In this document: in pieces, positions 1 to 64,000 of the stretch
Numbering within the stretch: position 1 is the first letter of the stretch
Layout of the letters: each line of letters opens with the position of its first letter
Origin: Candidatus Eisenbacteria bacterium
Lineage (GTDB): Bacteria > Orphanbacterota > Orphanbacteria > Orphanbacterales > Orphanbacteraceae
Assembly (NCBI GenBank): GCA_016930695.1
Contig: JAFGGD010000037.1
Coordinates: 1-64,000, forward strand
Reading direction: 5' to 3'
Length of the DNA stretch: 64,000 nt
The notes under the pieces: generated by a model
The model's database searches: none
Told to the model about the DNA's origin: nothing
What the model saw: only the letters and a program-made list of their open reading frames with translations
Made by a program: the position numbers and the translations under genes

Positions 1-35
1 ACGGTCCGGATGCTTCCGCATCCTCCCTCTTCTCG

Positions 36-125
36 CTCGCCGACCCACCTCCGCCCGCCTCGATAAATGCTCGACGGGTTTTTTATCATCTCGACGGAGG
101 CGGGCTCCGGTGGGTGCCCGGCGAG
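36..125. repeat. Long imperfect inverted repeat (hairpin C)
   Basis: Three blocks on the left pair in order with three on the right: 36-42 with 119-125, ACCCACC (43-49) with GGTGGGT (109-115), and GCCCGCCT (53-60) with AGGCGGGC (98-105). Inside these, GATAAA (62-67) can pair with TTTATC (82-87). The loop ends in a run of T. It lies directly before the tandem repeat units at 133-350. It does not contain the CGTAGC core seen in the two ~180-bp palindromes at 20.9 and 56.1 kb, so it may be unrelated, or only the terminator of a gene to the left of the window. Confidence 0.6.
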
Positions 126-132
126 TCGAGAC

Positions 133-350
133 GGCCCCGAGAGGGAGCCCGGCGGCGGAAGGGAGGTCGCCCGTACCGCCCCTTCTCCTCAAAGGATCAC
201 GCCGTCCGTCCGGGGAGGAAGCGGAGAGGATGGCGGGAGAGGGAGAAGCCCTGGCGGCCCCGAGAGGGAACCCGGCGGCGGAAGGGAGGTCGCCCGTACC
301 GCCCCTTCTCCTCAAAGGATCACACCGTCCGTCCGAGGAAGAAGCGGAAG
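133..350. repeat. GC-rich direct repeat, 123-bp period, two units
   Basis: The segment beginning GGCCCCGAGAGGG at 133 recurs at 256 with few differences over about 95 bp, including CCCCTTCTCCTCAAAGGATC and CCGTCCGTCCG. The second unit is incomplete. The same unit occurs again as two copies at 56612-56778. Reading frames run through it, but they look like chance frames in GC-rich DNA because the frame-independent DNA repeat explains them. It lies between hairpin C and the outer-membrane protein gene; no promoter is obvious inside it. Confidence 0.85.
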
Positions 351-498
351 GGAGGGTCGGGGTTGTCCGGTGCCGAAAACGCCGACGAAGGCATATGTGG
401 ACTCTCACGGATCGATTTTCTATTCTGAGGCCGCGGACGTTCTATCGAAACGGGAAGAGGAACGATCAGCGGTGGGTCGATCCGGGAGGCAAGAAAAC

Positions 499-1113
499 GT
501 GAGACGCATTTTTACAGTTTTCACGGCGGCCGCCGCCGCGGCCGGATTGCTGTTCGCCTCGGAGGCGTTCGCGCAGGAGGGGACCATCCAGTCTTTCGTC
601 GATGAATTGGCGGTGGGGAAGGAAGCCCCCTCTCGTTTCGTCGATGTCGGGCTCGGCGCGGCGTGGAACGGAACCTTCCGCGTCGCACACGGCCGCGCGA
701 TCGCGGATCGATTCACCCTCGCCGCTTTCGTCTCTTATACCGACAGCGAGCGGTCCGCCATACGTGACGAGGCGGACGACTGGGAAGCGAAGGCGTTTCT
801 CGGCGGGCTCTCTCTCCGTTTCTACCCCGCGGCGCTCGCGAAAACCTATCGGGGATACTTTCTCTCCCTCGACGCCGCACTCTCCGTGGCGCGGCACACC
901 TATGAACCGGACGACGAGAGCGACACATTCATCTACCCCGCTTTCGATTTTTATCCGGCGGGATATACCGTTCGCCTCTCCGATCGTTTCCGTGTGGACG
1001 CGCTGGCCGGTGTCGGCTACGCGCCCGCCGGAGACCACGTCGAGATCGGCGAACAGGTGAACGACGCGGACGTCTACGCCCTCGCCGACCTCCGGGTTTC
1101 CTATTGGTGGTGA
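499..1113 (+). CDS. Putative small outer-membrane beta-barrel protein
   Basis: A 204-residue exported protein of unknown role. The GTG start at 499 is preceded by GGGAGG about ten bases upstream. It opens with a classical signal peptide: basic MRR, an alanine-rich hydrophobic stretch, and a likely signal peptidase I cut after AFA near residue 25. The mature part has alternating aromatic and polar residues, DxF/TxY-type strands and a C-terminal aromatic ending (VSYWW), as is usual for proteins assembled by BAM in the outer membrane. Length and layout resemble small OmpA/OmpW-like barrels, but no family motif fixes it. The reading frame stays open upstream to 67, but that part runs through direct repeats and is probably not translated. 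Confidence 0.65.
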   Translation: MRRIFTVFTAAAAAAGLLFASEAFAQEGTIQSFVDELAVGKEAPSRFVDVGLGAAWNGTFRVAHGRAIADRFTLAAFVSYTDSERSAIRDEADDWEAKAFLGGLSLRFYPAALAKTYRGYFLSLDAALSVARHTYEPDDESDTFIYPAFDFYPAGYTVRLSDRFRVDALAGVGYAPAGDHVEIGEQVNDADVYALADLRVSYWW

Positions 1114-1146
1114 TCGCAGGAGACCGTTCCCGAATTCCCGGCGCCG

Positions 1147-2124
1147 ATGGAGCGTGACACGATGGAGGAAAAGGACCTGACCTTCGGGCCGGTTCCGAGC
1201 CGGCGCTTGGGCCGCAGCCTGGGAATCAACAACATCCCGCCGAAGATCTGTTCGTACTCCTGCGTTTACTGCCAAGTGGGGAGGACGCGGGATATGCGCG
1301 TGCGGCGGGGAGAGTTCTACCCGCCGGAGGATCTGATCGCCGCGGTGGAGAGGCGGGTGCGCGGGGCGGAGGAGGCGGGCTCGCCGATCGACTACCTTGC
1401 CTTCGTGCCGGACGGGGAGCCGACGCTCGACGTCCATCTCGGCCGCGAGATCGCGGGCCTGAAGAAGCCGGGGCGGCGTGTCGCGGTCATCAGCAACGCC
1501 TCCACGATCGACGACGAGTCGGTCCGCGCGGACCTCGCCCTCGCCGATTGGGTCTCCCTGAAGGTGGACGCCGCGGATCGGAAGGTCTGGCGCATGGTCG
1601 ACCGTCCCCACGGCCGTCTCGACCTCGACGCGATCCTCGACGGGATTCTCGCGTTCCGCCGGCGTTTCCCGGGGGAGTTGGTGACGGAGACGATGCTGGT
1701 GCGCGGCGTGAACGACTCCGAGGAGAACCTCGGCGCGATCGCCGCTTTCCTCGCCGAAGTGAAACCGGAGAAGGCCTACCTTTCCGCGCCGACCCGCCCC
1801 CCGGCGGAGGAGAATGTATTCCCGCCCGGTGAGGCGACCCTTCAGGAGGCCTATCAGATTTTTCGGGAGAAGGTGAGCGGCACGGAGCTTCTCGTCTGCT
1901 ACGAGGGGGACGATTTCGAGGCGGTGCGCGGCTCGGCGGAGGAGGAGCTGCTGGGGATCACCGCCGTTCATCCGATGCGGGAGAACGCGGTCTTCGCGCT
2001 TCTGGACGGAGCGGGGGCGGACAGGGCGATACTGGAATCGATGATCCGGCGTCGCATTCTCGCGAGAATCGAGTACGGCGGGGAGACGTACTACCTGCGG
2101 CGCTTCACGAGGGGGAAGGCGTGA
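1147..2124 (+). CDS. Radical SAM protein (COG0731-like Fe-S oxidoreductase)
   Basis: A 325-residue radical S-adenosylmethionine enzyme. The cluster motif CxxxCxxC is at C35, C39 and C42 (CSYSCVYC), inside the diagnostic GPVPSRRLGRSLGINN context of the COG0731 family, which is distantly related to the tRNA-wyosine enzyme TYW1. The substrate of bacterial members is not firmly known. A C-terminal stretch (about 255-320, HPMREN... to LRRF) looks like an added winged-helix-type domain. An in-frame ATG at 1162 is an equally good start. It points towards the MEMO-like gene on the other strand; no AMMECR1 gene is nearby, so this is not the usual AmmeMemoRadiSam set. Confidence 0.8.
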   Translation: MERDTMEEKDLTFGPVPSRRLGRSLGINNIPPKICSYSCVYCQVGRTRDMRVRRGEFYPPEDLIAAVERRVRGAEEAGSPIDYLAFVPDGEPTLDVHLGREIAGLKKPGRRVAVISNASTIDDESVRADLALADWVSLKVDAADRKVWRMVDRPHGRLDLDAILDGILAFRRRFPGELVTETMLVRGVNDSEENLGAIAAFLAEVKPEKAYLSAPTRPPAEENVFPPGEATLQEAYQIFREKVSGTELLVCYEGDDFEAVRGSAEEELLGITAVHPMRENAVFALLDGAGADRAILESMIRRRILARIEYGGETYYLRRFTRGKA

Positions 2125-2243
2125 TCGAGTGGGAGAGGTGATGAGATAGAACTCCCCCTCTCCGTTCTCCGCCGTGGAAGTATCCTCGGACGATCGACCG
2201 AACGGCGCAATTCACCGTACACCGCCCGCGCGGGGGCGCCGGT

Positions 2244-3476
2244 CTACGCGAAGGCGGCGGCGGCGAAGGTGACCACCGACCCTTCCTCGCCCATCACGGC
2301 GCGATCGTAGCGGAGGAGAGAGCCGCGGGCGCCTTCGCCGAGGGCGAGGAGCGTGAGGTGGATCGGCGCGAAGCCGCATACATGGGTGGTGTTGAGGCCC
2401 GCGGCGAAGCGGTCCGCGAAGGCGGCGGGGTCGCCGGCGAGCGCCGGGGCGAGGAGCTTCCGGTCGTGGATGTCGAGATCCGCCAGCTCCGGCTCGGTCG
2501 GCGCGCGGTCGTGGCCGTAGCGCGGCCCCACGTGGGAGAGATCGGCGCTCGCGACGACGAGCACCCGCCCGTCGTATCCCTCGATCGCCGCGCGGAGCGC
2601 CCCGCCGAGCCTCTCGATCCGCCCGCGCGTCTCTTCCGGCGCGTCGTCGCCGAGGTGGTCCGGCTCGTAGGAGCAGAGAAGAGGCGCGATCCGCGTCCCC
2701 GCGTCGCCGAAAAGCCGCCTCACGAAGAGGCACTGGAACTCCACGGTGTGCTCGGTCCGGTGCGCCGGCTCTTCGTCGAAGAGCCAACCTCCCGCCGCGT
2801 CGTTCACGGCGCGGAGAAAACCCCCGTCCGTCACGGCCGCGCCGAGAGGGGTCTCGAAGTCCTTGGTCGTCGCCGCCGCGAGCGAGGGGAGCGCCCCGTG
2901 ACAGGTGCCGATCACGACGATCAAAGCCGGTGGATCGCCCGTCCCCACCGCCGCCCGCCACGCCGCGCCGTACACCCCGCCGCCGAGACGAAGGTCGATG
3001 TGCGGGGCGACGATCGCCCGGACAATCCCCGCGGGGGGCGCCGTCTCCGGCTCGCCCGCCGACCCGAGGAATCCGTCGGTCCAGCGCTCCCACTCCTCCG
3101 CCTCGCCCGCCACGCCGCCGAGATGAACCGCCGGCCGGAGGCTCGATTCTCGCCACTCCCGCTCCGTCTCCTCGCGCCGCGCGCGGAAGCGCTGGTTGTC
3201 GAGGAAGCCCGCCTCGTCGAGCTGATCGACGAGGCGCTTCAGATCGTCGGTGAAGAGAATGTCGCCGTGGCGCCGCGTGTAGTCGGCCTGGATGTCGAGG
3301 AGGGTGCGCGTCCCGTCGAAGAGGCGGATGATCTCGATGGTCTTCTCGGCGAGGACGGCGGTCCGGTCCGTGTACCCCTCCGGGTCACGAAGCAGCACCG
3401 CCCTGTGCCCCTGAAACGTGGTCGGAATCGCCTCCACCGGCCGGAGCCGCGGCTTCTCGTTTCCCTCGTCCGGCAT
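2244..3476 (-). CDS. MEMO-family protein (AmmeMemoRadiSam system protein B-like)
   Basis: A 410-residue protein with two parts. Residues ~1-120 form a small alpha/beta domain with FDGTRTLLDIQ and DLKRLVDQLDEAGFLD, resembling a PqqD-like or winged-helix peptide-recognition domain. Residues ~140-410 are the MEMO fold, related to class III extradiol dioxygenases: APHIDLRLGG, VVIGTCHG, HRTEHTVEFQ and ADLSHVGPRYG supply the conserved His and Asp residues of the metal pocket. The biochemical role in bacteria is unsettled. The ATG at 3476 has GGGAGGAGG just upstream, and a TTGCGC-17-TACTCT promoter lies at 3510-3538. Longer in-frame extensions upstream lack such signals. Confidence 0.85.
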   Translation of the reverse strand: MPDEGNEKPRLRPVEAIPTTFQGHRAVLLRDPEGYTDRTAVLAEKTIEIIRLFDGTRTLLDIQADYTRRHGDILFTDDLKRLVDQLDEAGFLDNQRFRARREETEREWRESSLRPAVHLGGVAGEAEEWERWTDGFLGSAGEPETAPPAGIVRAIVAPHIDLRLGGGVYGAAWRAAVGTGDPPALIVVIGTCHGALPSLAAATTKDFETPLGAAVTDGGFLRAVNDAAGGWLFDEEPAHRTEHTVEFQCLFVRRLFGDAGTRIAPLLCSYEPDHLGDDAPEETRGRIERLGGALRAAIEGYDGRVLVVASADLSHVGPRYGHDRAPTEPELADLDIHDRKLLAPALAGDPAAFADRFAAGLNTTHVCGFAPIHLTLLALGEGARGSLLRYDRAVMGEEGSVVTFAAAAFA

Positions 3477-3509
3477 CGCGTCCTCCTCCCGCCGTCGAAC
3501 GTTCCTCTC

Positions 3510-3538
3510 AGAGTATGCGGAGAAAGCGCCGCGCGCAA
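3510..3538 (-). promoter_or_regulatory. Predicted sigma70-type promoter of the MEMO-like gene
   Basis: On the minus strand, TTGCGC (3533-3538) and TACTCT (3510-3515) are separated by exactly 17 bases. They lie about 35-60 bases upstream of the ATG at 3476. Confidence 0.45.
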
Positions 3539-3609
3539 GCGGGCGTTCGGACGCCGGCGTGGACCACTCCGTACCGCGCGCCCCGCGCCGCGTGCGCCCA
3601 CGGCGCGCC

Positions 3610-3638
3610 TTGACAGCCCGCCCGGCCGGAGGTAGAAG
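3610..3638 (+). promoter_or_regulatory. Predicted promoter directly abutting the GT-C gene start
   Basis: A consensus TTGACA (3610-3615) is followed after 17 bases by TAGAAG (3633-3638). Transcription would begin at about 3645, which is the A of the ATG, so the message would be leaderless or nearly so. The GGAGG at 3628-3632 may instead be part of the ribosome binding site of a longer transcript. Confidence 0.35.
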
Positions 3639-3644
3639 GGGGAC

Positions 3645-5348
3645 ATGAAGTTCCGGGCGTCCTATCTCCTCGCGTTTCTCCTGCCGGTCGCCGCGATTCT
3701 GCAGCTCACGAGCGCCGCGCGTATGTCGCCGACGGTGGATGAGACGCACTACGTCGGCGTCGGACGCTATCTCTGGGAGACCGGGGACTGGTCGATGAAG
3801 GGGGCGAAACTTCACCCGCCTCTCTCTTATTATTTGAACTCGATCCCGCTCGCCCGCCTCGACGTGCCGGAGGATGTGTGGCGCGCGCCGCATCAGGACG
3901 AACGTGGCCGCCGCCTCTTCGCGCTCGCGCCCGCCGGCCGCGTGGTGAATCTCGCCCGCGCGCCGACGATCCTGATCACCGCGCTTCTTCTCCTCCTCGT
4001 TTTCGTCGAGACGCGCCGCCTTTTCGGCGGGCGCGCCGCCGCGCTCGCCCTATTCCTCGCCGCGCTCGAGCCGAACCTGCTCGCTCACGGTTCTCTCGCC
4101 ACGCAGGACATGGTGCTCACGCTCACCCTCTTTCTCGCCGTCGTTCTCTTTCGGCGCTGTAGGGAGAAACCGGGAGCGGGGAGGCTCCTCCTCGCCGGCG
4201 CGGCGCTCGGCGCGGCGCTCCTCTCCAAGTACACGGGGCTTCTTCTCGTCGGAATTCTTCCCGCCGCGGCGCTTCTCGACCGGGGCGGGAAACGCGCGCT
4301 CGCGGCGCTCCTCCCCCTCGCCGCCGTCGCCCTGATCGTGGTGCACGCCGGCTACCTGCCGCTTCACCTCCGGGCGCCGGAGGAAGCGCCCCGCGCCGGC
4401 ATGGGCGTTCTTCCCGCCCCCTACGCGGAGGGGATCGAGTACCAGCGCGGCGCGAACACCGGCTATCCCGCTTTCTTCTTCGGCCGCGTCTCCGACCGGG
4501 GATGGCGCGCCTACTATCCGGTCGCCTTTCTGGTGAAGACGCCGATCCCCTTCCTCCTTCTCGCCGGCGCCGGCGCGCTCGGGATCCTGCGGAGGCGGGA
4601 TCGCTCCTCCATCGCCTGGCTTCTCCTCCCGCCGCTTCTCCTGGCGCTCTTCTTCGTCCTCGTGAGCCGGATCAACATCGGGCTTCGCTATCTGCTCCCG
4701 GTCTATCCTTTCCTCGCCGTGCTCGGCGGCTCGGCGGCGGCCGGCGCGCTCAAGCGCCGCCGGAAAATCGTCCTCCTCCTCCTCGCCGCGTGGCTCGCGG
4801 CGGGAACGGCGATCGCCTGGCCCCATTATCTTTCGTATTTCAACGAAGCGTGCGGCGGGACGCGCGGCGGATCGCGGATCCTCTCCGACTCCAATCTCGA
4901 TTGGGGGCAGGACCTCCCCGGGCTCGCGCGCTTCCTCGACGAACGGGGCGACCCGGTCGTTTACCTCTCCTACTTCGGAACCGCCGAACCGCACCGATAC
5001 GGCATCCGCTACCGCTGGCTCTCCGGCTGGCTCTATCACCCGCCCCGGGAGATCCTGGAGGGGGGCGCGCGCCTTCGCCCCGATCCGGACTGGGTCGCCG
5101 TGAGCCGCATGGTCCTCCACGGCGTGCGGCTCCCCGACCCGGAGATGTTCCGCTGGCTCGAGAAATACCCGGTGGTGGCGGAGATCGGCGGGTCGATCGT
5201 GGTCTTCGACCTGGGCGGCGACCCGGACGCGCATCTCCGTTTCGCCGACATTTACCGGCGTTCGGCAAGGCGCGACTATATGGAGGAGGAGATGCGCCGC
5301 GTCGCACAGGAGGAAGCGCCGGGGCGGCCGCGGGGGAGAGGGCGATGA
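3645..5348 (+). CDS. GT-C fold membrane glycosyltransferase (ArnT/PMT, family 39-like)
   Basis: A 567-residue integral membrane protein with about ten hydrophobic helices and a soluble C-terminal part from about residue 395. The first loop carries VDETHY (D32-E33), the acidic pair that binds the metal and lipid-linked sugar in GT-C enzymes such as ArnT and protein O-mannosyltransferases. It would transfer a sugar from a polyprenyl-phosphate donor on the outer face of the inner membrane; donor and acceptor are unknown. The C-terminal part holds DSNLDWGQDL, common in bacterial family-39-like proteins of unknown specificity. Its stop overlaps the start of the release-factor-like gene (ATGA), so the two are probably co-translated. 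Confidence 0.8.
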   Translation: MKFRASYLLAFLLPVAAILQLTSAARMSPTVDETHYVGVGRYLWETGDWSMKGAKLHPPLSYYLNSIPLARLDVPEDVWRAPHQDERGRRLFALAPAGRVVNLARAPTILITALLLLLVFVETRRLFGGRAAALALFLAALEPNLLAHGSLATQDMVLTLTLFLAVVLFRRCREKPGAGRLLLAGAALGAALLSKYTGLLLVGILPAAALLDRGGKRALAALLPLAAVALIVVHAGYLPLHLRAPEEAPRAGMGVLPAPYAEGIEYQRGANTGYPAFFFGRVSDRGWRAYYPVAFLVKTPIPFLLLAGAGALGILRRRDRSSIAWLLLPPLLLALFFVLVSRINIGLRYLLPVYPFLAVLGGSAAAGALKRRRKIVLLLLAAWLAAGTAIAWPHYLSYFNEACGGTRGGSRILSDSNLDWGQDLPGLARFLDERGDPVVYLSYFGTAEPHRYGIRYRWLSGWLYHPPREILEGGARLRPDPDWVAVSRMVLHGVRLPDPEMFRWLEKYPVVAEIGGSIVVFDLGGDPDAHLRFADIYRRSARRDYMEEEMRRVAQEEAPGRPRGRGR

Positions 5349-5683
5349 GGCTCGATCCGGACCGGATCCGCCGGGAGACGGTGGAGGAGTTCCTGCGGGT
5401 GCGCGGACCGGGGGGGCAACACCGGAACAAGAGCGAGACCGGCGTCCGCCTCCATCATATCCCCACCGGCGTCATCGTGACCGCCACCGAGAGCCGGTCC
5501 CGCGCGCGAAACCGGAAGGTCGCCTGGCTTCGCCTGCTGGAGAGGCTCGCCGCGCTCTACGCGCGACCCAAGCCGCGTTTCCCGACGCGCCCCTCCGCCT
5601 CTTCGCGGCGCGCCCGCCTGGAGGAGAAGAAACAGCGGTCCCGCGTCAAGCGGAGCCGCCGCCCCCCTTCGAGGGACGAGTGA
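5345..5683 (+). CDS. Class I release-factor-like peptidyl-tRNA hydrolase domain protein
   Basis: A 112-residue protein consisting of the RF-1 catalytic domain alone. GGQ (residues 23-25, in GPGGQHRNKSETGVRL) is the loop that enters the ribosomal peptidyl-transferase centre and drives ester hydrolysis. There are no codon-recognition domains. A basic tail (KKQRSRVKRSRR) resembles that of ArfB/YaeJ, which binds the empty mRNA channel of stalled ribosomes, so a rescue role is likely. It is somewhat shorter than ArfB. Its 3' end overlaps the convergent glycosyltransferase gene by 38 bases. Confidence 0.8.
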   Translation: MRLDPDRIRRETVEEFLRVRGPGGQHRNKSETGVRLHHIPTGVIVTATESRSRARNRKVAWLRLLERLAALYARPKPRFPTRPSASSRRARLEEKKQRSRVKRSRRPPSRDE

Positions 5684-6845
5684 CCGCCGTTCTTCCGCGC
5701 CGATCGCCCGACGCCACTTCTTTATAGACATCAATCGTTTTCGCGGCGACCGCCGACGACGAGAAACGGCGCTCCGCCTCGGCGCGCGCGAAGCGTCCCA
5801 TCCGGCGGGCGAGAGGCGCGTCGCCGGCGATCTCCACGATCCGGCGGGCGAGCGCGTCCGGGTCGCCGTGGGGAACGAGGAAGCCGGACTCCCCGTCCGC
5901 AACGAGGCGGGGAAGGCCGCCGACGGGCGAGGCGATCACCGGGCGGCCGACCGCCATCGCTTCCTGCACCGCGACCGGCGCCGTGTCCTGCCGGGAGACA
6001 AGAACCGTCATCGCGGCGCGGGCGTACTCCTCGGCGAGGCGTTCCGGCGAGAGCCCGCCGAGAAAGTCGACCCGCCCGACGAGGCCGAGCCGCGCGACCC
6101 TCTCGTCCAGGGCGCGCCGGTAGGCGCCGTCCGTGTCGAGCCCCGCGAGCCGCAGCCGGAGCGCGGGCCGCTCCCGCGACGCGATCCGAAACGCGTCGAT
6201 CAGGTTGCGGAGCCCCTTCCGCGGGATGAGGAGGCCGGAGAAGAGAACGCGGTCCGGTTCCGGATCGCCGGTGGTCTCGAAGAAGAGGGGGGCGACCGGG
6301 TTTTCGATCACCCAGGAGCGCGCGTGGGCGAGCGCGTCGCCGTAGTGCTCGCGCACATAGGGGGAGAGGAGGATCACGTTTTGCGCGCGGCGGAGCGCCT
6401 CGCCGACGATCCTGTCCCGAAAGGCGGCGCGGAGGCGTTGCATGGGCGCGCGGGCGAGACGATTTTCCGCTTCGATCAGGCCGTGGATGGTGACCACCGT
6501 CGGGTACCCGCTGTCGAGTGCGCCGAGGGCGAAGGCGTCGGCGCTGTGGGCGTGCACCACGTCGGGGTCGATGCGGCGGATCGCGGCGGCGATGCGGCGG
6601 CGCATCGGCAGGCCGAGGAGGACGTTGCCGAGGAGGCGTGATCCGCCGACGGAATGGATCGTCCGGCCGGGCGCCGGGAAAGTCCCCCGCTCCCAGGCGA
6701 GGGAGGCGACCACCACGTGCAGTTCCACTTCCTCGCGGGCGGCGAGCCCCTCGGCGAGGCGGAGCGTCACCGCTTCCACGCCGCCGAGCAGGCGCGCGGG
6801 GTCGCGGGGGAAAAGGCCGACCATCGCGATCTTCATGCCGCGCAT
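5646..6845 (-). CDS. Family 4 glycosyltransferase
   Basis: A 399-residue cytoplasmic GT-B glycosyltransferase. The N-terminal Rossmann half starts KIAMVGLFPRDPARLLGGVE and includes VVHAHSADAFALGA. The C-terminal half has VLFSGLLIPRKGLRNLIDAF and the nucleotide-sugar EX7E motif in VQEAMAVGRPVIASPVGGLP. Sugar and acceptor cannot be read from sequence. A second ATG nine bases downstream (6836) is an alternative start; neither has a strong Shine-Dalgarno sequence. It follows the unidentified gene at 6870-7817 after 24 bases on the same strand, so the two probably form an operon. Confidence 0.85.
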   Translation of the reverse strand: MRGMKIAMVGLFPRDPARLLGGVEAVTLRLAEGLAAREEVELHVVVASLAWERGTFPAPGRTIHSVGGSRLLGNVLLGLPMRRRIAAAIRRIDPDVVHAHSADAFALGALDSGYPTVVTIHGLIEAENRLARAPMQRLRAAFRDRIVGEALRRAQNVILLSPYVREHYGDALAHARSWVIENPVAPLFFETTGDPEPDRVLFSGLLIPRKGLRNLIDAFRIASRERPALRLRLAGLDTDGAYRRALDERVARLGLVGRVDFLGGLSPERLAEEYARAAMTVLVSRQDTAPVAVQEAMAVGRPVIASPVGGLPRLVADGESGFLVPHGDPDALARRIVEIAGDAPLARRMGRFARAEAERRFSSSAVAAKTIDVYKEVASGDRRGRTAVTRPSKGGGGSA

Positions 6846-6869
6846 CGTATCAAATCGACGGAGGCGTTC

Positions 6870-7817
6870 TCACCTTTTTCCGACGGGAAGGGACGCGGCG
6901 GCGCGGGCGTGGAGGAGGCCGGAGGCTCGGCGGTAAAGACGGCGCGCGCGCCGCAGCTCGCGCGCGAGAGCGAGGCGCCTCTCCGGCGGGCCGGGGTGGA
7001 GCGTCACGGCGGCTCCGAGGCGGCCCGCTTCGCGCCAGGTCGCGGGTGAGGAGGGGTCCGGAAGGAACCGGGCGGCGCGGAGAAGCGCCTTCCCCTCGTC
7101 GCGGAAGGGGACGGCGGATGCGGAAGAGTCGATGAAGTTCGCCGCCCGTTCCAGGTAGAGGGCGAGGCGGATGCGCGCGGCGCCGAAGGCGACCGCGAAA
7201 TCGCGAAGCGGCGCGAGGAGGGCGATTCTCCGGAGCAGACGCTCCGGCGCGTCGTCGAAGCGCGGATCGCCCAGGAGGAGATCCCGCGCCTCGTCCGTCG
7301 ATTCGGGGAGGAGCGCCTCCGCGTCGAGGTCGAGGTCCGCGAGGATGCGGTCGTAGGCGGCGACGCCGGACGCGAACACGCCTCCGCTCGCCGGGCGGTA
7401 CTCTCCCTCGCCGGCCAACGCGGCGCCGCGGAGGAGGGAACGCTCGAAGCGATCGATCCTCTCCCGAAGCGTGTTTTCCGCGCTCCCCTCCACGCGCGCG
7501 ACCGGTCCGATTCCCGGGACGCCTCGACCGTCCTCGCCGCCGGCGATGCGATAACCGAACGATTCGGCGGCGCGCGCCACCGGGTCGCCGGAGCAGGCCG
7601 CCGTCGAGAGAAGGGACCATCGCGGCGCTCCTTCTTCCTTCGCGTGGTGGTGCCAGTAAGCGCGGAAGGAGGCGCCTCCCAGGCCTTCCAGATCGCCGGG
7701 AAGAACCAAAATCCCCTCACGGGCGAGAGCCGCGGCGAGGGCGCGGAAGGCGGGAAAGAGGCGGTCCTCCGCCGGGGCGTCGGCGAGGGAATCTTGCATG
7801 ACGGTTTCGGGGCTCAC
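6870..7817 (-). CDS. Conserved-looking hypothetical protein
   Basis: A 315-residue soluble protein with a GTG start at 7817; ATG at 7799 is an alternative. I do not recognise a family. It is rich in Ala, Arg and Leu and mostly predicted helical. Features include WHHHAKEEGAP near residue 55, a CSGDPVARAAESFGYR stretch near 75, and a long helical C-terminal half with repeated LARELRRARRL-type heptads. No signal peptide or membrane segment is seen. Codon use matches its neighbours. It is probably co-transcribed with the downstream glycosyltransferase, which hints at an envelope or modification role but does not show one. Confidence 0.6.
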   Translation of the reverse strand: MSPETVMQDSLADAPAEDRLFPAFRALAAALAREGILVLPGDLEGLGGASFRAYWHHHAKEEGAPRWSLLSTAACSGDPVARAAESFGYRIAGGEDGRGVPGIGPVARVEGSAENTLRERIDRFERSLLRGAALAGEGEYRPASGGVFASGVAAYDRILADLDLDAEALLPESTDEARDLLLGDPRFDDAPERLLRRIALLAPLRDFAVAFGAARIRLALYLERAANFIDSSASAVPFRDEGKALLRAARFLPDPSSPATWREAGRLGAAVTLHPGPPERRLALARELRRARRLYRRASGLLHARAAASLPVGKR

Positions 7818-7882
7818 GGGTTGACGAGCTTACTCCGAGCGGCGCGGCGAAGCAACGGCGGAGCGCCGGAGGTCCTTTCCGT

Positions 7883-7888
7883 TATACT
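7883..7888 (+). promoter_or_regulatory. Candidate -10 box upstream of the RluA-type gene
   Basis: TATACT (7883-7888) stands 52 bases before the ATG at 7941 in the divergent region between the two genes. The hexamer 17 bases upstream (GGAGCG, 7860-7865) is a poor -35 box, so only the -10 element is convincing. Confidence 0.3.
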
Positions 7889-7940
7889 GAGCGGGCGCGC
7901 CGCGTCGCCGGGTGGGCGGCCGCCGCGCGGGAGCGCCGCC

Positions 7941-8906
7941 ATGGATGAACCGAGAGAGAGGAGCGAGGAGATCCGCGTGAGCGCCGTCGAGGCGGGCCGC
8001 CGGATCGACGTTCTGCTGCGCGAGCGTTTCCCCGGCGTCGGCCGCGCCCGTTGGAAGGAAGAGATCGCCGCCGGCCGCGTCCTCCGGAACGACCGCCCGG
8101 TACGCAAGGGGGAGATCGCTCGCGAGGGGGACAGGATCTTCTTGGTCCCGCCCGACGCCGTACCGTCCATCGCCCCCGACCCGGAGGGGCCTCTCACGGT
8201 CCTTTACGAGGACGAGGCGTCGCTGGTGGTGGAAAAGGAGGCGGGGCTCCCGACGCTCCCGCGGAACGGGAGGGACAGGGGGGCGCTCGCCTGCCGCGTC
8301 GCGGCTCGCTATCCGGAGACGGCGACGGTGGGGCGCCCCCTCGAGGCGGGGCTCGTCCACCGCCTCGACACCGGCACCTCCGGACTCCTCGTGGCGGCCC
8401 GCACCGAAACGGCCTACGTGCTGCTCCGCGACCAGTGGCGAGCGCGCCGCGTGCGCAAGGAGTACCTCGCGCTCGCCGAAGGACGGATCGTCCGTCCCTT
8501 CACGGCGGACGCGCCGATCGGCCACCACCCCGGGAGCGCCCGCCGCATGATCGCCGGAGCGGGCGGCCGCGCCGCCGAGACCCGTTTCGAACCGCTCTAC
8601 GCCGCCTCCGGACGGACGCTTCTCTGGGCGGAGCTGCGGGAGGGACGCCGCCACCAGATCCGTGTCCACCTCGCGGCCGCCGGGCATCCCGTCGCGGGCG
8701 ATCCCCTCTACGGGAGCGGCGGCGGGGGGAGGATGATGCTGCACGCGGCGCGTGTCCGTTTCATCAGTCCCGCCGGCGACGGCGTTTCGGTCAACGCGAT
8801 CTCCGACCCGCCCGCCGATTTTCGGGAGCGGCTCGCGGCCGAAGCGGGCGAGGAAGCTTTCGAGTTTATGGAGTCTCGTCTGGAGGCGGTTCGCAGGGAG
8901 CGGTGA
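7941..8906 (+). CDS. RluA-family RNA pseudouridine synthase
   Basis: A 321-residue enzyme that isomerises uridine to pseudouridine in rRNA or tRNA. An S4 RNA-binding domain (about 18-70, RRIDVLLRERF...GRVLRNDRPVRKGE) precedes the catalytic domain. The catalytic aspartate is D143 in HRLDTGTSGLLV, the RluA signature, and RRHQIRVHLAAAGHPVAGD is the second conserved block. Length fits RluD/RluC-type enzymes; the exact target (RluA, C or D) cannot be told. The ATG at 7941 follows a GGGAG sequence. The last 41 bases overlap the convergent histidine kinase gene. Confidence 0.9.
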   Translation: MDEPRERSEEIRVSAVEAGRRIDVLLRERFPGVGRARWKEEIAAGRVLRNDRPVRKGEIAREGDRIFLVPPDAVPSIAPDPEGPLTVLYEDEASLVVEKEAGLPTLPRNGRDRGALACRVAARYPETATVGRPLEAGLVHRLDTGTSGLLVAARTETAYVLLRDQWRARRVRKEYLALAEGRIVRPFTADAPIGHHPGSARRMIAGAGGRAAETRFEPLYAASGRTLLWAELREGRRHQIRVHLAAAGHPVAGDPLYGSGGGGRMMLHAARVRFISPAGDGVSVNAISDPPADFRERLAAEAGEEAFEFMESRLEAVRRER

Positions 8907-10773
8907 AGAAGAAGGTGGATCCTCCGCCGAGACGGGAGTCGAGCCAGATCCTTCCCCCCATCTCCTCGACGATGCGCCGCGCGAGGGAAAGGCCGAGGCC
9001 GGAGCCGGCGACGGTTCCGGTGTGATACTTCTCCACCTGATAGAACTTGTCGAACACGCGGTCCTGCACTTCCGGCGGGATGCCCGGTCCGTTGTCCCGC
9101 ACCGAGAACTCCACGTGGTCCGCGCCGTCCAGACGGGCGGCGATCCGGATCTCCGCGCCGTCGCCGTTGGCGAACTTGACGCCGTTCTCGACGAGGTTGT
9201 CGAGGACGATGCCCACCTTGTGCGCCGGGATCCACATCTCCGCCGCGGCCGGATCGGTGGACGTCTCGAAACGGACTTCGCGGTCGCGGAACTCGTGCAC
9301 CAGGTTGACGGCGTAGGTGTCCAGGAAGAGGGAGACGCTCTCGGGCTGCACGTCGTCTTTGCGGAAAGATTCGGGAGAGACGAAGGCGAGCAGCTTGTTC
9401 ACGTGGCTGAGAAGGTCCTGCGCCGCCCGCGCCACGTCGGTAACCGCCTCACGCTGATCCTCCGAGATGTCGCCGTAGTACCCGTACAGGAACGACTCGG
9501 CGTTGGCGGTGATCACCGACAGGGGCGTCTTCAGCTTGTGGGAAACGCTGGAGAGGAAGTCCTCCTGCAGGCGGTTCTCGTTCCAGCGGCGCGTCACGTC
9601 CCGCATGGTGAGGATCATGCTCGACACGCCGCCGCCGGGCTCTCGGATCCGCCGGAGAGAAGCCTCCAACACCGACAGGGCGCAGAGGGCCGTTTCGGGG
9701 CGATGGATCTCGAAGCGCGCCTCCTCCCGGGCGTGATCGACGAGGGCGGCCCGGTCCGCCTTGACGGTCCGATTCCCGAAGAGGTGGTCGAGCAGATTCG
9801 CGCCGCGCGCGTTTTCGACGGGAAGGTCGAGGAAGGAGGACGCCGCCTTGTTGATGATCTCCACCCGCCAGTCGCCGTCGAGAAGAACCACGCCTTCGCC
9901 GATTCCGGCGAGAATCGCCTCGGATCGTTTGTAGTCGGCGATCTGCGTTCTGTAGTGGCTGATCCGGATCAGCGAGTGAATTCGCGTGGTCAGCTCGAGG
10001 CGGTCGAAAGGCTTGGCGATGAAATCGTCCACTCCCGCCTCGATACCCTTCAGCCGCCGGTCCGCGTCGGCGAATGCGGTGAGGAGAATGATCGGCAGGT
10101 GGCGGGTCTCCTTGCGCTCGCGTAGCCGGCGGGTCACTTCCAGGCCGTCCATGCCGGGCATCATCAGGTCGAGCAGCACCAGGTCGGGCGGGCGTTTTTC
10201 GATCTCCTCGATCGCCTCCTCGCCGCCGGCGGCGTGGCGAATCCGGTAACCGAATGGGGCGAGCGTCGCCTCGGCGAGCCGGCGGTTCCTCTCTTCGTCG
10301 TCCACCACGAGGATCGTCCCGCCCAAACCGGCAGCGCCGCCCGCCGCTTCCGCGGGAGATCTCTCGCCACGCTCCGGAGCGTCGGCGCGTTCGAGGCGGA
10401 GCACCTGCTCCACCAGGCGGAGAAACTCGCTCGTGTGGATCGGCTTGGTCACGTATCCGTCGAAGCCCGCCTGTCGGATTTTGCGCAGCTCGTTCCGCAT
10501 GACGTGGGCGGTGACGGCGAGCACCGGGATCGACGACGTCCTCTCGTCGCTCTTCAGGCGGCGCGTGGCCTCGATGCCGTCCATGCCCGGAAGCTGGATG
10601 TCCATCAGGATCAGGTCGGGCCGCTCCCGGAGGGCGGTCTCCACCCCCGAAATTCCGTCCGACGCCTCCAGAACCGCGTGGCCCCTGTAGGCCAGCAGAT
10701 CCCGGACCAGCTTCAGATTCTTCGGGTTATCCTCTACGACGAGGATTCGCCGTCCACGGCCGTCAGGGCCCAT
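8866..10773 (-). CDS. Hybrid histidine kinase, REC-REC-PAS-HisKA-HATPase
   Basis: A 635-residue cytoplasmic kinase. Receiver 1 (~8-125) has phospho-acceptor D58 and K110; receiver 2 (~153-268) has D202 and KPF near 254. A PAS domain follows (~285-395), then a HisKA domain with H412 in SHKLKTPLSV, and a HATPase_c domain (~515-628) with the N box DNLVENGVKFAN, DNGPGIP and GSGLGLS. There is no membrane segment, so it is probably driven by the upstream kinase through its receivers, an arrangement typical of phosphorelays. The ATG at 10773 has GAGGT directly upstream and lies 40 bases inside the previous gene, showing translational coupling. No HPt domain is present in either protein. Confidence 0.9.
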   Translation of the reverse strand: MGPDGRGRRILVVEDNPKNLKLVRDLLAYRGHAVLEASDGISGVETALRERPDLILMDIQLPGMDGIEATRRLKSDERTSSIPVLAVTAHVMRNELRKIRQAGFDGYVTKPIHTSEFLRLVEQVLRLERADAPERGERSPAEAAGGAAGLGGTILVVDDEERNRRLAEATLAPFGYRIRHAAGGEEAIEEIEKRPPDLVLLDLMMPGMDGLEVTRRLRERKETRHLPIILLTAFADADRRLKGIEAGVDDFIAKPFDRLELTTRIHSLIRISHYRTQIADYKRSEAILAGIGEGVVLLDGDWRVEIINKAASSFLDLPVENARGANLLDHLFGNRTVKADRAALVDHAREEARFEIHRPETALCALSVLEASLRRIREPGGGVSSMILTMRDVTRRWNENRLQEDFLSSVSHKLKTPLSVITANAESFLYGYYGDISEDQREAVTDVARAAQDLLSHVNKLLAFVSPESFRKDDVQPESVSLFLDTYAVNLVHEFRDREVRFETSTDPAAAEMWIPAHKVGIVLDNLVENGVKFANGDGAEIRIAARLDGADHVEFSVRDNGPGIPPEVQDRVFDKFYQVEKYHTGTVAGSGLGLSLARRIVEEMGGRIWLDSRLGGGSTFFFTAPCEPPPDETP

Positions 10774-13226
10774 ACCTCGTGCTCCTCGGTCCGGCGCTCG
10801 CGCAGCAGCGCGTCGATCTCGTCGACCAGCGCCTCCCGGTTCAGGTCGTTCTTGCGGGAAAAGAGCTCGATCTCTCCCCGGAGTTGCCCCTTCTCCTCCT
10901 CGCTCAGATCGCGCGCGGTGATCAGGATGATCGGAATGTCCCGCGCCGCCGGATCGGAACGGATCGTCTGGACCACCTGCGGGCAGGGGAGATCGGGGAG
11001 AAGAAAATCGAGAAGGATCAGGTCCGGAAGCTGCTCCACCGCTTCCCGGATTCCGGTCTCGCCGTCCGGGGCGCTCCGCACCGTCACGCTCCTGCCGCCC
11101 AACACCGCCTCCACCAGCTTGGAAACGGTGGGGTCGTCGTCGATCACCAGGATCTGCCGCTCCTCCCCGTTCTCTCCGGTCTTCTCCCAGACGCGGTCGA
11201 AGGCGCCGAGGAGCTGATCGCGGCCGAAGGGTTTCACCAGATAGTCCCGGGCGCCCAAGGAGAAGCCGCGCTCCTTCTCGTCCATTACGGAGCCGATCAC
11301 CACCGGGATCTCGCGGGTCGCGGGATTTTCTTTGAGTTGTGTAAGAACCTCCCAGCCGTCCGTGTCGGGCAGGAGGAGATCGAGGAGGATCGCGTCGGGA
11401 GGGGATTCGACGATTCTCCGCATCGCTTCGCCGCCGGTGCCGGATGTCTCCACGCGATACCCGGCGGAACGCAGATAGGCGGCGAACAGATCGGCGGTCT
11501 TCTTCTCGTCCTCCAGGAGATGGATCCGCGGGCCCCGCACCGGTTCCCGGAAGAGCCGGGCCACGCCGCTCGAGTCGATCCGGGAGGAGTCGCCGGCGCT
11601 CTCGCCGGCCTCCGCGACCTCGCGGTAAGGAAGCGTGAAGATGAAGCGGCTTCCTTTTCCTTCCTCGCTCTCCACGTGGAGCGTTCCGCCCATGAGTTGC
11701 ACCATGGAGCGCGTGAGGGAGAGGCCGAGTCCGGTCCCCTCGTAGCGGCGCGCCTCCGAGTCGTCCACCTGCTCGAACTTGTCGAAGATCCTCTCGCGGT
11801 CCTTCTCGGGGATGCCGATGCCGGTGTCCCAAACAGTAACGGTCATCGTCCCGCCCGCCGCCGCGGCGCGGATCCCGATCCGTCCTCCCTCGGGGGTGAA
11901 CTTCACCGCGTTGGCGAGCAGGTTGTAGATCACCTGCTTCAGCTTTCGCTCGTCCGCCTCGATCAAGCCGGGCAGGTCCTCCGTTTCCACTTCGATGCGG
12001 ATGCCGTGTTGGCCCGCCTTTTCCTTGATCATCACCACCGAGCGGCGGATCAGATTTTCCGGGCCGAAGCGGGAACGCTCGACCCGCATCATTCCCGCTT
12101 CGATCTTCGAGAGATCCAGGATATCGTTGATCAGCGAGAGCAGATGATGTCCGCTCTCCCAGATGTCGGAAATGTACTCGCCCTGCTTTTCCGTCAGTTC
12201 GCCGAAGCACCGGTCCCGGAGAACCTCGGAGAAGCCGATGATCGCGTTCAGCGGCGTGCGCAGCTCGTGGGACATGTTGGCGAGGAAGACCGACTTTCTC
12301 TGGTCCAAACGTTTCAGCTCCCGGTTGGAGGTCTCCAGGGCGACGCGGTTCGCCTGGAGGCGCCGGTCCCTCTCGCGAAGCGACCGCACCATGGTGTTGA
12401 AGCTGGACGCCAGCGTCCCGATTTCGTCCTTGGACGTGACCGCCACGCGTTGGGTGAGGTCGCCGCCGGCGATGAGCTGGGCGGTTCGGGCGATCCGCTT
12501 CAGCGGGCGCGTGATCACCCGGAGGCTGAAGAGAAGGAAGAGGAGCGAGACGAGGAGCGCCGAGAGCGCCGCCAGCACGATCTGCGGGATTACGGTGCGC
12601 AGATGGGCGTTCATGTTTTCATGGGAGAGACCGACCACCACGTACCCGAAAAACTCGTCCGGCGCCGCGCTCTTCGGTGAAACATCGCGATCCTCCGCGT
12701 CCCAGAGGAGCGACTCGTCCTCCGCCGCGTCGGTGCGCCGGCGCAGGATCGGCGTCACGATCTGGGAGTAGCGCTCCCCCTTCGGGCCTTCGGTGGTTCG
12801 GGCGCGTGTATCGTAGAGGGAGGCGCGGAGCGGAAGGGCGCCGAGAACGTGGGCGCGGAGTCCCGGGTCTCTGTAGGACTCGTGGAGCAGATCCCCACCG
12901 TTCCCTACGATCAGCACGTAGGCGACGTCCGGTTCCTCCAGCGCGCCGCGGGTGGCGGACTGTAGCGATCGCGCGTCTCCGGTGAACACGCCGTACCAGG
13001 CGTTGTAGGCCACGTAACGGGAGATGGCGGCCCCCTTCATCTCCAGTTCCCGGCCGAGCATGTCGAGGGTTTTGGAGACGAAGGCGACGCCCAGGAAAGT
13101 GGTGATGAAGAAGGTGAGCAAACCCACCAGGAGCGTGAAGCGGTGGCGAATGTCGGACCCGATAAAGGCCCGCAGCCTCCGGATCGGCGCCCACCCGGCT
13201 CCGGCGAGACGTTCTCGTAACGGCAT
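10734..13226 (-). CDS. Membrane hybrid histidine kinase, sensor-HAMP-HisKA-HATPase-REC-REC
   Basis: An 830-residue sensor kinase. Helix 1 (~31-52) and helix 2 (~215-238) bracket a ~160-residue extracytoplasmic sensor domain. A HAMP linker (~239-291) leads to HisKA with H320 in ANMSHELRTPLNAI, and a HATPase_c domain (~422-535) with NLLANAVKF, DTGIGIP and GTGLGLS. Two receiver domains follow (~567-680 and ~695-810), with acceptor motifs LLDLLLPDTDGW and LLDFLLPDLP. The last receiver lacks the usual Lys-Pro pair (SRKNDLN instead), so it may be divergent or a docking module. The ATG at 13226 has AGGGAGAG upstream; the frame is open to 13352 without a better start. It is first in a two-gene operon. 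Confidence 0.9.
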   Translation of the reverse strand: MPLRERLAGAGWAPIRRLRAFIGSDIRHRFTLLVGLLTFFITTFLGVAFVSKTLDMLGRELEMKGAAISRYVAYNAWYGVFTGDARSLQSATRGALEEPDVAYVLIVGNGGDLLHESYRDPGLRAHVLGALPLRASLYDTRARTTEGPKGERYSQIVTPILRRRTDAAEDESLLWDAEDRDVSPKSAAPDEFFGYVVVGLSHENMNAHLRTVIPQIVLAALSALLVSLLFLLFSLRVITRPLKRIARTAQLIAGGDLTQRVAVTSKDEIGTLASSFNTMVRSLRERDRRLQANRVALETSNRELKRLDQRKSVFLANMSHELRTPLNAIIGFSEVLRDRCFGELTEKQGEYISDIWESGHHLLSLINDILDLSKIEAGMMRVERSRFGPENLIRRSVVMIKEKAGQHGIRIEVETEDLPGLIEADERKLKQVIYNLLANAVKFTPEGGRIGIRAAAAGGTMTVTVWDTGIGIPEKDRERIFDKFEQVDDSEARRYEGTGLGLSLTRSMVQLMGGTLHVESEEGKGSRFIFTLPYREVAEAGESAGDSSRIDSSGVARLFREPVRGPRIHLLEDEKKTADLFAAYLRSAGYRVETSGTGGEAMRRIVESPPDAILLDLLLPDTDGWEVLTQLKENPATREIPVVIGSVMDEKERGFSLGARDYLVKPFGRDQLLGAFDRVWEKTGENGEERQILVIDDDPTVSKLVEAVLGGRSVTVRSAPDGETGIREAVEQLPDLILLDFLLPDLPCPQVVQTIRSDPAARDIPIILITARDLSEEEKGQLRGEIELFSRKNDLNREALVDEIDALLRERRTEEHEVWALTAVDGESSS

Positions 13227-13424
13227 GGTGCTGCTCTCCCTGCGCATCGCCCGCGCGCGGCTCGCCTCGTCCGAGCCCGCTTCGGCCGTGGGGAACCGGT
13301 CGACGGGGGGCGGGCTTCTCCTACCGCGTATCGGCAACATCAATGAGAACAATTAGAAAGGCGGGGCGCGCGGCCGGGACCGCCGGTAAGTGGCGGCGTT
13401 TTCCCCTCCGCCGAAGGACGGGGT

Positions 13425-13452
13425 TTGCTAAGATCGCGTTTCTGTGTAGACT
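13425..13452 (+). promoter_or_regulatory. Predicted promoter of the small gene at 13530
   Basis: TTGCTA (13425-13430), a 16-base spacer, and TAGACT (13447-13452) with TGTG just before it. The spacing and an ideal ribosome binding site downstream suggest a well-expressed gene. Confidence 0.4.
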
Positions 13453-13529
13453 GAAGTTCGATGTGGTTCGCGAACCGGGGAAGCCGGGGCGAATCGGGAC
13501 CTGAAATCGACAACCGTAAGGAGGAAACG

Positions 13530-13802
13530 ATGCCGAGTTCGAGCTTCCAGAGCGTTCTGGCCTCCTGGAAGGGGGGAGACGTCACCATCGTCAACCCGCA
13601 GAGCTTCCGCCGGGGCGCGATCACCGACGCGATCGATCTGGAGACGTTCACCGCCAAGCTGGTGCACGTGGGCGACGACCACTGTGAGGTATGCTACGAG
13701 GCGAAGAAGAAGGGCGAAGTGGAGCCCGTCACCCAGTACATTCCCTTCACCCAGATCCGCCGACTTTCGATCTGGGGTTCGGAGCACATGATCCACATCT
13801 GA
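13530..13802 (+). CDS. Small conserved-looking protein, function unknown
   Basis: A 90-residue soluble protein. The ATG at 13530 follows a textbook AAGGAGG five bases upstream, and a promoter-like pair lies at 13425-13452, so it is very likely real. The sequence alternates short beta-strand-like segments (DVTIVNPQSF, FTAKLVHVGDDHCEVCYEA, TQYIPFTQIRRLSIW), consistent with a small beta-barrel of the Sm/SH3 type. This is only an impression from the pattern. It contains one Cys-x-x-x-Glu stretch and no recognisable catalytic motif. It is divergent from the sensor kinase and upstream of mutY, with no clear functional link. Confidence 0.7.
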   Translation: MPSSSFQSVLASWKGGDVTIVNPQSFRRGAITDAIDLETFTAKLVHVGDDHCEVCYEAKKKGEVEPVTQYIPFTQIRRLSIWGSEHMIHI

Positions 13803-14089
13803 TCGCGGCCGCGCGCCGACGGAACGTTTCCCTAAGCCCGGGACCGGCCGGCGCGCCTCGTCCTCGAGACCCGACCGGAGCGGTTCGCCCCCCCGTTCCG
13901 CGCCGAAACGGCGCGCCGCGCGCAACCGACGCCGACCCGCCCTCGCGACGCCCCCCGCGCCGCATCGGCGGGTCTTCCGTCCGGACCGCCCCCTTGCGCG
14001 GGCGCCGGATCCGGGGAAACAAGCGTCCCTTTTTCGCGATCCCGGCGGAGCGTTCCGCCGCGACGAATCGGAGGAGATCCGAGGGCCCG

Positions 14090-15169
14090 ATGCGTCCCGG
14101 TCCGGAAGCGACCATTTATCTACGAAGGGTTCTGCCCCGCTGGTACCGGGGGGCACGGCGCGATCTTCCCTGGCGGCGGAACACCGATCCTTACCGGATC
14201 CTCGTCTCCGAGGCGATGCTGCAGCAAACCCGCGTCGCCGCCGTCATTCCCTACTACGAACGTTTCCTCGCCGCCTTCCCCGACCCGGCGTCGCTCGCCG
14301 CGGCGGCGCCGGACAAGGTGTTGTCGCTTTGGGCCGGCCTCGGCTACTACCGGCGCGCCCGGCATCTGAAGAAGGCGGCGGAGAGGATCACGTCGGTCCA
14401 CGGCGGCCGCGTCCCCGACCGCGAAGAGGATCTGCTCGCCCTTCCCGGCGTGGGCCGTTACACCGCCGGCGCGGTTCTTTCCATCGCCTTCGGCCGGCCC
14501 GCACCGGTGCTCGACGGCAACGTCTTCCGCGTCCTCTCCCGATTCTTCGCCTTGCCCGGCTCCTGGAGCCGCGCCCCGGATCGGGAGCGCTACTGGCGGA
14601 TCGCCGAGGGGCTTGTGCCGGCGCGTCGACCCGGCGATTGGAACCAGGCGCTGATGGAGTGGGGCGCGCTGGTGTGCGTTCCCCGGTCGCCGGACTGCGC
14701 GCGCTGTCCCGTCCGGCGGCGCTGCCGGGCGCTCCGGCTCGGCCGAGTCGATCGTCATCCGGAACCGAGGGAGCGCCGGCCGGCGCGGAAGGTCCGGCTG
14801 GACGCCGTGCTCCACGTCGATCCGAAGGGGCGGCTGCTGCTGGAGAGGCGCGCCCCGGGGACGCGCATGGAAGGGCTCTGGGAACTCCCCGCGGAGCCGG
14901 TGCCGGGCGCGCCCGAGCCCCGCTCCGTCGGGTCTTTCCGCCACGCCGTTCTGGACGAAGCGTACACCGTCGACCTGTACGTGGTCCGTACCGCGCAAAG
15001 CGCGCCGGCGGGGCCTTCCCGCCGCTGGGTGGCGCGGGAGGAGCTGGCCGGATACGGGCTGACCGGCATGGCCCGCAAGGGGATCGCGCTCGCCGACCGT
15101 GAAGGGGCCGCGGGAGAGAGGGGGAAGGGCGCGAAGAGGGGCGCGTCCGGCGGGAAAGGAAAGGTTTAG
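14090..15169 (+). CDS. mutY: A/G-specific adenine DNA glycosylase MutY
   Basis: A 359-residue base-excision repair enzyme that removes adenine paired with 8-oxoguanine. The helix-hairpin-helix glycosylase core includes catalytic Glu41 in SEAMLQQTRV, the HhH loop LPGVGRYTAGAVLSI, and catalytic Asp142 in VLDGNVFRV. The [4Fe-4S] ligands are C196, C203, C206 and C212 with the standard C-X6-C-X2-C-X5-C spacing. A NUDIX-like C-terminal domain (~230-335), which reads the 8-oxoG, carries GLWELPAEP and FRHAVLDEAYTV. GGAGGAG lies upstream of the ATG at 14090. Its end overlaps the convergent SGNH gene by 4 bases. The 287 bases before it hold no other gene I can support. Confidence 0.93.
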   Translation: MRPGPEATIYLRRVLPRWYRGARRDLPWRRNTDPYRILVSEAMLQQTRVAAVIPYYERFLAAFPDPASLAAAAPDKVLSLWAGLGYYRRARHLKKAAERITSVHGGRVPDREEDLLALPGVGRYTAGAVLSIAFGRPAPVLDGNVFRVLSRFFALPGSWSRAPDRERYWRIAEGLVPARRPGDWNQALMEWGALVCVPRSPDCARCPVRRRCRALRLGRVDRHPEPRERRPARKVRLDAVLHVDPKGRLLLERRAPGTRMEGLWELPAEPVPGAPEPRSVGSFRHAVLDEAYTVDLYVVRTAQSAPAGPSRRWVAREELAGYGLTGMARKGIALADREGAAGERGKGAKRGASGGKGKV

Positions 15170-17097
15170 TTCTCGAGTAGAGGCGTGAGCGTCCGAATGG
15201 TCCGGACCGTGTCCGCGTCGAGGGCGCCGAGCCGGACCGCGTCGTCGATCGTCTTTCGCGCGCCTTCCGCGTCTCCGGCCCGCAGGAGCGCTTCGGCGAG
15301 AATCAGCCGCGCCTCTCCGCGGTCGGGGGCGTAGAAGACCGCCTCGCGGGCGGCGGCGGCGGCCTCCTCCGGACGGTCGTCCGCGAGCAGGGCGCGCGAC
15401 TGGAGAATTCTCACTTCGGGCGTAAAGGGAAAAAGGCCGGCCAGAAGATCGAAACGCTTCGCGGCGAGGGAAGCCTCTCCCCGCTCCAGCCCGGCGAGCC
15501 CGATCCGGTGGATGATCTGCGCCAACGGAACCCGGGCTCCGTCCGCTTCGAAGATCTCCCGTTCCAACGGGTCCATCCGCTCCATCACCCGATCCAGCTC
15601 GTGCTGCGTCTCGCGCATCCGCTCCTCGTTCCTCCAGGTTCCCTGGAAGGGCCAACGCTCCAGCATGATTCGCGTGAAGGCGAGACCATAGGCGTGGTCG
15701 ACGTCGCCGTAGCCGACCCGCGCCGCCGCTTCCTCGAAGGGAAGCTCTCCCGCCGGGTCGAGGGGACCGGCGAGGCCGGACCGGAGAAGAGTGCGGTAGA
15801 TTTGCGACGCGGCGAGCCAGTGCCCCCGTCCGTTCATGTGGATGTGTTCGAGCACCAGGTTCGCGCCGGGCCGCCCCGCCGGCGACTCGTCGTTGAAGCG
15901 CGCCACCGTGTCCGCCGGGCGGACCGCGCCTCCCGCCTCGTGGCGGCGGCAGACCCGGCGGACCGTCTCCACGATCGGGTCGCTCGCCCGGAGCCGCACG
16001 CCGTCCAGAAGGAGCGCTCGATCAAAGGCGGCCGCCGCCTCTTCCCTCTCGCCGCCGAGCATTTCGGCGCGGCCGAGGCGGTACTCCGCGCCGGCGTGCC
16101 TGTCGTCGAGGGCGATCGCGTTCCTATATTCCGCCGCCGCGCCGCCGGCGTCGCCGAGACGCAGGTAGGAGTCGCCCGTCGAGAGGTAGCGGTCCCATCG
16201 GTGGGCCTCGCCGGCGGGAAAGTCCTCCCGGTGGATCGGGCCCATGGGCGAGCAATCCACGCGGTTCGACACGGGTGTGCAGAAGACGATCGGCACGCCG
16301 CGCCTCTCCGCCGCCCGCGCCATCCCCTCCAGGTTCGCCTCGAAGTTGCGCTCCACCGAGCGGTGCAGCTCTCCGTCGAAACGGATCTCGCGGTCGCGCG
16401 TCATCGCTTCGATCGGCTGCGCCAGCGCCGACTCCTCCGGCGGCCGGCGCACCCGTTCGACGGCGCCCGCGACGAGCGCGTAGACCGCCGTCTCCTGCAA
16501 CCGCTGGAAGAGCCGGGTGAGCGTTCGATTCCTCCCGACCGACATGGACGAACCGGCGCCGAGCACGCCGTAGAACTCGTTGTGCCCCGTGTAAACCACG
16601 ATCAGGTCCGGGTCGTAGAGGCGCAGGATCTCCGCGACCCAACGGCTCACCTGGTAGCTGCTCACGGCGGTCATGGAGACGTTGATCGACTCCACATTCC
16701 GGTCCGGCATGCCGGCGGCGAGCATTTCCCGGAGAAAAGAGGCGAAGGCGACATTCGGGGTGTAGGGGAAGGCGACCGACGACGAGGCGCCGACGGTGAA
16801 GAAGCGGAACGTGTCCGGGTCCTTCCGGGCGGCGAAACGGGCGTAGGGGATTTGCGGCCGCGGGAAGTTGGACGACCGGCCCGTGACCGGAAAGAAGAGG
16901 CGGCGATTGAGCGCCTCGTTGTTGACGAAGACCTCCTGGCCGTCCGGTCCGGGGCGGCGGAGAAAGAGGGCGGTCTCGCCGCCGACTCCGGCGAGCCGGA
17001 GCGCCCCTTCGAAGAGAATCACTAGAAGGACGCCGAAACCGATGAGAAGGATCTTCTGCGCCGGCGTGGTCCCGTGGTCGCGGTCGGCTTGACTCAT
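15166..17097 (-). CDS. SGNH/GDSL-like membrane-anchored protein with TPR repeats
   Basis: A 643-residue protein with one N-terminal membrane helix (~15-36) and the bulk outside the membrane. The SGNH hydrolase fold is seen from FTVGASSSVAFPY (nucleophile serine block), through INVSMTAVSSYQV, to VVYTGHNEFYGVLG (Asn/His block), and HIHMNGRGHWLAA as the final His block. TPR-like helical repeats lie at ~290-370 and ~540-640 (GDAGGAAAEYRNAIALDDRHAG; ARLILAEALLRAGDAEG). Such SGNH proteins with TPRs occur beside polysaccharide genes and may esterify or de-esterify sugars; the substrate here is unknown. It starts seven bases after the EEP nuclease gene and is probably co-transcribed with it. Confidence 0.75.
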   Translation of the reverse strand: MSQADRDHGTTPAQKILLIGFGVLLVILFEGALRLAGVGGETALFLRRPGPDGQEVFVNNEALNRRLFFPVTGRSSNFPRPQIPYARFAARKDPDTFRFFTVGASSSVAFPYTPNVAFASFLREMLAAGMPDRNVESINVSMTAVSSYQVSRWVAEILRLYDPDLIVVYTGHNEFYGVLGAGSSMSVGRNRTLTRLFQRLQETAVYALVAGAVERVRRPPEESALAQPIEAMTRDREIRFDGELHRSVERNFEANLEGMARAAERRGVPIVFCTPVSNRVDCSPMGPIHREDFPAGEAHRWDRYLSTGDSYLRLGDAGGAAAEYRNAIALDDRHAGAEYRLGRAEMLGGEREEAAAAFDRALLLDGVRLRASDPIVETVRRVCRRHEAGGAVRPADTVARFNDESPAGRPGANLVLEHIHMNGRGHWLAASQIYRTLLRSGLAGPLDPAGELPFEEAAARVGYGDVDHAYGLAFTRIMLERWPFQGTWRNEERMRETQHELDRVMERMDPLEREIFEADGARVPLAQIIHRIGLAGLERGEASLAAKRFDLLAGLFPFTPEVRILQSRALLADDRPEEAAAAAREAVFYAPDRGEARLILAEALLRAGDAEGARKTIDDAVRLGALDADTVRTIRTLTPLLEN

Positions 17098-17104
17098 GGA
17101 TCAA

Positions 17105-18097
17105 TCATAGCAGAGAAGGGAGGGAAGGCACGCGCTCCTTCGTTTCCGTCACGCGGCGGAGCCGGGCGAGGAGGGCGCGATGGTCCGACCCGGGGATCTT
17201 CACCGGGAGGACGTATTCGGTGCGGAAGTGATCGGAGTGGAAGATGTGATCGATGGGAACGCCGATCCACATCCCCCAGGAGGGCCAGGTGGGGAGCGTT
17301 CCGTGTCCCTCCCGAACGCTGGTGAGCCCCGTGGTTCTCTCGAAATCGCGGAGCACCGGAGACCAGGGCGTGGAGTTCATATCCCCCGCCGCGATGGCCG
17401 GCCCCGCCCCCTCGCCGGCGATCCAAAGAGCCGTCCGGTCGAGCTGCCTGTTGCGGGCGGCGTACGTGAAGGGCGTTTTCGGCGGGAGAGTGTGGAGCGC
17501 CGTGAAACGGAAGGAGAGGTTTTTCTCTTCGAAGGTAAGTTCGACGAAGGCGCGACCGTCGAAGCACCGCCACTCCTCGGCGGCGGGTTCGATCCGGGAG
17601 AGGACCCCCACGCCGGAGCGGGGGGTGAGCCGGTCGAAGGTCCGGAAGGGGTATTCGTCTCCCAGCGACCGGAGCTGCTCGTGCCACCAGTGGCTCGCCT
17701 CCTGCAGGGCGACGATGTCCGGCTTCTCCCGCCGGATCATTTCGATGACCCCCCGAGCGTTCCGGTTCGCGTGATTCAGATTGAGAGTGAGGACCGTCAC
17801 CTCCCGTCCGAGGCGCGTGTCCGGCCCGGCGCCGGAGTCACCGCCGTGGGCGCTCACGAAGTGGGGGACGAGAAGGCCGATCTGCGCGAGGGCCACGACC
17901 GCCCCCAGAGTCGCCCAGATCCGCATGCGCAGAAGGAGGGCCGCCCCCGCCGAGACGAGGCAGATCGAGACGGCCTGTACGCGGAAGCTGGCGGCGATCT
18001 CGAAGGGCCAGAAGCGCCAGGGGAGAAAAGAGGCGAGCGCGGCCGTGAGTGAGAGCACGGTCGCACCGATGATGATCTGTTTCCATCGTCTTCGCAT
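17105..18097 (-). CDS. Endonuclease/exonuclease/phosphatase family protein, membrane-anchored
   Basis: A 330-residue protein with two or three N-terminal hydrophobic helices (about 8-85), followed by an EEP domain. Metal-binding and catalytic motifs are present: TLNLNHANRNARG, VALQEASHW (catalytic Glu), AGDMNSTPWSP (Asp/Asn), IDHIF and GSDHRALLA (terminal Asp-His). EEP enzymes cleave phosphodiesters in nucleic acids, phospholipids or inositol phosphates; the membrane form suggests an extracytoplasmic substrate. The start at MRRRWKQ (ATG 18097) is chosen because the helix follows immediately; the frame extends to 18172. It is the first gene of a likely operon with the SGNH protein and divergent from pdxR. 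Confidence 0.85.
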   Translation of the reverse strand: MRRRWKQIIIGATVLSLTAALASFLPWRFWPFEIAASFRVQAVSICLVSAGAALLLRMRIWATLGAVVALAQIGLLVPHFVSAHGGDSGAGPDTRLGREVTVLTLNLNHANRNARGVIEMIRREKPDIVALQEASHWWHEQLRSLGDEYPFRTFDRLTPRSGVGVLSRIEPAAEEWRCFDGRAFVELTFEEKNLSFRFTALHTLPPKTPFTYAARNRQLDRTALWIAGEGAGPAIAAGDMNSTPWSPVLRDFERTTGLTSVREGHGTLPTWPSWGMWIGVPIDHIFHSDHFRTEYVLPVKIPGSDHRALLARLRRVTETKERVPSLPSLL

Positions 18098-18352
18098 GGT
18101 TGATCGCCGAAGGGGTGGATGCGCCCCCACCGAGCGCCGGAGGGGCGAAGAGCACCGAGTGTAACACCTCACGGGAATATACCCCAGCCCCGCCCGCCGG
18201 TTCCGGGAGCGCCGCCGGCCGCCCGCATTCTATCCATCGGCCGTGAGGGCCCGCCGTTGAGGGTCCGAGCCCGTCGATCGGGAGGATCCTTTCGGGAGAA
18301 ACGTCTTTCCCCGTTTGGATGAAAAAAGAGGGACGGTCGGCCGATAAATGGA

Positions 18353-18392
18353 CCATATGGGTGGTGACAATGCAGGGGCCGGATGCTATCCT
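18353..18392 (+). promoter_or_regulatory. Predicted promoter and possible operator of the vitamin B6 cluster
   Basis: GTGACA (18364-18369) and TATCCT (18387-18392) are spaced by exactly 17 bases, upstream of the MocR-type gene. An 8-base palindrome CCATATGG (18353-18360) abuts the -35 box, where an autoregulating MocR/PdxR protein could bind. The operator role is inference. Confidence 0.45.
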
Positions 18393-18433
18393 TTTAGCGG
18401 ACAAAGCACCTCGAACGAGGAGACGTGGCCCGC

Positions 18434-19936
18434 ATGGAGATCCGCATCGACAGAGAGAGCAAAAGTCCGCTCTACGAGCAGATCGCGGAATCTATCGTTA
18501 AAATGATTGATAATAATGATTTGCGATCTGGAGACCGCCTCCCCTCCATGCGAGACCTGGCGCGGCTTCTCGGTGTGAACCGGAACACTGTTTCTCTCGC
18601 CTATTCCACGTTGGAGAAAAATGGCCTGGTACAATCGGGAGTCGGGAGGGGTACATTTGTCAGGAGGGACGGCCGCGCACACGGGGAAAGGCCCGGTGGT
18701 GACGGTGGTTTCGATTGGGAACGATCCCTCGCCCGGCGCGCCTTGGAGATCGAGAAGGGGGTCCTCGAGAGGATTACCCGGAACGACGGGGAGAAGAGGA
18801 TCGAGCTGACCGGACCGGTGGCGGATCAGGCCCTCTTCCCCGTGGAAGAGTTCCGGCACGTGCTCAGCGAGGCGGTCCGGGAGATGGGGCCGTCGGTTCT
18901 CGACTACGGCGCGCGGGAAGGGTACCTCCCTCTTCGGCGCTGGCTTGCCGAGCGTCTCTCCGGCCAGGGTGTGTCCATCGCCGAGGAGGATCTCTTCATC
19001 GTGAGCGGCGCCCAGCCGGGGCTCGACCTGGTGGGGAAGCTCCTTCTCGACGAAGAGGATACGGTGGCGGTCGAGTCCCCCACGTATTACAACGCCATCG
19101 GCGCGTTCCGTTTGTACGGGGCGCGGCTCGCGCCGGTTCCCCTCGACGAGGAAGGGATGAGCGTCGACGCGCTCGAGGAGACCTTCCGCCGAGGGAAGGT
19201 GAAGCTGGTCTACTGCATGCCCACCTTCCAGAACCCGACGGGGATCACCATGAGCCGCGCGCGGCGTGAGCGTATTCTGGAGGCGGCCGCGCGGCACGGC
19301 GCGGCGATTCTGGAGGATCAGTTCGACGCGGAGCTTCGGTACGGGGGGGAACCGGAGACGGCGCTCCGCGGTCTGCCGGGCGGGGAGAATGTGCTCTTCC
19401 TGGGCACTTTCTCCAAGATGCTCTTCCCCGGGCTGCGGCTCGGCTGGCTCGTCGCGCCCCCGCGGCTCCACGAGCCGATTCTCCGGATCCGTCGCTGCTC
19501 CGACCTGACCGCGGGGCTTCTGGCGCAGGTGGCGATCCATCGCTTCTGTGAGAGGGGGTTTCTGGACCGGCATCTGGAGATGGTGCGACGCGTGAACGCC
19601 GCCCGGCTCCGCGCGCTGCTGGAGGCGATGGAGCGTTTTTTTCCCGAGGAGGTCCGGTGGACACGTCCCGACGGGGGGATGACGCTCTGGGTCACCCTTC
19701 CGCGACGGGTGGATTCCGTGGAGATGTTGCTCGAGGCGCGGCGCAGGGGCGTCGACTTTTCGCCCGGGCCGCTTTTTCACGTGGATGGCGGCGGGTCCCA
19801 CGCCTTCCGTCTCTCCTTCAGCCTCGAGCCGGAGGAACGGATCGCGGAGGGAGTACGCGTTTTGGGAGACATACTCAAGGGGAGGATGACCGGGTCGCCG
19901 CGGCGGCCGGAAGCCTCTCCGGCGGTTTTGCTTTAG
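18434..19936 (+). CDS. pdxR: MocR/PdxR-type GntR regulator with aminotransferase domain
   Basis: A 500-residue regulator joining a GntR winged helix (residues ~1-77: SPLYEQIAESIVKMI, LPSMRDLARLLGVNRNTV, GLVQSGVGRGTF) to a fold-type I aminotransferase domain. The PLP-binding lysine is K328 in LGTFSKMLFPGLRLGW, with PTFQNPTG and EDQFDAELRY around the cofactor. Its place directly before pdxS suggests it is PdxR, which senses PLP and controls PLP synthesis. A 2-aminoadipate aminotransferase-like role is the alternative. The ATG at 18434 sits about ten bases after GAGGAGA; a GTG at 18425 is too close to that site. The gap to pdxS is 30 bases. Confidence 0.85.
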   Translation: MEIRIDRESKSPLYEQIAESIVKMIDNNDLRSGDRLPSMRDLARLLGVNRNTVSLAYSTLEKNGLVQSGVGRGTFVRRDGRAHGERPGGDGGFDWERSLARRALEIEKGVLERITRNDGEKRIELTGPVADQALFPVEEFRHVLSEAVREMGPSVLDYGAREGYLPLRRWLAERLSGQGVSIAEEDLFIVSGAQPGLDLVGKLLLDEEDTVAVESPTYYNAIGAFRLYGARLAPVPLDEEGMSVDALEETFRRGKVKLVYCMPTFQNPTGITMSRARRERILEAAARHGAAILEDQFDAELRYGGEPETALRGLPGGENVLFLGTFSKMLFPGLRLGWLVAPPRLHEPILRIRRCSDLTAGLLAQVAIHRFCERGFLDRHLEMVRRVNAARLRALLEAMERFFPEEVRWTRPDGGMTLWVTLPRRVDSVEMLLEARRRGVDFSPGPLFHVDGGGSHAFRLSFSLEPEERIAEGVRVLGDILKGRMTGSPRRPEASPAVLL

Positions 19937-19966
19937 ACAAACATGTTTTTTCCGGGAGGGATCGTG

Positions 19967-20854
19967 ATGAACGCGGAAAAGGGAACGTTGCGGCTCAAGA
20001 CGGGCCTCGCCGAGATGCTGAAGGGCGGGGTCATCATGGACGTCACCGACGCGGAGCAGGCGAAGATCGCCGAGGACGCCGGTGCGGTGGCGGTGATGGC
20101 GCTGGAGCGGGTGCCCGCGGACATCCGCCGCGACGGCGGCGTGGCGCGGATGGCGGACCCGCGGAAGATCCGGGAGATCCAGGAGGCGGTTTCCATCCCG
20201 GTGATGGCGAAGGCGCGGATCGGCCATTTCGCGGAGGCGCAGATCCTGCAGTCGCTCGGCGTGGATTTCATCGACGAGAGCGAGGTGCTCACGCCGGCGG
20301 ACGAGAAGCACCACATCGAGAAACACGCCTTCGATATTCCCTTCGTGTGCGGCGCCCGAAACCTGGGCGAGGCGCTTCGCCGGATCGCCGAAGGGGCGGC
20401 GATGATCCGCACCAAGGGCGAGGCCGGATCGGGAGACATCATCGAGGCGGTGCGCCACATCCGCGCCGTGGTGGGCGGGATCCGTCGCCTCACCACGCTC
20501 GGTGAAGATGAGATGATGGCGGAGGCGAAAGAGCTGGGCGCCCCCTACGAGCTGGTCCGCATGGTCGCCCGCGAGGGGAAGCTCCCCGTGCCCAATTTCT
20601 CGGCCGGCGGCATCGCCACTCCCGCCGACGCGTCGCTGGTGATGCAGCTGGGCGCCGAGGCGGTTTTCGTCGGCTCGGGAATCTTCAAGTCGGAAGATCC
20701 GGCGCCTCGCGCCCGCGCGATCGTGCGCGCCGTCACCCACTACCTGGATCCCAAGATCCTAGCCGAGGTTTCCGAAGGGCTCGGTGATCCGATGCGGGGG
20801 ATGGAGACGGCGAAGATGGACCCGGCGGACATGTTGCAGACGCGGGGCTGGTAG
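19967..20854 (+). CDS. pdxS: Pyridoxal 5'-phosphate synthase lyase subunit PdxS
   Basis: A 295-residue TIM barrel that makes PLP from ribose 5-phosphate, glyceraldehyde 3-phosphate and ammonia delivered by PdxT. D25 in [13 protein letters not shown]82 in [12 protein letters not shown], and K150 in [11 protein letters not shown] match the catalytic residues of the family. Length equals the usual 290-295 residues from ATG 19967, which has GGGAGG seven bases upstream; an earlier ATG at 19943 is therefore not preferred. It belongs to the cluster pdxR-pdxS-pdxT and is separated from pdxT by a 179-bp palindrome. Confidence 0.96.
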
Positions 20855-21033
20855 CGTTCCTCGGGTCGGAAGGGATTCTACTGCGGCTCGGGATCACGGC
20901 CGGGATGCTCTTCTTCCGTCGCCGCCTTCCTCGACGTAGCTAGGGCTACGCCTCCGGGAGACGGCTCGTCCAGACGAGCATCCCGGCTCGTTCCCCGGAG
21001 CCTCGCAACGAATCCCTCCCGACCCGAGGAACG
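20855..21033. repeat. 179-bp self-complementary element A, between pdxS and pdxT
   Basis: The outer arms 20855-20878 and 21010-21033 are complementary at 23 of 24 positions, with tips CGTTC and GAACG. Further inside, CCGGGATGCTC pairs with GAGCATCCCGG. The centre holds CGTAGC-TAGG-GCTACG (20935-20950) within TTCCTC...TCCGGGA...CGGCTCGTCC. Element B at 56105-56285 shares the tips, a TACTGCG block after the left arm and this core, but has quite different arms that again pair with each other. It starts at the first base after the pdxS stop codon, so the pdx transcript must carry a very stable RNA hairpin here unless transcription ends. Confidence 0.9.
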
Positions 21034-21144
21034 GAGAGCGGAGTAAAGGCGAAAAGGAACATCCGGAGTCGGCGGGCGGTTGCCGAATCCGGAGTGAAAA
21101 CGGCGGTGAAGAGTCATCCCCGAGGGGGTGTTTGAGGTTGTACG

Positions 21145-21720
21145 TTGACGACGAATGGGAAACCGAGAATCGGATTATTGGCGCTTCAAGGGGCTTTCGC
21201 GGCGCACGGTGAGGTGCTTCGGGGTCTCGGCGCCGAGACGGTGGACGTGCGGCTGCCGGAGAAACTGAACGGCTTGGACGGTCTCGTCCTGCCGGGCGGC
21301 GAGTCGACCACGCTCATCCGCCTCTTCGATGAGTACCGTTTCGCCGAGCCGCTCCGCGCTTTCGCCCGATCGGGGCGGCCGATCCTGGCGACCTGTATGG
21401 GGCTGATCCTTCTCGCGCGGGAGGTGCATTCTCCCGCCCAGGCCAGCCTCGGGCTGATGGACATCGCGGTGGAGAGGAACGCCTACGGGCGGCAGGTGGA
21501 CAGCTTCGAGGCGATGGGTAAGGTGGGGGACGATCCCTTCCGCATGATCTTCATCCGCGCCCCGCGCATCCACAAGATCGGCCCGGACGTGGAGGTGCTC
21601 GGCCGCCTCCAATCCGAGCCCGTCCTCGTCCGGCAGGGAAAGATCCTGGGCGCCACCTTCCACCCCGAACTCGCCGGCGACCCGGCGGTGCACCGGATCT
21701 TCTTGGAGCTATTCCAGTAG
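21145..21720 (+). CDS. pdxT: Pyridoxal 5'-phosphate synthase glutaminase subunit PdxT
   Basis: A 191-residue class I glutamine amidotransferase that supplies ammonia to PdxS. The triad is C84 (ILATCMGLILL), H173 and E175 (ATFHPELAGD). The oxyanion region GGESTTLIRL and the start IGLLALQGAFAAH are diagnostic. The start is TTG at 21145, as no in-frame ATG or GTG fits and the N-terminus aligns from there; a weak TGAGGT-like site lies upstream. The gap of 290 bases from pdxS, filled by palindrome A and a shorter hairpin near 21065-21090, is unusual for these two genes, which are normally adjacent. Its last 12 bases overlap the FetB-like remnant. Confidence 0.95.
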   Translation: MTTNGKPRIGLLALQGAFAAHGEVLRGLGAETVDVRLPEKLNGLDGLVLPGGESTTLIRLFDEYRFAEPLRAFARSGRPILATCMGLILLAREVHSPAQASLGLMDIAVERNAYGRQVDSFEAMGKVGDDPFRMIFIRAPRIHKIGPDVEVLGRLQSEPVLVRQGKILGATFHPELAGDPAVHRIFLELFQ

Positions 21721-21873
21721 CTCCGGCCGGAGCGCTTCGTCACCGATGATAAGGCTTTTGTCGTATAAACCGACCAGGATCAATCCGCCGAGGGCAACCG
21801 CCGCGGCGACCAACAACATCACCACGATCTGGTAACGCACCGCCGTGAAAGGCTCGCCGCCGCCCACGGTCAT
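21709..21873 (-). pseudogene. C-terminal remnant of a FetB-like (UPF0014) ABC permease
   Basis: This 54-residue frame resembles the end of FetB/YbbM permeases: GGGEPFTAVRYQIVVM followed by a hydrophobic helix corresponds to the family block xGxDPxxAxxYQIMV plus its last membrane helix. Family members have about 260 residues, so around four fifths is missing. Its ATG overlaps the stop of the upstream ATPase remnant as ATGA, an arrangement that could be an original gene junction or a deletion join. Whether a 54-residue membrane peptide is still made is unknown. Confidence 0.5.
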
Positions 21874-22076
21874 CCCCCCAGATGGAGCTGCTCCCTGGTG
21901 ACGAGGCTTTCGATCAGTTGTTCGCCGTGGGAGACTACCCGTAGGACGAAGCTTCGCGTGTCCCAATCCTCTCAAAGTGCGTCGGTTACGGCGGCACGTC
22001 TCTCCGGATCGAGGTGTGTTGTCGCCTTGTCGAGAAGGAGGATGTCCGGTTTCCCGAAAAGGGTACGCACGGAGCC
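21870..22076 (-). pseudogene. Decayed ABC transporter ATPase fragment (FetA-like)
   Basis: Reading the minus strand from 22076 gives VRTLFGKPDILLLDKATTHL, a Walker B/D-loop region in which the usual LLDE glutamate is lysine. It is followed by PERRAAVTDAL, an in-frame TGA at 21972-21974, and then RVVSHGEQLIESL, the H-loop region, ending at a TGA (21870-21872). The Walker A half and signature motif are missing. A broken Walker B glutamate, an internal stop and a missing N-terminal half make it a pseudogene. With the adjacent FetB-like tail it looks like the remains of a fetAB-type metal exporter. Confidence 0.6.
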
Positions 22077-22360
22077 GGTCCGAGCCTACGCTGACGGACA
22101 TTAGAAAATACTAACGCCGTCATCTTAGATATCGACGTTCAGCGAAATTCCTTCGCCTTCGGCGCGGGTTGAAGGGTAATCGTGTGGATGGAGATGCGGT
22201 GGATCACGAATCTTATTCGTGAAGAGAGCTAATCCTCACCATGATAGCCTGACCGTTCTAGCGATTGAAGGGTCGTGCGCCTGTTGCGCTGGCCGGTCTG
22301 GCGTGCTACTTTGCCGGAGCGCCGGAACCGGTGCGCCGGATCCGCGCGGAAAGGACCGCG
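22077..22360. other. Intergenic region at the left border of the polysaccharide locus
   Basis: These 284 bases contain no gene I can support. An inverted repeat CACGAAT-CTT-ATTCGTG lies at 22205-22221, a possible operator or small terminator, and a promoter candidate at 22284-22312. Base composition starts to shift towards AT here. Confidence 0.5.
22284..22312 (+). promoter_or_regulatory. Predicted promoter of the exopolysaccharide locus
   Basis: TTGCGC (22284-22289), a 17-base spacer and TACTTT (22307-22312) precede the flippase gene. The predicted transcription start near 22319 gives a leader of about 42 bases to the ATG at 22361. Confidence 0.4.
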
Positions 22361-23749
22361 ATGGGGATGGGACCGAGGTTTTTAAATACGACTGAAGGGG
22401 CTGGGAGCCTCAGCGCTGGCGCCGACTACCTTCGCCGCCGCCCTCTCGCCGGGGGTGTCGTTGGAACGGTCGCCGTCAAATCGGCGGCCACCGTCTTCGG
22501 TTTTCTCGTCAGTCTAATCCTTGCACGGATTCTCGGCGCTTCCGGCTACGGCGTCTACGCTTACTCCATGGCGTGGGTCGAGATTCTCGCTATTTTTTCT
22601 CTGCTTGGGAGTGAGCGCCTAATCGTGCGGGAGGTCGCGGCGGGGGCGACTCGCGGTTCCTGGGGTCTCGTCCGAGGGCTCCTGGAGACCGTGAACCAAG
22701 CGGTTCTCGCGGCTTCACTCCTGATCGTCGTGGTCGCCGTGACAGCAGCCCGATTGATTACGGGGGGAATCGACTCGCCGGCTTTTTTCCCCTTTGTCGC
22801 CGCCATGTTCTACCTCCCCTTCGCTTCCCTCACCAGGGTGCGCCAAGCGGTGCTCCAAGGATTCAAACACGTCGTTCTCGGCCAGATCGCCGAAGCTGTG
22901 GTCCGCCCGGTAATGTTCGTGATTCTTGTTTTTCTGGCTGTGCTCTTTCTGGGCGGATCGCCGGGGGTTTCAGGAGTCCTTTTACTGAATGTCATCGCCG
23001 TCGCCGCGGCCCTTTTTATCGCCACGATCCTCCTCCGGCGACGGACACCGCCTGAGTTAATCACTCAACCACCGGAGCGGCGACTCGGCACATGGGTGCG
23101 GGCTGCCTCCCACCTCATCGTTATGGGCGGAATGCTCATGCTGGGCGCGCGCATCGGGACGATTCTGCTCGGAGCGCTTCGGGAAGCGGAGGACGTGGGC
23201 GTCTTTGCCATTGCTCTTCAAGCGTCCTGGTTCGTCATTTTCGGCCAGCTCTGCGTGAATCCGGTTATCTCGCCCACTCTCTCGTCCTTACATGCAGCGG
23301 GCAACCAAGAAGGACTTCAACGGGTCGCGGTAAAAGCAGCCCGTTTCGCTTTCGGCGTCTCTTTCCTGTTTACTTTCGTATTGATCGTCTTCGGGCGGTG
23401 GATTCTCTCCCTCTTCGGTGTCGAGTTCTCCGCGGGATATCCCTCAATGATTATTCTCTCGCTTGCCCTTCTGCTCGGAACGGCGGTCTCCCCGGCGGTT
23501 CCGCTTCTGATGATGACCGGGCACGAGCGTCAGGCAGCGGTCGGAACCGCACTCGGTGCGGCGGCGAACATCCTTGTCTGCGCACTTCTGATCCCGAAGC
23601 TCTCCGCGGTCGGCGCGGCCTGGGGCGGCGCGGCGGGAATCGTATTCCGCCATGTCTATTTCACCTTCGCGGTATGGCGGAAGCTGAGCCTCGATCCGAG
23701 CATTTGGGGCAGGAGCGGCTTCAGCTCGTTCCGTCGATCATCGGGGTGA
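22361..23749 (+). CDS. Oligosaccharide flippase (Wzx/MATE-like)
   Basis: A 462-residue membrane protein with about 12-14 hydrophobic helices, starting with VKSAATVFGFLVSLILARILG, the typical first helix of polysaccharide biosynthesis (RfbX/Wzx) flippases. It would move undecaprenyl-diphosphate-linked repeat units across the inner membrane. The ATG at 22361 follows AAAGGA; the frame is open back to a TTG at 22265 but without a ribosome site. It heads a run of same-strand polysaccharide genes that reaches 34028. Base composition is lower in GC than the pdx cluster just upstream. Confidence 0.88.
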   Translation: MGMGPRFLNTTEGAGSLSAGADYLRRRPLAGGVVGTVAVKSAATVFGFLVSLILARILGASGYGVYAYSMAWVEILAIFSLLGSERLIVREVAAGATRGSWGLVRGLLETVNQAVLAASLLIVVVAVTAARLITGGIDSPAFFPFVAAMFYLPFASLTRVRQAVLQGFKHVVLGQIAEAVVRPVMFVILVFLAVLFLGGSPGVSGVLLLNVIAVAAALFIATILLRRRTPPELITQPPERRLGTWVRAASHLIVMGGMLMLGARIGTILLGALREAEDVGVFAIALQASWFVIFGQLCVNPVISPTLSSLHAAGNQEGLQRVAVKAARFAFGVSFLFTFVLIVFGRWILSLFGVEFSAGYPSMIILSLALLLGTAVSPAVPLLMMTGHERQAAVGTALGAAANILVCALLIPKLSAVGAAWGGAAGIVFRHVYFTFAVWRKLSLDPSIWGRSGFSSFRRSSG

Positions 23750-23835
23750 TTGACATCCCTTTCCTCAGCGGGATAAGCTATTGGCTCACATTCGTCTCCA
23801 AACAGGATTTCGGTATTCGGGTGGGCGGTAACCCC

Positions 23836-25071
23836 ATGAGTGGAAACAATAACTATCGAGGAGAGTTCTCCTTGTTGAGTGCCGTTGAGATTCTCATAAA
23901 AAATCGACGGATCATCGTCATCAACACGGCGGTGGTCGTCATCCTTGCGATCCTCATTTCCCTGCTCCTACCTAAATGGTACAGGAGCACGGCGACCATA
24001 TTGCCTCCTGAGTCTTCGATCGATCCTCTGACCACTCTCGGGGCTATTCAGATAGCCGCAACTACCGCCAATCTTCCCTGGTTTGCCACCACTTCCGATG
24101 TTTATGGGGCGATCCTCGAGAGTCGTCATGTATCGGAGACACTGATTCGAAGATACGGTCTCATGAGGATCTACGATGTGGATACGATGGACAAAGCGCT
24201 CAAGAAGCTGTCGAAGCATCGTTGGATACGGGTAACGGACGAAGGTATGGTCGAGGTCGTCGTCGAAGCGAGGGATCCAGAAAGGGCGGCGGGAATGGCC
24301 AACGCGCTCTTAGAGATCCTAGACGACTTCAACCAGAACACGCGGATGACCGACGGTAAAAAGACCCGCGACTTTGTCGCCGGACGACTCAAGCAAACGC
24401 GTGGCGACCTCGAAGCGACGGAAACGGCATTGAAGGAATTTCAAGAAAAGTACGGAGCCGTGGAAATCACCGTCCAGACGGAAGCTCTAATATCGGCCGC
24501 TGCCGAAATCGAAGGGGAGATTCGGGCAATCGATGTTCAGCTCTCGAGGTTGTCCGGTTTCGCAACGGAGTCCTTTCCTGAGGTTCGGAGCTTGCGAATT
24601 CAGAAGCGGAACCTGGAAAGACAGCTGGAGCAATTGATAGTCGGCACTGAGCTTGATCCAGAATTTACGAACGGGAAGGGTTTGAGCCCCTATCCGGCTT
24701 TTAAGGAAATTCCCGATGTGGGCGTCCGATACGTGCGGCTCATGAGAGAGGTGGAGATCCAATCGAAAATTTTAGCGTTCCTGTCCCAGGAGCTGGAGCG
24801 CGCTAAAATTCTGGCTTCCCGGGACACGCCGACGATACAGGTGCTCGATCGGGCGGTGCCGCCCGACAAGAAATACCGGCCTAGAAGGTCGCTCATTGTG
24901 ATCGTCGCCCTCGCTGTTTCTCTCTTGGGCAGCGTTGTGTTGGTCTTCGGGCTCGAAGCGATCGACCGCTGGAAAAGCGTGGGGGAGAACCGACGACGGT
25001 GGAACGCATTGATCCACTCACTCAAGGACGACTGGTTCGGCGGACGAACGAAAGAGTCTCCCCGGAGCTGA
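23836..25071 (+). CDS. Wzz/GumC-type polysaccharide chain-length determinant protein
   Basis: A 411-residue polysaccharide co-polymerase. The first membrane helix (~25-46: RIIVINTAVVVILAILISLLL) is followed by YRSTATILPPES, the Wzz motif region. A long periplasmic, largely coiled-coil part (~190-290: LKQTRGDLEATETALKEFQEKY) follows, and a proline-flanked second helix (~350-375: PPDKKYRPRRSLIVIVALAV). There is no C-terminal tyrosine-kinase domain, so if a BY-kinase exists it is encoded elsewhere. It controls chain length with the ligase/polymerase encoded next. The ATG at 23836 has only a weak GGCGGT site. Confidence 0.85.
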   Translation: MSGNNNYRGEFSLLSAVEILIKNRRIIVINTAVVVILAILISLLLPKWYRSTATILPPESSIDPLTTLGAIQIAATTANLPWFATTSDVYGAILESRHVSETLIRRYGLMRIYDVDTMDKALKKLSKHRWIRVTDEGMVEVVVEARDPERAAGMANALLEILDDFNQNTRMTDGKKTRDFVAGRLKQTRGDLEATETALKEFQEKYGAVEITVQTEALISAAAEIEGEIRAIDVQLSRLSGFATESFPEVRSLRIQKRNLERQLEQLIVGTELDPEFTNGKGLSPYPAFKEIPDVGVRYVRLMREVEIQSKILAFLSQELERAKILASRDTPTIQVLDRAVPPDKKYRPRRSLIVIVALAVSLLGSVVLVFGLEAIDRWKSVGENRRRWNALIHSLKDDWFGGRTKESPRS

Positions 25072-25143
25072 CCGGCCGATCCTATAGTTTTCTATCTTCC
25101 GCACGAATTTCCATCACCGTTGTTCTCGACGAAGAGTTTCGCT

Positions 25144-26622
25144 ATGACGAAAGATCTCGAGCCGCCGGGGAGCTCAGTTATTGGCGGAGGAGTGGAGGAA
25201 TCCCGGAAGACGACGATTCGGCGCGTTTTAATCGCTGGTGTCGTCGCGGTCGAATGCGTGTCCGTACTTGTTCTCGGGCTGGACGGCCTTACGACGAGCC
25301 TGCTCGTACTTGGAGGCATTGGGTTCGCAGTTCTCTCCCTGGCCTCGCCTTCCGCCGGTTGGATGATGGTTGTGGCGCTTGTGCCGTTTTCCCAAGAAAT
25401 CTCCATGCCCGGCACCGGCTCGGCCTTACAGGCGCCCACCGAGCCCATGATTTTCTTTCTTGAGACTCTCTGGATTCTCGGATTACTTCAGAATCCGCAC
25501 TTTCGCCTACCGCCCCGGCGGTTCACGTATTCCGTTATAGGTGTCATTGCCGTGCCGTTCGTTTCATGTTTCTATTCGGATTTCGGATTCGCGACGCTCA
25601 AGTCCACACTCAATCTCGCTTGGTATCTATTTTTCGGCGTTTTTCTCGCCGTTTCGACGCTGAGATCGGTGAAAGACCTCAGAAGACTCACGATGGTGTT
25701 CACCGTTCCGGCGGCTATCGTGAGTCTCTACTATCTGCAGAACGTGGTCCGGACCGGTCTTGGAATCAAAGACGTGAACGCAGGGGCTCTACCGTTCTTC
25801 GGAGAACACGGTACCTTCGCGGCCTACCTCTGCTACGCCTTCCCCATGGCCGTTTTAACGACCCTGTGGGCGAAGAAAAAAGTGACAAAGACTATCTTTG
25901 GTTGCGCCGCGTGCGCCGTTTTCGCAGGAATCCTCTTTTCACTGACACGGGCCGCGTGGCTCGCCTTCGCCGCCATGGTCGGCGTGACCCTGATCCTTCT
26001 TCCCCGATCACGGGCTTTTCCCCGATGGATTTTTGGCGTTCTCGCTGTAGGAGGCATAGCGGCTGTGGTTTTGGCTGGAAGTTCCCAATCGACCCTGTTC
26101 AAGCATATGCGGTCGATAGCGGATACGGAAAGCAACGTCTCCAACATGGAGAGACTGAACCGTTGGGCCGCGGCGATCGATATGTTTAAGGCTCACCCGG
26201 TTGTCGGTGTCGGATTCGGGGCGTACAAACACCACTACCGCCAGTTCCGGCGCATCCGTCTTGCGACGACTGAGTCGGCTCCGCGAGCTGGCGCCCATAA
26301 CATCTTTCTGAGCGTCCTCGCAGAGATGGGCCTCGTCGGAGCCGCGGTGAACTTGGTTTTCATCGGAGCCCTTCTTTCTCTTCTCTCGCGAAACCTCTCG
26401 CGGTCAAGGTGTTTGGGACCGGAATCCCAGCCGGTGACCGCGTTCACCCTCGCGATCATCGCCGGTTTGACGGGGCACGGCGTACACGGACTGTTCAACT
26501 ACTACTCTTCCTGGGATAAGGTGAACGTCCCTCTTTGGACGTTTATCGGCGCAGCTGCGGCGTGCTCTCTCATTCTGGACTCGATCGAATCTTCGAACAG
26601 AAGCATCTGTGGTGCTCCGTAA
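25144..26622 (+). CDS. O-antigen ligase/polymerase (Wzy/WaaL family) membrane protein
   Basis: A 492-residue membrane protein with roughly 12 helices and one large periplasmic loop (~320-385) containing NRWAAAIDMFKAHPVVGVGFG and GAHNIFLSVLAEMG, the Wzy_C signature with its conserved His. Members polymerise O-antigen or exopolysaccharide repeat units, or ligate them to lipid A core; the sequence cannot decide. Its place between Wzz-like and glycosyltransferase genes favours a polymerase. The ATG at 25144 is preferred over a TTG at 25120. The spacing of 72 bases to the preceding gene fits one transcript. Confidence 0.85.
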   Translation: MTKDLEPPGSSVIGGGVEESRKTTIRRVLIAGVVAVECVSVLVLGLDGLTTSLLVLGGIGFAVLSLASPSAGWMMVVALVPFSQEISMPGTGSALQAPTEPMIFFLETLWILGLLQNPHFRLPPRRFTYSVIGVIAVPFVSCFYSDFGFATLKSTLNLAWYLFFGVFLAVSTLRSVKDLRRLTMVFTVPAAIVSLYYLQNVVRTGLGIKDVNAGALPFFGEHGTFAAYLCYAFPMAVLTTLWAKKKVTKTIFGCAACAVFAGILFSLTRAAWLAFAAMVGVTLILLPRSRAFPRWIFGVLAVGGIAAVVLAGSSQSTLFKHMRSIADTESNVSNMERLNRWAAAIDMFKAHPVVGVGFGAYKHHYRQFRRIRLATTESAPRAGAHNIFLSVLAEMGLVGAAVNLVFIGALLSLLSRNLSRSRCLGPESQPVTAFTLAIIAGLTGHGVHGLFNYYSSWDKVNVPLWTFIGAAAACSLILDSIESSNRSICGAP

Positions 26623-26678
26623 AATCAGCCAGCCATACTTAAAGTTTTGTCCGGGGATCGGATCGAAGCGAAAGAACG

Positions 26679-27929
26679 ATGAAAGATCGATCGACATCTC
26701 ATGAGGGGCGAATTATAGGGAAGGATCGGCTACGAGTCTTCGTAGTGGATCACGTGGGGGGCGTACACACCTTCCGAGAAAAATACCGTTTTTTGGCTTC
26801 CGATCCTGGTATAGATCTGACGGTATTTGTTCCCGAGAAGTGGATAGAAAACGGCCGTCTCGTTCGGGCTAGATCCAAGGACGAAGGGTACGCGATACGA
26901 ACGGGAAAGGCGGGCTTTCGCGGTTATGAAAACAGGGGCTTCTTCTATACGGGTTTGGCACGGGCATTATCGGAAGTACGACCCCATATCTTTCACCTCA
27001 ATGAGGAACCCTATAGTGTCATCGCTCTCCAGTGCGTCCTTCTGGCGCGTATCTTCTGCCCCCGTGCCCCGATCCTCTTCTACACTTTCGACAACTTACA
27101 CCCAGGTTTCCATTACCCTTACCGGCCGTCTTGGTTCTATGGTTTAGTCCAACGGTATGTCCACCGGCGGGCGTCGGTGGGAATGGTGGGATGCTCGGAC
27201 GCGCTCACGATTCTTCGTTCCCGGGGCTTCACCAAACCGGTGCGATTCGTTCCCCTGGCCGTTGATCCCGAGAGTTACCGGACAATGGATGTTCATGATT
27301 TGCGAAACGACCTGGATCTTCGTGATTTCGTGATCGGTTTTGTGGGCCGATTGATCCCCATGAAGGGGATTTCTGTCCTGCTCGACGCCCTTGGAAGTCT
27401 CCCGTTCCCCTGGTCCCTCTTTATTCTCGGCGATGGTGAAGAGAGGACGAGGATCGAGGAGTACGCTCGCGATTCGGGCAACGCCGATCGGGTCCGAATC
27501 GTTCCCATGGTGTCACATGCCGATGTTCCCCGATTTCTCAATCTCCTGGACACGCTTGTGCTCCCCTCGCGGACCACGAATTGCTCAAAAGAACAGTTTG
27601 GCCGCGTGTTGATCGAAGCGATGGCCTGCGGTGTTCCAGTGGTCGGTTCGGACAGCGGCTCCATTCCGGAAGTCATAGGAGAAGGAGGAAGGGTGGTCCC
27701 CGAGGGAGATCCTACGGAGCTGGCCGCAGTTCTATGTGAGCTTCGCGATAACGCCGAAGAGAGAAAAAACCTTGGCCGGGCCGGACGCGAGCGGGTTCTA
27801 AAACATTTCACTTGGCAACGAGTGGCTGAGATTTACAAATCAATTTACCGTGATCTCCTGGAAGGCACGGTTCCCTCCGAAGAGGATCCCCCATGGAGTA
27901 CTTGTTCCTCGCACTCTCGACGTTCATAA
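26679..27929 (+). CDS. Family 4 glycosyltransferase, polysaccharide locus
   Basis: A 416-residue GT-B enzyme. The acceptor half includes HIFHLNEEPYSVIALQCVL and the donor half FVIGFVGRLIPMKGISVLLDAL, LFILGDGEERTRIEEY and the EX7E motif within GRVLIEAMACGVPVVGSDSG. It would add one sugar to the lipid-linked repeat unit on the cytoplasmic face. Specificity cannot be read. The last 37 bases overlap the next gene in another frame, so the two are translationally coupled. Codon use is more AT-rich than in flanking housekeeping genes, like the rest of this block. Confidence 0.88.
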   Translation: MKDRSTSHEGRIIGKDRLRVFVVDHVGGVHTFREKYRFLASDPGIDLTVFVPEKWIENGRLVRARSKDEGYAIRTGKAGFRGYENRGFFYTGLARALSEVRPHIFHLNEEPYSVIALQCVLLARIFCPRAPILFYTFDNLHPGFHYPYRPSWFYGLVQRYVHRRASVGMVGCSDALTILRSRGFTKPVRFVPLAVDPESYRTMDVHDLRNDLDLRDFVIGFVGRLIPMKGISVLLDALGSLPFPWSLFILGDGEERTRIEEYARDSGNADRVRIVPMVSHADVPRFLNLLDTLVLPSRTTNCSKEQFGRVLIEAMACGVPVVGSDSGSIPEVIGEGGRVVPEGDPTELAAVLCELRDNAEERKNLGRAGRERVLKHFTWQRVAEIYKSIYRDLLEGTVPSEEDPPWSTCSSHSRRS

Positions 27930-29020
27930 GTTGGTCCATCAATAGTGTTGGACGTTTTCGGCGTCGACGGATCAAGCGCATCCTCCTATTCAAGCTCGAC
28001 CACCTCGGGGATTTCATCACCGCCCTACCCGCAATCGCCCGCCTGCGCTCAGTCCATCCGACTGCCGAAATAACACTTGTGGTGGGATCCTGGGTCGCTC
28101 CGATAGCGGAAGGACAACCGGGTGTAGATCACATTATCGTATATGATAGCCCCCGCTATTCTCGGGTCGGAACCCAGGGAGGGGGGAAACTCTCGCAGCT
28201 TCTGGCCGGATTTCGCCCCGACTTGATCGTCGGTCTCCGCGATGATTGGGCTTCTCTCCGATACTCGATCTTCGCTGGCGCAGTCCACCGCTTCGATCGA
28301 GGGGGAGTACGGGTGTCAGCTAAAGTCGGTTCCCTACGGTTCAGGCGCGGTCGTGCGGGAAAATCGAACTCTATGCATGAGGTGGAAACGAATCTCCGGA
28401 TTGTCGGCGTGAACGACTTCAGTGTTGAGCGGCGGCCCTCACTTCAAGTGCGGGAGGACGTCGCGACGGAAATCAGCGAGATGATCCGGGATCGGCTCCC
28501 TTCCTGTCGGCACTATGTTGTGATTCATCCAGGCGCCATTTCCCCTCTCCGTTGCTGGTCTTCGCACCGTTTCATTGAAGTGATCCGTTGGATAAGGGAG
28601 AGCACGGATCTCGGGGTTGTAGTCACGGGCTCTTCTTCTGAGAAAGCCCTCGCGGAAGAGATCGTTTCGGACACTAGGTCGGGTGTGATCTCGCTGGCGG
28701 GCGAGACTTCTCTGATTCAGGTGGTCGCGGTGATTTCCGGGGCGCTTGCCATGGTTTCCGTCGATACAGGGGTTATGCACATCGCTACTGCAGTGGGGAC
28801 TCCTGTGATCGCTTTAGTCGGCCCGGAAGATCCGAACCGTTTCGGTCCCTACGGCCGAGAGAATGCCGTCCTGTACCACAACTATTCCTGCTCTCCTTGC
28901 GACCAAGTGAATTGTGTGAGGGGGAGACCGGAATGTATGGAGACGATCACCACCGATGAAGTGATCGGGGCACTCCGGCGAGTTCTCGTTGGGGCTGGTT
29001 TCGACTACGGAGGCTCCTAA
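27893..29020 (+). CDS. Family 9 glycosyltransferase (heptosyltransferase-like)
   Basis: A 375-residue GT-B enzyme of the ADP-heptose:LPS heptosyltransferase family. LLFKLDHLGDFITALPAIARLR is the family's N-terminal acceptor motif, and VVIHPGAISPLRCWSSHRF and VDTGVMHIATAVGTPVIALV form the donor-binding half. The first 20 residues are hydrophobic (YLFLALSTFISWSIN) and may attach it to the membrane. The donor may be ADP-heptose or another nucleotide sugar. The cysteine-rich tail region (CSPCDQVNCVRGRPECM) is a common feature of heptosyltransferase-like proteins. Confidence 0.88.
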   Translation: MEYLFLALSTFISWSINSVGRFRRRRIKRILLFKLDHLGDFITALPAIARLRSVHPTAEITLVVGSWVAPIAEGQPGVDHIIVYDSPRYSRVGTQGGGKLSQLLAGFRPDLIVGLRDDWASLRYSIFAGAVHRFDRGGVRVSAKVGSLRFRRGRAGKSNSMHEVETNLRIVGVNDFSVERRPSLQVREDVATEISEMIRDRLPSCRHYVVIHPGAISPLRCWSSHRFIEVIRWIRESTDLGVVVTGSSSEKALAEEIVSDTRSGVISLAGETSLIQVVAVISGALAMVSVDTGVMHIATAVGTPVIALVGPEDPNRFGPYGRENAVLYHNYSCSPCDQVNCVRGRPECMETITTDEVIGALRRVLVGAGFDYGGS

Positions 29021-29138
29021 TCCGTCTCGATCGTTTCGTGTCCGCCGTTGTCCGGGGCCCGAAGCTTTGGTATATTCCTAGAGTCATTCGACTTGGCTTG
29101 ATCGAAGAAAGGAGCCGAACAAGGGCATCGGTGGATCC

Positions 29139-30350
29139 GTGAAAATTCTCTTCCTCACCTCTCGACTCCCCTATCCTCCCCACCGGGGAGATCGGATCCG
29201 GACTTTCCATTTTCTGCGACGATTGGCCAGGGATCACGAAGTTCACCTTATCTCGTTCATCGAAACCCGAGAAGAAGAGCGGTATTTCCCGATTCTCGAA
29301 CAGTTTTCTCGTGTCGACACGGTCCTACTGCCGAAGGAAAATTCTTTCAGGAACATGATTCGAGGGATCCCATCTTCCCTGCCCCTCCAATTACACTACT
29401 ACAGATCGGTCGAAATGGAGGCGTTGGTGCGTCAGCGATCTGAGGCCACACGTTTCGACCTTGTGTACACCCATCTGTTTCGAATGGCCCCTTTCGCAGT
29501 GCTCGTGGATGGGGCGATTCGCGTGCTGGATTTAACGGACTGTGTTTCCCGCGAGCTTGGCGGGTCCATTTCGTATCGACCCCTATGGATGCGTCTCCCC
29601 CTTCGGATGGAGACGGCTCGGATTCGCCTCTACGAAAAGGAAGTAACCGCGGATTTCGACGAAGTATGGACGATCTCTGAATCGGATCGTGATGAGATCG
29701 CAGCTGGGGCTCCGGGCGCCCGCATTCACGTAGTGCCCAACGGGGTCTCTCAGGAGCTCTTCGACGTGCGCACGGACCGGAAGTCCCCCATTCTGGGATT
29801 TCTGGGTAACTACCAGGTACCGCATAACATCGACGCTGCCCGGATTCTCGCGCTTCGAGTGATGCCCATCGTCCGCAGCCGATTTGCGGATGCCCAGCTG
29901 CACTTGATCGGACACGGTCACTCTCGGGCGGTCGACCGGCTGGACGGGTTTAACGGCACAGTCGTGGTCGGGCCGATCGACAATTGGGCCGACGCCCTCT
30001 CCCCGCTAAGCGTATTCGTTGCTCCCCTGAGGTACGCGGCAGGTGTACAGAATAAGATAGTCGAAGCCATGGCGGCGGGTCTCCCGGTGGTCACGTCCTC
30101 CCCAGGAAACTGTGGTCTTCAAGCTAGGTCCGGTTCGGAGATCCTAGTTTACGATAGTCTTGAGGAATTCGCGGTCGCCACCGGCGATTTGCTCCGAGAT
30201 CCCAACCGGGCAGCCGCCATCGGGGAACGCGGCCGGGCCTTTGTTCGGTCGAGGTTTTCCTGGGACCGGGTCGCGGAGAGGGTCGGGGAATTGCTCGCGT
30301 CTCGGTCCGTCCTTGGTGGACCCGGGTTACCGGAAGGGACGGGGGGCTAG
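29139..30350 (+). CDS. Glycosyltransferase resembling the EpsH/PEP-CTERM-associated sugar transferase family
   Basis: A 403-residue GT-B enzyme starting at a GTG (29139). The N-terminus KILFLTSRLPYPPHRGDRIR followed by FHFLRRLARDHEVHLISF is characteristic of the TIGR03087-like group, often found in exopolysaccharide/exosortase loci. The donor half has FLGNYQVPHNIDAA and the acidic motif in VEAMAAGLPVVTSSPG. No exosortase or PEP-CTERM protein is seen in this window, so the name reflects sequence only. A promoter-like stretch is not evident in the 118-base gap upstream, and it is probably transcribed with its neighbours. Confidence 0.82.
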   Translation: MKILFLTSRLPYPPHRGDRIRTFHFLRRLARDHEVHLISFIETREEERYFPILEQFSRVDTVLLPKENSFRNMIRGIPSSLPLQLHYYRSVEMEALVRQRSEATRFDLVYTHLFRMAPFAVLVDGAIRVLDLTDCVSRELGGSISYRPLWMRLPLRMETARIRLYEKEVTADFDEVWTISESDRDEIAAGAPGARIHVVPNGVSQELFDVRTDRKSPILGFLGNYQVPHNIDAARILALRVMPIVRSRFADAQLHLIGHGHSRAVDRLDGFNGTVVVGPIDNWADALSPLSVFVAPLRYAAGVQNKIVEAMAAGLPVVTSSPGNCGLQARSGSEILVYDSLEEFAVATGDLLRDPNRAAAIGERGRAFVRSRFSWDRVAERVGELLASRSVLGGPGLPEGTGG

Positions 30351-30360
30351 AGTTGTGGAA

Positions 30361-32322
30361 ATGAATCGCAGGGGAAACAGATACGCGGATGCTCTCCCCG
30401 CCTCTCGGGAAGCACTCTTGGGTTGGTGGTTGGGAGGGGGGCTCGGCCTCCTCCAGGGATTGGCTCTCCTCCCCTCGGATCAATGGCGGGTCCACATCTG
30501 GATACTTCCGCAGACCTTCCTGCTTTACGCCTTCCCCACGTCCATTCTCGCCTTGGTTTGGGGCTCGATAATATGGCGGGCGTGCCGGATTCTTCGTCGG
30601 GGACCGTCTCGCGGCGGCGTAATGGCGTCTTTCGTCGTCATCCTGCTCTGCGTTCCCATTTTCGTCCATGTTCACGTGAATCGCCTGCCGGGTATAAGCC
30701 TTCTCGCTCCAGTCAGCGTCGCATGGTCCATAGTACTTTTTCTTGGAGGCGTATTGCTCTTCTTCGTCATTCGTCTCCTTTTTCGCATCCTCACGGGATT
30801 GTGGAAACTGGATGAGGGGCTTTCACTCCGGCGGGCATTCCTACACGGGGTTCTTCCTCTGACGCTACTGGTTCTCCTGGCCGCGTTGGCACCGATTGTT
30901 TCTTGGCCCGGCAATGCAGATCGATCGTCGGCGCTGAAGGAAGGTTGTCGGCTGCCCCACGTAGTGGTAATCGTCATGGACACGACACGAATGGACCGGC
31001 TCTCCTGCTACGGGTATCCCCGACCGACAACGCCCTTTCTTGAGTCCCTCTCCGCCCGCGGCGTGAAGTTCACGAGCGTGATTTCCCCGTCACCCTGGAC
31101 CCTTCCCTCACACGCGTCGATTCTTACGTCCAGGTATCCCAAGACTCATGGAGCCCACATGGGGCATTGGCGATTGGGCGACGAGAATAGAACCCTCCCG
31201 GAAATCCTCCAGGAAGCCGGCTTTTTCACAGCGTGCTTCGTATCCAATCCCTTTTTGTCGCGCGTATTCAATCTGGACCAGGGTTTCGACGTGTATGATG
31301 ACGAACTCGAGTCGTGGTTTTATCGTACACAGCTTTGGCGCATCGCGACACGCCTCGGCGCTGCGGATCGCTGGAAACCGCACTATGCCGAACGCCGTGC
31401 CGGTGCCACGGTATCCCGGCTTTCTGAGTACTTGGATTCGCAACGGGGAGAACCGTGTTTTCTCTTTCTGAATTTCAACGACCCTCACGCACCCTACTTG
31501 CCTCCCGAGCCCTATCGAAGCCGATTTTTGAGAAATCCCGATTATCGCGGCCTGATGAAGTCACCTTCAACACATGACGACATTATTCGCGTCTCCGACG
31601 CTGGTCTCGGTTCCGAGGATTTGGAATATTTAGGGGATCTTTACGATGGGGAGTTGGCCTACCTAGATGGTGTGCTCGCGGAACTGTTCGACGACTTGGA
31701 GCGGCGCTTCGAGGATCGGGGGATGATCTTGGTCGTGACCGGAGACCATGGGGAGAGTTTCGGGGAACACGATCTCCTCGGGCACCGGGGATCCTTACAC
31801 TACCCGCTCTTGTCCGTTCCCTTGATTTTCTATGGCCCCGGAATAGTCCCAGAAGGTGTCGTGGTCTCCGACCGGGTTCAAACCACGGACATCGCTCCCA
31901 CACTTCTCGAGTTGCTGTGCATTGATGTGCCGATGGAGATGGAAGGTGCGGGGCTTGGGGATCTCTGGCTCCCCCGACCAGCTCCGCCTCCGGGGGGAGA
32001 CGAGAAAGACCGGGAAGGTTTCGCCGAACTCTACCCGGATGCCGATCTTACTAGACGCATCCCGGACTTCGATCGGCGCCTGACCGCTTTTTTTAGGGGG
32101 GCTTGGAAACTGATCGCCGGGGACGACGGGACAAGCCTGCTTTACAATGTTGTATCGGATCCCGACGAGACCCAGGACGAATCCGAGCACGAGCAGGAGA
32201 CGGTCGCCGACATGGTTTTGCGGGTGGAGACCTGGGTTGGCGAGGGCCAAGAGAGGTCGGAGTCGACTCCACTGGACGCAGCTACTGCCGAACGGCTCCG
32301 CTCTCTCGGATATCTAGAGTAG
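30361..32322 (+). CDS. Membrane-anchored sulfatase-fold protein, Thr at the nucleophile site
   Basis: A 653-residue protein: five or so N-terminal membrane helices (to ~182), then an alkaline phosphatase-superfamily domain. Metal-binding VVIVMDTTRMDRLSCYGYP (D207) and VTGDHGESFGEHDLLGHRG are intact. The formylglycine site CxPxR is replaced by T247-L-P-S-H, so Thr, not a formylglycine-generating enzyme product, would be the nucleophile, as in phosphoglycerol- and phosphoethanolamine-transferase relatives. It may therefore decorate the polysaccharide with a phospho-group; true sulfatase activity is unlikely. The start at ATG 30361 lies ten bases after the previous gene. A paralogous layout occurs at 59309-61195. 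Confidence 0.82.
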   Translation: MNRRGNRYADALPASREALLGWWLGGGLGLLQGLALLPSDQWRVHIWILPQTFLLYAFPTSILALVWGSIIWRACRILRRGPSRGGVMASFVVILLCVPIFVHVHVNRLPGISLLAPVSVAWSIVLFLGGVLLFFVIRLLFRILTGLWKLDEGLSLRRAFLHGVLPLTLLVLLAALAPIVSWPGNADRSSALKEGCRLPHVVVIVMDTTRMDRLSCYGYPRPTTPFLESLSARGVKFTSVISPSPWTLPSHASILTSRYPKTHGAHMGHWRLGDENRTLPEILQEAGFFTACFVSNPFLSRVFNLDQGFDVYDDELESWFYRTQLWRIATRLGAADRWKPHYAERRAGATVSRLSEYLDSQRGEPCFLFLNFNDPHAPYLPPEPYRSRFLRNPDYRGLMKSPSTHDDIIRVSDAGLGSEDLEYLGDLYDGELAYLDGVLAELFDDLERRFEDRGMILVVTGDHGESFGEHDLLGHRGSLHYPLLSVPLIFYGPGIVPEGVVVSDRVQTTDIAPTLLELLCIDVPMEMEGAGLGDLWLPRPAPPPGGDEKDREGFAELYPDADLTRRIPDFDRRLTAFFRGAWKLIAGDDGTSLLYNVVSDPDETQDESEHEQETVADMVLRVETWVGEGQERSESTPLDAATAERLRSLGYLE

Positions 32323-32462
32323 GGAGCATTCTCAGACCTTTTCCTCGACGGCGCTACCACCTTTTGGGATAATCTGATTGTTCACTGCGTGAACCGTGAT
32401 CGAGGGGCGTCGAGGGGTTTCCCTGCGTCACCTTCGCCGTAAAAAGGGAAAGGTTTTCATAC

Positions 32463-34028
32463 ATGAAGTCCCCCGCCGCCACCATCACGATCTTCGCATT
32501 CTTGCTCGCGGTTTGGTGTCTTCCCGCCTTCGCACAAGAAACCGAAGGCGTGGTTGTTTCTGGTCTTTCCGCTCTGGTAATCGAAGGCCCGGTCGATGAG
32601 TCAACTTATCTCGTTGGACCGGGGGATGTTTTCACCGTGACCATTCTCGGAGAAGCCCAGAGATCCTGGACGATACCGGTCACGCCGGAGGGGACCGTAA
32701 TCATCCCACCGGTCGGGGCGATCTCCGTGGCTCCTCTGACCCTGCTTGAGGCCAAACAACGGGTAAGTGAAGAACTTCTAAGCTATTACCGGAATGTAGA
32801 AATCCAGTTTGTTCTCACCCAACTCCGTCGCTTCGAGGTCCACGTGCTCGGCCAGGTCGAGAATCCCGGCACCTACATCGTAACCGCGCTGACGCGCGTC
32901 TCCTCCGCCATCGAGATGGCGGGCGGATTCCTGGAAGAAGGGTCGCGCCGGAGCCTGACGATCCGCGGTTTGGACGGGGAGACGGAGTATGCCGACGTCC
33001 TCCGTTTCGAAATGCTCGGTGAGAGAGAGTGGAATCCATTCGTCTCCGACGGCGATATCGTCTACGTCCCCGTGAAGCTGCGGGAGGCGAGCGTCCACGG
33101 CGGCGTCGCCCTTCCGGGGCGCTACGAGATCGTCGAAGGAGAGAAGATCATGGACTTCATCCGGATCGCCGGAGGATTCACGGACGATGCGATCCGGGAT
33201 TCGGTGGAGATCCGCCGTTTTCTAGTCGACGAGCCGTCCCGAACGCGCCGCTTCTTCGTCGATCTCTCGGTCGATCCTCCGCGGAGCGACGAACCGGATC
33301 TTCTTATTCGCGCGGGGGACGAGATTTTCGTACGGGGGATCCCGCAGTGGCATCTGCAGCGGGCGGTGACCGTGACGGGCGAGGTGCTGTTTCCGGGCGT
33401 CTACGCGATCGATGAGGGGCGGGAACGTCTGAGCGAGTTGATCACGCGCGCGGGCGGCTTCACGGAAGACGCCGACTTGATCGAAGCGAGCGTGACACGC
33501 CGCTCTTTCCGCAGCGAGGCGGAGGATCGCGAGTTCGAGCGTCTCCGCACCATGCCGGTCGCCGACATGTCCGAGGACGAGTACGCCTACTTCAAGATGC
33601 GTTCCCGGGAGAAGAAGGAAGAGGTGGTGGTCGACTTCGTTTCCCTTTTCCGGGAGAACGACGCGGAAGAAGACATTCTTCTCCGTCGAGGGGATGTAGT
33701 CACCGTGCCCCAGATGAGCAAGACGATCACGGTGAGCGGGCAGATCGTCAATCCGGGTCGTCTTCCCTTCACCGAGGGAGAGGACTACCGCTACTACATC
33801 GAGCGGGCCGGCGGCTACGCGCGACGGGCATCGAAGGGGAAAATACGCATCATCAAGGGTTCGACGGGAATCTGGTTCAACCGGGGAGAAACCGATCTCG
33901 AGCCGGGCGACACGATCTGGATCCCGGAAAAACCGGACCGGGATTACTGGGCTCTCTTCAAGGATTTCATGACCGTCGCCGCCCAGGTCGCCACGGTCTA
34001 CATCGTCGTCGACCAGGCCACGAAATGA
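32463..34028 (+). CDS. Polysaccharide export protein with SLBB domains (Wza-like)
   Basis: A 521-residue exported protein. A signal peptide (cut near AFA-QE, ~residue 24) is followed by a Poly_export domain (~50-125: YLVGPGDVFTVTILGE, VTPEGTVIIPPVG) and at least four SLBB-type repeats (VHVLGQVENPGTYIV, ASVHGGVALPGRYEI, VTVTGEVLFPGVYAI, ITVSGQIVNPGRLPF), ending in a C-terminal amphipathic helix. It would form the periplasmic/outer-membrane channel for the polysaccharide made by the upstream genes. There is no lipobox cysteine. Base composition changes inside the gene: the first ~360 bases are like the AT-richer island, the rest is strongly GC-rich. Confidence 0.9.
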   Translation: MKSPAATITIFAFLLAVWCLPAFAQETEGVVVSGLSALVIEGPVDESTYLVGPGDVFTVTILGEAQRSWTIPVTPEGTVIIPPVGAISVAPLTLLEAKQRVSEELLSYYRNVEIQFVLTQLRRFEVHVLGQVENPGTYIVTALTRVSSAIEMAGGFLEEGSRRSLTIRGLDGETEYADVLRFEMLGEREWNPFVSDGDIVYVPVKLREASVHGGVALPGRYEIVEGEKIMDFIRIAGGFTDDAIRDSVEIRRFLVDEPSRTRRFFVDLSVDPPRSDEPDLLIRAGDEIFVRGIPQWHLQRAVTVTGEVLFPGVYAIDEGRERLSELITRAGGFTEDADLIEASVTRRSFRSEAEDREFERLRTMPVADMSEDEYAYFKMRSREKKEEVVVDFVSLFRENDAEEDILLRRGDVVTVPQMSKTITVSGQIVNPGRLPFTEGEDYRYYIERAGGYARRASKGKIRIIKGSTGIWFNRGETDLEPGDTIWIPEKPDRDYWALFKDFMTVAAQVATVYIVVDQATK

Positions 34029-34035
34029 TCCGCCG

Positions 34036-35259
34036 CTAGTTACAACGAACCGTCTCGAAAAGAAACGCCTCCAGTCGCTCCACGATTCGGTCCCAACCGA
34101 ATTTCTTCTCCACCAATTCCCTGCCCGCACGGGCGATCCGCGCCGCCCTCTCCCGATCGCGGATCAACAAGATGATCCCGGCCGCGATCGCCTCTTCGCC
34201 GTCCGCTTCGAGGAGATGCTCGCCGGAGACGTACGGGATTCCCTCGGCGCCGAGGGTCGTGCTCACGACGGGCCTCTCGTTCGCCATCGCTTCCAAGATT
34301 TTCAGGCGCACTCCTCCGCCGACCCGAAGGGGAACCGCGAAGATCGCCGCGCCTTGTATCGTCGTCGCCGCGTCCTCGATATGCCCGAGGACGCGGATTC
34401 CACGTCCCGGATCGTGCAAGGGCGCGATCGCACTGTCCGGGTCCTCGCCTGCGAGCCGGAGTTCGGCGTCCGGGGCGGCGCGGCGGATCCTCGGAAAGAT
34501 CTCTTGCGCGAGCCATCGAGCAGCTTGCCGATTCGGCTCCCACCGGTAATTCCCGAGGAAGATCACGGTGTCCGGACGCTCGGGGGGAGGGATCCTCTCG
34601 CCCGGCCGGACGGGCGCGCCGGGCGGTAGCACGCTGATCCGCGCCTCGGGTGACAGTTCCAGCAGCCCCTCCCGGTCGCGCCCGGAAAGGACGAGGACGC
34701 GGTCCGCTGCGGCGGCCGCCTCCTTCTCGGCTCGCCGAACGCGCGCCAGTTCGATGAGTCCCGCAGCGCGTACGAATGGGGAACGTCCCGACAGATAACG
34801 CCGGAAGAGCAGGCTCTCGAAGTTGTGGTTCACCAAAACCACCGGCGTCTTCCGCGCGGATTCTCGGATCAACGGAATCAGATAGGCGGTAAAGAGCGTG
34901 TCGAGAAGGACCACGTCGAAATGATCCCCTTCGAGCAAGCGGGCCGTCTCCCGAGCGACGGCGGGGAGCGTGTGACGCGTGACGCGATACGAGAGACTAC
35001 TCTTCAGGATGCGTCCGACGATCCGGCCCCTCGATGGAGCCGCGCAAGAAACGGAACGAACCTCCACGGATCCCGAAAGGCTCCGGAGCGCCTCTTCGTC
35101 GCTTTCCCGGCGAATGGGCGCGATCAGCGTCAAGGCGTGGCCGCGGCGGGCGAGCCCGGTGGCGTGGTGATAAGGGACGAGCTTTCCCCCCGAATCGGGG
35201 GGAACGGGCGCGTAGGGAACCGTATGAAGGATCCGGAGCTTCTCCTGCGAATCCCCCAT
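34036..35259 (-). CDS. Family 4-type glycosyltransferase
   Basis: A 407-residue GT-B enzyme. The N-terminal half begins LRILHTVPYAPVPPDSGGKL, similar to the group of the gene at 29139. The donor half has VIFLGNYRWEPNRQAARWL, VLGHIEDAATTIQGAAIFAVPL and the acidic motif LKILEAMANERPVVSTTLGA. It ends eight bases from the Wza-like gene on the opposite strand and closes the polysaccharide locus. It lies 15 bases after ftcD on the same strand, so it may be read through from that promoter even though their functions appear unrelated. Composition is GC-rich, unlike the 22-32.8 kb block. Confidence 0.85.
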   Translation of the reverse strand: MGDSQEKLRILHTVPYAPVPPDSGGKLVPYHHATGLARRGHALTLIAPIRRESDEEALRSLSGSVEVRSVSCAAPSRGRIVGRILKSSLSYRVTRHTLPAVARETARLLEGDHFDVVLLDTLFTAYLIPLIRESARKTPVVLVNHNFESLLFRRYLSGRSPFVRAAGLIELARVRRAEKEAAAAADRVLVLSGRDREGLLELSPEARISVLPPGAPVRPGERIPPPERPDTVIFLGNYRWEPNRQAARWLAQEIFPRIRRAAPDAELRLAGEDPDSAIAPLHDPGRGIRVLGHIEDAATTIQGAAIFAVPLRVGGGVRLKILEAMANERPVVSTTLGAEGIPYVSGEHLLEADGEEAIAAGIILLIRDRERAARIARAGRELVEKKFGWDRIVERLEAFLFETVRCN

Positions 35260-35274
35260 GGGATCTCCCCGCCC

Positions 35275-36945
35275 CTACGCCCCGAGCTTCTTCGCCACGG
35301 CGTCGCGCACGGCTTTCGAGGCGGCCCGGGCGCGTTCGAGAATCTCGTCGGCGCGGCGGCGGATGTCGTCGACGAAGGCCGGGTCGTCCAGGTCCGCCAG
35401 GTTGATGATCACGTTGAACCAGGCGCCCTCGGCGGCCCCTTCGGCGCAGATCGCAGCCACCGCCGCGTCGGAGGCGCTCGCCGGATTCCCTTTTTCCGCG
35501 GCGCGGCCGGCGAGATCGATCACCTTCTCCGTCGCGGCGAGGGTATCGAAGGGGACCGTGACGGCCTTCTTCATCGCCTCCAGAACCGCCGCGTCGCGCG
35601 CGGCGATCTCCTCGTCGGTCTTCTTGGGTAGGCGGCGCGCGTCGAGCACCGCGCCGAAAGCGTCGGTGTCCCGGTCGATGGCGTGCAGGAAGAAGTCCTT
35701 CAGAGGCTGCGCCTCGGCGGCGAGATCGGCCATCTCGTCCCAGACGTCCTCCATCCCCTTCTTCCGCACCGTCAGGTTCGCCACCATGCCGGCCAGGGCG
35801 GCGCCCATCGATCCGCACACCGCCGCCACGCTCCCGCCGCCCGGCGCGGGGGACTCGGTGGAGACCTCGTCGGAGAAATCGCACACCCGCATCGACGCGA
35901 GCGGCCCCATCCTTTCACCGACGCGGTACTCGATCACTTTCTCTTCGGGCTTAAAGGGATAAAGATCGCCCAGGCCGAGGGACTGCGCCGCCGTCTCGAT
36001 GAGAAGCGATTCGGGGACGCCGTGGGAGCGCCCCTGCTTTTTGAGGTAATGGACGCCCGCGCGCAGGAGCGCCTCCTTGGGGATCAGCCCGACCAACTCG
36101 CTGCCGGTGACGCGCATCCCCCGCTCCGTCGCCTGCTTGCACACTTCGTCGAAGACCTCGTGCACCGGCGACACGTCGAAGTCCGTGAAATTGATCGAGA
36201 TCTGGGCGCGCTTGTACTCCTCGATCACCCAGCCCACCGCCTTGATGCTCTTGAAAAGACCGGGCGTCTTGACCGCCTTGCCGCTCTTGTCGCGAACGAT
36301 CTTCCCCTCGTCGTCCCGTTTCGACCGCCCCGCCTCGCGGATGTTGAGGGCGATGTCGTGGGCGAGTTTGCGGTCCAGCGTGTTCAGGTTGATGTTGTAG
36401 GCGATGAGGAATTTGCGCGCGCTGATCGCCGTCGCGCCGGCGCCGGGATTGAAGGTCGCGGGGCCGTAGTCCGGCTTCCTCTCCGGCTTCTTGATGTTCT
36501 CGGCGAGCCCTTCGTATTCGCCCTGCCGGACGTAGGCGAGGTTCTTCCTCTCCGGCGTGGTGGCGGCGAATTCGTACAGGTAGACCGGAATGCCCAGCTC
36601 GTCACCGACCCGCTTGCCGAGACGGTTGGCGAGTTCCACGCAGTCGTCCATGCTGACGCCGGAGACGGGGACGAAGGGGCAGACGTCGGTGGCGCCCATC
36701 CGGGCGTGCGCCCCGTGATGGTGTCGCATGTCGATCAGTTCCGCCGCCTTCCGGATCAGCAGGAAGGCCCCCTCCACCACCTGGTCGGGGCTCCCCACGA
36801 AAGTGATCACCGTCCGGTTGGTCGCCTGTCCCGGGTCGACGTCGAGCACGGTGACGCCCGACTTCTCCGCCTCGGCCACGACGGCGTCGATCACGGCCCG
36901 GTCCCGGCCTTCGCTGATGTTCGGTACGCATTCGACGAGAGCCAT
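35275..36945 (-). CDS. ftcD: Bifunctional glutamate formimidoyltransferase / formimidoyl-THF cyclodeaminase
   Basis: A 556-residue fused enzyme of histidine degradation and one-carbon metabolism. Residues ~1-300 are the formiminotransferase: VECVPNISEGRD, and DMRHHHGAHARMGATDVCP with H80 at the catalytic position. Residues ~350-550 are the cyclodeaminase (FTCD_C): VSTESPAPGGGSVAAVCGSM and a four-helix domain. Together they move a formimino group from formiminoglutamate to tetrahydrofolate and release ammonia, giving methenyl-THF. No hutH, hutU or hutI is nearby. The ATG at 36945 has AGAGGA upstream; upstream in-frame sequence to 37044 lies in the divergent promoter region. Confidence 0.93.
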   Translation of the reverse strand: MALVECVPNISEGRDRAVIDAVVAEAEKSGVTVLDVDPGQATNRTVITFVGSPDQVVEGAFLLIRKAAELIDMRHHHGAHARMGATDVCPFVPVSGVSMDDCVELANRLGKRVGDELGIPVYLYEFAATTPERKNLAYVRQGEYEGLAENIKKPERKPDYGPATFNPGAGATAISARKFLIAYNINLNTLDRKLAHDIALNIREAGRSKRDDEGKIVRDKSGKAVKTPGLFKSIKAVGWVIEEYKRAQISINFTDFDVSPVHEVFDEVCKQATERGMRVTGSELVGLIPKEALLRAGVHYLKKQGRSHGVPESLLIETAAQSLGLGDLYPFKPEEKVIEYRVGERMGPLASMRVCDFSDEVSTESPAPGGGSVAAVCGSMGAALAGMVANLTVRKKGMEDVWDEMADLAAEAQPLKDFFLHAIDRDTDAFGAVLDARRLPKKTDEEIAARDAAVLEAMKKAVTVPFDTLAATEKVIDLAGRAAEKGNPASASDAAVAAICAEGAAEGAWFNVIINLADLDDPAFVDDIRRRADEILERARAASKAVRDAVAKKLGA

Positions 36946-37158
36946 ATTCCTCTTTCCTCGCTGAAAATCGACGGTTTCGCCCCCGGCGGGGCGTTCGGTT
37001 CTTCCGTGAACCCCTATTACAACACAGCGGCGGGCGGCGCTCAACGGCTTCCGGACTCCTGGCGGCGGAGAGAAGGAAATGTGATCCGGACGTTGTCGCC
37101 GGGGGCCGTGTTCTGCTAATGTGGTCGTCTACGCCCGAAACAGAAGGAGAGGGGCACC

Positions 37159-39801
37159 GTGGAGGATCTCCGTAGCGTTCTCAAGCTGGATGAGCACCCG
37201 AAGGGGGGAGCGGTCGATCTCTCCGGGGAGCTGGTGGATCGGATCGACGCGGCGGTGGAAGCCGCCCTGGCCGAGGAGGGGGGCGCGGACCGCCTTCTTT
37301 CTCTGCTGAACCCCCTCGTGCAGGGGAGGGACGTGGGCGTGTCGGTGCTCTACGCGACCGCCTTCACGCAGGCCCGCTCCGGCGAAACCGAACTCGCCCA
37401 ACAGATCTTCTCCATCCTCTGCGAGCAGCTCGAACAGAAGGCGAAATGGGAGCCCCTGGGAGCGGTCATGGAGAGGGTGCTCGCCCACGCCGGATCCCCC
37501 GAGTTCGCCCGCGTCGCTGCGCGGCTCTGGCGGAAGGGGGGCGGCAGGCACGCCAAGGTGGATCTCCTCCGGAGGGCCTACGGGCTCGATCCGGAGAATC
37601 ACCTGATTCTCTGGGCCCTCGGCGCTTCCCTGATGGAGGGGGGAGACGCCGAGGGCTCTTTTCTTTTGGCGAAATCCCTTCCCGGGTTCGCCGCCAAAAA
37701 GGACGTGGAGAGGGTGGAGGAGGGGGTTCTGGCGATCCTGGAGCGCCCGGAACGCCGCCATTTGGTTCTCGTCACGGAGGCGCTCGACCGCCTGATCCGT
37801 GAGGGGGAGGGAGAAACGGCGGTCACCCTTCTGGAGCTGGCCCAGGATGCCCTTATCGGGCAGGGGCTCGCCGGAGATGTCTGGACGATTCTCCGCCGGG
37901 CGCTGGAGAAATCCACGGAGAAGGAGGCTTTCCGCGGCGTCGCCCGGACGATGGGGATCGCCGCCCACGGCGCGATCCGCAAACCGGAGCGTCTTTTCGA
38001 TCGCGCCGGGATCGCCGAGAAGAGCGTTCCCGTCGAAGATGCGCTCGTCGCGCTCGACAGGCTCCTCGAGCTGCCGCCGGGGCGCCACGTGCTTCACGGG
38101 AGCTGGGGAGTCGGCGAGATCATCGACAACGACGGCGAGCGGCTGCAGATCCGCTTCGAGAAAGAGGGGGAGAGAAGCATGAGCGTCTCTCTCGCCAAAA
38201 CGGCGCTTTACCTCCTCAACCCGCAGGACCTGCGCGCCAAGGTGTACGTGGACCGGCCGGGGATGCTGTCCGCGCTCCGGGGGGACCAGGCGGAGTTTCT
38301 CTTCCACGTGATGCAGCACCTCGGTGGCGAAGCGGGGGTGGACGACGTCCGTAAGTTGTTGGTGCGACTCGAGCTGCTCGAGCCGACCGGTTGGTCCGAG
38401 TGGTGGAAACAGGCGCGGCGCGGCGCGGAAAAGGACGAACGATTCGATCTCTCCCAGCTCTTCCGCAAGGTGATCCGCCTTCACAAGGAGGGGGAGCGGA
38501 CGTCGCCGCTTCCCGAGGTGGACCTGAAGTCCAAGCTCCGCCGCGGCATTGATTTGCTCGTCAAGTTTTTGGAGCAGCACCCGGAGGACGCCGGCGAGGT
38601 GGTCCGCCGTTACGGCGAGGAACTGCGCGTCCGGTCGGCGGAGAAGGATCGCCCCCCCACGGAGCGGGTGCAGGCGCTTCTCCTGCTGCGCCGCGCCGGC
38701 GACACGGGCGAGAACGGGTTCCAGGAGGCGATCCTCGAGTTCGCCAAGGCGCCCGACCTGACCCGCTTCGGCACGGAACAGCAGAAGGACCTTCTCGAGA
38801 TGGCGCCGCCGGAGGTGCGGGAGACCGCCGCCTTCATCCTTCTCGATTCGCGCGTCCAGTCGATTAGGCGCGAGGCGTGGCGCATTCTCTCCGAAGGGGA
38901 GGGGAGCGGCCGGGAGAAGAACATCTGGGCCGTGATCGGCGGCAGCCCGCAGCGCGGCTACGCCGTCTTCCACATCGTGCGGGAACTGACCGGCGAGCCG
39001 ACGGTTTCGCAGTGGGCGCTCATGGACGCGCTGGTCCACCTGATCGAGAATCCGGAGAAGGACGTCCTCCGGCGGAACGCCCTCGATTTCCTGGAGACGG
39101 AGAAGTTCCGCGCCGCGCTCGCCGCCGCTCCGGCGACCGACGAGGAGGCGAGTTCCCTCCGGAATCAGCTCCTGCATTGGCGCCACTCCGAGCGCTTTCT
39201 CTTCCCCATCGTGGAGGCGTTGAAGGGGACTCCTCTCGGCGGGGTCGCCGAGGAGGTGGAAGCGCAGCGCCAGTCGATGCACGCCACGCGCGAGGATGGG
39301 ATCTACGACCGGTTCGGCGGCCGGGTGCTCATGACCCGCGCCACTCTCATCCGTCTTCGCAAGGAGGTGGAAGAGCTGGACTGGGATTTGAAGACCACCA
39401 TCCCACAGGAAATCCGGAAGGCTCGGGAGCTGGGCGATCTTCGGGAGAACGCCGAGTACGACGCGGCGAAGAAGAAGCAGGCGGACGCCACGCAGCGGCT
39501 CGAAGAACTGTACCATCGGGTCCGTCTCGCCCAGCCGATCGAGGAGATCGAGATTCTCGAGGACCAGATCGGACCCGGCACGGAGGTGGATCTGCGCGGT
39601 TCCGGCGGTGATCTCCGAACCTACTGGGTGTTGGGAGAGGGGGACCGCACGTTCGGCGATAACGTGATCAGCTATCGCGCCCCCCTGGGCGAGAAGCTGC
39701 TCGGTAAACGCGTCGGCGAGGATGTGGAGCTGATCGACGAGGAGCGCTTCCGGGTCGACGCGATCCGGGTCCGTCTTCCGGAGGCGGGCGAAGGGGACTA
39801 G
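37159..39801 (+). CDS. greA: Giant GreA-type transcription elongation factor with ~720-residue N-terminal extension
   Basis: An 880-residue protein. Residues ~725-880 are a GreA domain: a coiled coil whose tip GDLRENAEYDAAKKKQ carries the acidic pair D760 and E763 that activate RNA cleavage in backtracked RNA polymerase, then the FKBP-like C-terminal domain. The first ~300 residues are helical, TPR/HEAT-like; ~305-355 (HGSWGVGEIIDNDGERLQ) resembles a CarD/Tudor-type polymerase-binding beta domain; and ~370-720 is again helical. Long GreA proteins of this kind are known in Chlamydia and Borrelia, against 158 residues in E. coli. The GTG at 37159 follows AAGGAGAGGGG. A hairpin follows the stop. 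Confidence 0.85.
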   Translation: MEDLRSVLKLDEHPKGGAVDLSGELVDRIDAAVEAALAEEGGADRLLSLLNPLVQGRDVGVSVLYATAFTQARSGETELAQQIFSILCEQLEQKAKWEPLGAVMERVLAHAGSPEFARVAARLWRKGGGRHAKVDLLRRAYGLDPENHLILWALGASLMEGGDAEGSFLLAKSLPGFAAKKDVERVEEGVLAILERPERRHLVLVTEALDRLIREGEGETAVTLLELAQDALIGQGLAGDVWTILRRALEKSTEKEAFRGVARTMGIAAHGAIRKPERLFDRAGIAEKSVPVEDALVALDRLLELPPGRHVLHGSWGVGEIIDNDGERLQIRFEKEGERSMSVSLAKTALYLLNPQDLRAKVYVDRPGMLSALRGDQAEFLFHVMQHLGGEAGVDDVRKLLVRLELLEPTGWSEWWKQARRGAEKDERFDLSQLFRKVIRLHKEGERTSPLPEVDLKSKLRRGIDLLVKFLEQHPEDAGEVVRRYGEELRVRSAEKDRPPTERVQALLLLRRAGDTGENGFQEAILEFAKAPDLTRFGTEQQKDLLEMAPPEVRETAAFILLDSRVQSIRREAWRILSEGEGSGREKNIWAVIGGSPQRGYAVFHIVRELTGEPTVSQWALMDALVHLIENPEKDVLRRNALDFLETEKFRAALAAAPATDEEASSLRNQLLHWRHSERFLFPIVEALKGTPLGGVAEEVEAQRQSMHATREDGIYDRFGGRVLMTRATLIRLRKEVEELDWDLKTTIPQEIRKARELGDLRENAEYDAAKKKQADATQRLEELYHRVRLAQPIEEIEILEDQIGPGTEVDLRGSGGDLRTYWVLGEGDRTFGDNVISYRAPLGEKLLGKRVGEDVELIDEERFRVDAIRVRLPEAGEGD

Positions 39802-39803
39802 AG

Positions 39804-39846
39804 GACCGCGCCGGCCCCGCCGCGCCTCCGGCGGCGCGGTCGTTTC
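39804..39846 (+). terminator. Terminator-like hairpin after greA
   Basis: GACCGCGCC (39804-39812) pairs with GGCGCGGTC (39833-39841), with further GC pairing in the loop and a short GTTT after it. The T tract is short, so termination may be partial. Confidence 0.5.
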
Positions 39847-39957
39847 CACGGATTCTTTCCCCATTGTCCGCGCGTCTCGCTCCTCGCGCCGCGGTCTTCC
39901 CCTTCTCCGCGCCGCTTCCCGTGGGCTTTCCCCGCGACACCGTGAGAGGATGAGGTC

Positions 39958-40731
39958 ATGTTCGCGGACGGACCTTTTTGGATCGATCGAAAGGACGCGC
40001 CGTCGCGCGAGGAGATTCGCTTCGTCCTCATCGGCACCACCGAGCCGGGGAACATCGGCGCTTCGGCGCGGGCGATCAAGGCGATGGGTTTCGGGCGGCT
40101 CGTGCTCGTCTCGCCGCCGGAGGGATGGCGCACGCCCCACGCCGAGGCGATGGCCCACGGCGCCGAGGAGATCCTCGACGGGGCGGAGACCCACGGCACG
40201 GTGGAGGAGGCGACCGCCGGCTGCGCATGGGTTGTGGGAACCACGCGCCGCACCCGGCGCCACCATGCCGAAATCGTCACTCCGCGGGAGTGGAGCGGGC
40301 GGCTCGCCTCCATTCCCGGCGACGAAAGGGTGGCGATCCTCTTCGGTCCCGAGAAGACGGGGCTCAGCAACGAGGACGTGCTCCGCTGCCGCCTGATCAT
40401 CACCGTGCCGACGCCGATGGAGCACCCCTCGCTCAACCTCGCCCAGGCGGTCATGCTCCTCGCCTACGAAACGGCCCTCGCCCTCAGGGAGCCGGCGGAG
40501 AGCGTCGCCCGTCCGAAGCCCGCCACCGCTGAGGAGTTGGAGAGGCTGTACGAGACCATGGACCACGCGCTCCGGGTCAACGAATTCGAAGAGAAGCGTC
40601 GCGTCGCGCTGGTTCGCCATCTCCGTCTGATCCTCCACCGCGCCCAGCTCAGCGCCGAGGAGACGCAGACCTTCTTCACCCTCGCTTCGCGAATCCGCGG
40701 GCCCCGTCCGAGGGGAGAGCGGCGGGAGTAA
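39958..40731 (+). CDS. TrmJ-like SpoU (SPOUT) RNA methyltransferase
   Basis: A 257-residue S-adenosylmethionine-dependent 2'-O-ribose methyltransferase. The three SPOUT motifs are clear: TTEPGNIGASARAIKAMG (~27-44), AILFGPEKTGLSNED (~127-141), and VPTPMEHPSLNLAQAV (~151-166), which form the knotted cofactor site. The C-terminal helical extension (~185-250) matches TrmJ (tRNA Cm32/Um32 methyltransferase) better than the shorter TrmL or the rRNA enzymes. GAGGT lies just before the ATG at 39958. A bidirectional terminator separates it from bioY. Confidence 0.88.
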   Translation: MFADGPFWIDRKDAPSREEIRFVLIGTTEPGNIGASARAIKAMGFGRLVLVSPPEGWRTPHAEAMAHGAEEILDGAETHGTVEEATAGCAWVVGTTRRTRRHHAEIVTPREWSGRLASIPGDERVAILFGPEKTGLSNEDVLRCRLIITVPTPMEHPSLNLAQAVMLLAYETALALREPAESVARPKPATAEELERLYETMDHALRVNEFEEKRRVALVRHLRLILHRAQLSAEETQTFFTLASRIRGPRPRGERRE

Positions 40732-40776
40732 ACCGCTTTCGATCGACCGCCGGCAAAAGATTCATGGATAAAAAAA

Positions 40777-40810
40777 GGGGGGGACCGGTGTCCTCCCCCG
40801 ATTTCTTTTT
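40777..40810. terminator. Bidirectional rho-independent terminator
   Basis: A GGGGGAC-CGGT-GTCC-CCCC hairpin is flanked by a run of A on the left (40770-40776) and TTTCTTTTT on the right (40802-40810). It can stop transcription of both the SpoU methyltransferase gene and the convergent bioY gene. Confidence 0.65.
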
Positions 40811-40838
40811 CGGCCGAAGCGGTTCCGCTCGGTCTCGC

Positions 40839-41411
40839 CTACCGGGTGCGGCCCAGAAGACGCCAGCCCGCCGGGAGGGCGAGCGCGGCGAGGACGATCT
40901 TCAGGATGTCGCCGGCGAGGAAGGGGACCAGGCCGGCGGCGGCGGCGCGCGCGACGCCGGTGAAGAGGGAGAGCCAGGCGACGCCGCCGAGAAGAATGAC
41001 CGCGTTTCCGGCGATCATGGCGAGAGCGGCCGTCGGGAAGCGGCGATCCCAGCCTCGCTCGCAGAGAGAGCCGACGATCCAGGCGGCGGGAACGAACGCG
41101 ATCAGATAGCCGCCGGTGGGGCCGAAGAGGCGGGCCGCGCCGCCGCTCCAGCCGGAGAAGACCGGAAGGCCGGCCGCCCCTTCGATCAGATACGCGATCA
41201 TGGTCGCCGCGCCGAGGCGCCCGCCGAGAAGGGCCGCGACCAGAAGGACGGCGAAAGTCTGGCCGGTCAGGGGAACCGGGACGAAGGGGATCGCGATCTG
41301 CGCCGAAAGGGCGATCAGCAGCGTCCCCCCGAGGACCGCCGCCCCGCGCGCGAGAAGCCCCCGCCGGGGAAGAACGAGATCCGCAAGTGTAAGAACCGCT
41401 TGCCGTTGCAT
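40839..41411 (-). CDS. bioY: Biotin transporter BioY
   Basis: A 190-residue membrane protein, the substrate-binding S component of biotin uptake systems. Six hydrophobic helices are visible. Diagnostic blocks are ALSAQIAIPFVPVPLTGQTFAVLL (helices 1-2 loop), RLGAATMIAYLIEGAAGLPVFSG and LFGPTGGYLIAFVPAAWIVG. It may work alone or with an ECF ATPase/EcfT pair; no bioM or bioN gene is in the window, and no biotin biosynthesis gene either. The ATG at 41411 has GAGGAG eight bases upstream. Confidence 0.93.
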   Translation of the reverse strand: MQRQAVLTLADLVLPRRGLLARGAAVLGGTLLIALSAQIAIPFVPVPLTGQTFAVLLVAALLGGRLGAATMIAYLIEGAAGLPVFSGWSGGAARLFGPTGGYLIAFVPAAWIVGSLCERGWDRRFPTAALAMIAGNAVILLGGVAWLSLFTGVARAAAAGLVPFLAGDILKIVLAALALPAGWRLLGRTR

Positions 41412-41564
41412 TTTCTTCTCCTCGAAACCGGGCCGTAGCCCGGCGGTTCGGTTTTCCGCGAAAACCGCCCCCTTCCGGAGGCGCGGACCTCCTGTATACC
41501 ACAGAACGGCCCATCACTCATCCGTAAACTGAAGAGGCGTACGGGACCGTTGCCTGGAAAAGGA

Positions 41565-41589
41565 GGGCGGGGGATTCTTTCCCCCGCCC
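41565..41589 (-). terminator. Terminator of the phosphatase-like gene
   Basis: A perfect 9-bp GC stem (GGGCGGGGG / CCCCCGCCC) with a 7-base loop lies just downstream of the minus-strand stop at 41620. Reading the minus strand, the stem is followed by TCCTTTTCC. Confidence 0.6.
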
Positions 41590-41619
41590 GCGAGGTTCGT
41601 CCACGACCGAACGGCCCGC

Positions 41620-42984
41620 CTATCGAAGAAGGGTGACCTTGCGGGAGAGGCAACCCCGGTCGGTACGGAGGTTCACGAAGTAAACCCCCGGCGCGAGACG
41701 GCGGCAGAGATCGTCGGAGCCGTCCCAGGTGAAATAGTGGGCGCCACTTCCCTGCGCCTCCCAGCCGTGCGAGAAGACGACTCGCCCCGCGGCGTTGTAC
41801 ACGCGGATCTCACAAGGCGAGGGGGTGGGGAGGTAATAACGGATCACCGTGGAGCTCCGGAAGGGGTTGGGCACGTTCGGATCGAGCCTCGGATTGGCGG
41901 CGGGTCGCGTCTTCGGTCCATCGACGGAGGTGAGCGTCTCCAGGATCTCGGAGATCGGCGTCCCCGTTTCGAAGGGGTTCTCGAAGCCCATCATTTGTCT
42001 CAGCGTGGGGGCCACGTCGCGAATCGAGTAAGTCCCCGAGGCGACAGTCCCCCGGAGCACGCCGGGGCCGATGAACATCGCCCAGATCTCGCGGCAACCG
42101 GCGCAGTTAGGGGCGCAGCCGCTGCTGTCCGGGAGCCAGCCGTGGCCGTGGTTGTGAAAACCGTAGCTTATGTCGTCCAGGTGCCTGCCGTGATCGGTCG
42201 CCACGATGAGGACCGTCCGGTTTCGGTAGCGCGGGTGCCCCTGCAGGAAGGGCCAGAGTTCCTCGATGACGAGCCGCTCCGCTTCCCGGTAGATCTCCTC
42301 GGCCCGCGTCCAATAGCAAAGGGTGTCAAAATCGCAGGCGTATAAGCCGGGCATGTGGCTCATCATGTCGTACTCGGAGAGATTGATCCCCATCCAGACC
42401 ACATCCGCCGTGTCGAGGTGTTCGATGGAACGGTGGAGGATGAGCGAGTCGGGACCCTGGTACCACATCAGCCCCTCCAGTTCGGGGGGCGGATCGGACC
42501 GGGCGATCAGCGTGCACGGTTCGAAGGGTTGCCCGTAGTCCGGGTGGGCGGAGTGCATGTTCTGATTGAAAAGATGAATCTTGCCGGAACTGAAGGCGGT
42601 GGCGCTCCGGGGGAGGCCCCGTTGCTTGCGAATCAACTCGAAGTGCATCGGATCTTGGGGATGCCCCTCCCCATTGCGGCACTGGTTCGGCTCGCCGCTC
42701 CCCCAGAGGATCGCGTGGTTGGGATCGGTGAAACCGATAGTGAGGTTCACCAGATCCGGAACGTACGCGCCGAGCGAATCGATCCAGTCGATCAACCGCC
42801 CGTTCCACTGGTGGAATTCCTGGTCCCGGATCCCGTCGATGGTCACCACCACCGCCCGGAGGCTCTCCGGTTCGACGGGGGGCGGCGAGTAGGCGGTCGC
42901 GGGGTTCGTCATGACGGCGAAGAGAAGGCAGAGGGGCGCGAGCGCGCCTGGGAGGCGGGCGGGAGACCGACGCGAAACAGACAT
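41620..42984 (-). CDS. Secreted alkaline-phosphatase-fold protein with C-terminal sorting-type domain
   Basis: A 454-residue exported protein. After a signal peptide (cut near residue 31, TAYSPP) it has an alkaline phosphatase/phosphodiesterase-superfamily core: VVVTIDGIRDQEF (first metal Asp), FTDPNHAILWGSGE (nucleophile Thr/Asn region), LIVATDHGRHLDD (metal Asp-His) and HNHGHGW. The last ~90 residues are a FlgD/T9SS-like beta module (NVPNPFRSSTVIRYYLP, IRVYNAAGRVV, LAPGVYFVNLR), used in FCB-group bacteria for secretion or surface anchoring. The substrate is unknown. The ATG at 42984 has a perfect GAGGAGGT ahead of it. Confidence 0.85.
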   Translation of the reverse strand: MSVSRRSPARLPGALAPLCLLFAVMTNPATAYSPPPVEPESLRAVVVTIDGIRDQEFHQWNGRLIDWIDSLGAYVPDLVNLTIGFTDPNHAILWGSGEPNQCRNGEGHPQDPMHFELIRKQRGLPRSATAFSSGKIHLFNQNMHSAHPDYGQPFEPCTLIARSDPPPELEGLMWYQGPDSLILHRSIEHLDTADVVWMGINLSEYDMMSHMPGLYACDFDTLCYWTRAEEIYREAERLVIEELWPFLQGHPRYRNRTVLIVATDHGRHLDDISYGFHNHGHGWLPDSSGCAPNCAGCREIWAMFIGPGVLRGTVASGTYSIRDVAPTLRQMMGFENPFETGTPISEILETLTSVDGPKTRPAANPRLDPNVPNPFRSSTVIRYYLPTPSPCEIRVYNAAGRVVFSHGWEAQGSGAHYFTWDGSDDLCRRLAPGVYFVNLRTDRGCLSRKVTLLR

Positions 42985-43306
42985 GGACGACCTCCTCAGG
43001 TGGGGTCGGAGAAAGCCCCGTCCAGATCACGTTCCAATGCATATTCTGTTTTATGCGTAAACACGCCCGGCGACCGCGCCGGACGCGGGGTCGCACCCGC
43101 ATACGAAAAGGTTGTCGAAACAAGTATATAGGATCGATCTGTGGATGGGCAATTGAAATCGGCGGCCGGGGCGCGCCGGGGGGAGGAGGCCGGAAGGGAG
43201 GGGGAAAACGGGGGCGCGTTGGACCGTTGCCAAGCGATTGGACCGTTGCCAAGCGACCGGTCGTTCTGTTAGTTTCTACCCGCTCACACGTGGGGAGGAG
43301 AACGCC
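42985..43306. other. Divergent intergenic region (322 bp)
   Basis: This region separates the phosphatase-like gene (minus strand) from the aldo/keto reductase gene (plus strand). Its left half is moderately AT-rich, containing TATATA near 43123, and must hold both promoters, but no -35/-10 pair with good spacing stands out. The right part contains the 19-bp tandem repeat. No other gene is supported. Confidence 0.5.
43219..43256 (+). repeat. Two perfect 19-bp tandem repeats upstream of the aldo/keto reductase gene
   Basis: TTGGACCGTTGCCAAGCGA occurs at 43219-43237 and again at 43238-43256 with no spacer. Each unit starts TTGG and contains CCAA, so it is partly self-complementary. It lies about 50 bases before the start codon, where an operator pair would be expected. 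TTGGAC could also act as a -35 box. Confidence 0.85.
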
Positions 43307-44416
43307 TTGGCGGACGACATCGCCGCGACCGCGGCCGGAACTCTAGACTACACAAAGCGTTTCGAAGGCAAGATCCCCGAGGACCACTTCCGGACTTGGG
43401 GCGGTCTCCACCTCGGCAGCATCGGCATGGGCACCTATCTGGGGCCCCACGACGCCGACACGGACACGCTTTACGAGGGGGCCGTTCGGGCCGCCCTCCC
43501 CTACGGATGCAACTGGATCGACACGTCGATCAACTACCGTTGCATGCGGAGCGAGAGGGTGGTCGGCCAGGCGCTGGAGGAGATGATCGCCGAGGGCTCT
43601 CTCAGGCGGGACGAGGTTTTCCTCTCCACCAAGGGCGGCTACATCCCCTTCGAAGACGAGCCCCCGCCGAACATCCGCGCCTTCATCCGGGCGAACTACG
43701 TCGAGACGGGACTGATGGAGCCGGAAGACCTGGTGGGCGGCTGCCACAGCCTGGCGCCCCGTTTCCTGGAGGATCAGATCGAGAGGAGCCTGGAGAACCT
43801 GCGGGTGGAGAGGATCGACCTCTATTACCTGCACAACCCGGAGGTGCACGCCGCGGTGCTCCGCGAGGAGGATTTCGCGAATCGGCTCCGGCGCGCCTTC
43901 GCCGTTCTGGAGGAGCAGGCCGCCAAGGGGCGAATCGCTCGCTACGGCGTTTCCTCCTGGGACGCCTTTCGGGTGGACCTTTCTCACCCGAACTATCTTT
44001 CGCTCGCCCGCCTGGTGGAGATCGCCCGCGAAGTGGGCGGCGAAAACCACCATTTCGTCTCCGTGCAGATCCCCTTCAACGCGGCCATGATGGAGGCGTA
44101 CGCGTTGAACGCCCAGGAGGTGGAGGGCGAGCAGCTCTGCGCCATCGACGCGGCGGGACGCTTCGGCCTTCTGACGGCGGCCAGCGTCCCCCTCCTTCAA
44201 GGGCGGATCCTCTCCAAGTTCCCCGACTTCCTCGTCAAAGGGATGAAGGACCTGGAATCCAACGCCGTGCGGGCGATTCAGTTCGCGCGCTCCATCCCCG
44301 GCCTGCACACCATCCTCGTCGGCATGAGCCGCGAGAACCACGTGGCGGAAAATCTCTCGCTCGCCCGGCGCAGTCCCCTCCGGGAGCGGGACCTCTACGC
44401 GCTCTTCGGCTCCTGA
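43307..44416 (+). CDS. Aldo/keto reductase family protein
   Basis: A 369-residue TIM-barrel NAD(P)H oxidoreductase. The catalytic tetrad can be placed: Asp and Tyr in NWIDTSINYRCMRSERVVG, Lys in VFLSTKGGYIP, and His in DLYYLHNPEVH. The C-terminal cofactor loop is HTILVGMSRENHVAENL. Its substrate is unknown; the inserted segment at ~115-145 is longer than in small aldo/keto reductases. The TTG at 43307 is chosen as start because GGGGAGGAG lies six bases upstream. The frame is open to 43238, but that start would lie inside the tandem repeat. The last 22 bases overlap the convergent mscS-like gene. Confidence 0.85.
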   Translation: MADDIAATAAGTLDYTKRFEGKIPEDHFRTWGGLHLGSIGMGTYLGPHDADTDTLYEGAVRAALPYGCNWIDTSINYRCMRSERVVGQALEEMIAEGSLRRDEVFLSTKGGYIPFEDEPPPNIRAFIRANYVETGLMEPEDLVGGCHSLAPRFLEDQIERSLENLRVERIDLYYLHNPEVHAAVLREEDFANRLRRAFAVLEEQAAKGRIARYGVSSWDAFRVDLSHPNYLSLARLVEIAREVGGENHHFVSVQIPFNAAMMEAYALNAQEVEGEQLCAIDAAGRFGLLTAASVPLLQGRILSKFPDFLVKGMKDLESNAVRAIQFARSIPGLHTILVGMSRENHVAENLSLARRSPLRERDLYALFGS

Positions 44417-45516
44417 GCGGCGTCCGGCCCCCAACTATCTTCTTGCCTGAAATAAACGGTGCGGGTCGGGAAGGCGACCTCCAGGCCGAGCGCCTCCAGC
44501 TCGCGCATGATCGCCAGGTTCACCTCTTGCCGGACGGTGAGGTATTCCGCCCAGTCGGTACGAATCGACAGGAACTGCACCAGGATGTCCAGGCTGCTGT
44601 CGCCGAATCCGGCGAAGCGGACGACGATCGAGCCCGGTTCCGCGTCCTCCCGCGCCTCCAAGACGGCGCGGATCCGCTCCAGCGCCCGTTCCATCCGGTC
44701 CGCGTCGGTCTCGTAGGTGACCCCCAGGGTGAAGCGCACGCGCCGCCGCGACCGCTGGGTCAGATTGTCCACGGTCATGTCGGCGAGCTTGGCGTTCGGC
44801 ACCGTGACCATCGTCTTGTCGAGCGTCCGCACCCGCGTGGAGCGGAGGCCGATCTCCTCGATGACTCCGAGGAAGCCGTCGCCGGAGACCAGCTCTCCCA
44901 CGCGGAAGGGGCGGTCCAGGATGATGGTGACCGATCCGAAGAGGTTCGAGAGGGTGGTCTGCGCGGCCAGGGCGAAAGCGAGGCCGCCGATGCCGAGGCC
45001 GGCGAGGAGCCCGGTGACCTGGTAACCCAGGTTTTGCACGACCACGACGAAGGCGAGTATGGCGAACACGACCTTGACCGTCTTGCGGATGAGCGGCACC
45101 AGCTGATCGTCCAGAGTGGACTCGGTTTTTTGCGTCATCTTCGCGAGAAAGAGGGTCAGCACGTCGGTCAGCCGGATGAAGAGCCAGGTGACGTCCAGCG
45201 TGATGAGAACGATGATTAACACGCGAAGGAAACGCTGCACGTCGAGGGGCTCCGACGGCAGCCGGAGCACGGCGAAGGCGACGCGGAAGCCGACGAGGAT
45301 GATCAGTGCGCCGACGGGGCGCTCCACCGCTTGGATCAGGTGGTCGTCGATGTCGGTGCGGGTCCGGTCGGCGAGTTTTCTGAGCCGGTCCAAGATGATG
45401 GATTGGAAGATCTTGCGGACGATGAGCGCGGCGAGGAGGATCCCCACCAGCGTGGCGCCGTCGCCGACGGTCACCCCCTGAAAGCCCAGATTCCAGATTT
45501 CGCGCAGACGATCCAT
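44395..45516 (-). CDS. Small-conductance mechanosensitive channel (MscS family)
   Basis: A 373-residue inner-membrane channel. Four or five hydrophobic helices precede the pore helix LLAGLGIGGLAFALAAQTTLSNLFGS (glycine/alanine-rich packing as in MscS TM3). The beta domain follows (IILDRPFRVGELVSG, GVIEEIGLRSTRVRTLDKTMVTVPN) and then the alpha/beta C-terminal domain (VTYETDADRMERALERI). It opens under membrane tension to release solutes on osmotic downshock. It is larger than E. coli MscS (286) owing to extra N-terminal helices. AAGGAGGGG lies nine bases before the ATG at 45516. Confidence 0.92.
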   Translation of the reverse strand: MDRLREIWNLGFQGVTVGDGATLVGILLAALIVRKIFQSIILDRLRKLADRTRTDIDDHLIQAVERPVGALIILVGFRVAFAVLRLPSEPLDVQRFLRVLIIVLITLDVTWLFIRLTDVLTLFLAKMTQKTESTLDDQLVPLIRKTVKVVFAILAFVVVVQNLGYQVTGLLAGLGIGGLAFALAAQTTLSNLFGSVTIILDRPFRVGELVSGDGFLGVIEEIGLRSTRVRTLDKTMVTVPNAKLADMTVDNLTQRSRRRVRFTLGVTYETDADRMERALERIRAVLEAREDAEPGSIVVRFAGFGDSSLDILVQFLSIRTDWAEYLTVRQEVNLAIMRELEALGLEVAFPTRTVYFRQEDSWGPDAAQEPKSA

Positions 45517-45707
45517 GGAAAATCCCCTCCTTGATCGGCGGTTCGTTTTTGTTCTTCGTCGAGAGAGAGACGCTAACAAATTCGGCCGGCGGCGGCAATC
45601 GGAGGCGCGAAGAAGGGGCGGCGCGAAGGGGCGCGCGCCGGCCGGCGGCGGCGCTTGTGTTCCGCACCGCGCCGTTTTATCGTCGGGAGGGAGAAGGAGG
45701 CCGGCGG

Positions 45708-47537
45708 ATGGAACGGCGGCGAACCAGAACGGTGATGGTGGGGAACGTGCCTGTCGGCGGCGAGCACCCGATCGTTCTTCAGTCGATGACGAACACGGAC
45801 ACGGAGGACGCCGAGGCGACGGCGCGGCAGGCGGCGGCGCTCGCGCGCGCCGGCGCGCGGATCGTTCGTTTCGCCGTCCCCACGCTCCGATCGGTGGCGG
45901 CGATCGCCCGCGCGCGGGAGTCGCTCCGCGCCGCGGGCGTGCACGTGCCGATCGCGGCGGACGTGCACTTCGCCCCCGGCGCCGCTCTGGCCGCCGCCGA
46001 AGTCGCCGAGAAGGTGCGGATCAACCCGGGGAACTTCGCCGACCGGCCGGACCGGACCGTCCGGGGGGAGACCTTTGAAGAGGGCGCCGGGCGGGCGGCG
46101 GAGATTTTCGGCCCGCTGGTGGAGGCGCTCCGGAAGCGGGGGGCGGCGCTCCGGATCGGCGTGAACCACGGCTCCCTCTCGGCGCGGATGTGCGAGCGTT
46201 TCGGCGACACGCCGGAGGGGATGGTCGAATCGGCGCTGGAGTATCTGCGGGTGTGCGAGCGGCTCGGCTACCGGGAGGTGATCGTTTCCTTGAAGTCTTC
46301 TATCCCGGCGGTGACGGTGGCGGCGAACCGCCTCTTCGCGGAGAGGGTCGACCGCGAGGGGGGTTGTTACCCGCTTCACCTCGGCGTGACCGAGGCGGGG
46401 CTCGGGGAGGAGGGGCGCGCGCGGAGCGCCGCGGGGATCGGCGCGCTTCTCGCGGGCGGGCTCGGCGACACGGTGCGCGTGTCGCTCACCGAGGACCCGG
46501 TGGAGGAGATCCCGGCGGCGCGCGCGATCGTCGGTTTCGGTGAGAAGGCGCGCAAGGAGCGGGAGGAGCGGCGCGGCGGCGGCGGAGCGACGCGTGAGAT
46601 TCCGGCTCTCCGCGTCGGGCCGGTTTCGATCGGCGCCGCGGCTCCCTTCGCGGTGATGGCGGACGCGGAAGCGGCCGCGGGAGAGACGGGCGAGCCGCCG
46701 GAACTGTCGGTGGTCGAAGAGCGCGGCGCGGTGAAAGAGAAAGCGCGGGCGGGAGCGGCGGTTCTTCTTCGGAGCGACCGGCCGGCGCGGGATCTCGCGG
46801 CGTGCGGCGCGCCGCCGCACGGGCTCCTCTTCGATTACCCGCTCGACTCCGCGGAGGAGGGGACGGCGCTCGGCCGGGCGCTCGCGTCATCGGGTATCGT
46901 CCCCTTCCCGATGCTCCGGGCCGCCTCGGTTCGCGAGATCGGGCGGATGATCGACAGGCTCGTCGACGAGATGCCGGAAGCGGCGCGCGGCGGCGCGGCG
47001 ATCGGGGCGCCGTCGGGCGCGCCCGCGGACCTCGTCCCCGCGCTCGACGACGCGCTCGCGGCGAGGGGACTCGGCTGGCCGGTGGTGATCGTCGAGAGCG
47101 GAGCTCGGGATCCTCTGGAACGGGCGGTGCGCGCCGCCGGCCCGCTGCTCGGCGGTTTCGGAAGCGTTCTGTGGATCCGGGGCGCCGCCCCTTCCGCCGC
47201 TTTCGATCTTCTGCAGGGGACGCGCCGGCGCCTGACCCGCGTGGAGTACATCAGCTGCCCCTGCTGCGGCCGGACCACCCTCGACGTGGAGGCGGCGGTC
47301 CGCCGGGTGCGCGAGAGAACTTCCCACCTGAAGAACCTGAAGATCGCCGTCATGGGGTGCGTGGTGAACGGCCCGGGGGAGATGGCCGACGCGGACTTCG
47401 GCTACGTCGGCGGCGGGCGCCGACGCGTCGATCTCTACGCGGGCCGGGAAAAGGTGGAACGCGGCGTCCCCGAGGAAGAGGCCGTGGATCGACTGGTCGA
47501 TCTCCTGAAAAAGCGGGGGCGTTGGCGGGAGCCGTAG
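45708..47537 (+). CDS. ispG: 4-hydroxy-3-methylbut-2-enyl diphosphate synthase IspG, long form
   Basis: A 609-residue enzyme of the MEP isoprenoid pathway that reductively opens MEcPP to HMBPP. The TIM barrel (~1-275) opens with VMVGNVPVGGEHPIVLQSMTN and has IAADVHFAPGAAL and VRINPGNF. A ~220-residue insert (~300-500) follows, as in the plant, Chlamydia and Bacteroidetes forms, against ~370 residues for E. coli. The Fe-S domain carries C517 and C520 (ISCPCCGRT), C551 (MGCVVNGPGE) and ligand E558. The ATG at 45708 has AAGGAGG upstream. It is divergent from the mscS-like gene. Confidence 0.93.
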   Translation: MERRRTRTVMVGNVPVGGEHPIVLQSMTNTDTEDAEATARQAAALARAGARIVRFAVPTLRSVAAIARARESLRAAGVHVPIAADVHFAPGAALAAAEVAEKVRINPGNFADRPDRTVRGETFEEGAGRAAEIFGPLVEALRKRGAALRIGVNHGSLSARMCERFGDTPEGMVESALEYLRVCERLGYREVIVSLKSSIPAVTVAANRLFAERVDREGGCYPLHLGVTEAGLGEEGRARSAAGIGALLAGGLGDTVRVSLTEDPVEEIPAARAIVGFGEKARKEREERRGGGGATREIPALRVGPVSIGAAAPFAVMADAEAAAGETGEPPELSVVEERGAVKEKARAGAAVLLRSDRPARDLAACGAPPHGLLFDYPLDSAEEGTALGRALASSGIVPFPMLRAASVREIGRMIDRLVDEMPEAARGGAAIGAPSGAPADLVPALDDALAARGLGWPVVIVESGARDPLERAVRAAGPLLGGFGSVLWIRGAAPSAAFDLLQGTRRRLTRVEYISCPCCGRTTLDVEAAVRRVRERTSHLKNLKIAVMGCVVNGPGEMADADFGYVGGGRRRVDLYAGREKVERGVPEEEAVDRLVDLLKKRGRWREP

Positions 47538-47567
47538 GGTCTTTCCCCTCGGCGGTTCCGCGCGGGA

Positions 47568-48911
47568 CTAGCCTTCCTCTCCCTCCGTTTCCTCTTCCTC
47601 CCACGACTCGTCCAGTTTCTTCCGAAGCTCCGCGGCCTGGGGCGGCGGAGGGTCGATGGACTCCAGCTCGAGGACCATTTGCTCCGCCTCGCCCCATTTG
47701 AAGGTTTCCATGAGAAGAAGGGCGATTTTGGCCTTGAGACGGACGAGGGGCTCCAAGGTGAACTCGTTGTCGTTCTCGTGGATCCTACTGGTATAAAGAA
47801 GCGCCGCGCCGCGGTAAAGATCGAGTGCCCGTTTCAGGCGGGCGTTCCTCTGGAAGAAGTCGCCGGCCGCCTCGAGATTGTCGTAGCTGACCCTCGAGCC
47901 GGAGCCGTGGCCGATAATGGCGCTGCTCATCGGGTTGGCGCCGATGAGCAGGTTCCACGCCGCCGCGGCCTCGTCGACATCGCCGCGCACTTCGTGGATG
48001 TTCGCCTCGAAAATCAGGTTCTCTTCGAGCGCCTTCTCCTCCCGGAGTTCGACGTAGAGCTCTTCCGCGCGGTCGAGGCGTTCCGCTTCGGCGAGAAGCT
48101 GAAGCGCGAGAGAGTACACCTCCTCGCGGCGCCGTTCGCCGAAATCGTCCGGCGCGGCGCGGACGAGCGCGACCGCCTTTTCCATGATGTCCGCCGCCCG
48201 GTCCCGGTTCTCCTTCTGCCGCTCCAGGCCGGCGAGGGCGACGAGCGCGCGGATCGGCGGCGGGTCGGCGGCGGCGGCGGTCTCGATGAGCGGGAACGCC
48301 CGGTCGTCCTCGCCGAGGGCGAGAAGCGAAAGGCCGAGGAGGATCTGGCCGAAGGGATCGTCCATCCGCTTGGACAGATACTCCTCCGCCGCCTCCCGCG
48401 CCCCCTCCGGCTCTCCCTGGTGCCAGAGCACGAAGGCCTTTTGAAAAGAGAGGGGGCGCGACTCGAGGGCGCGGCGCTCCACAGGATCGGCCAGCTCGAT
48501 GTATCCCTGCAGCAGGGAATCGACCAGCTCCGGCGGGTAACGGTCCGGCGTGGGCGGCTTCTCGAACTTGCGCGCGTCGATCCGCGGGTGGGCGCGCACG
48601 AGGGCGCGGATCTCCTCCCGCTCCGCCTCGGTGCGCGAAAACGCCTCGGCCACCTCGGCCAGGTCTTTCGCCTTCTCCCGGTTCCCCTCCTCGAAGAGCC
48701 GCGTGATCGTCTCGATCAGAAACGCACGGTGCGCTGCGCCGTACTCCTTCAGGAGTTTCTCGATCTCGAAGCGGACCGGATCGCCCCCCTTGGGGATGTG
48801 CCGGAGCGCGGCCTCGAGCGTTTCGATCGCCTCGGGCCACCGCCCCGTTTCGGCGAGACGAACCGCCTGGTCCTTCATTTTTCCGGGGTCCTTCTTCCAG
48901 AACGCCGCCAT
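47568..48911 (-). CDS. TPR-repeat protein
   Basis: A 447-residue soluble protein built almost wholly from helical pairs of the tetratricopeptide type, e.g. MKDQAVRLAETGRWPEAIE, ILLGLSLLALGEDDRAFPL, AGLERQKENRDRAADIMEKA and EANIHEVRGDVDEAAAAWNL. There is no signal peptide, membrane segment or enzymatic motif. TPR proteins scaffold other proteins; the partner is unknown. The acidic tail (ESWEEEETEGEEG) is notable. It lies convergent with ispG and divergent from the CCA-adding-type gene; no operon partner points to a role. Confidence 0.8.
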   Translation of the reverse strand: MAAFWKKDPGKMKDQAVRLAETGRWPEAIETLEAALRHIPKGGDPVRFEIEKLLKEYGAAHRAFLIETITRLFEEGNREKAKDLAEVAEAFSRTEAEREEIRALVRAHPRIDARKFEKPPTPDRYPPELVDSLLQGYIELADPVERRALESRPLSFQKAFVLWHQGEPEGAREAAEEYLSKRMDDPFGQILLGLSLLALGEDDRAFPLIETAAAADPPPIRALVALAGLERQKENRDRAADIMEKAVALVRAAPDDFGERRREEVYSLALQLLAEAERLDRAEELYVELREEKALEENLIFEANIHEVRGDVDEAAAAWNLLIGANPMSSAIIGHGSGSRVSYDNLEAAGDFFQRNARLKRALDLYRGAALLYTSRIHENDNEFTLEPLVRLKAKIALLLMETFKWGEAEQMVLELESIDPPPPQAAELRKKLDESWEEEETEGEEG

Positions 48912-49054
48912 CGCTTCACGCCTCTCCTTTCTCGGTATCGAACAGGTTACCCGATCCGCCGGGAGAAAGCGAGCGCCGCCGCCGCCCCATCGTCTATAAT
49001 GCGGGGTGGAACGCGGGCCGGCGGGAGTGTCCGCCGCGCCGCTGGAGGGTCGTG

Positions 49055-50404
49055 ATGGATCAGCCGGAACTGGCGGAACGCATTTCGGTCGCCGTGCGCG
49101 ACGCGGGGGGACGCGCCCTCGCCGTGGGCGGTTACGTCCGCGACCGGATCCTCGGAATCGACGAGGAACGCAAGGATGTGGACCTGGAGGTGTTCGGCCT
49201 CGAACCGGACCGCCTGATCGAGGTGCTTCGCCCCTTCGGACGCGTCGACTTGGTGGGGAAGGCCTTCGGCGTGCTCAAGGTGGGCGGAGTGGACGTCTCC
49301 ATCCCGCGGCGGGAGACCAAGATCGGTTCCGGCCACAAGGGTTTCCACGTCGAGTCCGATCCGCACCTCTCCTTCGAGGAGGCGGGGCGGCGCCGGGACC
49401 TCACCATCAACGCCATGGGGCTCGACCTGCTGAGCGGCGAAGTGCTCGATCCGCACGACGGACGGGGGGACATCCGCTTTCGCATGCTCCGCGCCGTCGA
49501 TCCGGATCACTTCGGCGAGGATCCACTCCGGGTGCTGCGGGTCTGTCGTTTCGCGGCGCGCTTCCTCTTCCATGTGGAAAGGGAGACCGCCGATCTCTGC
49601 CGGGCCCTCGATCTCTCGGAGCTGCCGCCGGAGCGGATATTCGAGGAGTTTCGCCGCGGCCTCCTCGACTCGGAATTTCCCTCGGTGATGCTTCAGACCA
49701 TGCGTTTTCTCGGCGTGCTCCGCTTCTTCCCGGAGCTGGAGACTCTGATCGACTGCCCGCAGGAGTACGAGTGGCATCCCGAGGGGGACGTGTGGGTGCA
49801 CACGCTGATGGTGGTGGATGCCGCCGCGTCGCTCCGGACCGGCGACCCCGAAGTGGATCTGATCCTGATGCTCGCCGCGATCTGCCACGACCTGGGGAAA
49901 CCGCCCGCCACGGTGAACGAGAACGGCCGGATCCGCTCTCCGAATCACGAGCAGATGGGGGAAGGACCGACGCGGAGCTTCCTTGGTCGAATGACACGCG
50001 AGAAACGCCTCGTCGAGGAGGTGGTCACCCTGGTGGTGCATCACCTCCGGCCGCATTCTCTCCACAAATGCGGCGCCGGGCCCGCCGCGGTGCGCCGCCT
50101 CGCCGTCAAGGTGCCGATCGAAAGGCTGGTGCGCCACGCCCGCGCCGATCATTACGGAAGGACCACGCCGGACGCGCTCGCCCGGGTTTTCCCCGCCGGC
50201 GACTGGCTCTTGGAACAGGCGCGCGATCTCGAGGTGGCGGACCGGGCTCCCCAACCGATCCTGATGGGCCGTCATCTTCTGGAGCGCGGGTACGTTCCCG
50301 GCCCGGAGATGGGGGAGATGCTCGACCGCGCCTTCGAAGCGCAGATCGAAGGGGAATTCGCCGACCTGGACGGCGCGCTCCTCTGGCTCGAACGCCACCG
50401 CTGA
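49055..50404 (+). CDS. CCA-adding enzyme/poly(A) polymerase-type nucleotidyltransferase with HD domain
   Basis: A 449-residue class II tRNA nucleotidyltransferase-like protein. The head has AVGGYVRDRILG and KDVDLEVFGL (metal-binding Asp-x-Asp), then RRRDLTINAMGLD and the PolyA_pol RNA-binding region with EDPLRVLRVCRFAARF. An HD phosphohydrolase domain (~245-350: WVHTLMVVDAA, LAAICHDLGKP, VTLVVHHLRPH) follows, as in E. coli Cca, where it has phosphatase/phosphodiesterase activity. It most likely adds or repairs the 3' CCA of tRNA; a poly(A) polymerase role cannot be excluded. The ATG at 49055 follows GGAGGG; a GTG three bases earlier is possible. Confidence 0.88.
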   Translation: MDQPELAERISVAVRDAGGRALAVGGYVRDRILGIDEERKDVDLEVFGLEPDRLIEVLRPFGRVDLVGKAFGVLKVGGVDVSIPRRETKIGSGHKGFHVESDPHLSFEEAGRRRDLTINAMGLDLLSGEVLDPHDGRGDIRFRMLRAVDPDHFGEDPLRVLRVCRFAARFLFHVERETADLCRALDLSELPPERIFEEFRRGLLDSEFPSVMLQTMRFLGVLRFFPELETLIDCPQEYEWHPEGDVWVHTLMVVDAAASLRTGDPEVDLILMLAAICHDLGKPPATVNENGRIRSPNHEQMGEGPTRSFLGRMTREKRLVEEVVTLVVHHLRPHSLHKCGAGPAAVRRLAVKVPIERLVRHARADHYGRTTPDALARVFPAGDWLLEQARDLEVADRAPQPILMGRHLLERGYVPGPEMGEMLDRAFEAQIEGEFADLDGALLWLERHR

Positions 50405-50671
50405 GCACCTTCCGCGTCTTGTGGCTTTTGCGGGAGACTCCTTCGTCCCCTTCTCTCCCCCCTCTTTCTTTTCGGGAATTCCTCTCGGGCTGGTGTCGTA
50501 ACGCCTTATAAAACATGCGATTCCTGCTCTTGCGCCGCGCCCTCCCCTCTCTTACCTTATAAATGATACCGGAGAGGAAGAGGGTGAGAAGACTCGCCCG
50601 CCCGCCGGCAGGCGGGACGGCTCGTGGGTGCGCGGCCACAGGAGAAGAGAGAGAAGAGACGGAGCGAAACC

Positions 50672-53383
<2,712 letters not shown>

Positions 53384-53457
53384 GACGTTCGGAAACGCAA
53401 CACCCGAGAACGGTTGTTACATATATTTTATCCGGCTTTTTCTCTCTCCCCGATCGC

Positions 53458-55755
53458 CTACCGCAGCGCCACGACCTTCCGCGTGAGTGTGATGTTCCCC
53501 GATTCGAAGCGGATCAGATAGACGCCGGGGGCGACTGTTCGTCCTCCGCCGTTCGTACCGTCCCACGCCACTTCATGAGCGAAACCGGATTGCATCGACC
53601 CGTCGTGGAGGGTGCGGACCAGGCGGCCCGACACGTCGTAGACGCGCACCGTCACCGGTCCGGAGCGGGCGAGGTTGAAACGGAAGACATAGGGAGCGCC
53701 GAGGATGAAGGGGTTCGGCGAGGCGGGACTCTCCTCGGTGCCGAAGACCAACTCCGTTTGTGTCGGCGTGGCGATCTCGACGACATTGGAGGGGGTCGAC
53801 ACCCAGCCGGGAAGGGAATCGGAGACGGCGCGGATCGCGTAGTAGGCGGCGCCTCCCGTGGGAACGCCGTCGTCGTAGCTCCCCTCCAGGTCGAGGGGTT
53901 GGGTCCCTCCGGCGAGGATCGTCCATGGTCCCTCGGCCGAGTCGCCGCGATAGAGGCGGACGCCGCTGTAGAATGAATCCTCCACCGCCCAACGGAGGAG
54001 TGCGCGGCCGCCGTCCCCCTCCAGCGCGAGCGCCGTGTCGAGCGGAGTCGTGAAGCCGTCGTCGAGCAGCCAGTTCTCTTCGTCGAAGAGGACGCCCGCG
54101 ACCGGGCCGCCCGCGTCCAGACGGAGCGTGTCGACCCAATTGCCGATCGGCGCGGTGAGCAGCGTGTCGGTCCCGTCCTCGAGCAGCGCGGTGATCTCCA
54201 GATCCGCGGCGAAGCAGGTGTCCTGCTGCGGATCCTGGGCGAGGAGGATCCAGAGGCTGTCCGCGCCCGGCTTCACGAAGGGGAGCGCGCGGAAAGAGGG
54301 GGAACCGGAGAGGTACACCCACTGCCGGAAGAAGCGCTCCAGGTCGAGGCCGGTCTCCGCCTCGCAACTCGCCCGGAACTGCTCGGTGTCGGCGTAGCCG
54401 CCGCGCGCGACGGAATCGTTACGGTGTCTCTGCAGGATTCCCAGAAAGCCCGCCCATCCGGTTTTATGCCGGAGCATGTGCAGCACCCACGATCCCTTGC
54501 CGTAGATCGCCGGCACGTAACGGCCGTCGAATATGCCGTCCTCGTCCGGGATGGAATCGATGTAGACGGATTGGGAGCCGTGGTACTCCTCTCGCGCCAT
54601 ACGGTTCGGAAGGATCGATGAGCCGTAGAGGTGCTCGAACCAGATGGTCTCGGTGTAGGTGGCGAATCCCTCGTTCAACCAAAGATGGTTCCAGTCCGCG
54701 CAGGTGACCAGGTCTCCCCACCACTGGTGGCCCAACTCGTGGACCACCACGTTGTCCGTGGAATGGTTGTTGACCACCAGACGATCGCCGAAGCTGGTGC
54801 AGGTGTTGTGTTCCATCGCGCCGAGACCGTAGATCACGGCGTGGCCGTACCGCTCGTCCCGGAAGGGATAGGGGCCGTACACGTTTTCGAGGACGCCGAG
54901 CATCTGCGGGAGGAGTTCGAAGGTGACGGCCGCCGCGTCCCGGTGGATCGGCCAGACGTAGTGGCTGATCGGCATGGAGTCGTCGTACCCGTACTCGTAA
55001 ACGTCGTCGATCCGTTCGTACTCGGCCGCGGCGACGAAGATCAGATAGGGGGGAAGGGGGTGCCGGGTTTTCCATCGGAAGGAACGCCAGCCGGACTCGG
55101 AGAGAGAATCCACGTCGAGAAGAATTCCGTTCGACACGCCGGTCATCGGTTCGGGAACGGTGAGGATCACCTCGGAGGAGTCGGCTTTGTCCCAGGGGAC
55201 GTCCTTGCAGGGCCACCAGTAGTGGGAGAAGAAGGGCTCGTCCATGCTCGCCACGACCGGGTCGGTCCCGTTCGCCTGCCAGTAGAGGCCCTTCCATCCG
55301 ATGTTACGCGGGGTGCCGTGATAGAGCACGCGCGTTTCGAATGTCTCTCCGGACAGATAGGTCCGGTCCAAATCCAAAGCGAGGAGATCGCCGGCGTGGG
55401 AGAAGGCGACCGCAGCGCCCGCGACGGAATCGACGGTCATCGAGTCGCTGAGGTCCAGGTCGATCCGGTCGAGGGTGTCCGTCAACGAGAGGGCGGACAG
55501 GACGACTTCGCCGACCACGGTGGAGTCGGAGGGGTCGAGCCGCACGTCGATGCGATAGGAGAGAACGTCGTAAACGGATTCATGGGCCGGGACTTTCGCT
55601 GGGGTGTCCGCCTGCCGGACGGCGGCGAGGAGTCGCCTCTCCATCTCCGCCCGTCGGAAGGGATCCACGCCTTCGCCGTCGTCCGCCCACGCGGCCGGGA
55701 GCGCGGCCGGGAGGAGGAGTGCGATCGCGAGAAAGAAAAATACCTTTCGGCTCAT
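53458..55755 (-). CDS. Secreted M1-family metallopeptidase with C-terminal sorting-type domain
   Basis: A 765-residue exported zinc aminopeptidase-like enzyme. After the signal peptide (cut near AWA-DD, ~24) comes the M1 N-terminal beta domain. The catalytic domain has GLGAMEHNT (312-316 in place of GAMEN, as in a subgroup with GxMEH) and HELGHQWWG with zinc ligands H339, H343 and E362, E340 being catalytic. A beta region (~515-690), including a Fn3-like section with WAVEDSFYSGVRLYRG, precedes the FlgD/T9SS-type module (SPNPFILGAPYVFRF, VRVYDVSGRLVRTL, VAPGVYLIRFES). It probably digests peptides at the cell surface or outside. Confidence 0.92.
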   Translation of the reverse strand: MSRKVFFFLAIALLLPAALPAAWADDGEGVDPFRRAEMERRLLAAVRQADTPAKVPAHESVYDVLSYRIDVRLDPSDSTVVGEVVLSALSLTDTLDRIDLDLSDSMTVDSVAGAAVAFSHAGDLLALDLDRTYLSGETFETRVLYHGTPRNIGWKGLYWQANGTDPVVASMDEPFFSHYWWPCKDVPWDKADSSEVILTVPEPMTGVSNGILLDVDSLSESGWRSFRWKTRHPLPPYLIFVAAAEYERIDDVYEYGYDDSMPISHYVWPIHRDAAAVTFELLPQMLGVLENVYGPYPFRDERYGHAVIYGLGAMEHNTCTSFGDRLVVNNHSTDNVVVHELGHQWWGDLVTCADWNHLWLNEGFATYTETIWFEHLYGSSILPNRMAREEYHGSQSVYIDSIPDEDGIFDGRYVPAIYGKGSWVLHMLRHKTGWAGFLGILQRHRNDSVARGGYADTEQFRASCEAETGLDLERFFRQWVYLSGSPSFRALPFVKPGADSLWILLAQDPQQDTCFAADLEITALLEDGTDTLLTAPIGNWVDTLRLDAGGPVAGVLFDEENWLLDDGFTTPLDTALALEGDGGRALLRWAVEDSFYSGVRLYRGDSAEGPWTILAGGTQPLDLEGSYDDGVPTGGAAYYAIRAVSDSLPGWVSTPSNVVEIATPTQTELVFGTEESPASPNPFILGAPYVFRFNLARSGPVTVRVYDVSGRLVRTLHDGSMQSGFAHEVAWDGTNGGGRTVAPGVYLIRFESGNITLTRKVVALR

Positions 55756-56104
55756 CTGAACATTCTCCTCGACCGGTTGAGGGAACGAAGCATCTTAATC
55801 TTAAGTATAGTCGTTTTGGCTGTCCGGGGCGGAGCCCCTTTTTCATTTGACAACCCCTTGCGCCGTTTATACTTTCGGAATGGATTCACTGCGGTCGGAG
55901 TCAGGGTTGCAACGACCGCGTCGATTCGGGAGCTGAATTGCTTCCTCGTTTCACAGCCGCGTCTCCCACCGGCGGACGGTTCACCCCCCCCTGAATTCCG
56001 CAGCGTGCGTGTGATTCCGAGTTCTATCCCCAACGCTCGTTCTTCTCTGCCCTCTTGAGCGGATGGGGACCGGTGGGCGCGGTCGGCTACCGCGTCCACT
56101 TTTT

Positions 56105-56285
56105 CGTTCGGCGATGGGGGGTGGGAGCTACTGCGACGGCGGGCGGCGGGCTGCAAAACCGGTTCTCCTTCGCCGATTTCCTCATCGTAGCTATGGCTAC
56201 GATTCCGGGAATCGGCTCGTCCGAACCGGCTTTTCGCCTCGTCGCCCGCCGTCTCGTATACGCTCCCACCCCCCATCGCCGAACG
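56105..56285. repeat. 181-bp self-complementary element B
   Basis: The outer arms 56105-56128 and 56262-56285 are perfect reverse complements over 24 bases, with tips CGTTC and GAACG. Inside, GACGGCGGGC pairs with GCCCGCCGTC, AAAACCGG-TTC with GAACCGG-CTTTT, GCCGATTTCC with GGGAATCGGC, and ATCGTAGC with GCTACGAT around a three-base loop, so nearly the whole element can fold into one long stem. It shares length, tips, TACTGCG after the left arm and the TTCCTC-CGTAGCTA-GGCTACG-TCCGGGA-CGGCTCGTCC core with element A (20855-21033); the arms differ. No target-site duplication is evident. Confidence 0.92.
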
Positions 56286-56367
56286 ACCTTGGCGGCAACG
56301 GATCTCTCGCCGGGCCGTGAACGGGTTGGGGGAAGTGCTCGCTACGCCCGAAACTCTTGAGGGAGCT

Positions 56368-56500
56368 GGACGGACGGGCAACCCTTCTCGGTATACACGG
56401 TGTTTGGAATCGCTATCGGTATCGATTCATTCCCTTCCCCCACCGGTCTCCCTTCGGGGCACGGTGTGGGGAGAAAGGACGGACGGGTAATCCTTCTCGG
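56368..56500. repeat. 24-bp direct repeats flanking a hairpin
   Basis: GGACGGACGGGCAACCCTTC (from 56368) and GGACGGACGGGTAATCCTTC (from 56477) continue alike through TCGG; start-to-start distance is 109 bases. Between them, CCCCCACCG-type bases (56436-56445) pair with CGGTG-TGGGG (56462-56471). This is part of the repeat cluster near element B. Confidence 0.75.
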
Positions 56501-56611
56501 AGTCCGGGGCGTGCCGCCCCCTGGGTGGGTTCGTGATCGCCACGGAGTTTCCACAAGGGTGCGACCTCGCGCGGCCTTTCCTCACGCACCTCGAGAGGTG
56601 GGGGCCCCCGT

Positions 56612-56778
56612 CCCGCCCCTTCTCCTCGAAGGATCACGCCGCCCGTCCGAGAGGGAGCGGAGAGGATAGCGGGAGATGGAAAAGCGCTGGCGGCCCCGAG
56701 AGGGAGACCGGCGGCGGAAGGGAGTCGCCTCCCGCCCCTTCTCCTCGAAGGATCACGCCGCCCGTCCGAGGAGGACCA
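56612..56778. repeat. Second locus of the 122-bp repeat unit
   Basis: CGCCCCTTCTCCTCGAAGGA at 56614 recurs at 56735, a 121-base period, joined by GGCCCCGAGAGGGAGACCGG at 56692. The same blocks, in the same order and orientation, form the units at 133-350. The sequence between blocks (GCGGAGAGGATAGCGGGAGA) is also shared with the left locus. The array ends about 60 bases before the stop codon of the minus-strand lipoprotein-like gene. Confidence 0.85.
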
Positions 56779-56838
56779 CATGAAAACTCTCTCCACCCGC
56801 GAAAGAGGAGGATTTCCGGAAAGAGGAAACTCGCGCGG

Positions 56839-58353
56839 TTATTGCTCGTTCGGGAGAATGAGGACGAGGACCGTGTCGACGGCGGTGGTGTCCGCCTCGT
56901 CCGTGGTCTCGACGACGAGGGTGACGGCGGTGGTTTCGGCCGGGGAATCTCCGACGAGCCAGAGGGCGGTCCACCCCGCGTCGCCGTTCGGGACGGTGAA
57001 GACCGTGTCCGGCGCGGTCACGGTGACCGAATCGGGAGTCTCCCGGCAGGAGGCGTTCACGATCTCGCCGGCGAGGGAGAGCGTGTCGCCTCCGTGGAAT
57101 TCCGTCGAATCGGAAGGTTCGGTGATCACGATCGACAGGGGTGTCGGCACGAAGAGGATTCGGTCGTAGAGCCAGCGCGTGGCGAAATCGTTTTCGTATT
57201 GGACCCAGACCTCGTAAGTCCCCTCGGTCGGACCGACGGCCCACGTCGCTTCGCTTCGGTACGATTCCCATGGGGCGGTGAGCAGTTCGTTCTGCGTCGA
57301 GGCGAGGCGCATCAGGATCGCGTTCGCCTCCAGCTCGACGGGAACGTCGCACTCGCCGGTAATGCTGTCGTCCCAGGAGAACCGGACCTCCGCGCCTTCC
57401 AGAAGATCCGGATCGACCGAAGCGGAAAGGGTCTCCGCCTCGAATTCGTTGGCGATCTCGGCGACAAGCGTTTTGGCGACCGGCTCGTCGTTGAAGATCC
57501 ATGTCACGGCGAGGGGTTGCGCGCTGGTCGCGCCGTCATAGAGAAAAACGCTGTCTCCGGCGTCGTGGAAGGTGGAGTCCTCGGAAAGCACGATTGTCGT
57601 AGGGAGGGTGGCGCGGATCTCCACGCTCACCGCTACGCGCGCGATGGTGGAGTCCCCGCCGGCTAAAGTGATCTTCCCCGCCGTTTTCGCCGGGGAGATT
57701 CCGTCGCTCACCGTATCGGACACGACTCCGTTTTCGCGGCGTGCGACCAGATAGAGCGTTTTGTCGCCCGGCTCGGCCGGGAAGGTCCATGTGCGCAGCG
57801 TGTCGAAGGGTTCCCAGGCGGCGTCCGCGAGAAGCGAATCCTCGGAGAGCATCATCTCGGTCGCCCGCTCCGCCGCGACCTGCACGTTCACCTCGCGGAG
57901 CGCCGTCGTAGCCGCGCCGCCGGCGATTTTCAGAAGAGGGGGGACATCGATCGAATCGGGAGCGCGGCCCGTGGTGTCCGTCTCGTCGCCCCGCACACCG
58001 AGCGCCGCGATCCGATACCAGGCTCGGGCGAAGTAGGCCGGGTGGTTGTCGGTCCAGGAGGTCGCGTCCATGCCGGCCGTGTCGACGCGCGCGAACAGGC
58101 TTTCAAACTCCGTTCGCCGGAAAACGGTGAAACCGCCGATCCCCGAAAGGTTCGATTGGTTCCAGGTGAGTTCGACCTTTCCCGCTTCATACTTCGCGCT
58201 CACCCGGAAAGGATCTCCCCCCGTCGCGGGATTCAAAGGGTCGAGGGGGTTGTCCGGATCGTTGCGATCCGGGCCCGAGTCGCACATCACCGAGAAGAGG
58301 AGAAAAGCCGCCGCCGACGCCGTGACGACGATGGATCGGAGGATGGGACTCAT
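56839..58353 (-). CDS. Exported Fn3/Ig-like domain protein, possible lipoprotein
   Basis: A 504-residue envelope protein of unknown function. The N-terminus is a hydrophobic signal (SIVVTASAAAFLLF) followed by SVMC-DSG at about residue 24, a position that suggests a lipoprotein cysteine, although the lipobox is imperfect. Just after it comes an Asp/Asn-Pro-rich stretch (DRNDPDNPLDPLNP) typical of exported lipoproteins in this group. The rest is beta-rich: a fibronectin type III-like unit (~50-130, KVELTWNQSNLSGIGGFTVF) and several Ig-like units. No enzyme motif is seen. It is followed by the PEGA gene upstream, 12 bases away, so the two form an operon. Confidence 0.7.
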   Translation of the reverse strand: MSPILRSIVVTASAAAFLLFSVMCDSGPDRNDPDNPLDPLNPATGGDPFRVSAKYEAGKVELTWNQSNLSGIGGFTVFRRTEFESLFARVDTAGMDATSWTDNHPAYFARAWYRIAALGVRGDETDTTGRAPDSIDVPPLLKIAGGAATTALREVNVQVAAERATEMMLSEDSLLADAAWEPFDTLRTWTFPAEPGDKTLYLVARRENGVVSDTVSDGISPAKTAGKITLAGGDSTIARVAVSVEIRATLPTTIVLSEDSTFHDAGDSVFLYDGATSAQPLAVTWIFNDEPVAKTLVAEIANEFEAETLSASVDPDLLEGAEVRFSWDDSITGECDVPVELEANAILMRLASTQNELLTAPWESYRSEATWAVGPTEGTYEVWVQYENDFATRWLYDRILFVPTPLSIVITEPSDSTEFHGGDTLSLAGEIVNASCRETPDSVTVTAPDTVFTVPNGDAGWTALWLVGDSPAETTAVTLVVETTDEADTTAVDTVLVLILPNEQ

Positions 58354-58365
58354 GGAGCTTCTCCC

Positions 58366-59085
58366 CTAAAAGACGAGTCGGAGCGACGCGCGGACGCCGT
58401 CCCGGCCGGTTCGCAAGACCGGGCGGAGCGCGCACGCTTCCGGTTCCGGGTCGTCGCCGAATGGAAACAGAAAAACCGCGTCCAGAAGAGAGACGCCGTA
58501 GACCGCAGCCGCGGCGAGGAGGGCGTTGTTCCTGTTCGTCTGGGAGCGGTCCATTCGGTCGTAGGCGGATTGGCGCGTCGCCCGAAACTCGGCGATCTCC
58601 GCGTCGGTCAATGCCTCTTGGTAGAGGCGGTCCGCGTCATCGTATTCACTCTTCCGGTCCCGGAAGCGGATATCCTCGTAGAGAGCATAAAGAAGGGCGC
58701 CCGCTTCGGCGGCCGTGTACAAGGCGCCCCGCTTGGCGTGATCGCCGTAACGCGTTCCCCAGCCGGGTAAGACGGCGGCCCGCCAGGCCGCGTCCCGGCG
58801 TCTCTTCTCGTGCAGATAGTAGGCTCGGCTCTCCCCCCGGACCGGTCCGACCCAGATCGTCCGGGTCAGGGTTTCGAAACCGGATTTTTCGAGGCGTATC
58901 TCATGGCGGCCTTCGGAGAGGCGGAGAGCGACGACGGGGGTTTTCCCCAGGCTCCGGCCGTCCACCCGGACATCGGCGCCCGGGGTGCCGTGCAAATGGA
59001 GCACGCCCTCTTCGGCCCGCGCGACGGGGACGACGGCGAGGAGCGCGAGCAAGACGATCGGGGATAGAGCCGAAACGACGCGCAC
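58366..59085 (-). CDS. PEGA-domain exported protein with DUF5683-like region
   Basis: A 239-residue exported protein starting at GTG 59085, five bases after GGAGGT. The signal peptide ends near VARA-EE (~24). Residues ~27-80 form a PEGA domain (LHLHGTPGADVRVDGRSLGK, SEGRHEIRLEKSGF), a surface beta-module. Residues ~95-220 (WRAAVLPGWGTRYGDHAKRG, AGALLYALYEDIRF) resemble the DUF5683/P-loop-free integral region common in FCB-group proteins, with two weak membrane helices. It is first of an operon with the Fn3-like protein. It may help anchor an envelope complex; no activity can be assigned. Confidence 0.75.
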   Translation of the reverse strand: MRVVSALSPIVLLALLAVVPVARAEEGVLHLHGTPGADVRVDGRSLGKTPVVALRLSEGRHEIRLEKSGFETLTRTIWVGPVRGESRAYYLHEKRRRDAAWRAAVLPGWGTRYGDHAKRGALYTAAEAGALLYALYEDIRFRDRKSEYDDADRLYQEALTDAEIAEFRATRQSAYDRMDRSQTNRNNALLAAAAVYGVSLLDAVFLFPFGDDPEPEACALRPVLRTGRDGVRASLRLVF

Positions 59086-59249
59086 GATGCACCTCCACGG
59101 GGCGACTCGAAACCGTGCGCATTGTAGCAGCAGGGCGGGGGGCGGACCACAAGGAAAAGCGGCCCGGCGCGGCGGAATGAAGAGGCGAGGCGGGGCGGGC
59201 CGGCTCGTTCCCGGGGCGTCATCCGCACCCCTCTTTTCGTGTCATGGGC

Positions 59250-59278
59250 GGGACAAAGCATCGAAACCGTGTTATTAT
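59250..59278 (+). promoter_or_regulatory. Candidate promoter of the second sulfatase-fold gene
   Basis: GGGACA (59250-59255) and TATTAT (59273-59278) are 17 bases apart, 31 bases before the ATG at 59309. The -35 box is weak. Confidence 0.3.
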
Positions 59279-59308
59279 GAGTACGTATCATTTATAGGTC
59301 GATTCCCG

Positions 59309-61195
59309 ATGGAAAAGTCGATGCTCCGATATTGGATCGCGCCCGCCGCGCTCGGCGTCGGTGCCTGTATCGGGACGGCAGAAGGGATCGCGGAAATCGT
59401 CCGCCAAGAGTACCTTCCTCTCGGTCTGCATCGGAACGCCCTTCTCGTCTTCTCTGATCGCGTGCTTCTGTGCGCCCTTATCGGGCTGGGCGCCGCGGCG
59501 GCCGTCCTCACAATCGCCGCTTTCGTGAAGAAAACGCCTCTCGGGCGCCGCGTTCAAACGGTTTCCTTCGGTTTTGCAGCGACCGCCGCGGTGGGATTTG
59601 CCCTCTGTCGGGGATGGACGAGGAACCGTTATACCCTCGCCACAATCTGGCGTTCACGGGAACGGCTGGCGGGACTCGAATTGCCGGGCGGTCTCACGAG
59701 CGGGAGGGTCTGGTCGGAGAACCTGCGGATCGTCGGCGCTTCTCTGCTGATCGGGGCGGCTCTGTATCTACTCCTGCGCCTTCTCCACCGCTGGAGCCAA
59801 TCGCCGGGCGTACGAATCGCGGCGCGCCGGGGCTTGATCGCGGTAACCGTCACGGGTCTGCTCGCTATGGTTCTCGCCGCTTTCGGAGACCGGGTCCTCT
59901 TTCGTAATCGGGTCCCCACCGGGCTGAACGTGATCCTGATCTCTCTCGACACGCTCCGCGCCGACTTCCTCGGGTGTTATGGCTGCGCCCGCGCCACCTC
60001 GCCCGGAGTGGACCGCCTCGCCCGCGACTGTGTTCTTTTCGAGAACGCTTACAGCCAGGCGCCGTGCACGGTCCCGTCGCACGGTTCTTTTCTCACGTCG
60101 CGCTACCCTTCCGTGAATCGTGCCAGTATGGAGGGCAGAAGCATGCCGGCGCATCGAGTCCTGTGCGCCGAGATTTTTCGAGAGGCGGGGTACCGCACCT
60201 GCGGCATCGTGGACGCATCCTTCCTGTCGGGACGATACGGTTTCGATCAGGGCTACGACGACTTCGAGGGCTGGGGACGGCGTGCGCGCAACATCGTGCC
60301 CAAGGCGATTCGCTGGCTGGAGGGGAGGAACGGCCGCCCCTTCTTTCTTTTTATTCACATCTATGACATTCATTCTCCTTACGCGCGGGATCCTCGATAT
60401 CAAACAATGTTCGAGGAAACGCCTTACCACGGCTCGATTCAACCGGATGGAAAGACGTTGGGGGCCTACTGCCACAGCCGGATGGAGGGCCTCGATCCTC
60501 CCTTCGAGATCAACGATGAAGACGCGTGCCACCTGCGGACTCTCTACGCCGGCGGCGTCCGGTACGTGGACGATATTCTGGTGCGGCTCGCGGACCACGT
60601 GCGCGATTCCGGCATCGACTCAAGCACGCTGCTCGTCCTCACCGCCGACCACGGCGAGGAATTCATGGAGCACGGCAACGTGCTTCACGCCGAGCTGTAC
60701 CGAACGGTGACGCACGTCCCGCTTCTTTTCCGGCTCCCGGGCGGAGAGAGGGGAGGGAGGCGGATCTCGACGCCCGTCGGCCTGATCGATCTCCTCCCCA
60801 CGCTTCTCGATCTCACCGGTCTCGAATCGCCCGCGCCCATGACCGGACGGTCGCTTGCGCCGATCCTCCGCGGAACGGGAGAGGTTCCCTTCCGCCCCAT
60901 ATTCAGCGAGTTCGACGACAACCGGCAGCTCGCGGTCTATGGCCGGGAACATCATCTGGTGAGACGGATTCGGGAAGACCGATGGGAACTCTTCCACGTC
61001 CCGACCGATCCCATGGAGGCGTTCGACAGAAGCCGCGAAGAGGGGGCGATCGCCGATTCTTTGCGCCAAATACTCCTCGACTGGAGGGCGCGCATGGAGG
61101 ATGAGATCCTCGCGGAAGGGGGCGAGGCCCGGGGGCAGTTCCGCCTGCGGGAGGATGAGAGGGAACGGCTCCGGGCGCTCGGCTACGTGCGGTGA
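59309..61195 (+). CDS. Membrane-anchored sulfatase-fold protein, second copy
   Basis: A 628-residue protein with about five N-terminal membrane helices (to ~193) and a periplasmic alkaline phosphatase-superfamily domain. LNVILISLDTLRADFLGCYG (metal Asp214) and LTADHGEEFMEHGNVLHAE are intact. At the nucleophile site it has C253-T254-V-P-S-H, again Thr in the aligned place with a Cys directly before it. It has the layout of the gene at 30361 but little overall sequence similarity. It may transfer or cleave phosphate or sulfate groups on envelope glycans. The ATG at 59309 fits the first helix; the Shine-Dalgarno sequence is weak. A strong terminator follows. Confidence 0.82.
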   Translation: MEKSMLRYWIAPAALGVGACIGTAEGIAEIVRQEYLPLGLHRNALLVFSDRVLLCALIGLGAAAAVLTIAAFVKKTPLGRRVQTVSFGFAATAAVGFALCRGWTRNRYTLATIWRSRERLAGLELPGGLTSGRVWSENLRIVGASLLIGAALYLLLRLLHRWSQSPGVRIAARRGLIAVTVTGLLAMVLAAFGDRVLFRNRVPTGLNVILISLDTLRADFLGCYGCARATSPGVDRLARDCVLFENAYSQAPCTVPSHGSFLTSRYPSVNRASMEGRSMPAHRVLCAEIFREAGYRTCGIVDASFLSGRYGFDQGYDDFEGWGRRARNIVPKAIRWLEGRNGRPFFLFIHIYDIHSPYARDPRYQTMFEETPYHGSIQPDGKTLGAYCHSRMEGLDPPFEINDEDACHLRTLYAGGVRYVDDILVRLADHVRDSGIDSSTLLVLTADHGEEFMEHGNVLHAELYRTVTHVPLLFRLPGGERGGRRISTPVGLIDLLPTLLDLTGLESPAPMTGRSLAPILRGTGEVPFRPIFSEFDDNRQLAVYGREHHLVRRIREDRWELFHVPTDPMEAFDRSREEGAIADSLRQILLDWRARMEDEILAEGGEARGQFRLREDERERLRALGYVR

Positions 61196-61208
61196 GAGAT
61201 CGCGGAAT

Positions 61209-61265
61209 GGGGGGGGCACGAACGGAACTGGCGTCGTTCCGCGTTGTGCCCCCCGGTATTTTTTA
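61209..61265 (+). terminator. Strong rho-independent terminator
   Basis: GGGGGGCAC-AACGGAAC pairs with GTTCC-CGTT-GTGCCCCCC around a short loop, followed by GGTATTTTTT. It lies directly after the sulfatase-fold gene and shortly before the convergent M16 gene end. Confidence 0.85.
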
Positions 61266-61278
61266 GATCCTTATTACC

Positions 61279-62715
61279 TCACTCGCCGAACAGGACCGGA
61301 TCGAGAATCGTCGGCGCTCCGAACCCGAGGCTGTCCAGCGGCGTGTCGAAAGAGGACGGATCGCCCACGACGATCACCGTGAGCGAATCGTGGGGCGCCA
61401 TGTAATGGGCGGCCGCGGCGATCTCCTCGAGTGTCGCGCTTTGAATTCCCTCGATGTAGCGCTCCCGGCGGTCGATCGGGCGTCCCGCCACGCGGTCGCG
61501 CAACACCCGGTAGACGGAGTTCCTCGGTCTTTCGTCGCGGCTCGCCTCCAGGGAGAGGCGGAAGAAGCGGGACGTCTCCGCCTCTTCCTCCGTGATCGGC
61601 CGGTCCATCACCGCCGCCATCTCCTCCAGGAAAAGGCGGATCATGTCGTCCGCCGCGTCGTTTCGGCAGGATCCGAACCCGTTCAGCACCGCTTTCTCGT
61701 CGTCCACGCTCAACATGACCGCCGCGCCATAGGAGATCCCCTCGCTTCGGGAACGGTAGTACATCCGGCCGAAGCCGAGGGCGAAATCGAGAATCTGCGT
61801 CGCCGGATAGTCGGGGGAATCGAGCCGAAGCCCCGGCACGATCCGGCCGATGCGAATGTGGCTCTGGGCGTGCTCACCGGGGAGGAGAAAGAGGCCTGGC
61901 GAGGAACCGAGCGGCCATTCCCGCTTCTCCGATTCCACGAAGAGGCCGGCCTCCCGGGCCCACTCGCCGAAGAGGCGGTTCAGTCTCTCCTTTATGTCTT
62001 CTGGATCGAAATCGCCCGCCACTCCTATCCAGGCGTTCCGTGGGTGGGCGAATCTCCCGTGAAGCGCGGCGAGATCCTCCCGGCCCACCGCCGTGATCTC
62101 CGCCCGCGTTTCGAGCCGCGCCTCCGGGTGCTTTTCTCCGTAGAGCAATTGGAGGAATCGTTGCTCGGCGATCCGGGACGGTGTCTGGTTTATGGACTGT
62201 ATGTCCTTGAGACGGTGGTCCTTCGCCCTCTCTATGCGTGCCTCGTCCAGCTTGGGCCGGACCGCCAGATCCCTCCAGATCGGAAGGGCGCGGTCCGCGT
62301 CCTCGCTCGCCAGATCGATGGAGATTCCGCTCGAGAAATTCCCGATCCAACTTCTCACCGTCGCCTCGAGATCGGAAAGCTCTTTGTCGAGACTATCCGG
62401 ATCGAGCGCCGCCGTGCCGCCGGATCGCCACGCTTCATCGAGAATCCGTCCCACGGGCAGGTCCGTGTCCGAGAAATAGGACTCGCCGGCGCGGAACAAA
62501 ATCACCGCCGACAGGATCGGAAGATCGTGATTCTCGAAATAGAGCACGGGGATGCCGCAATCGAGGGTGTCCACCGCCGGCTCAAGCGTTTGGATCCGCA
62601 TCGGCGGGAGATCCAATTCGTCCGGATGGCGAGGCGTGCCGGCGACGGCGATCCCGGCGAGAGCCAGCGAGGCGATCGCGGTCGCCTTCGCGATGGAAAT
62701 GATCGGATCGCGCAT
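61279..62715 (-). CDS. M16-family peptidase, probable non-catalytic partner subunit
   Basis: A 478-residue exported protein of the M16 (pitrilysin-like) family. The signal peptide (AKATAIASLALAGIAVAG, cut ~25) precedes two M16 half-domains. At the place where active members have HxxEH it shows GESYFSDTDLPVGRILDEAW, so the zinc motif is missing, as in the non-catalytic half of two-chain M16B peptidases. The ATG overlaps the stop of the upstream M16 gene (TGATG), so the two subunits are made together and probably form a heterodimer. Peptides of the envelope or imported peptides are likely substrates. Confidence 0.85.
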   Translation of the reverse strand: MRDPIISIAKATAIASLALAGIAVAGTPRHPDELDLPPMRIQTLEPAVDTLDCGIPVLYFENHDLPILSAVILFRAGESYFSDTDLPVGRILDEAWRSGGTAALDPDSLDKELSDLEATVRSWIGNFSSGISIDLASEDADRALPIWRDLAVRPKLDEARIERAKDHRLKDIQSINQTPSRIAEQRFLQLLYGEKHPEARLETRAEITAVGREDLAALHGRFAHPRNAWIGVAGDFDPEDIKERLNRLFGEWAREAGLFVESEKREWPLGSSPGLFLLPGEHAQSHIRIGRIVPGLRLDSPDYPATQILDFALGFGRMYYRSRSEGISYGAAVMLSVDDEKAVLNGFGSCRNDAADDMIRLFLEEMAAVMDRPITEEEAETSRFFRLSLEASRDERPRNSVYRVLRDRVAGRPIDRRERYIEGIQSATLEEIAAAAHYMAPHDSLTVIVVGDPSSFDTPLDSLGFGAPTILDPVLFGE

Positions 62716-64000
62716 CACGCCCCCTCCTTTCCCGTGTTTTCTTCCGGTTCGAGAATCACGGTGATCGATTGTTCTTCCCGGAACAGGTCCCGCGCCAGCT
62801 CGACCACCGCCTCGGGGGTCACCTCCTCGTATTCGCGGAACTTCTCGTAGGCGCTCCGCCAGTCCCCGCGGACGGATTGCCCACCGACCAGCATCCAACC
62901 CAGTTCGCTGTTCGTTTCCAATTGGAAGTACCATCGTTTGCGGAGGGAGCGGCGGATGCGGTCGATATCCTCCTCGGTGGGTGGTTCGTCGACGACCCGA
63001 CGTAGCTCCTCCCAGATCATCCTCTCCGCTTCCTTGGCGGTCCTGTTCTCCAAAAGGTCGACCTGGATTCTGAAGAGTCCGGGATACCGGCTGTAACCGC
63101 CCGTGGGACTCACGGACACCATCCGGGCGATGCCTTCCTCGATGTCGAGTCGGTGCTTCAGGCGGCTCGTGTTGTCGCGTCCGAGAAGGTAGGAGAGAAA
63201 GAGGGCGGTGTGGCCGCGCGGATCGTCCGGACCGTACCCGGGAAAGCAGAGGATGACGCTTCTCTCGGTTCCCCGGCGTACCTCCGCGCGCATCGGGCCG
63301 TAGCGTTGCGGCTCGACGACCGTCACCTCCGGCGGCGGCGTTCCGGCGGGGATGTCGCCGAAGTAGGCGTCGATCAGACGCTTCGCCTCGGCGGTGTCGA
63401 AGTCCCCCACCAGCGCCGCGATCGCGTTGTTGGGGACGTAGTACGTGTCGTGGAAACGTCGTGCGTCGGCGATGGTGAGGATCTCGATGTCCCCCATGAA
63501 TCCGATAGTGGGGAAACGATAGGGATGGGACGAGAAGGCGAGTTGCATCGCCGTTTCTCGAGCCAGGCTCATGGGTTGGTCTTCCACCACTTGCCGCCGC
63601 TCCTCCATCACCACGTTCCTTTCGGTGAAGAACTCGCGGAAGACGGGGTGCTGGAAGCGTTCGCTCTCCATCAGCATCCATGCCTCGAGGTTGTTGGCCG
63701 GGAAATCGGCATAGTAATACGTGAAATCCACGGAAGTGCCGGCGTTGAAGAAAAGGGAGACGCCGTCGTACAGACGGGGGAACTCCATGGGGATGACGTA
63801 TTCCGCCTCGCGCGCGCTCAGCGAGTCCAAAATGGCTCGGAGCTCGGCGATCCGCGCGGGATCGCCCCGTTCACGGAGACCCGTTTCACGGGCGAGCGAC
63901 TCGCCGACCTTTTCCAGGCTATCGAGCACCTCCCGCTCCGCCTCCCAATCGGTCGTACCGATCCGATCCGTCCCCTTGAAAGCCATGTGTTCGAACATGT
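62715..64000 (-). CDS. M16-family zinc peptidase, catalytic subunit (5' end beyond window)
   Basis: At least 428 residues; the N-terminus with its signal peptide lies to the right of the window. The visible sequence starts at FEHMAFKGTDRIGTT, the second half of the inverted zinc motif HxxEH (the first His is just outside). About 75 residues later EERRQVVEDQP supplies the downstream glutamates that complete the zinc site. The R/Y region of the C-terminal half (TPTGGYSRYPGLFRIQ-like) follows. It is the active partner of the M16 protein at 61279, joined by a TGATG overlap. Confidence 0.88.
   Translation of the reverse strand, partial: MFEHMAFKGTDRIGTTDWEAEREVLDSLEKVGESLARETGLRERGDPARIAELRAILDSLSAREAEYVIPMEFPRLYDGVSLFFNAGTSVDFTYYYADFPANNLEAWMLMESERFQHPVFREFFTERNVVMEERRQVVEDQPMSLARETAMQLAFSSHPYRFPTIGFMGDIEILTIADARRFHDTYYVPNNAIAALVGDFDTAEAKRLIDAYFGDIPAGTPPPEVTVVEPQRYGPMRAEVRRGTERSVILCFPGYGPDDPRGHTALFLSYLLGRDNTSRLKHRLDIEEGIARMVSVSPTGGYSRYPGLFRIQVDLLENRTAKEAERMIWEELRRVVDEPPTEEDIDRIRRSLRKRWYFQLETNSELGWMLVGGQSVRGDWRSAYEKFREYEEVTPEAVVELARDLFREEQSITVILEPEENTGKEGA

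Follow-up and report, generated by a model that had tools for sequence, protein, structure and literature searches.

The two imperfect palindromes of the window (the whole stretch of 64,000 nucleotides analysed here, from Candidatus Eisenbacteria bacterium), referred to below as copies A and B, are best read as old, immobile members of a MITE-like family of about 180–200 bp that carries no transposase. This family is probably moved in trans by DDE transposases, with a folded minus strand that would be under selection and with exchangeable arms. It is apparently an undescribed, bacteria-wide family of mobile hairpins of about 200 bases. The proposal of the preliminary description, a mobile or processed structured DNA/RNA family, holds in the sense of a mobile structured family, on the evidence of empty insertion sites and of compensatory changes in the paired arms.

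The palindromes of the window and their relatives

Both palindromes (Table 1) read as first described, including the stretches common to A and B: TACTGCG, TTCCTC, CGTAGCTA.GGCTACG, TCCGGGA and CGGCTCGTCC. The reported complementarity of the arms within each copy was also found (23/24 positions in A and every position in B). The arms were further claimed to be unrelated between copies. They do differ freely, yet the older copies share a faint consensus (approximately GGATTC just before TACTGCG), which probably reflects descent from one sequence and drift in pairs. RNA folding z-scores are −10.1 for copy A and −16.0 for copy B, with no shuffle as good. The minus strand of copy A is 17.6 kcal/mol more stable than its plus strand; the plus strand, on which the palindromes were originally described, seems to be the complement of the strand with the apparently conserved fold.

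Table 1. Coordinates of copies A and B, their parts and the adjoining gene in the window.
Feature	Position	Strand	Remarks
Copy A, imperfect palindrome, 179 bp	20855..21033	-	Older, free-arm subtype (Type I)
Copy A, P1 outer arm, left	20855..20878		96% complementary to 21010–21033
Copy A, P1 outer arm, right	21010..21033		Partner of 20855..20878
Copy A, apical core, conserved: TCCTCGACGTAGCTAGGGCTACGCCTCCGG	20928..20957		Same pattern recovered across phyla
PdxS-like gene (SOR/SNZ, PF01680)	19943..20854	+	TAG stop (20852–20854) directly adjoins copy A
Copy B, imperfect palindrome, 181 bp	56105..56285	-	Type I; no coding gene end adjoining
Copy B, P1 outer arm, left	56104..56128		100% complementary to right arm
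Copy B, P1 outer arm, right	56262..56286		Partner of 56104..56128
Copy B, apical core, conserved: TCCTCATCGTAGCTATGGCTACGATTCCGG	56179..56208		Same pattern recovered across phyla

The genome to which the window belongs (G000; 3.78 Mb in 60 contigs) contains about 20 real copies according to a pattern search with the apical core and 27 according to a covariance model. The same model, applied to 40 relatives, recovered 28 copies in G003, 59 in G006 and one in G004; with this first model no copies were found in G001, G002, G005 and 34 other families. Thus, many further copies, of about 180–185 bp, accompany the two of the window. A coincidence of two ordinary inverted repeats, which had been considered at the outset for the case that no more copies existed or that their arms did not pair, does not agree with the 27 copies of G000 and the 92% pairing in 17 of them.

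Seventeen copies of G000 align over 160 columns nearly without gaps. RNAalifold gives 56 pairs for these copies, and 45 of them are changed on both sides, which bears out the expectation that the arm columns covary. The covariation score is 0.599 versus 0.187 in shuffles that are blind to relatedness (0/500 reach it), and doubly changed cells number 203 versus 57 in shuffles (0/500; 17 copies, kinship uncontrolled). Sliding the 3' partners by 1–3 columns lowers the pairing from 92% to 36–50%.

Two subtypes could be distinguished. Type I comprises most of the G000 copies, A and B included; its arms vary from copy to copy around the faint consensus, and only some copies keep YTAR-CCCGG. Type II, to which most copies of G003 and G006 belong, is a young dispersed repeat; its ends are CTAG-CCTGGATNATGCACGCGTTTCC...GAAAACGCGTGCATAATCCAGG-CTAG, and mirrored arm changes are frequent even here (CCTAGA..TCTAGG; GAGCCCGG..CCGGGCTC). 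In a form of Type II of about 220 nt, the tip contains an extra hairpin about 62 nt long. At the orthologous loci L068/L109 and L095/L144, the short form (157 model positions) is present in one species, and the ~220-nt form, which includes the apical hairpin CAGGGACCCGTGGCGCGCTTGGA..., in the other; the tip seems to be exchangeable too.

Several copies are unusual in their structure or surroundings. The 3' half with its flank is tandemly repeated beside L110 (G003, contig C97; four times), L044 (G000, contig C30), L027 and L031, and the 5' half, not the 3' half, is repeated beside L046, as if replication had slipped at the hairpin. In L103, L104 and L105 (G003), the 5' half is swapped for one identical unrelated sequence; L132 (G006), the ortholog of L104, is intact. 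L181 (G003), opposite L112 (G006), is collapsed, with the arms TTAGCCTGGATCATGCACGCGTCTCCTGC..GCAGGACGCGTG left and the interior gone. L043 (G000, contig C48) lies between a 41-bp duplicate of the 5' portion of tRNA-Pro(CGG), which comes before it, and the complete tRNA-Pro gene, which comes after it. Several Type I copies of G000 are immediately followed on their downstream side by varying pieces of a second dispersed repeat (..ATCGCTATCGGTATCGATTCATTCCCTTCCCCCACCGGTCTCCCT..; window positions 56290–56730; flanks of L026, L032, L036, L037, L040 and L042). About half of the 27 G000 copies are located less than 700 bp from a contig end, such ends making up about 2% of the assembly (contigs C2, C4, C12, C15, C22, C24, C28, C29, C37, C41, C47, C48, C57 and C60). 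The hairpins or the repeats flanking them seem to break the assembly.

Gene ends, target sites and candidate transposase partners

Where a coding gene ends at an element, the stop codon mostly lies within −6 to +2 nt of the edge of the palindrome. Beside tRNA genes the edge is 3–4 nt past the tRNA; seven Type I copies follow tRNAs. According to a stricter gene criterion, a gene ends at the left edge only in 13 Type I and 32 Type II copies, at the right edge only in no Type I and nine Type II copies, and at both edges in two Type II copies. In all Type I copies with an identified gene end, the orientation relative to the gene is the same. G000, G003 and G006, which span two genera, carry orthologous copies at tRNA-Gln(CTG) and likewise at one tRNA-Leu(GAG) site; L029 (G000) and L069 (G003) share the gene that they follow. 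Because of these orthologous sites, Type I is considered to have been inherited in place for a long time.

Only seven sites are common to G003 and G006. A search of G003 with the joined flanks of G006 copies revealed clean empty sites for several of them, of the kind that the preliminary description had proposed to look for in sister genomes; for example, TATTAG directly joined to CCGAGG in G003 corresponds to TATTAG-CCTAGA...TCTAGG-CTAG-CCGAGG in G006. The empty sites and the few common sites demonstrate that the family is mobile. Left flanks ending in TAG were found in 44 of 65 young copies, CTAG being commonest on both sides, and the empty sites fit YTAR targets. Duplication of the target on insertion seems likely, although CTAG, being self-complementary, does not prove it; among 45 copies with a non-palindromic flanking 4-mer, two have it in direct and three in inverted repetition. 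The stop-codon position could be explained by this CTAG-like target, tolerated mainly at stop codons: in GC-rich genomes such sites would survive mainly there, and insertions elsewhere in genes would be lost, leaving copies exactly at gene 3' ends. The origin of the arms from a hairpin of the target was rejected as a general explanation, since a resemblance to small hairpins was seen at the empty sites of L174 (TTAGCCGAGGCTAA) and L172 (CGGGTGTTTCGCCCG) but not generally.

IS1380 insertion sequences are related to piggyBac. The ends of the young subtype (Type II), CCTGGATTATGCACG, are IS1380-like and agree at 13/15 positions with the Nitrospira IS1380 end CCTGCATTATTCACG. The Nitrospira carrier possesses an IS1380 of about 1.7 kb, in which CTAG is followed by CCTGCATTATTCACGA at one end and by CCCGGAAAATTCACGA at the other. 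In an Eisenbacteria genome, one end of the IS1380 is TTAG followed by CCCGCATTTCTCACCA (its other end could not be located), and the hairpin elements of the same genome begin with CTAG followed by CCTGCATTTCTCACCA, nearly the same end. The IS1380 transposase (PF13701) gave no match in G000, G003 and G006, and the full transposase is present in only 2/18 other carriers; the Eisenbacteria genome G042 is among the carriers with a partner. In copies A and B, IS1380-like terminal inverted repeats are absent, the ends being CGTTCCTCGG and CGTTCGGCGA. Elsewhere, the ends are YTAG followed by GAGCCTGTCCGGGTAA (Acidobacteria), CTAG followed by ACCGATTCAAAGTTGAAA (Myxococcota) and AGGATTCGCACAGAAATAACT (Fermentibacteria), perhaps belonging to other kinds of IS. 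An IS1380-like DDE transposase would thus move the element in trans via its ends, and other IS types could perhaps do so in other lineages.

The family shares with IS1380-family MITEs its ends (CC[CT]G[CG]ATTAT.CA[CT]GA), CTAG-like sites, the noncoding and dispersed nature of the copies, empty sites and, in an Eisenbacteria carrier, an IS1380 with a matching end. It differs from them in that the whole element is one hairpin, the inner core is kept across phyla despite other ends, old copies drop the ends yet keep the fold, and no transposase was found in the genome of the window.

The folded strand and the origin of paired changes

A selected RNA helix tolerates G.U but not A.C, whereas a double-stranded or copying process treats both alike. 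When the arms are paired by a scoring that ignores the kind of mismatch, 107 A.C versus 39 G.T mismatches are counted on the plus strand, i.e., 107 G.U on the minus strand, the copies being related (31/11 in Type I, 27/17 in Type II and 49/11 in other phyla). In the inner helices of the plus strand, pyrimidine–pyrimidine mismatches outnumber purine–purine ones 169 to 12 with inherited repeats included and 79 to 11 at unique sites, which corresponds to an excess of purine–purine appositions on the minus strand; the asymmetry at unique sites of the outer arms (24 versus 15) is suggestive only. The minus strand folds better in 105/110 copies (25/27, 50/53 and 30/30; kinship uncontrolled), in 76/80 and 30/30 with DNA folding parameters, and in 14/17 loci of the survey described below, although the shared purine-rich loops alone could set the sign of this energy difference. 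In the cross-phylum alignment, one pair of the minus strand is occupied by GU 13, GC 11, AU 8 and other 1, and another by AU 11, UA 7, GU 5, CG 4, UG 4 and other 2. Compensatory change combined with G.U on one strand, the mark of a structured RNA, is therefore found on the minus strand, with the kinship of the copies partly controlled.

The folded minus strand, as RNA or single-stranded DNA, seems to be selected, judging from these sequence patterns. G.T and G.A are milder mismatches in DNA too, so the mismatch bias agrees with either molecule. The minus strand is antisense to the adjoining gene, and therefore there is no ready transcript for it.

Two causes had been proposed for arms that are matched within a copy and free between copies, selection on the fold and the rewriting of one arm from the other. 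The first is favoured and the second is not, because the mismatches are strand-asymmetric, which strand-neutral copying does not predict. Selection on the folded strand, with template switching perhaps supplying variants, is most likely. Comparison of orthologous copies fits a slow purging of mismatches: in young copies (four G003/G006 pairs) three compensated changes were counted versus 26 other ones, and older copies differ mainly by compensated changes (16 versus 8 in L028/L054).

Alternatively, the copies could be ordinary palindromic MITEs with an unselected fold, their arms matched solely by replication template switching (quasipalindrome correction). Template switching at quasipalindromic hairpins is an established mechanism that was proposed to maintain hairpin stems (PMC8794818), and it accounts for multi-base paired changes of the stem. 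Double changes may arise by it in one step, old copies retain few one-sided changes, and hairpins of this family disturb replication, as seen in the tandem 3' halves (L110, L044, L027 and L031) and the collapsed L181. However, this mechanism predicts neither the strand bias of the mismatches nor conserved internal loops; the loops would be repaired as well, yet across phyla no other parts are conserved as strongly. The mostly uncompensated changes of the young orthologs also disagree with it, and as the sole cause it is unlikely.

The role of a terminator or mRNA 3'-end hairpin of the upstream gene, inherited in place, agrees with edges adjoining stop codons and tRNA 3' ends, with the retention of copies beside tRNA-Gln and tRNA-Leu at unchanged positions across three genomes from two genera, and with the constant orientation of Type I to identified gene ends. 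It is nevertheless quite improbable: helices of the sense (plus) strand have A.C instead of G.U, and this strand folds less well, no T-run was found at the 3' edge of the element, recent insertions and empty sites occur, and the stop-codon position is accounted for by the CTAG-like target. A terminator for the upstream gene was rejected as lying on the wrong strand.

A giant REP/REPIN moved on single-stranded DNA by RAYT (Y1, TnpA_REP) transposases is very improbable, for although Y1_Tnp occurs in exactly the four element-bearing family genomes, is absent in the three without elements and belongs to enzymes that act on one strand, consistent with the strand bias, the loci examined are equipped with distinct short repeats of their own and lack a clear element, Y1 is present in just 11/18 other carriers, the GTAG/CGTC tag is absent at the foot and the ends are IS1380-like. 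RAYT-type Y1 transposases with their own REP-like repeats are located at L224 (G000:C27:972-1298; CGTAACCAGATACCTTTTCC) and L222 (G003:C2; GGTTCTGGTGCCAGG).

Spread across phyla, comparison with known elements and significance

The core motif TCCTC..CGTAGC...GGCTACG..TCCGG recurs exactly in many phyla. A 23-base core has 38 exact matches in 257 Gb, while far fewer than one is expected by chance (an estimate from 4^23, without base composition). These matches come from Eisenbacteria, Fermentibacteria, Saprospirales, Planctomycetota, Proteobacteria, Myxococcota, Acidobacteria and others, two of the 38 being loci of G006 itself (public name Gemmatimonadetes bacterium DeMMO4_6), and most lie inside a long hairpin with similar internal loops and other arms. 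No recurrent neighbour gene was found around 38 copies of other phyla. A 74-position minus-strand model matched 23/386 surveyed genomes at E <= 1e-4, mostly inside a hairpin of ~180–200 nt with unrelated arms. Long hairpins are clearly formed by most of the 17 survey loci outside the family of the window, which were placed by model coordinates; L327 and L331 are weaker.

Plasmids and viral contigs gave no match with the queries used, and Rfam gave none at the gathering score; plant miRNA hairpins, which appear as weak permissive Rfam matches (the best, MIR1437, with 58.6 bits versus a gathering score of 168), were rejected as similar in shape only. In the literature searched, outside which most subscription papers lay, neither the core nor its complement was found to be described. 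The suggestion that the palindromes belong to no known family by sequence is upheld within the scope of these searches.

Correia/NEMIS and ERIC are intergenic palindromic mobile elements of 100–180 bp that fold when transcribed. They keep their sequence including the arms, whereas the present family keeps only loops, tip and pairing, in many phyla. Integron attC sites are imperfect palindromes whose structure is more conserved than their sequence and of which one folded strand is used; in an outline comparison with them, no R/L boxes or cassette arrays were seen here, and the core is unrelated. REP, BIME and REPIN sequences are likewise extragenic palindromes 3' of genes in many copies, possibly with a strand-specific hairpin, but they measure 20–40 bp (or form REPIN pairs), while the elements described here measure 180–200 bp, have free arms and no GTAG or CGTC tag, and are not beside RAYT genes (PMC3733652, PMC3116915).

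In the preferred reading, a mobile family with a selected minus strand, this strand would be copied as RNA or exposed as single-stranded DNA and would form one long hairpin. Some factor could recognise the purine-rich internal loops and the CGUAGC-GCUACG tip, and selection would keep these parts. The helices would need pairing rather than a given sequence, so the arms could change if both sides change, including to suit another transposase. The folded strand would most likely aid or protect the spread of the element itself; a gene-end hairpin is the other candidate role. A more far-reaching and rather improbable reading is that of a new class of mobile structured RNA, a hairpin RNA of 180–200 nt with conserved internal loops that would cross phyla, its outer arms fitted to the available DDE transposase, and that would play a trans-acting role. 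For such a role, recruitment of the transposase or a host factor by the hairpin RNA could be imagined.

Dispersed bacterial palindromes are usually recognised by sequence, and repeat finders easily overlook a family with free arms that is defined by its fold; the present one may also account for assembly breaks at such loci. Since young and old copies could be compared at orthologous sites, the family offers a test bed for paired stem change, whether by selection or by template switching. If the strand bias is real, the family would be a mobile element whose folded single strand is under selection across many phyla, standing between MITEs and non-coding RNAs.
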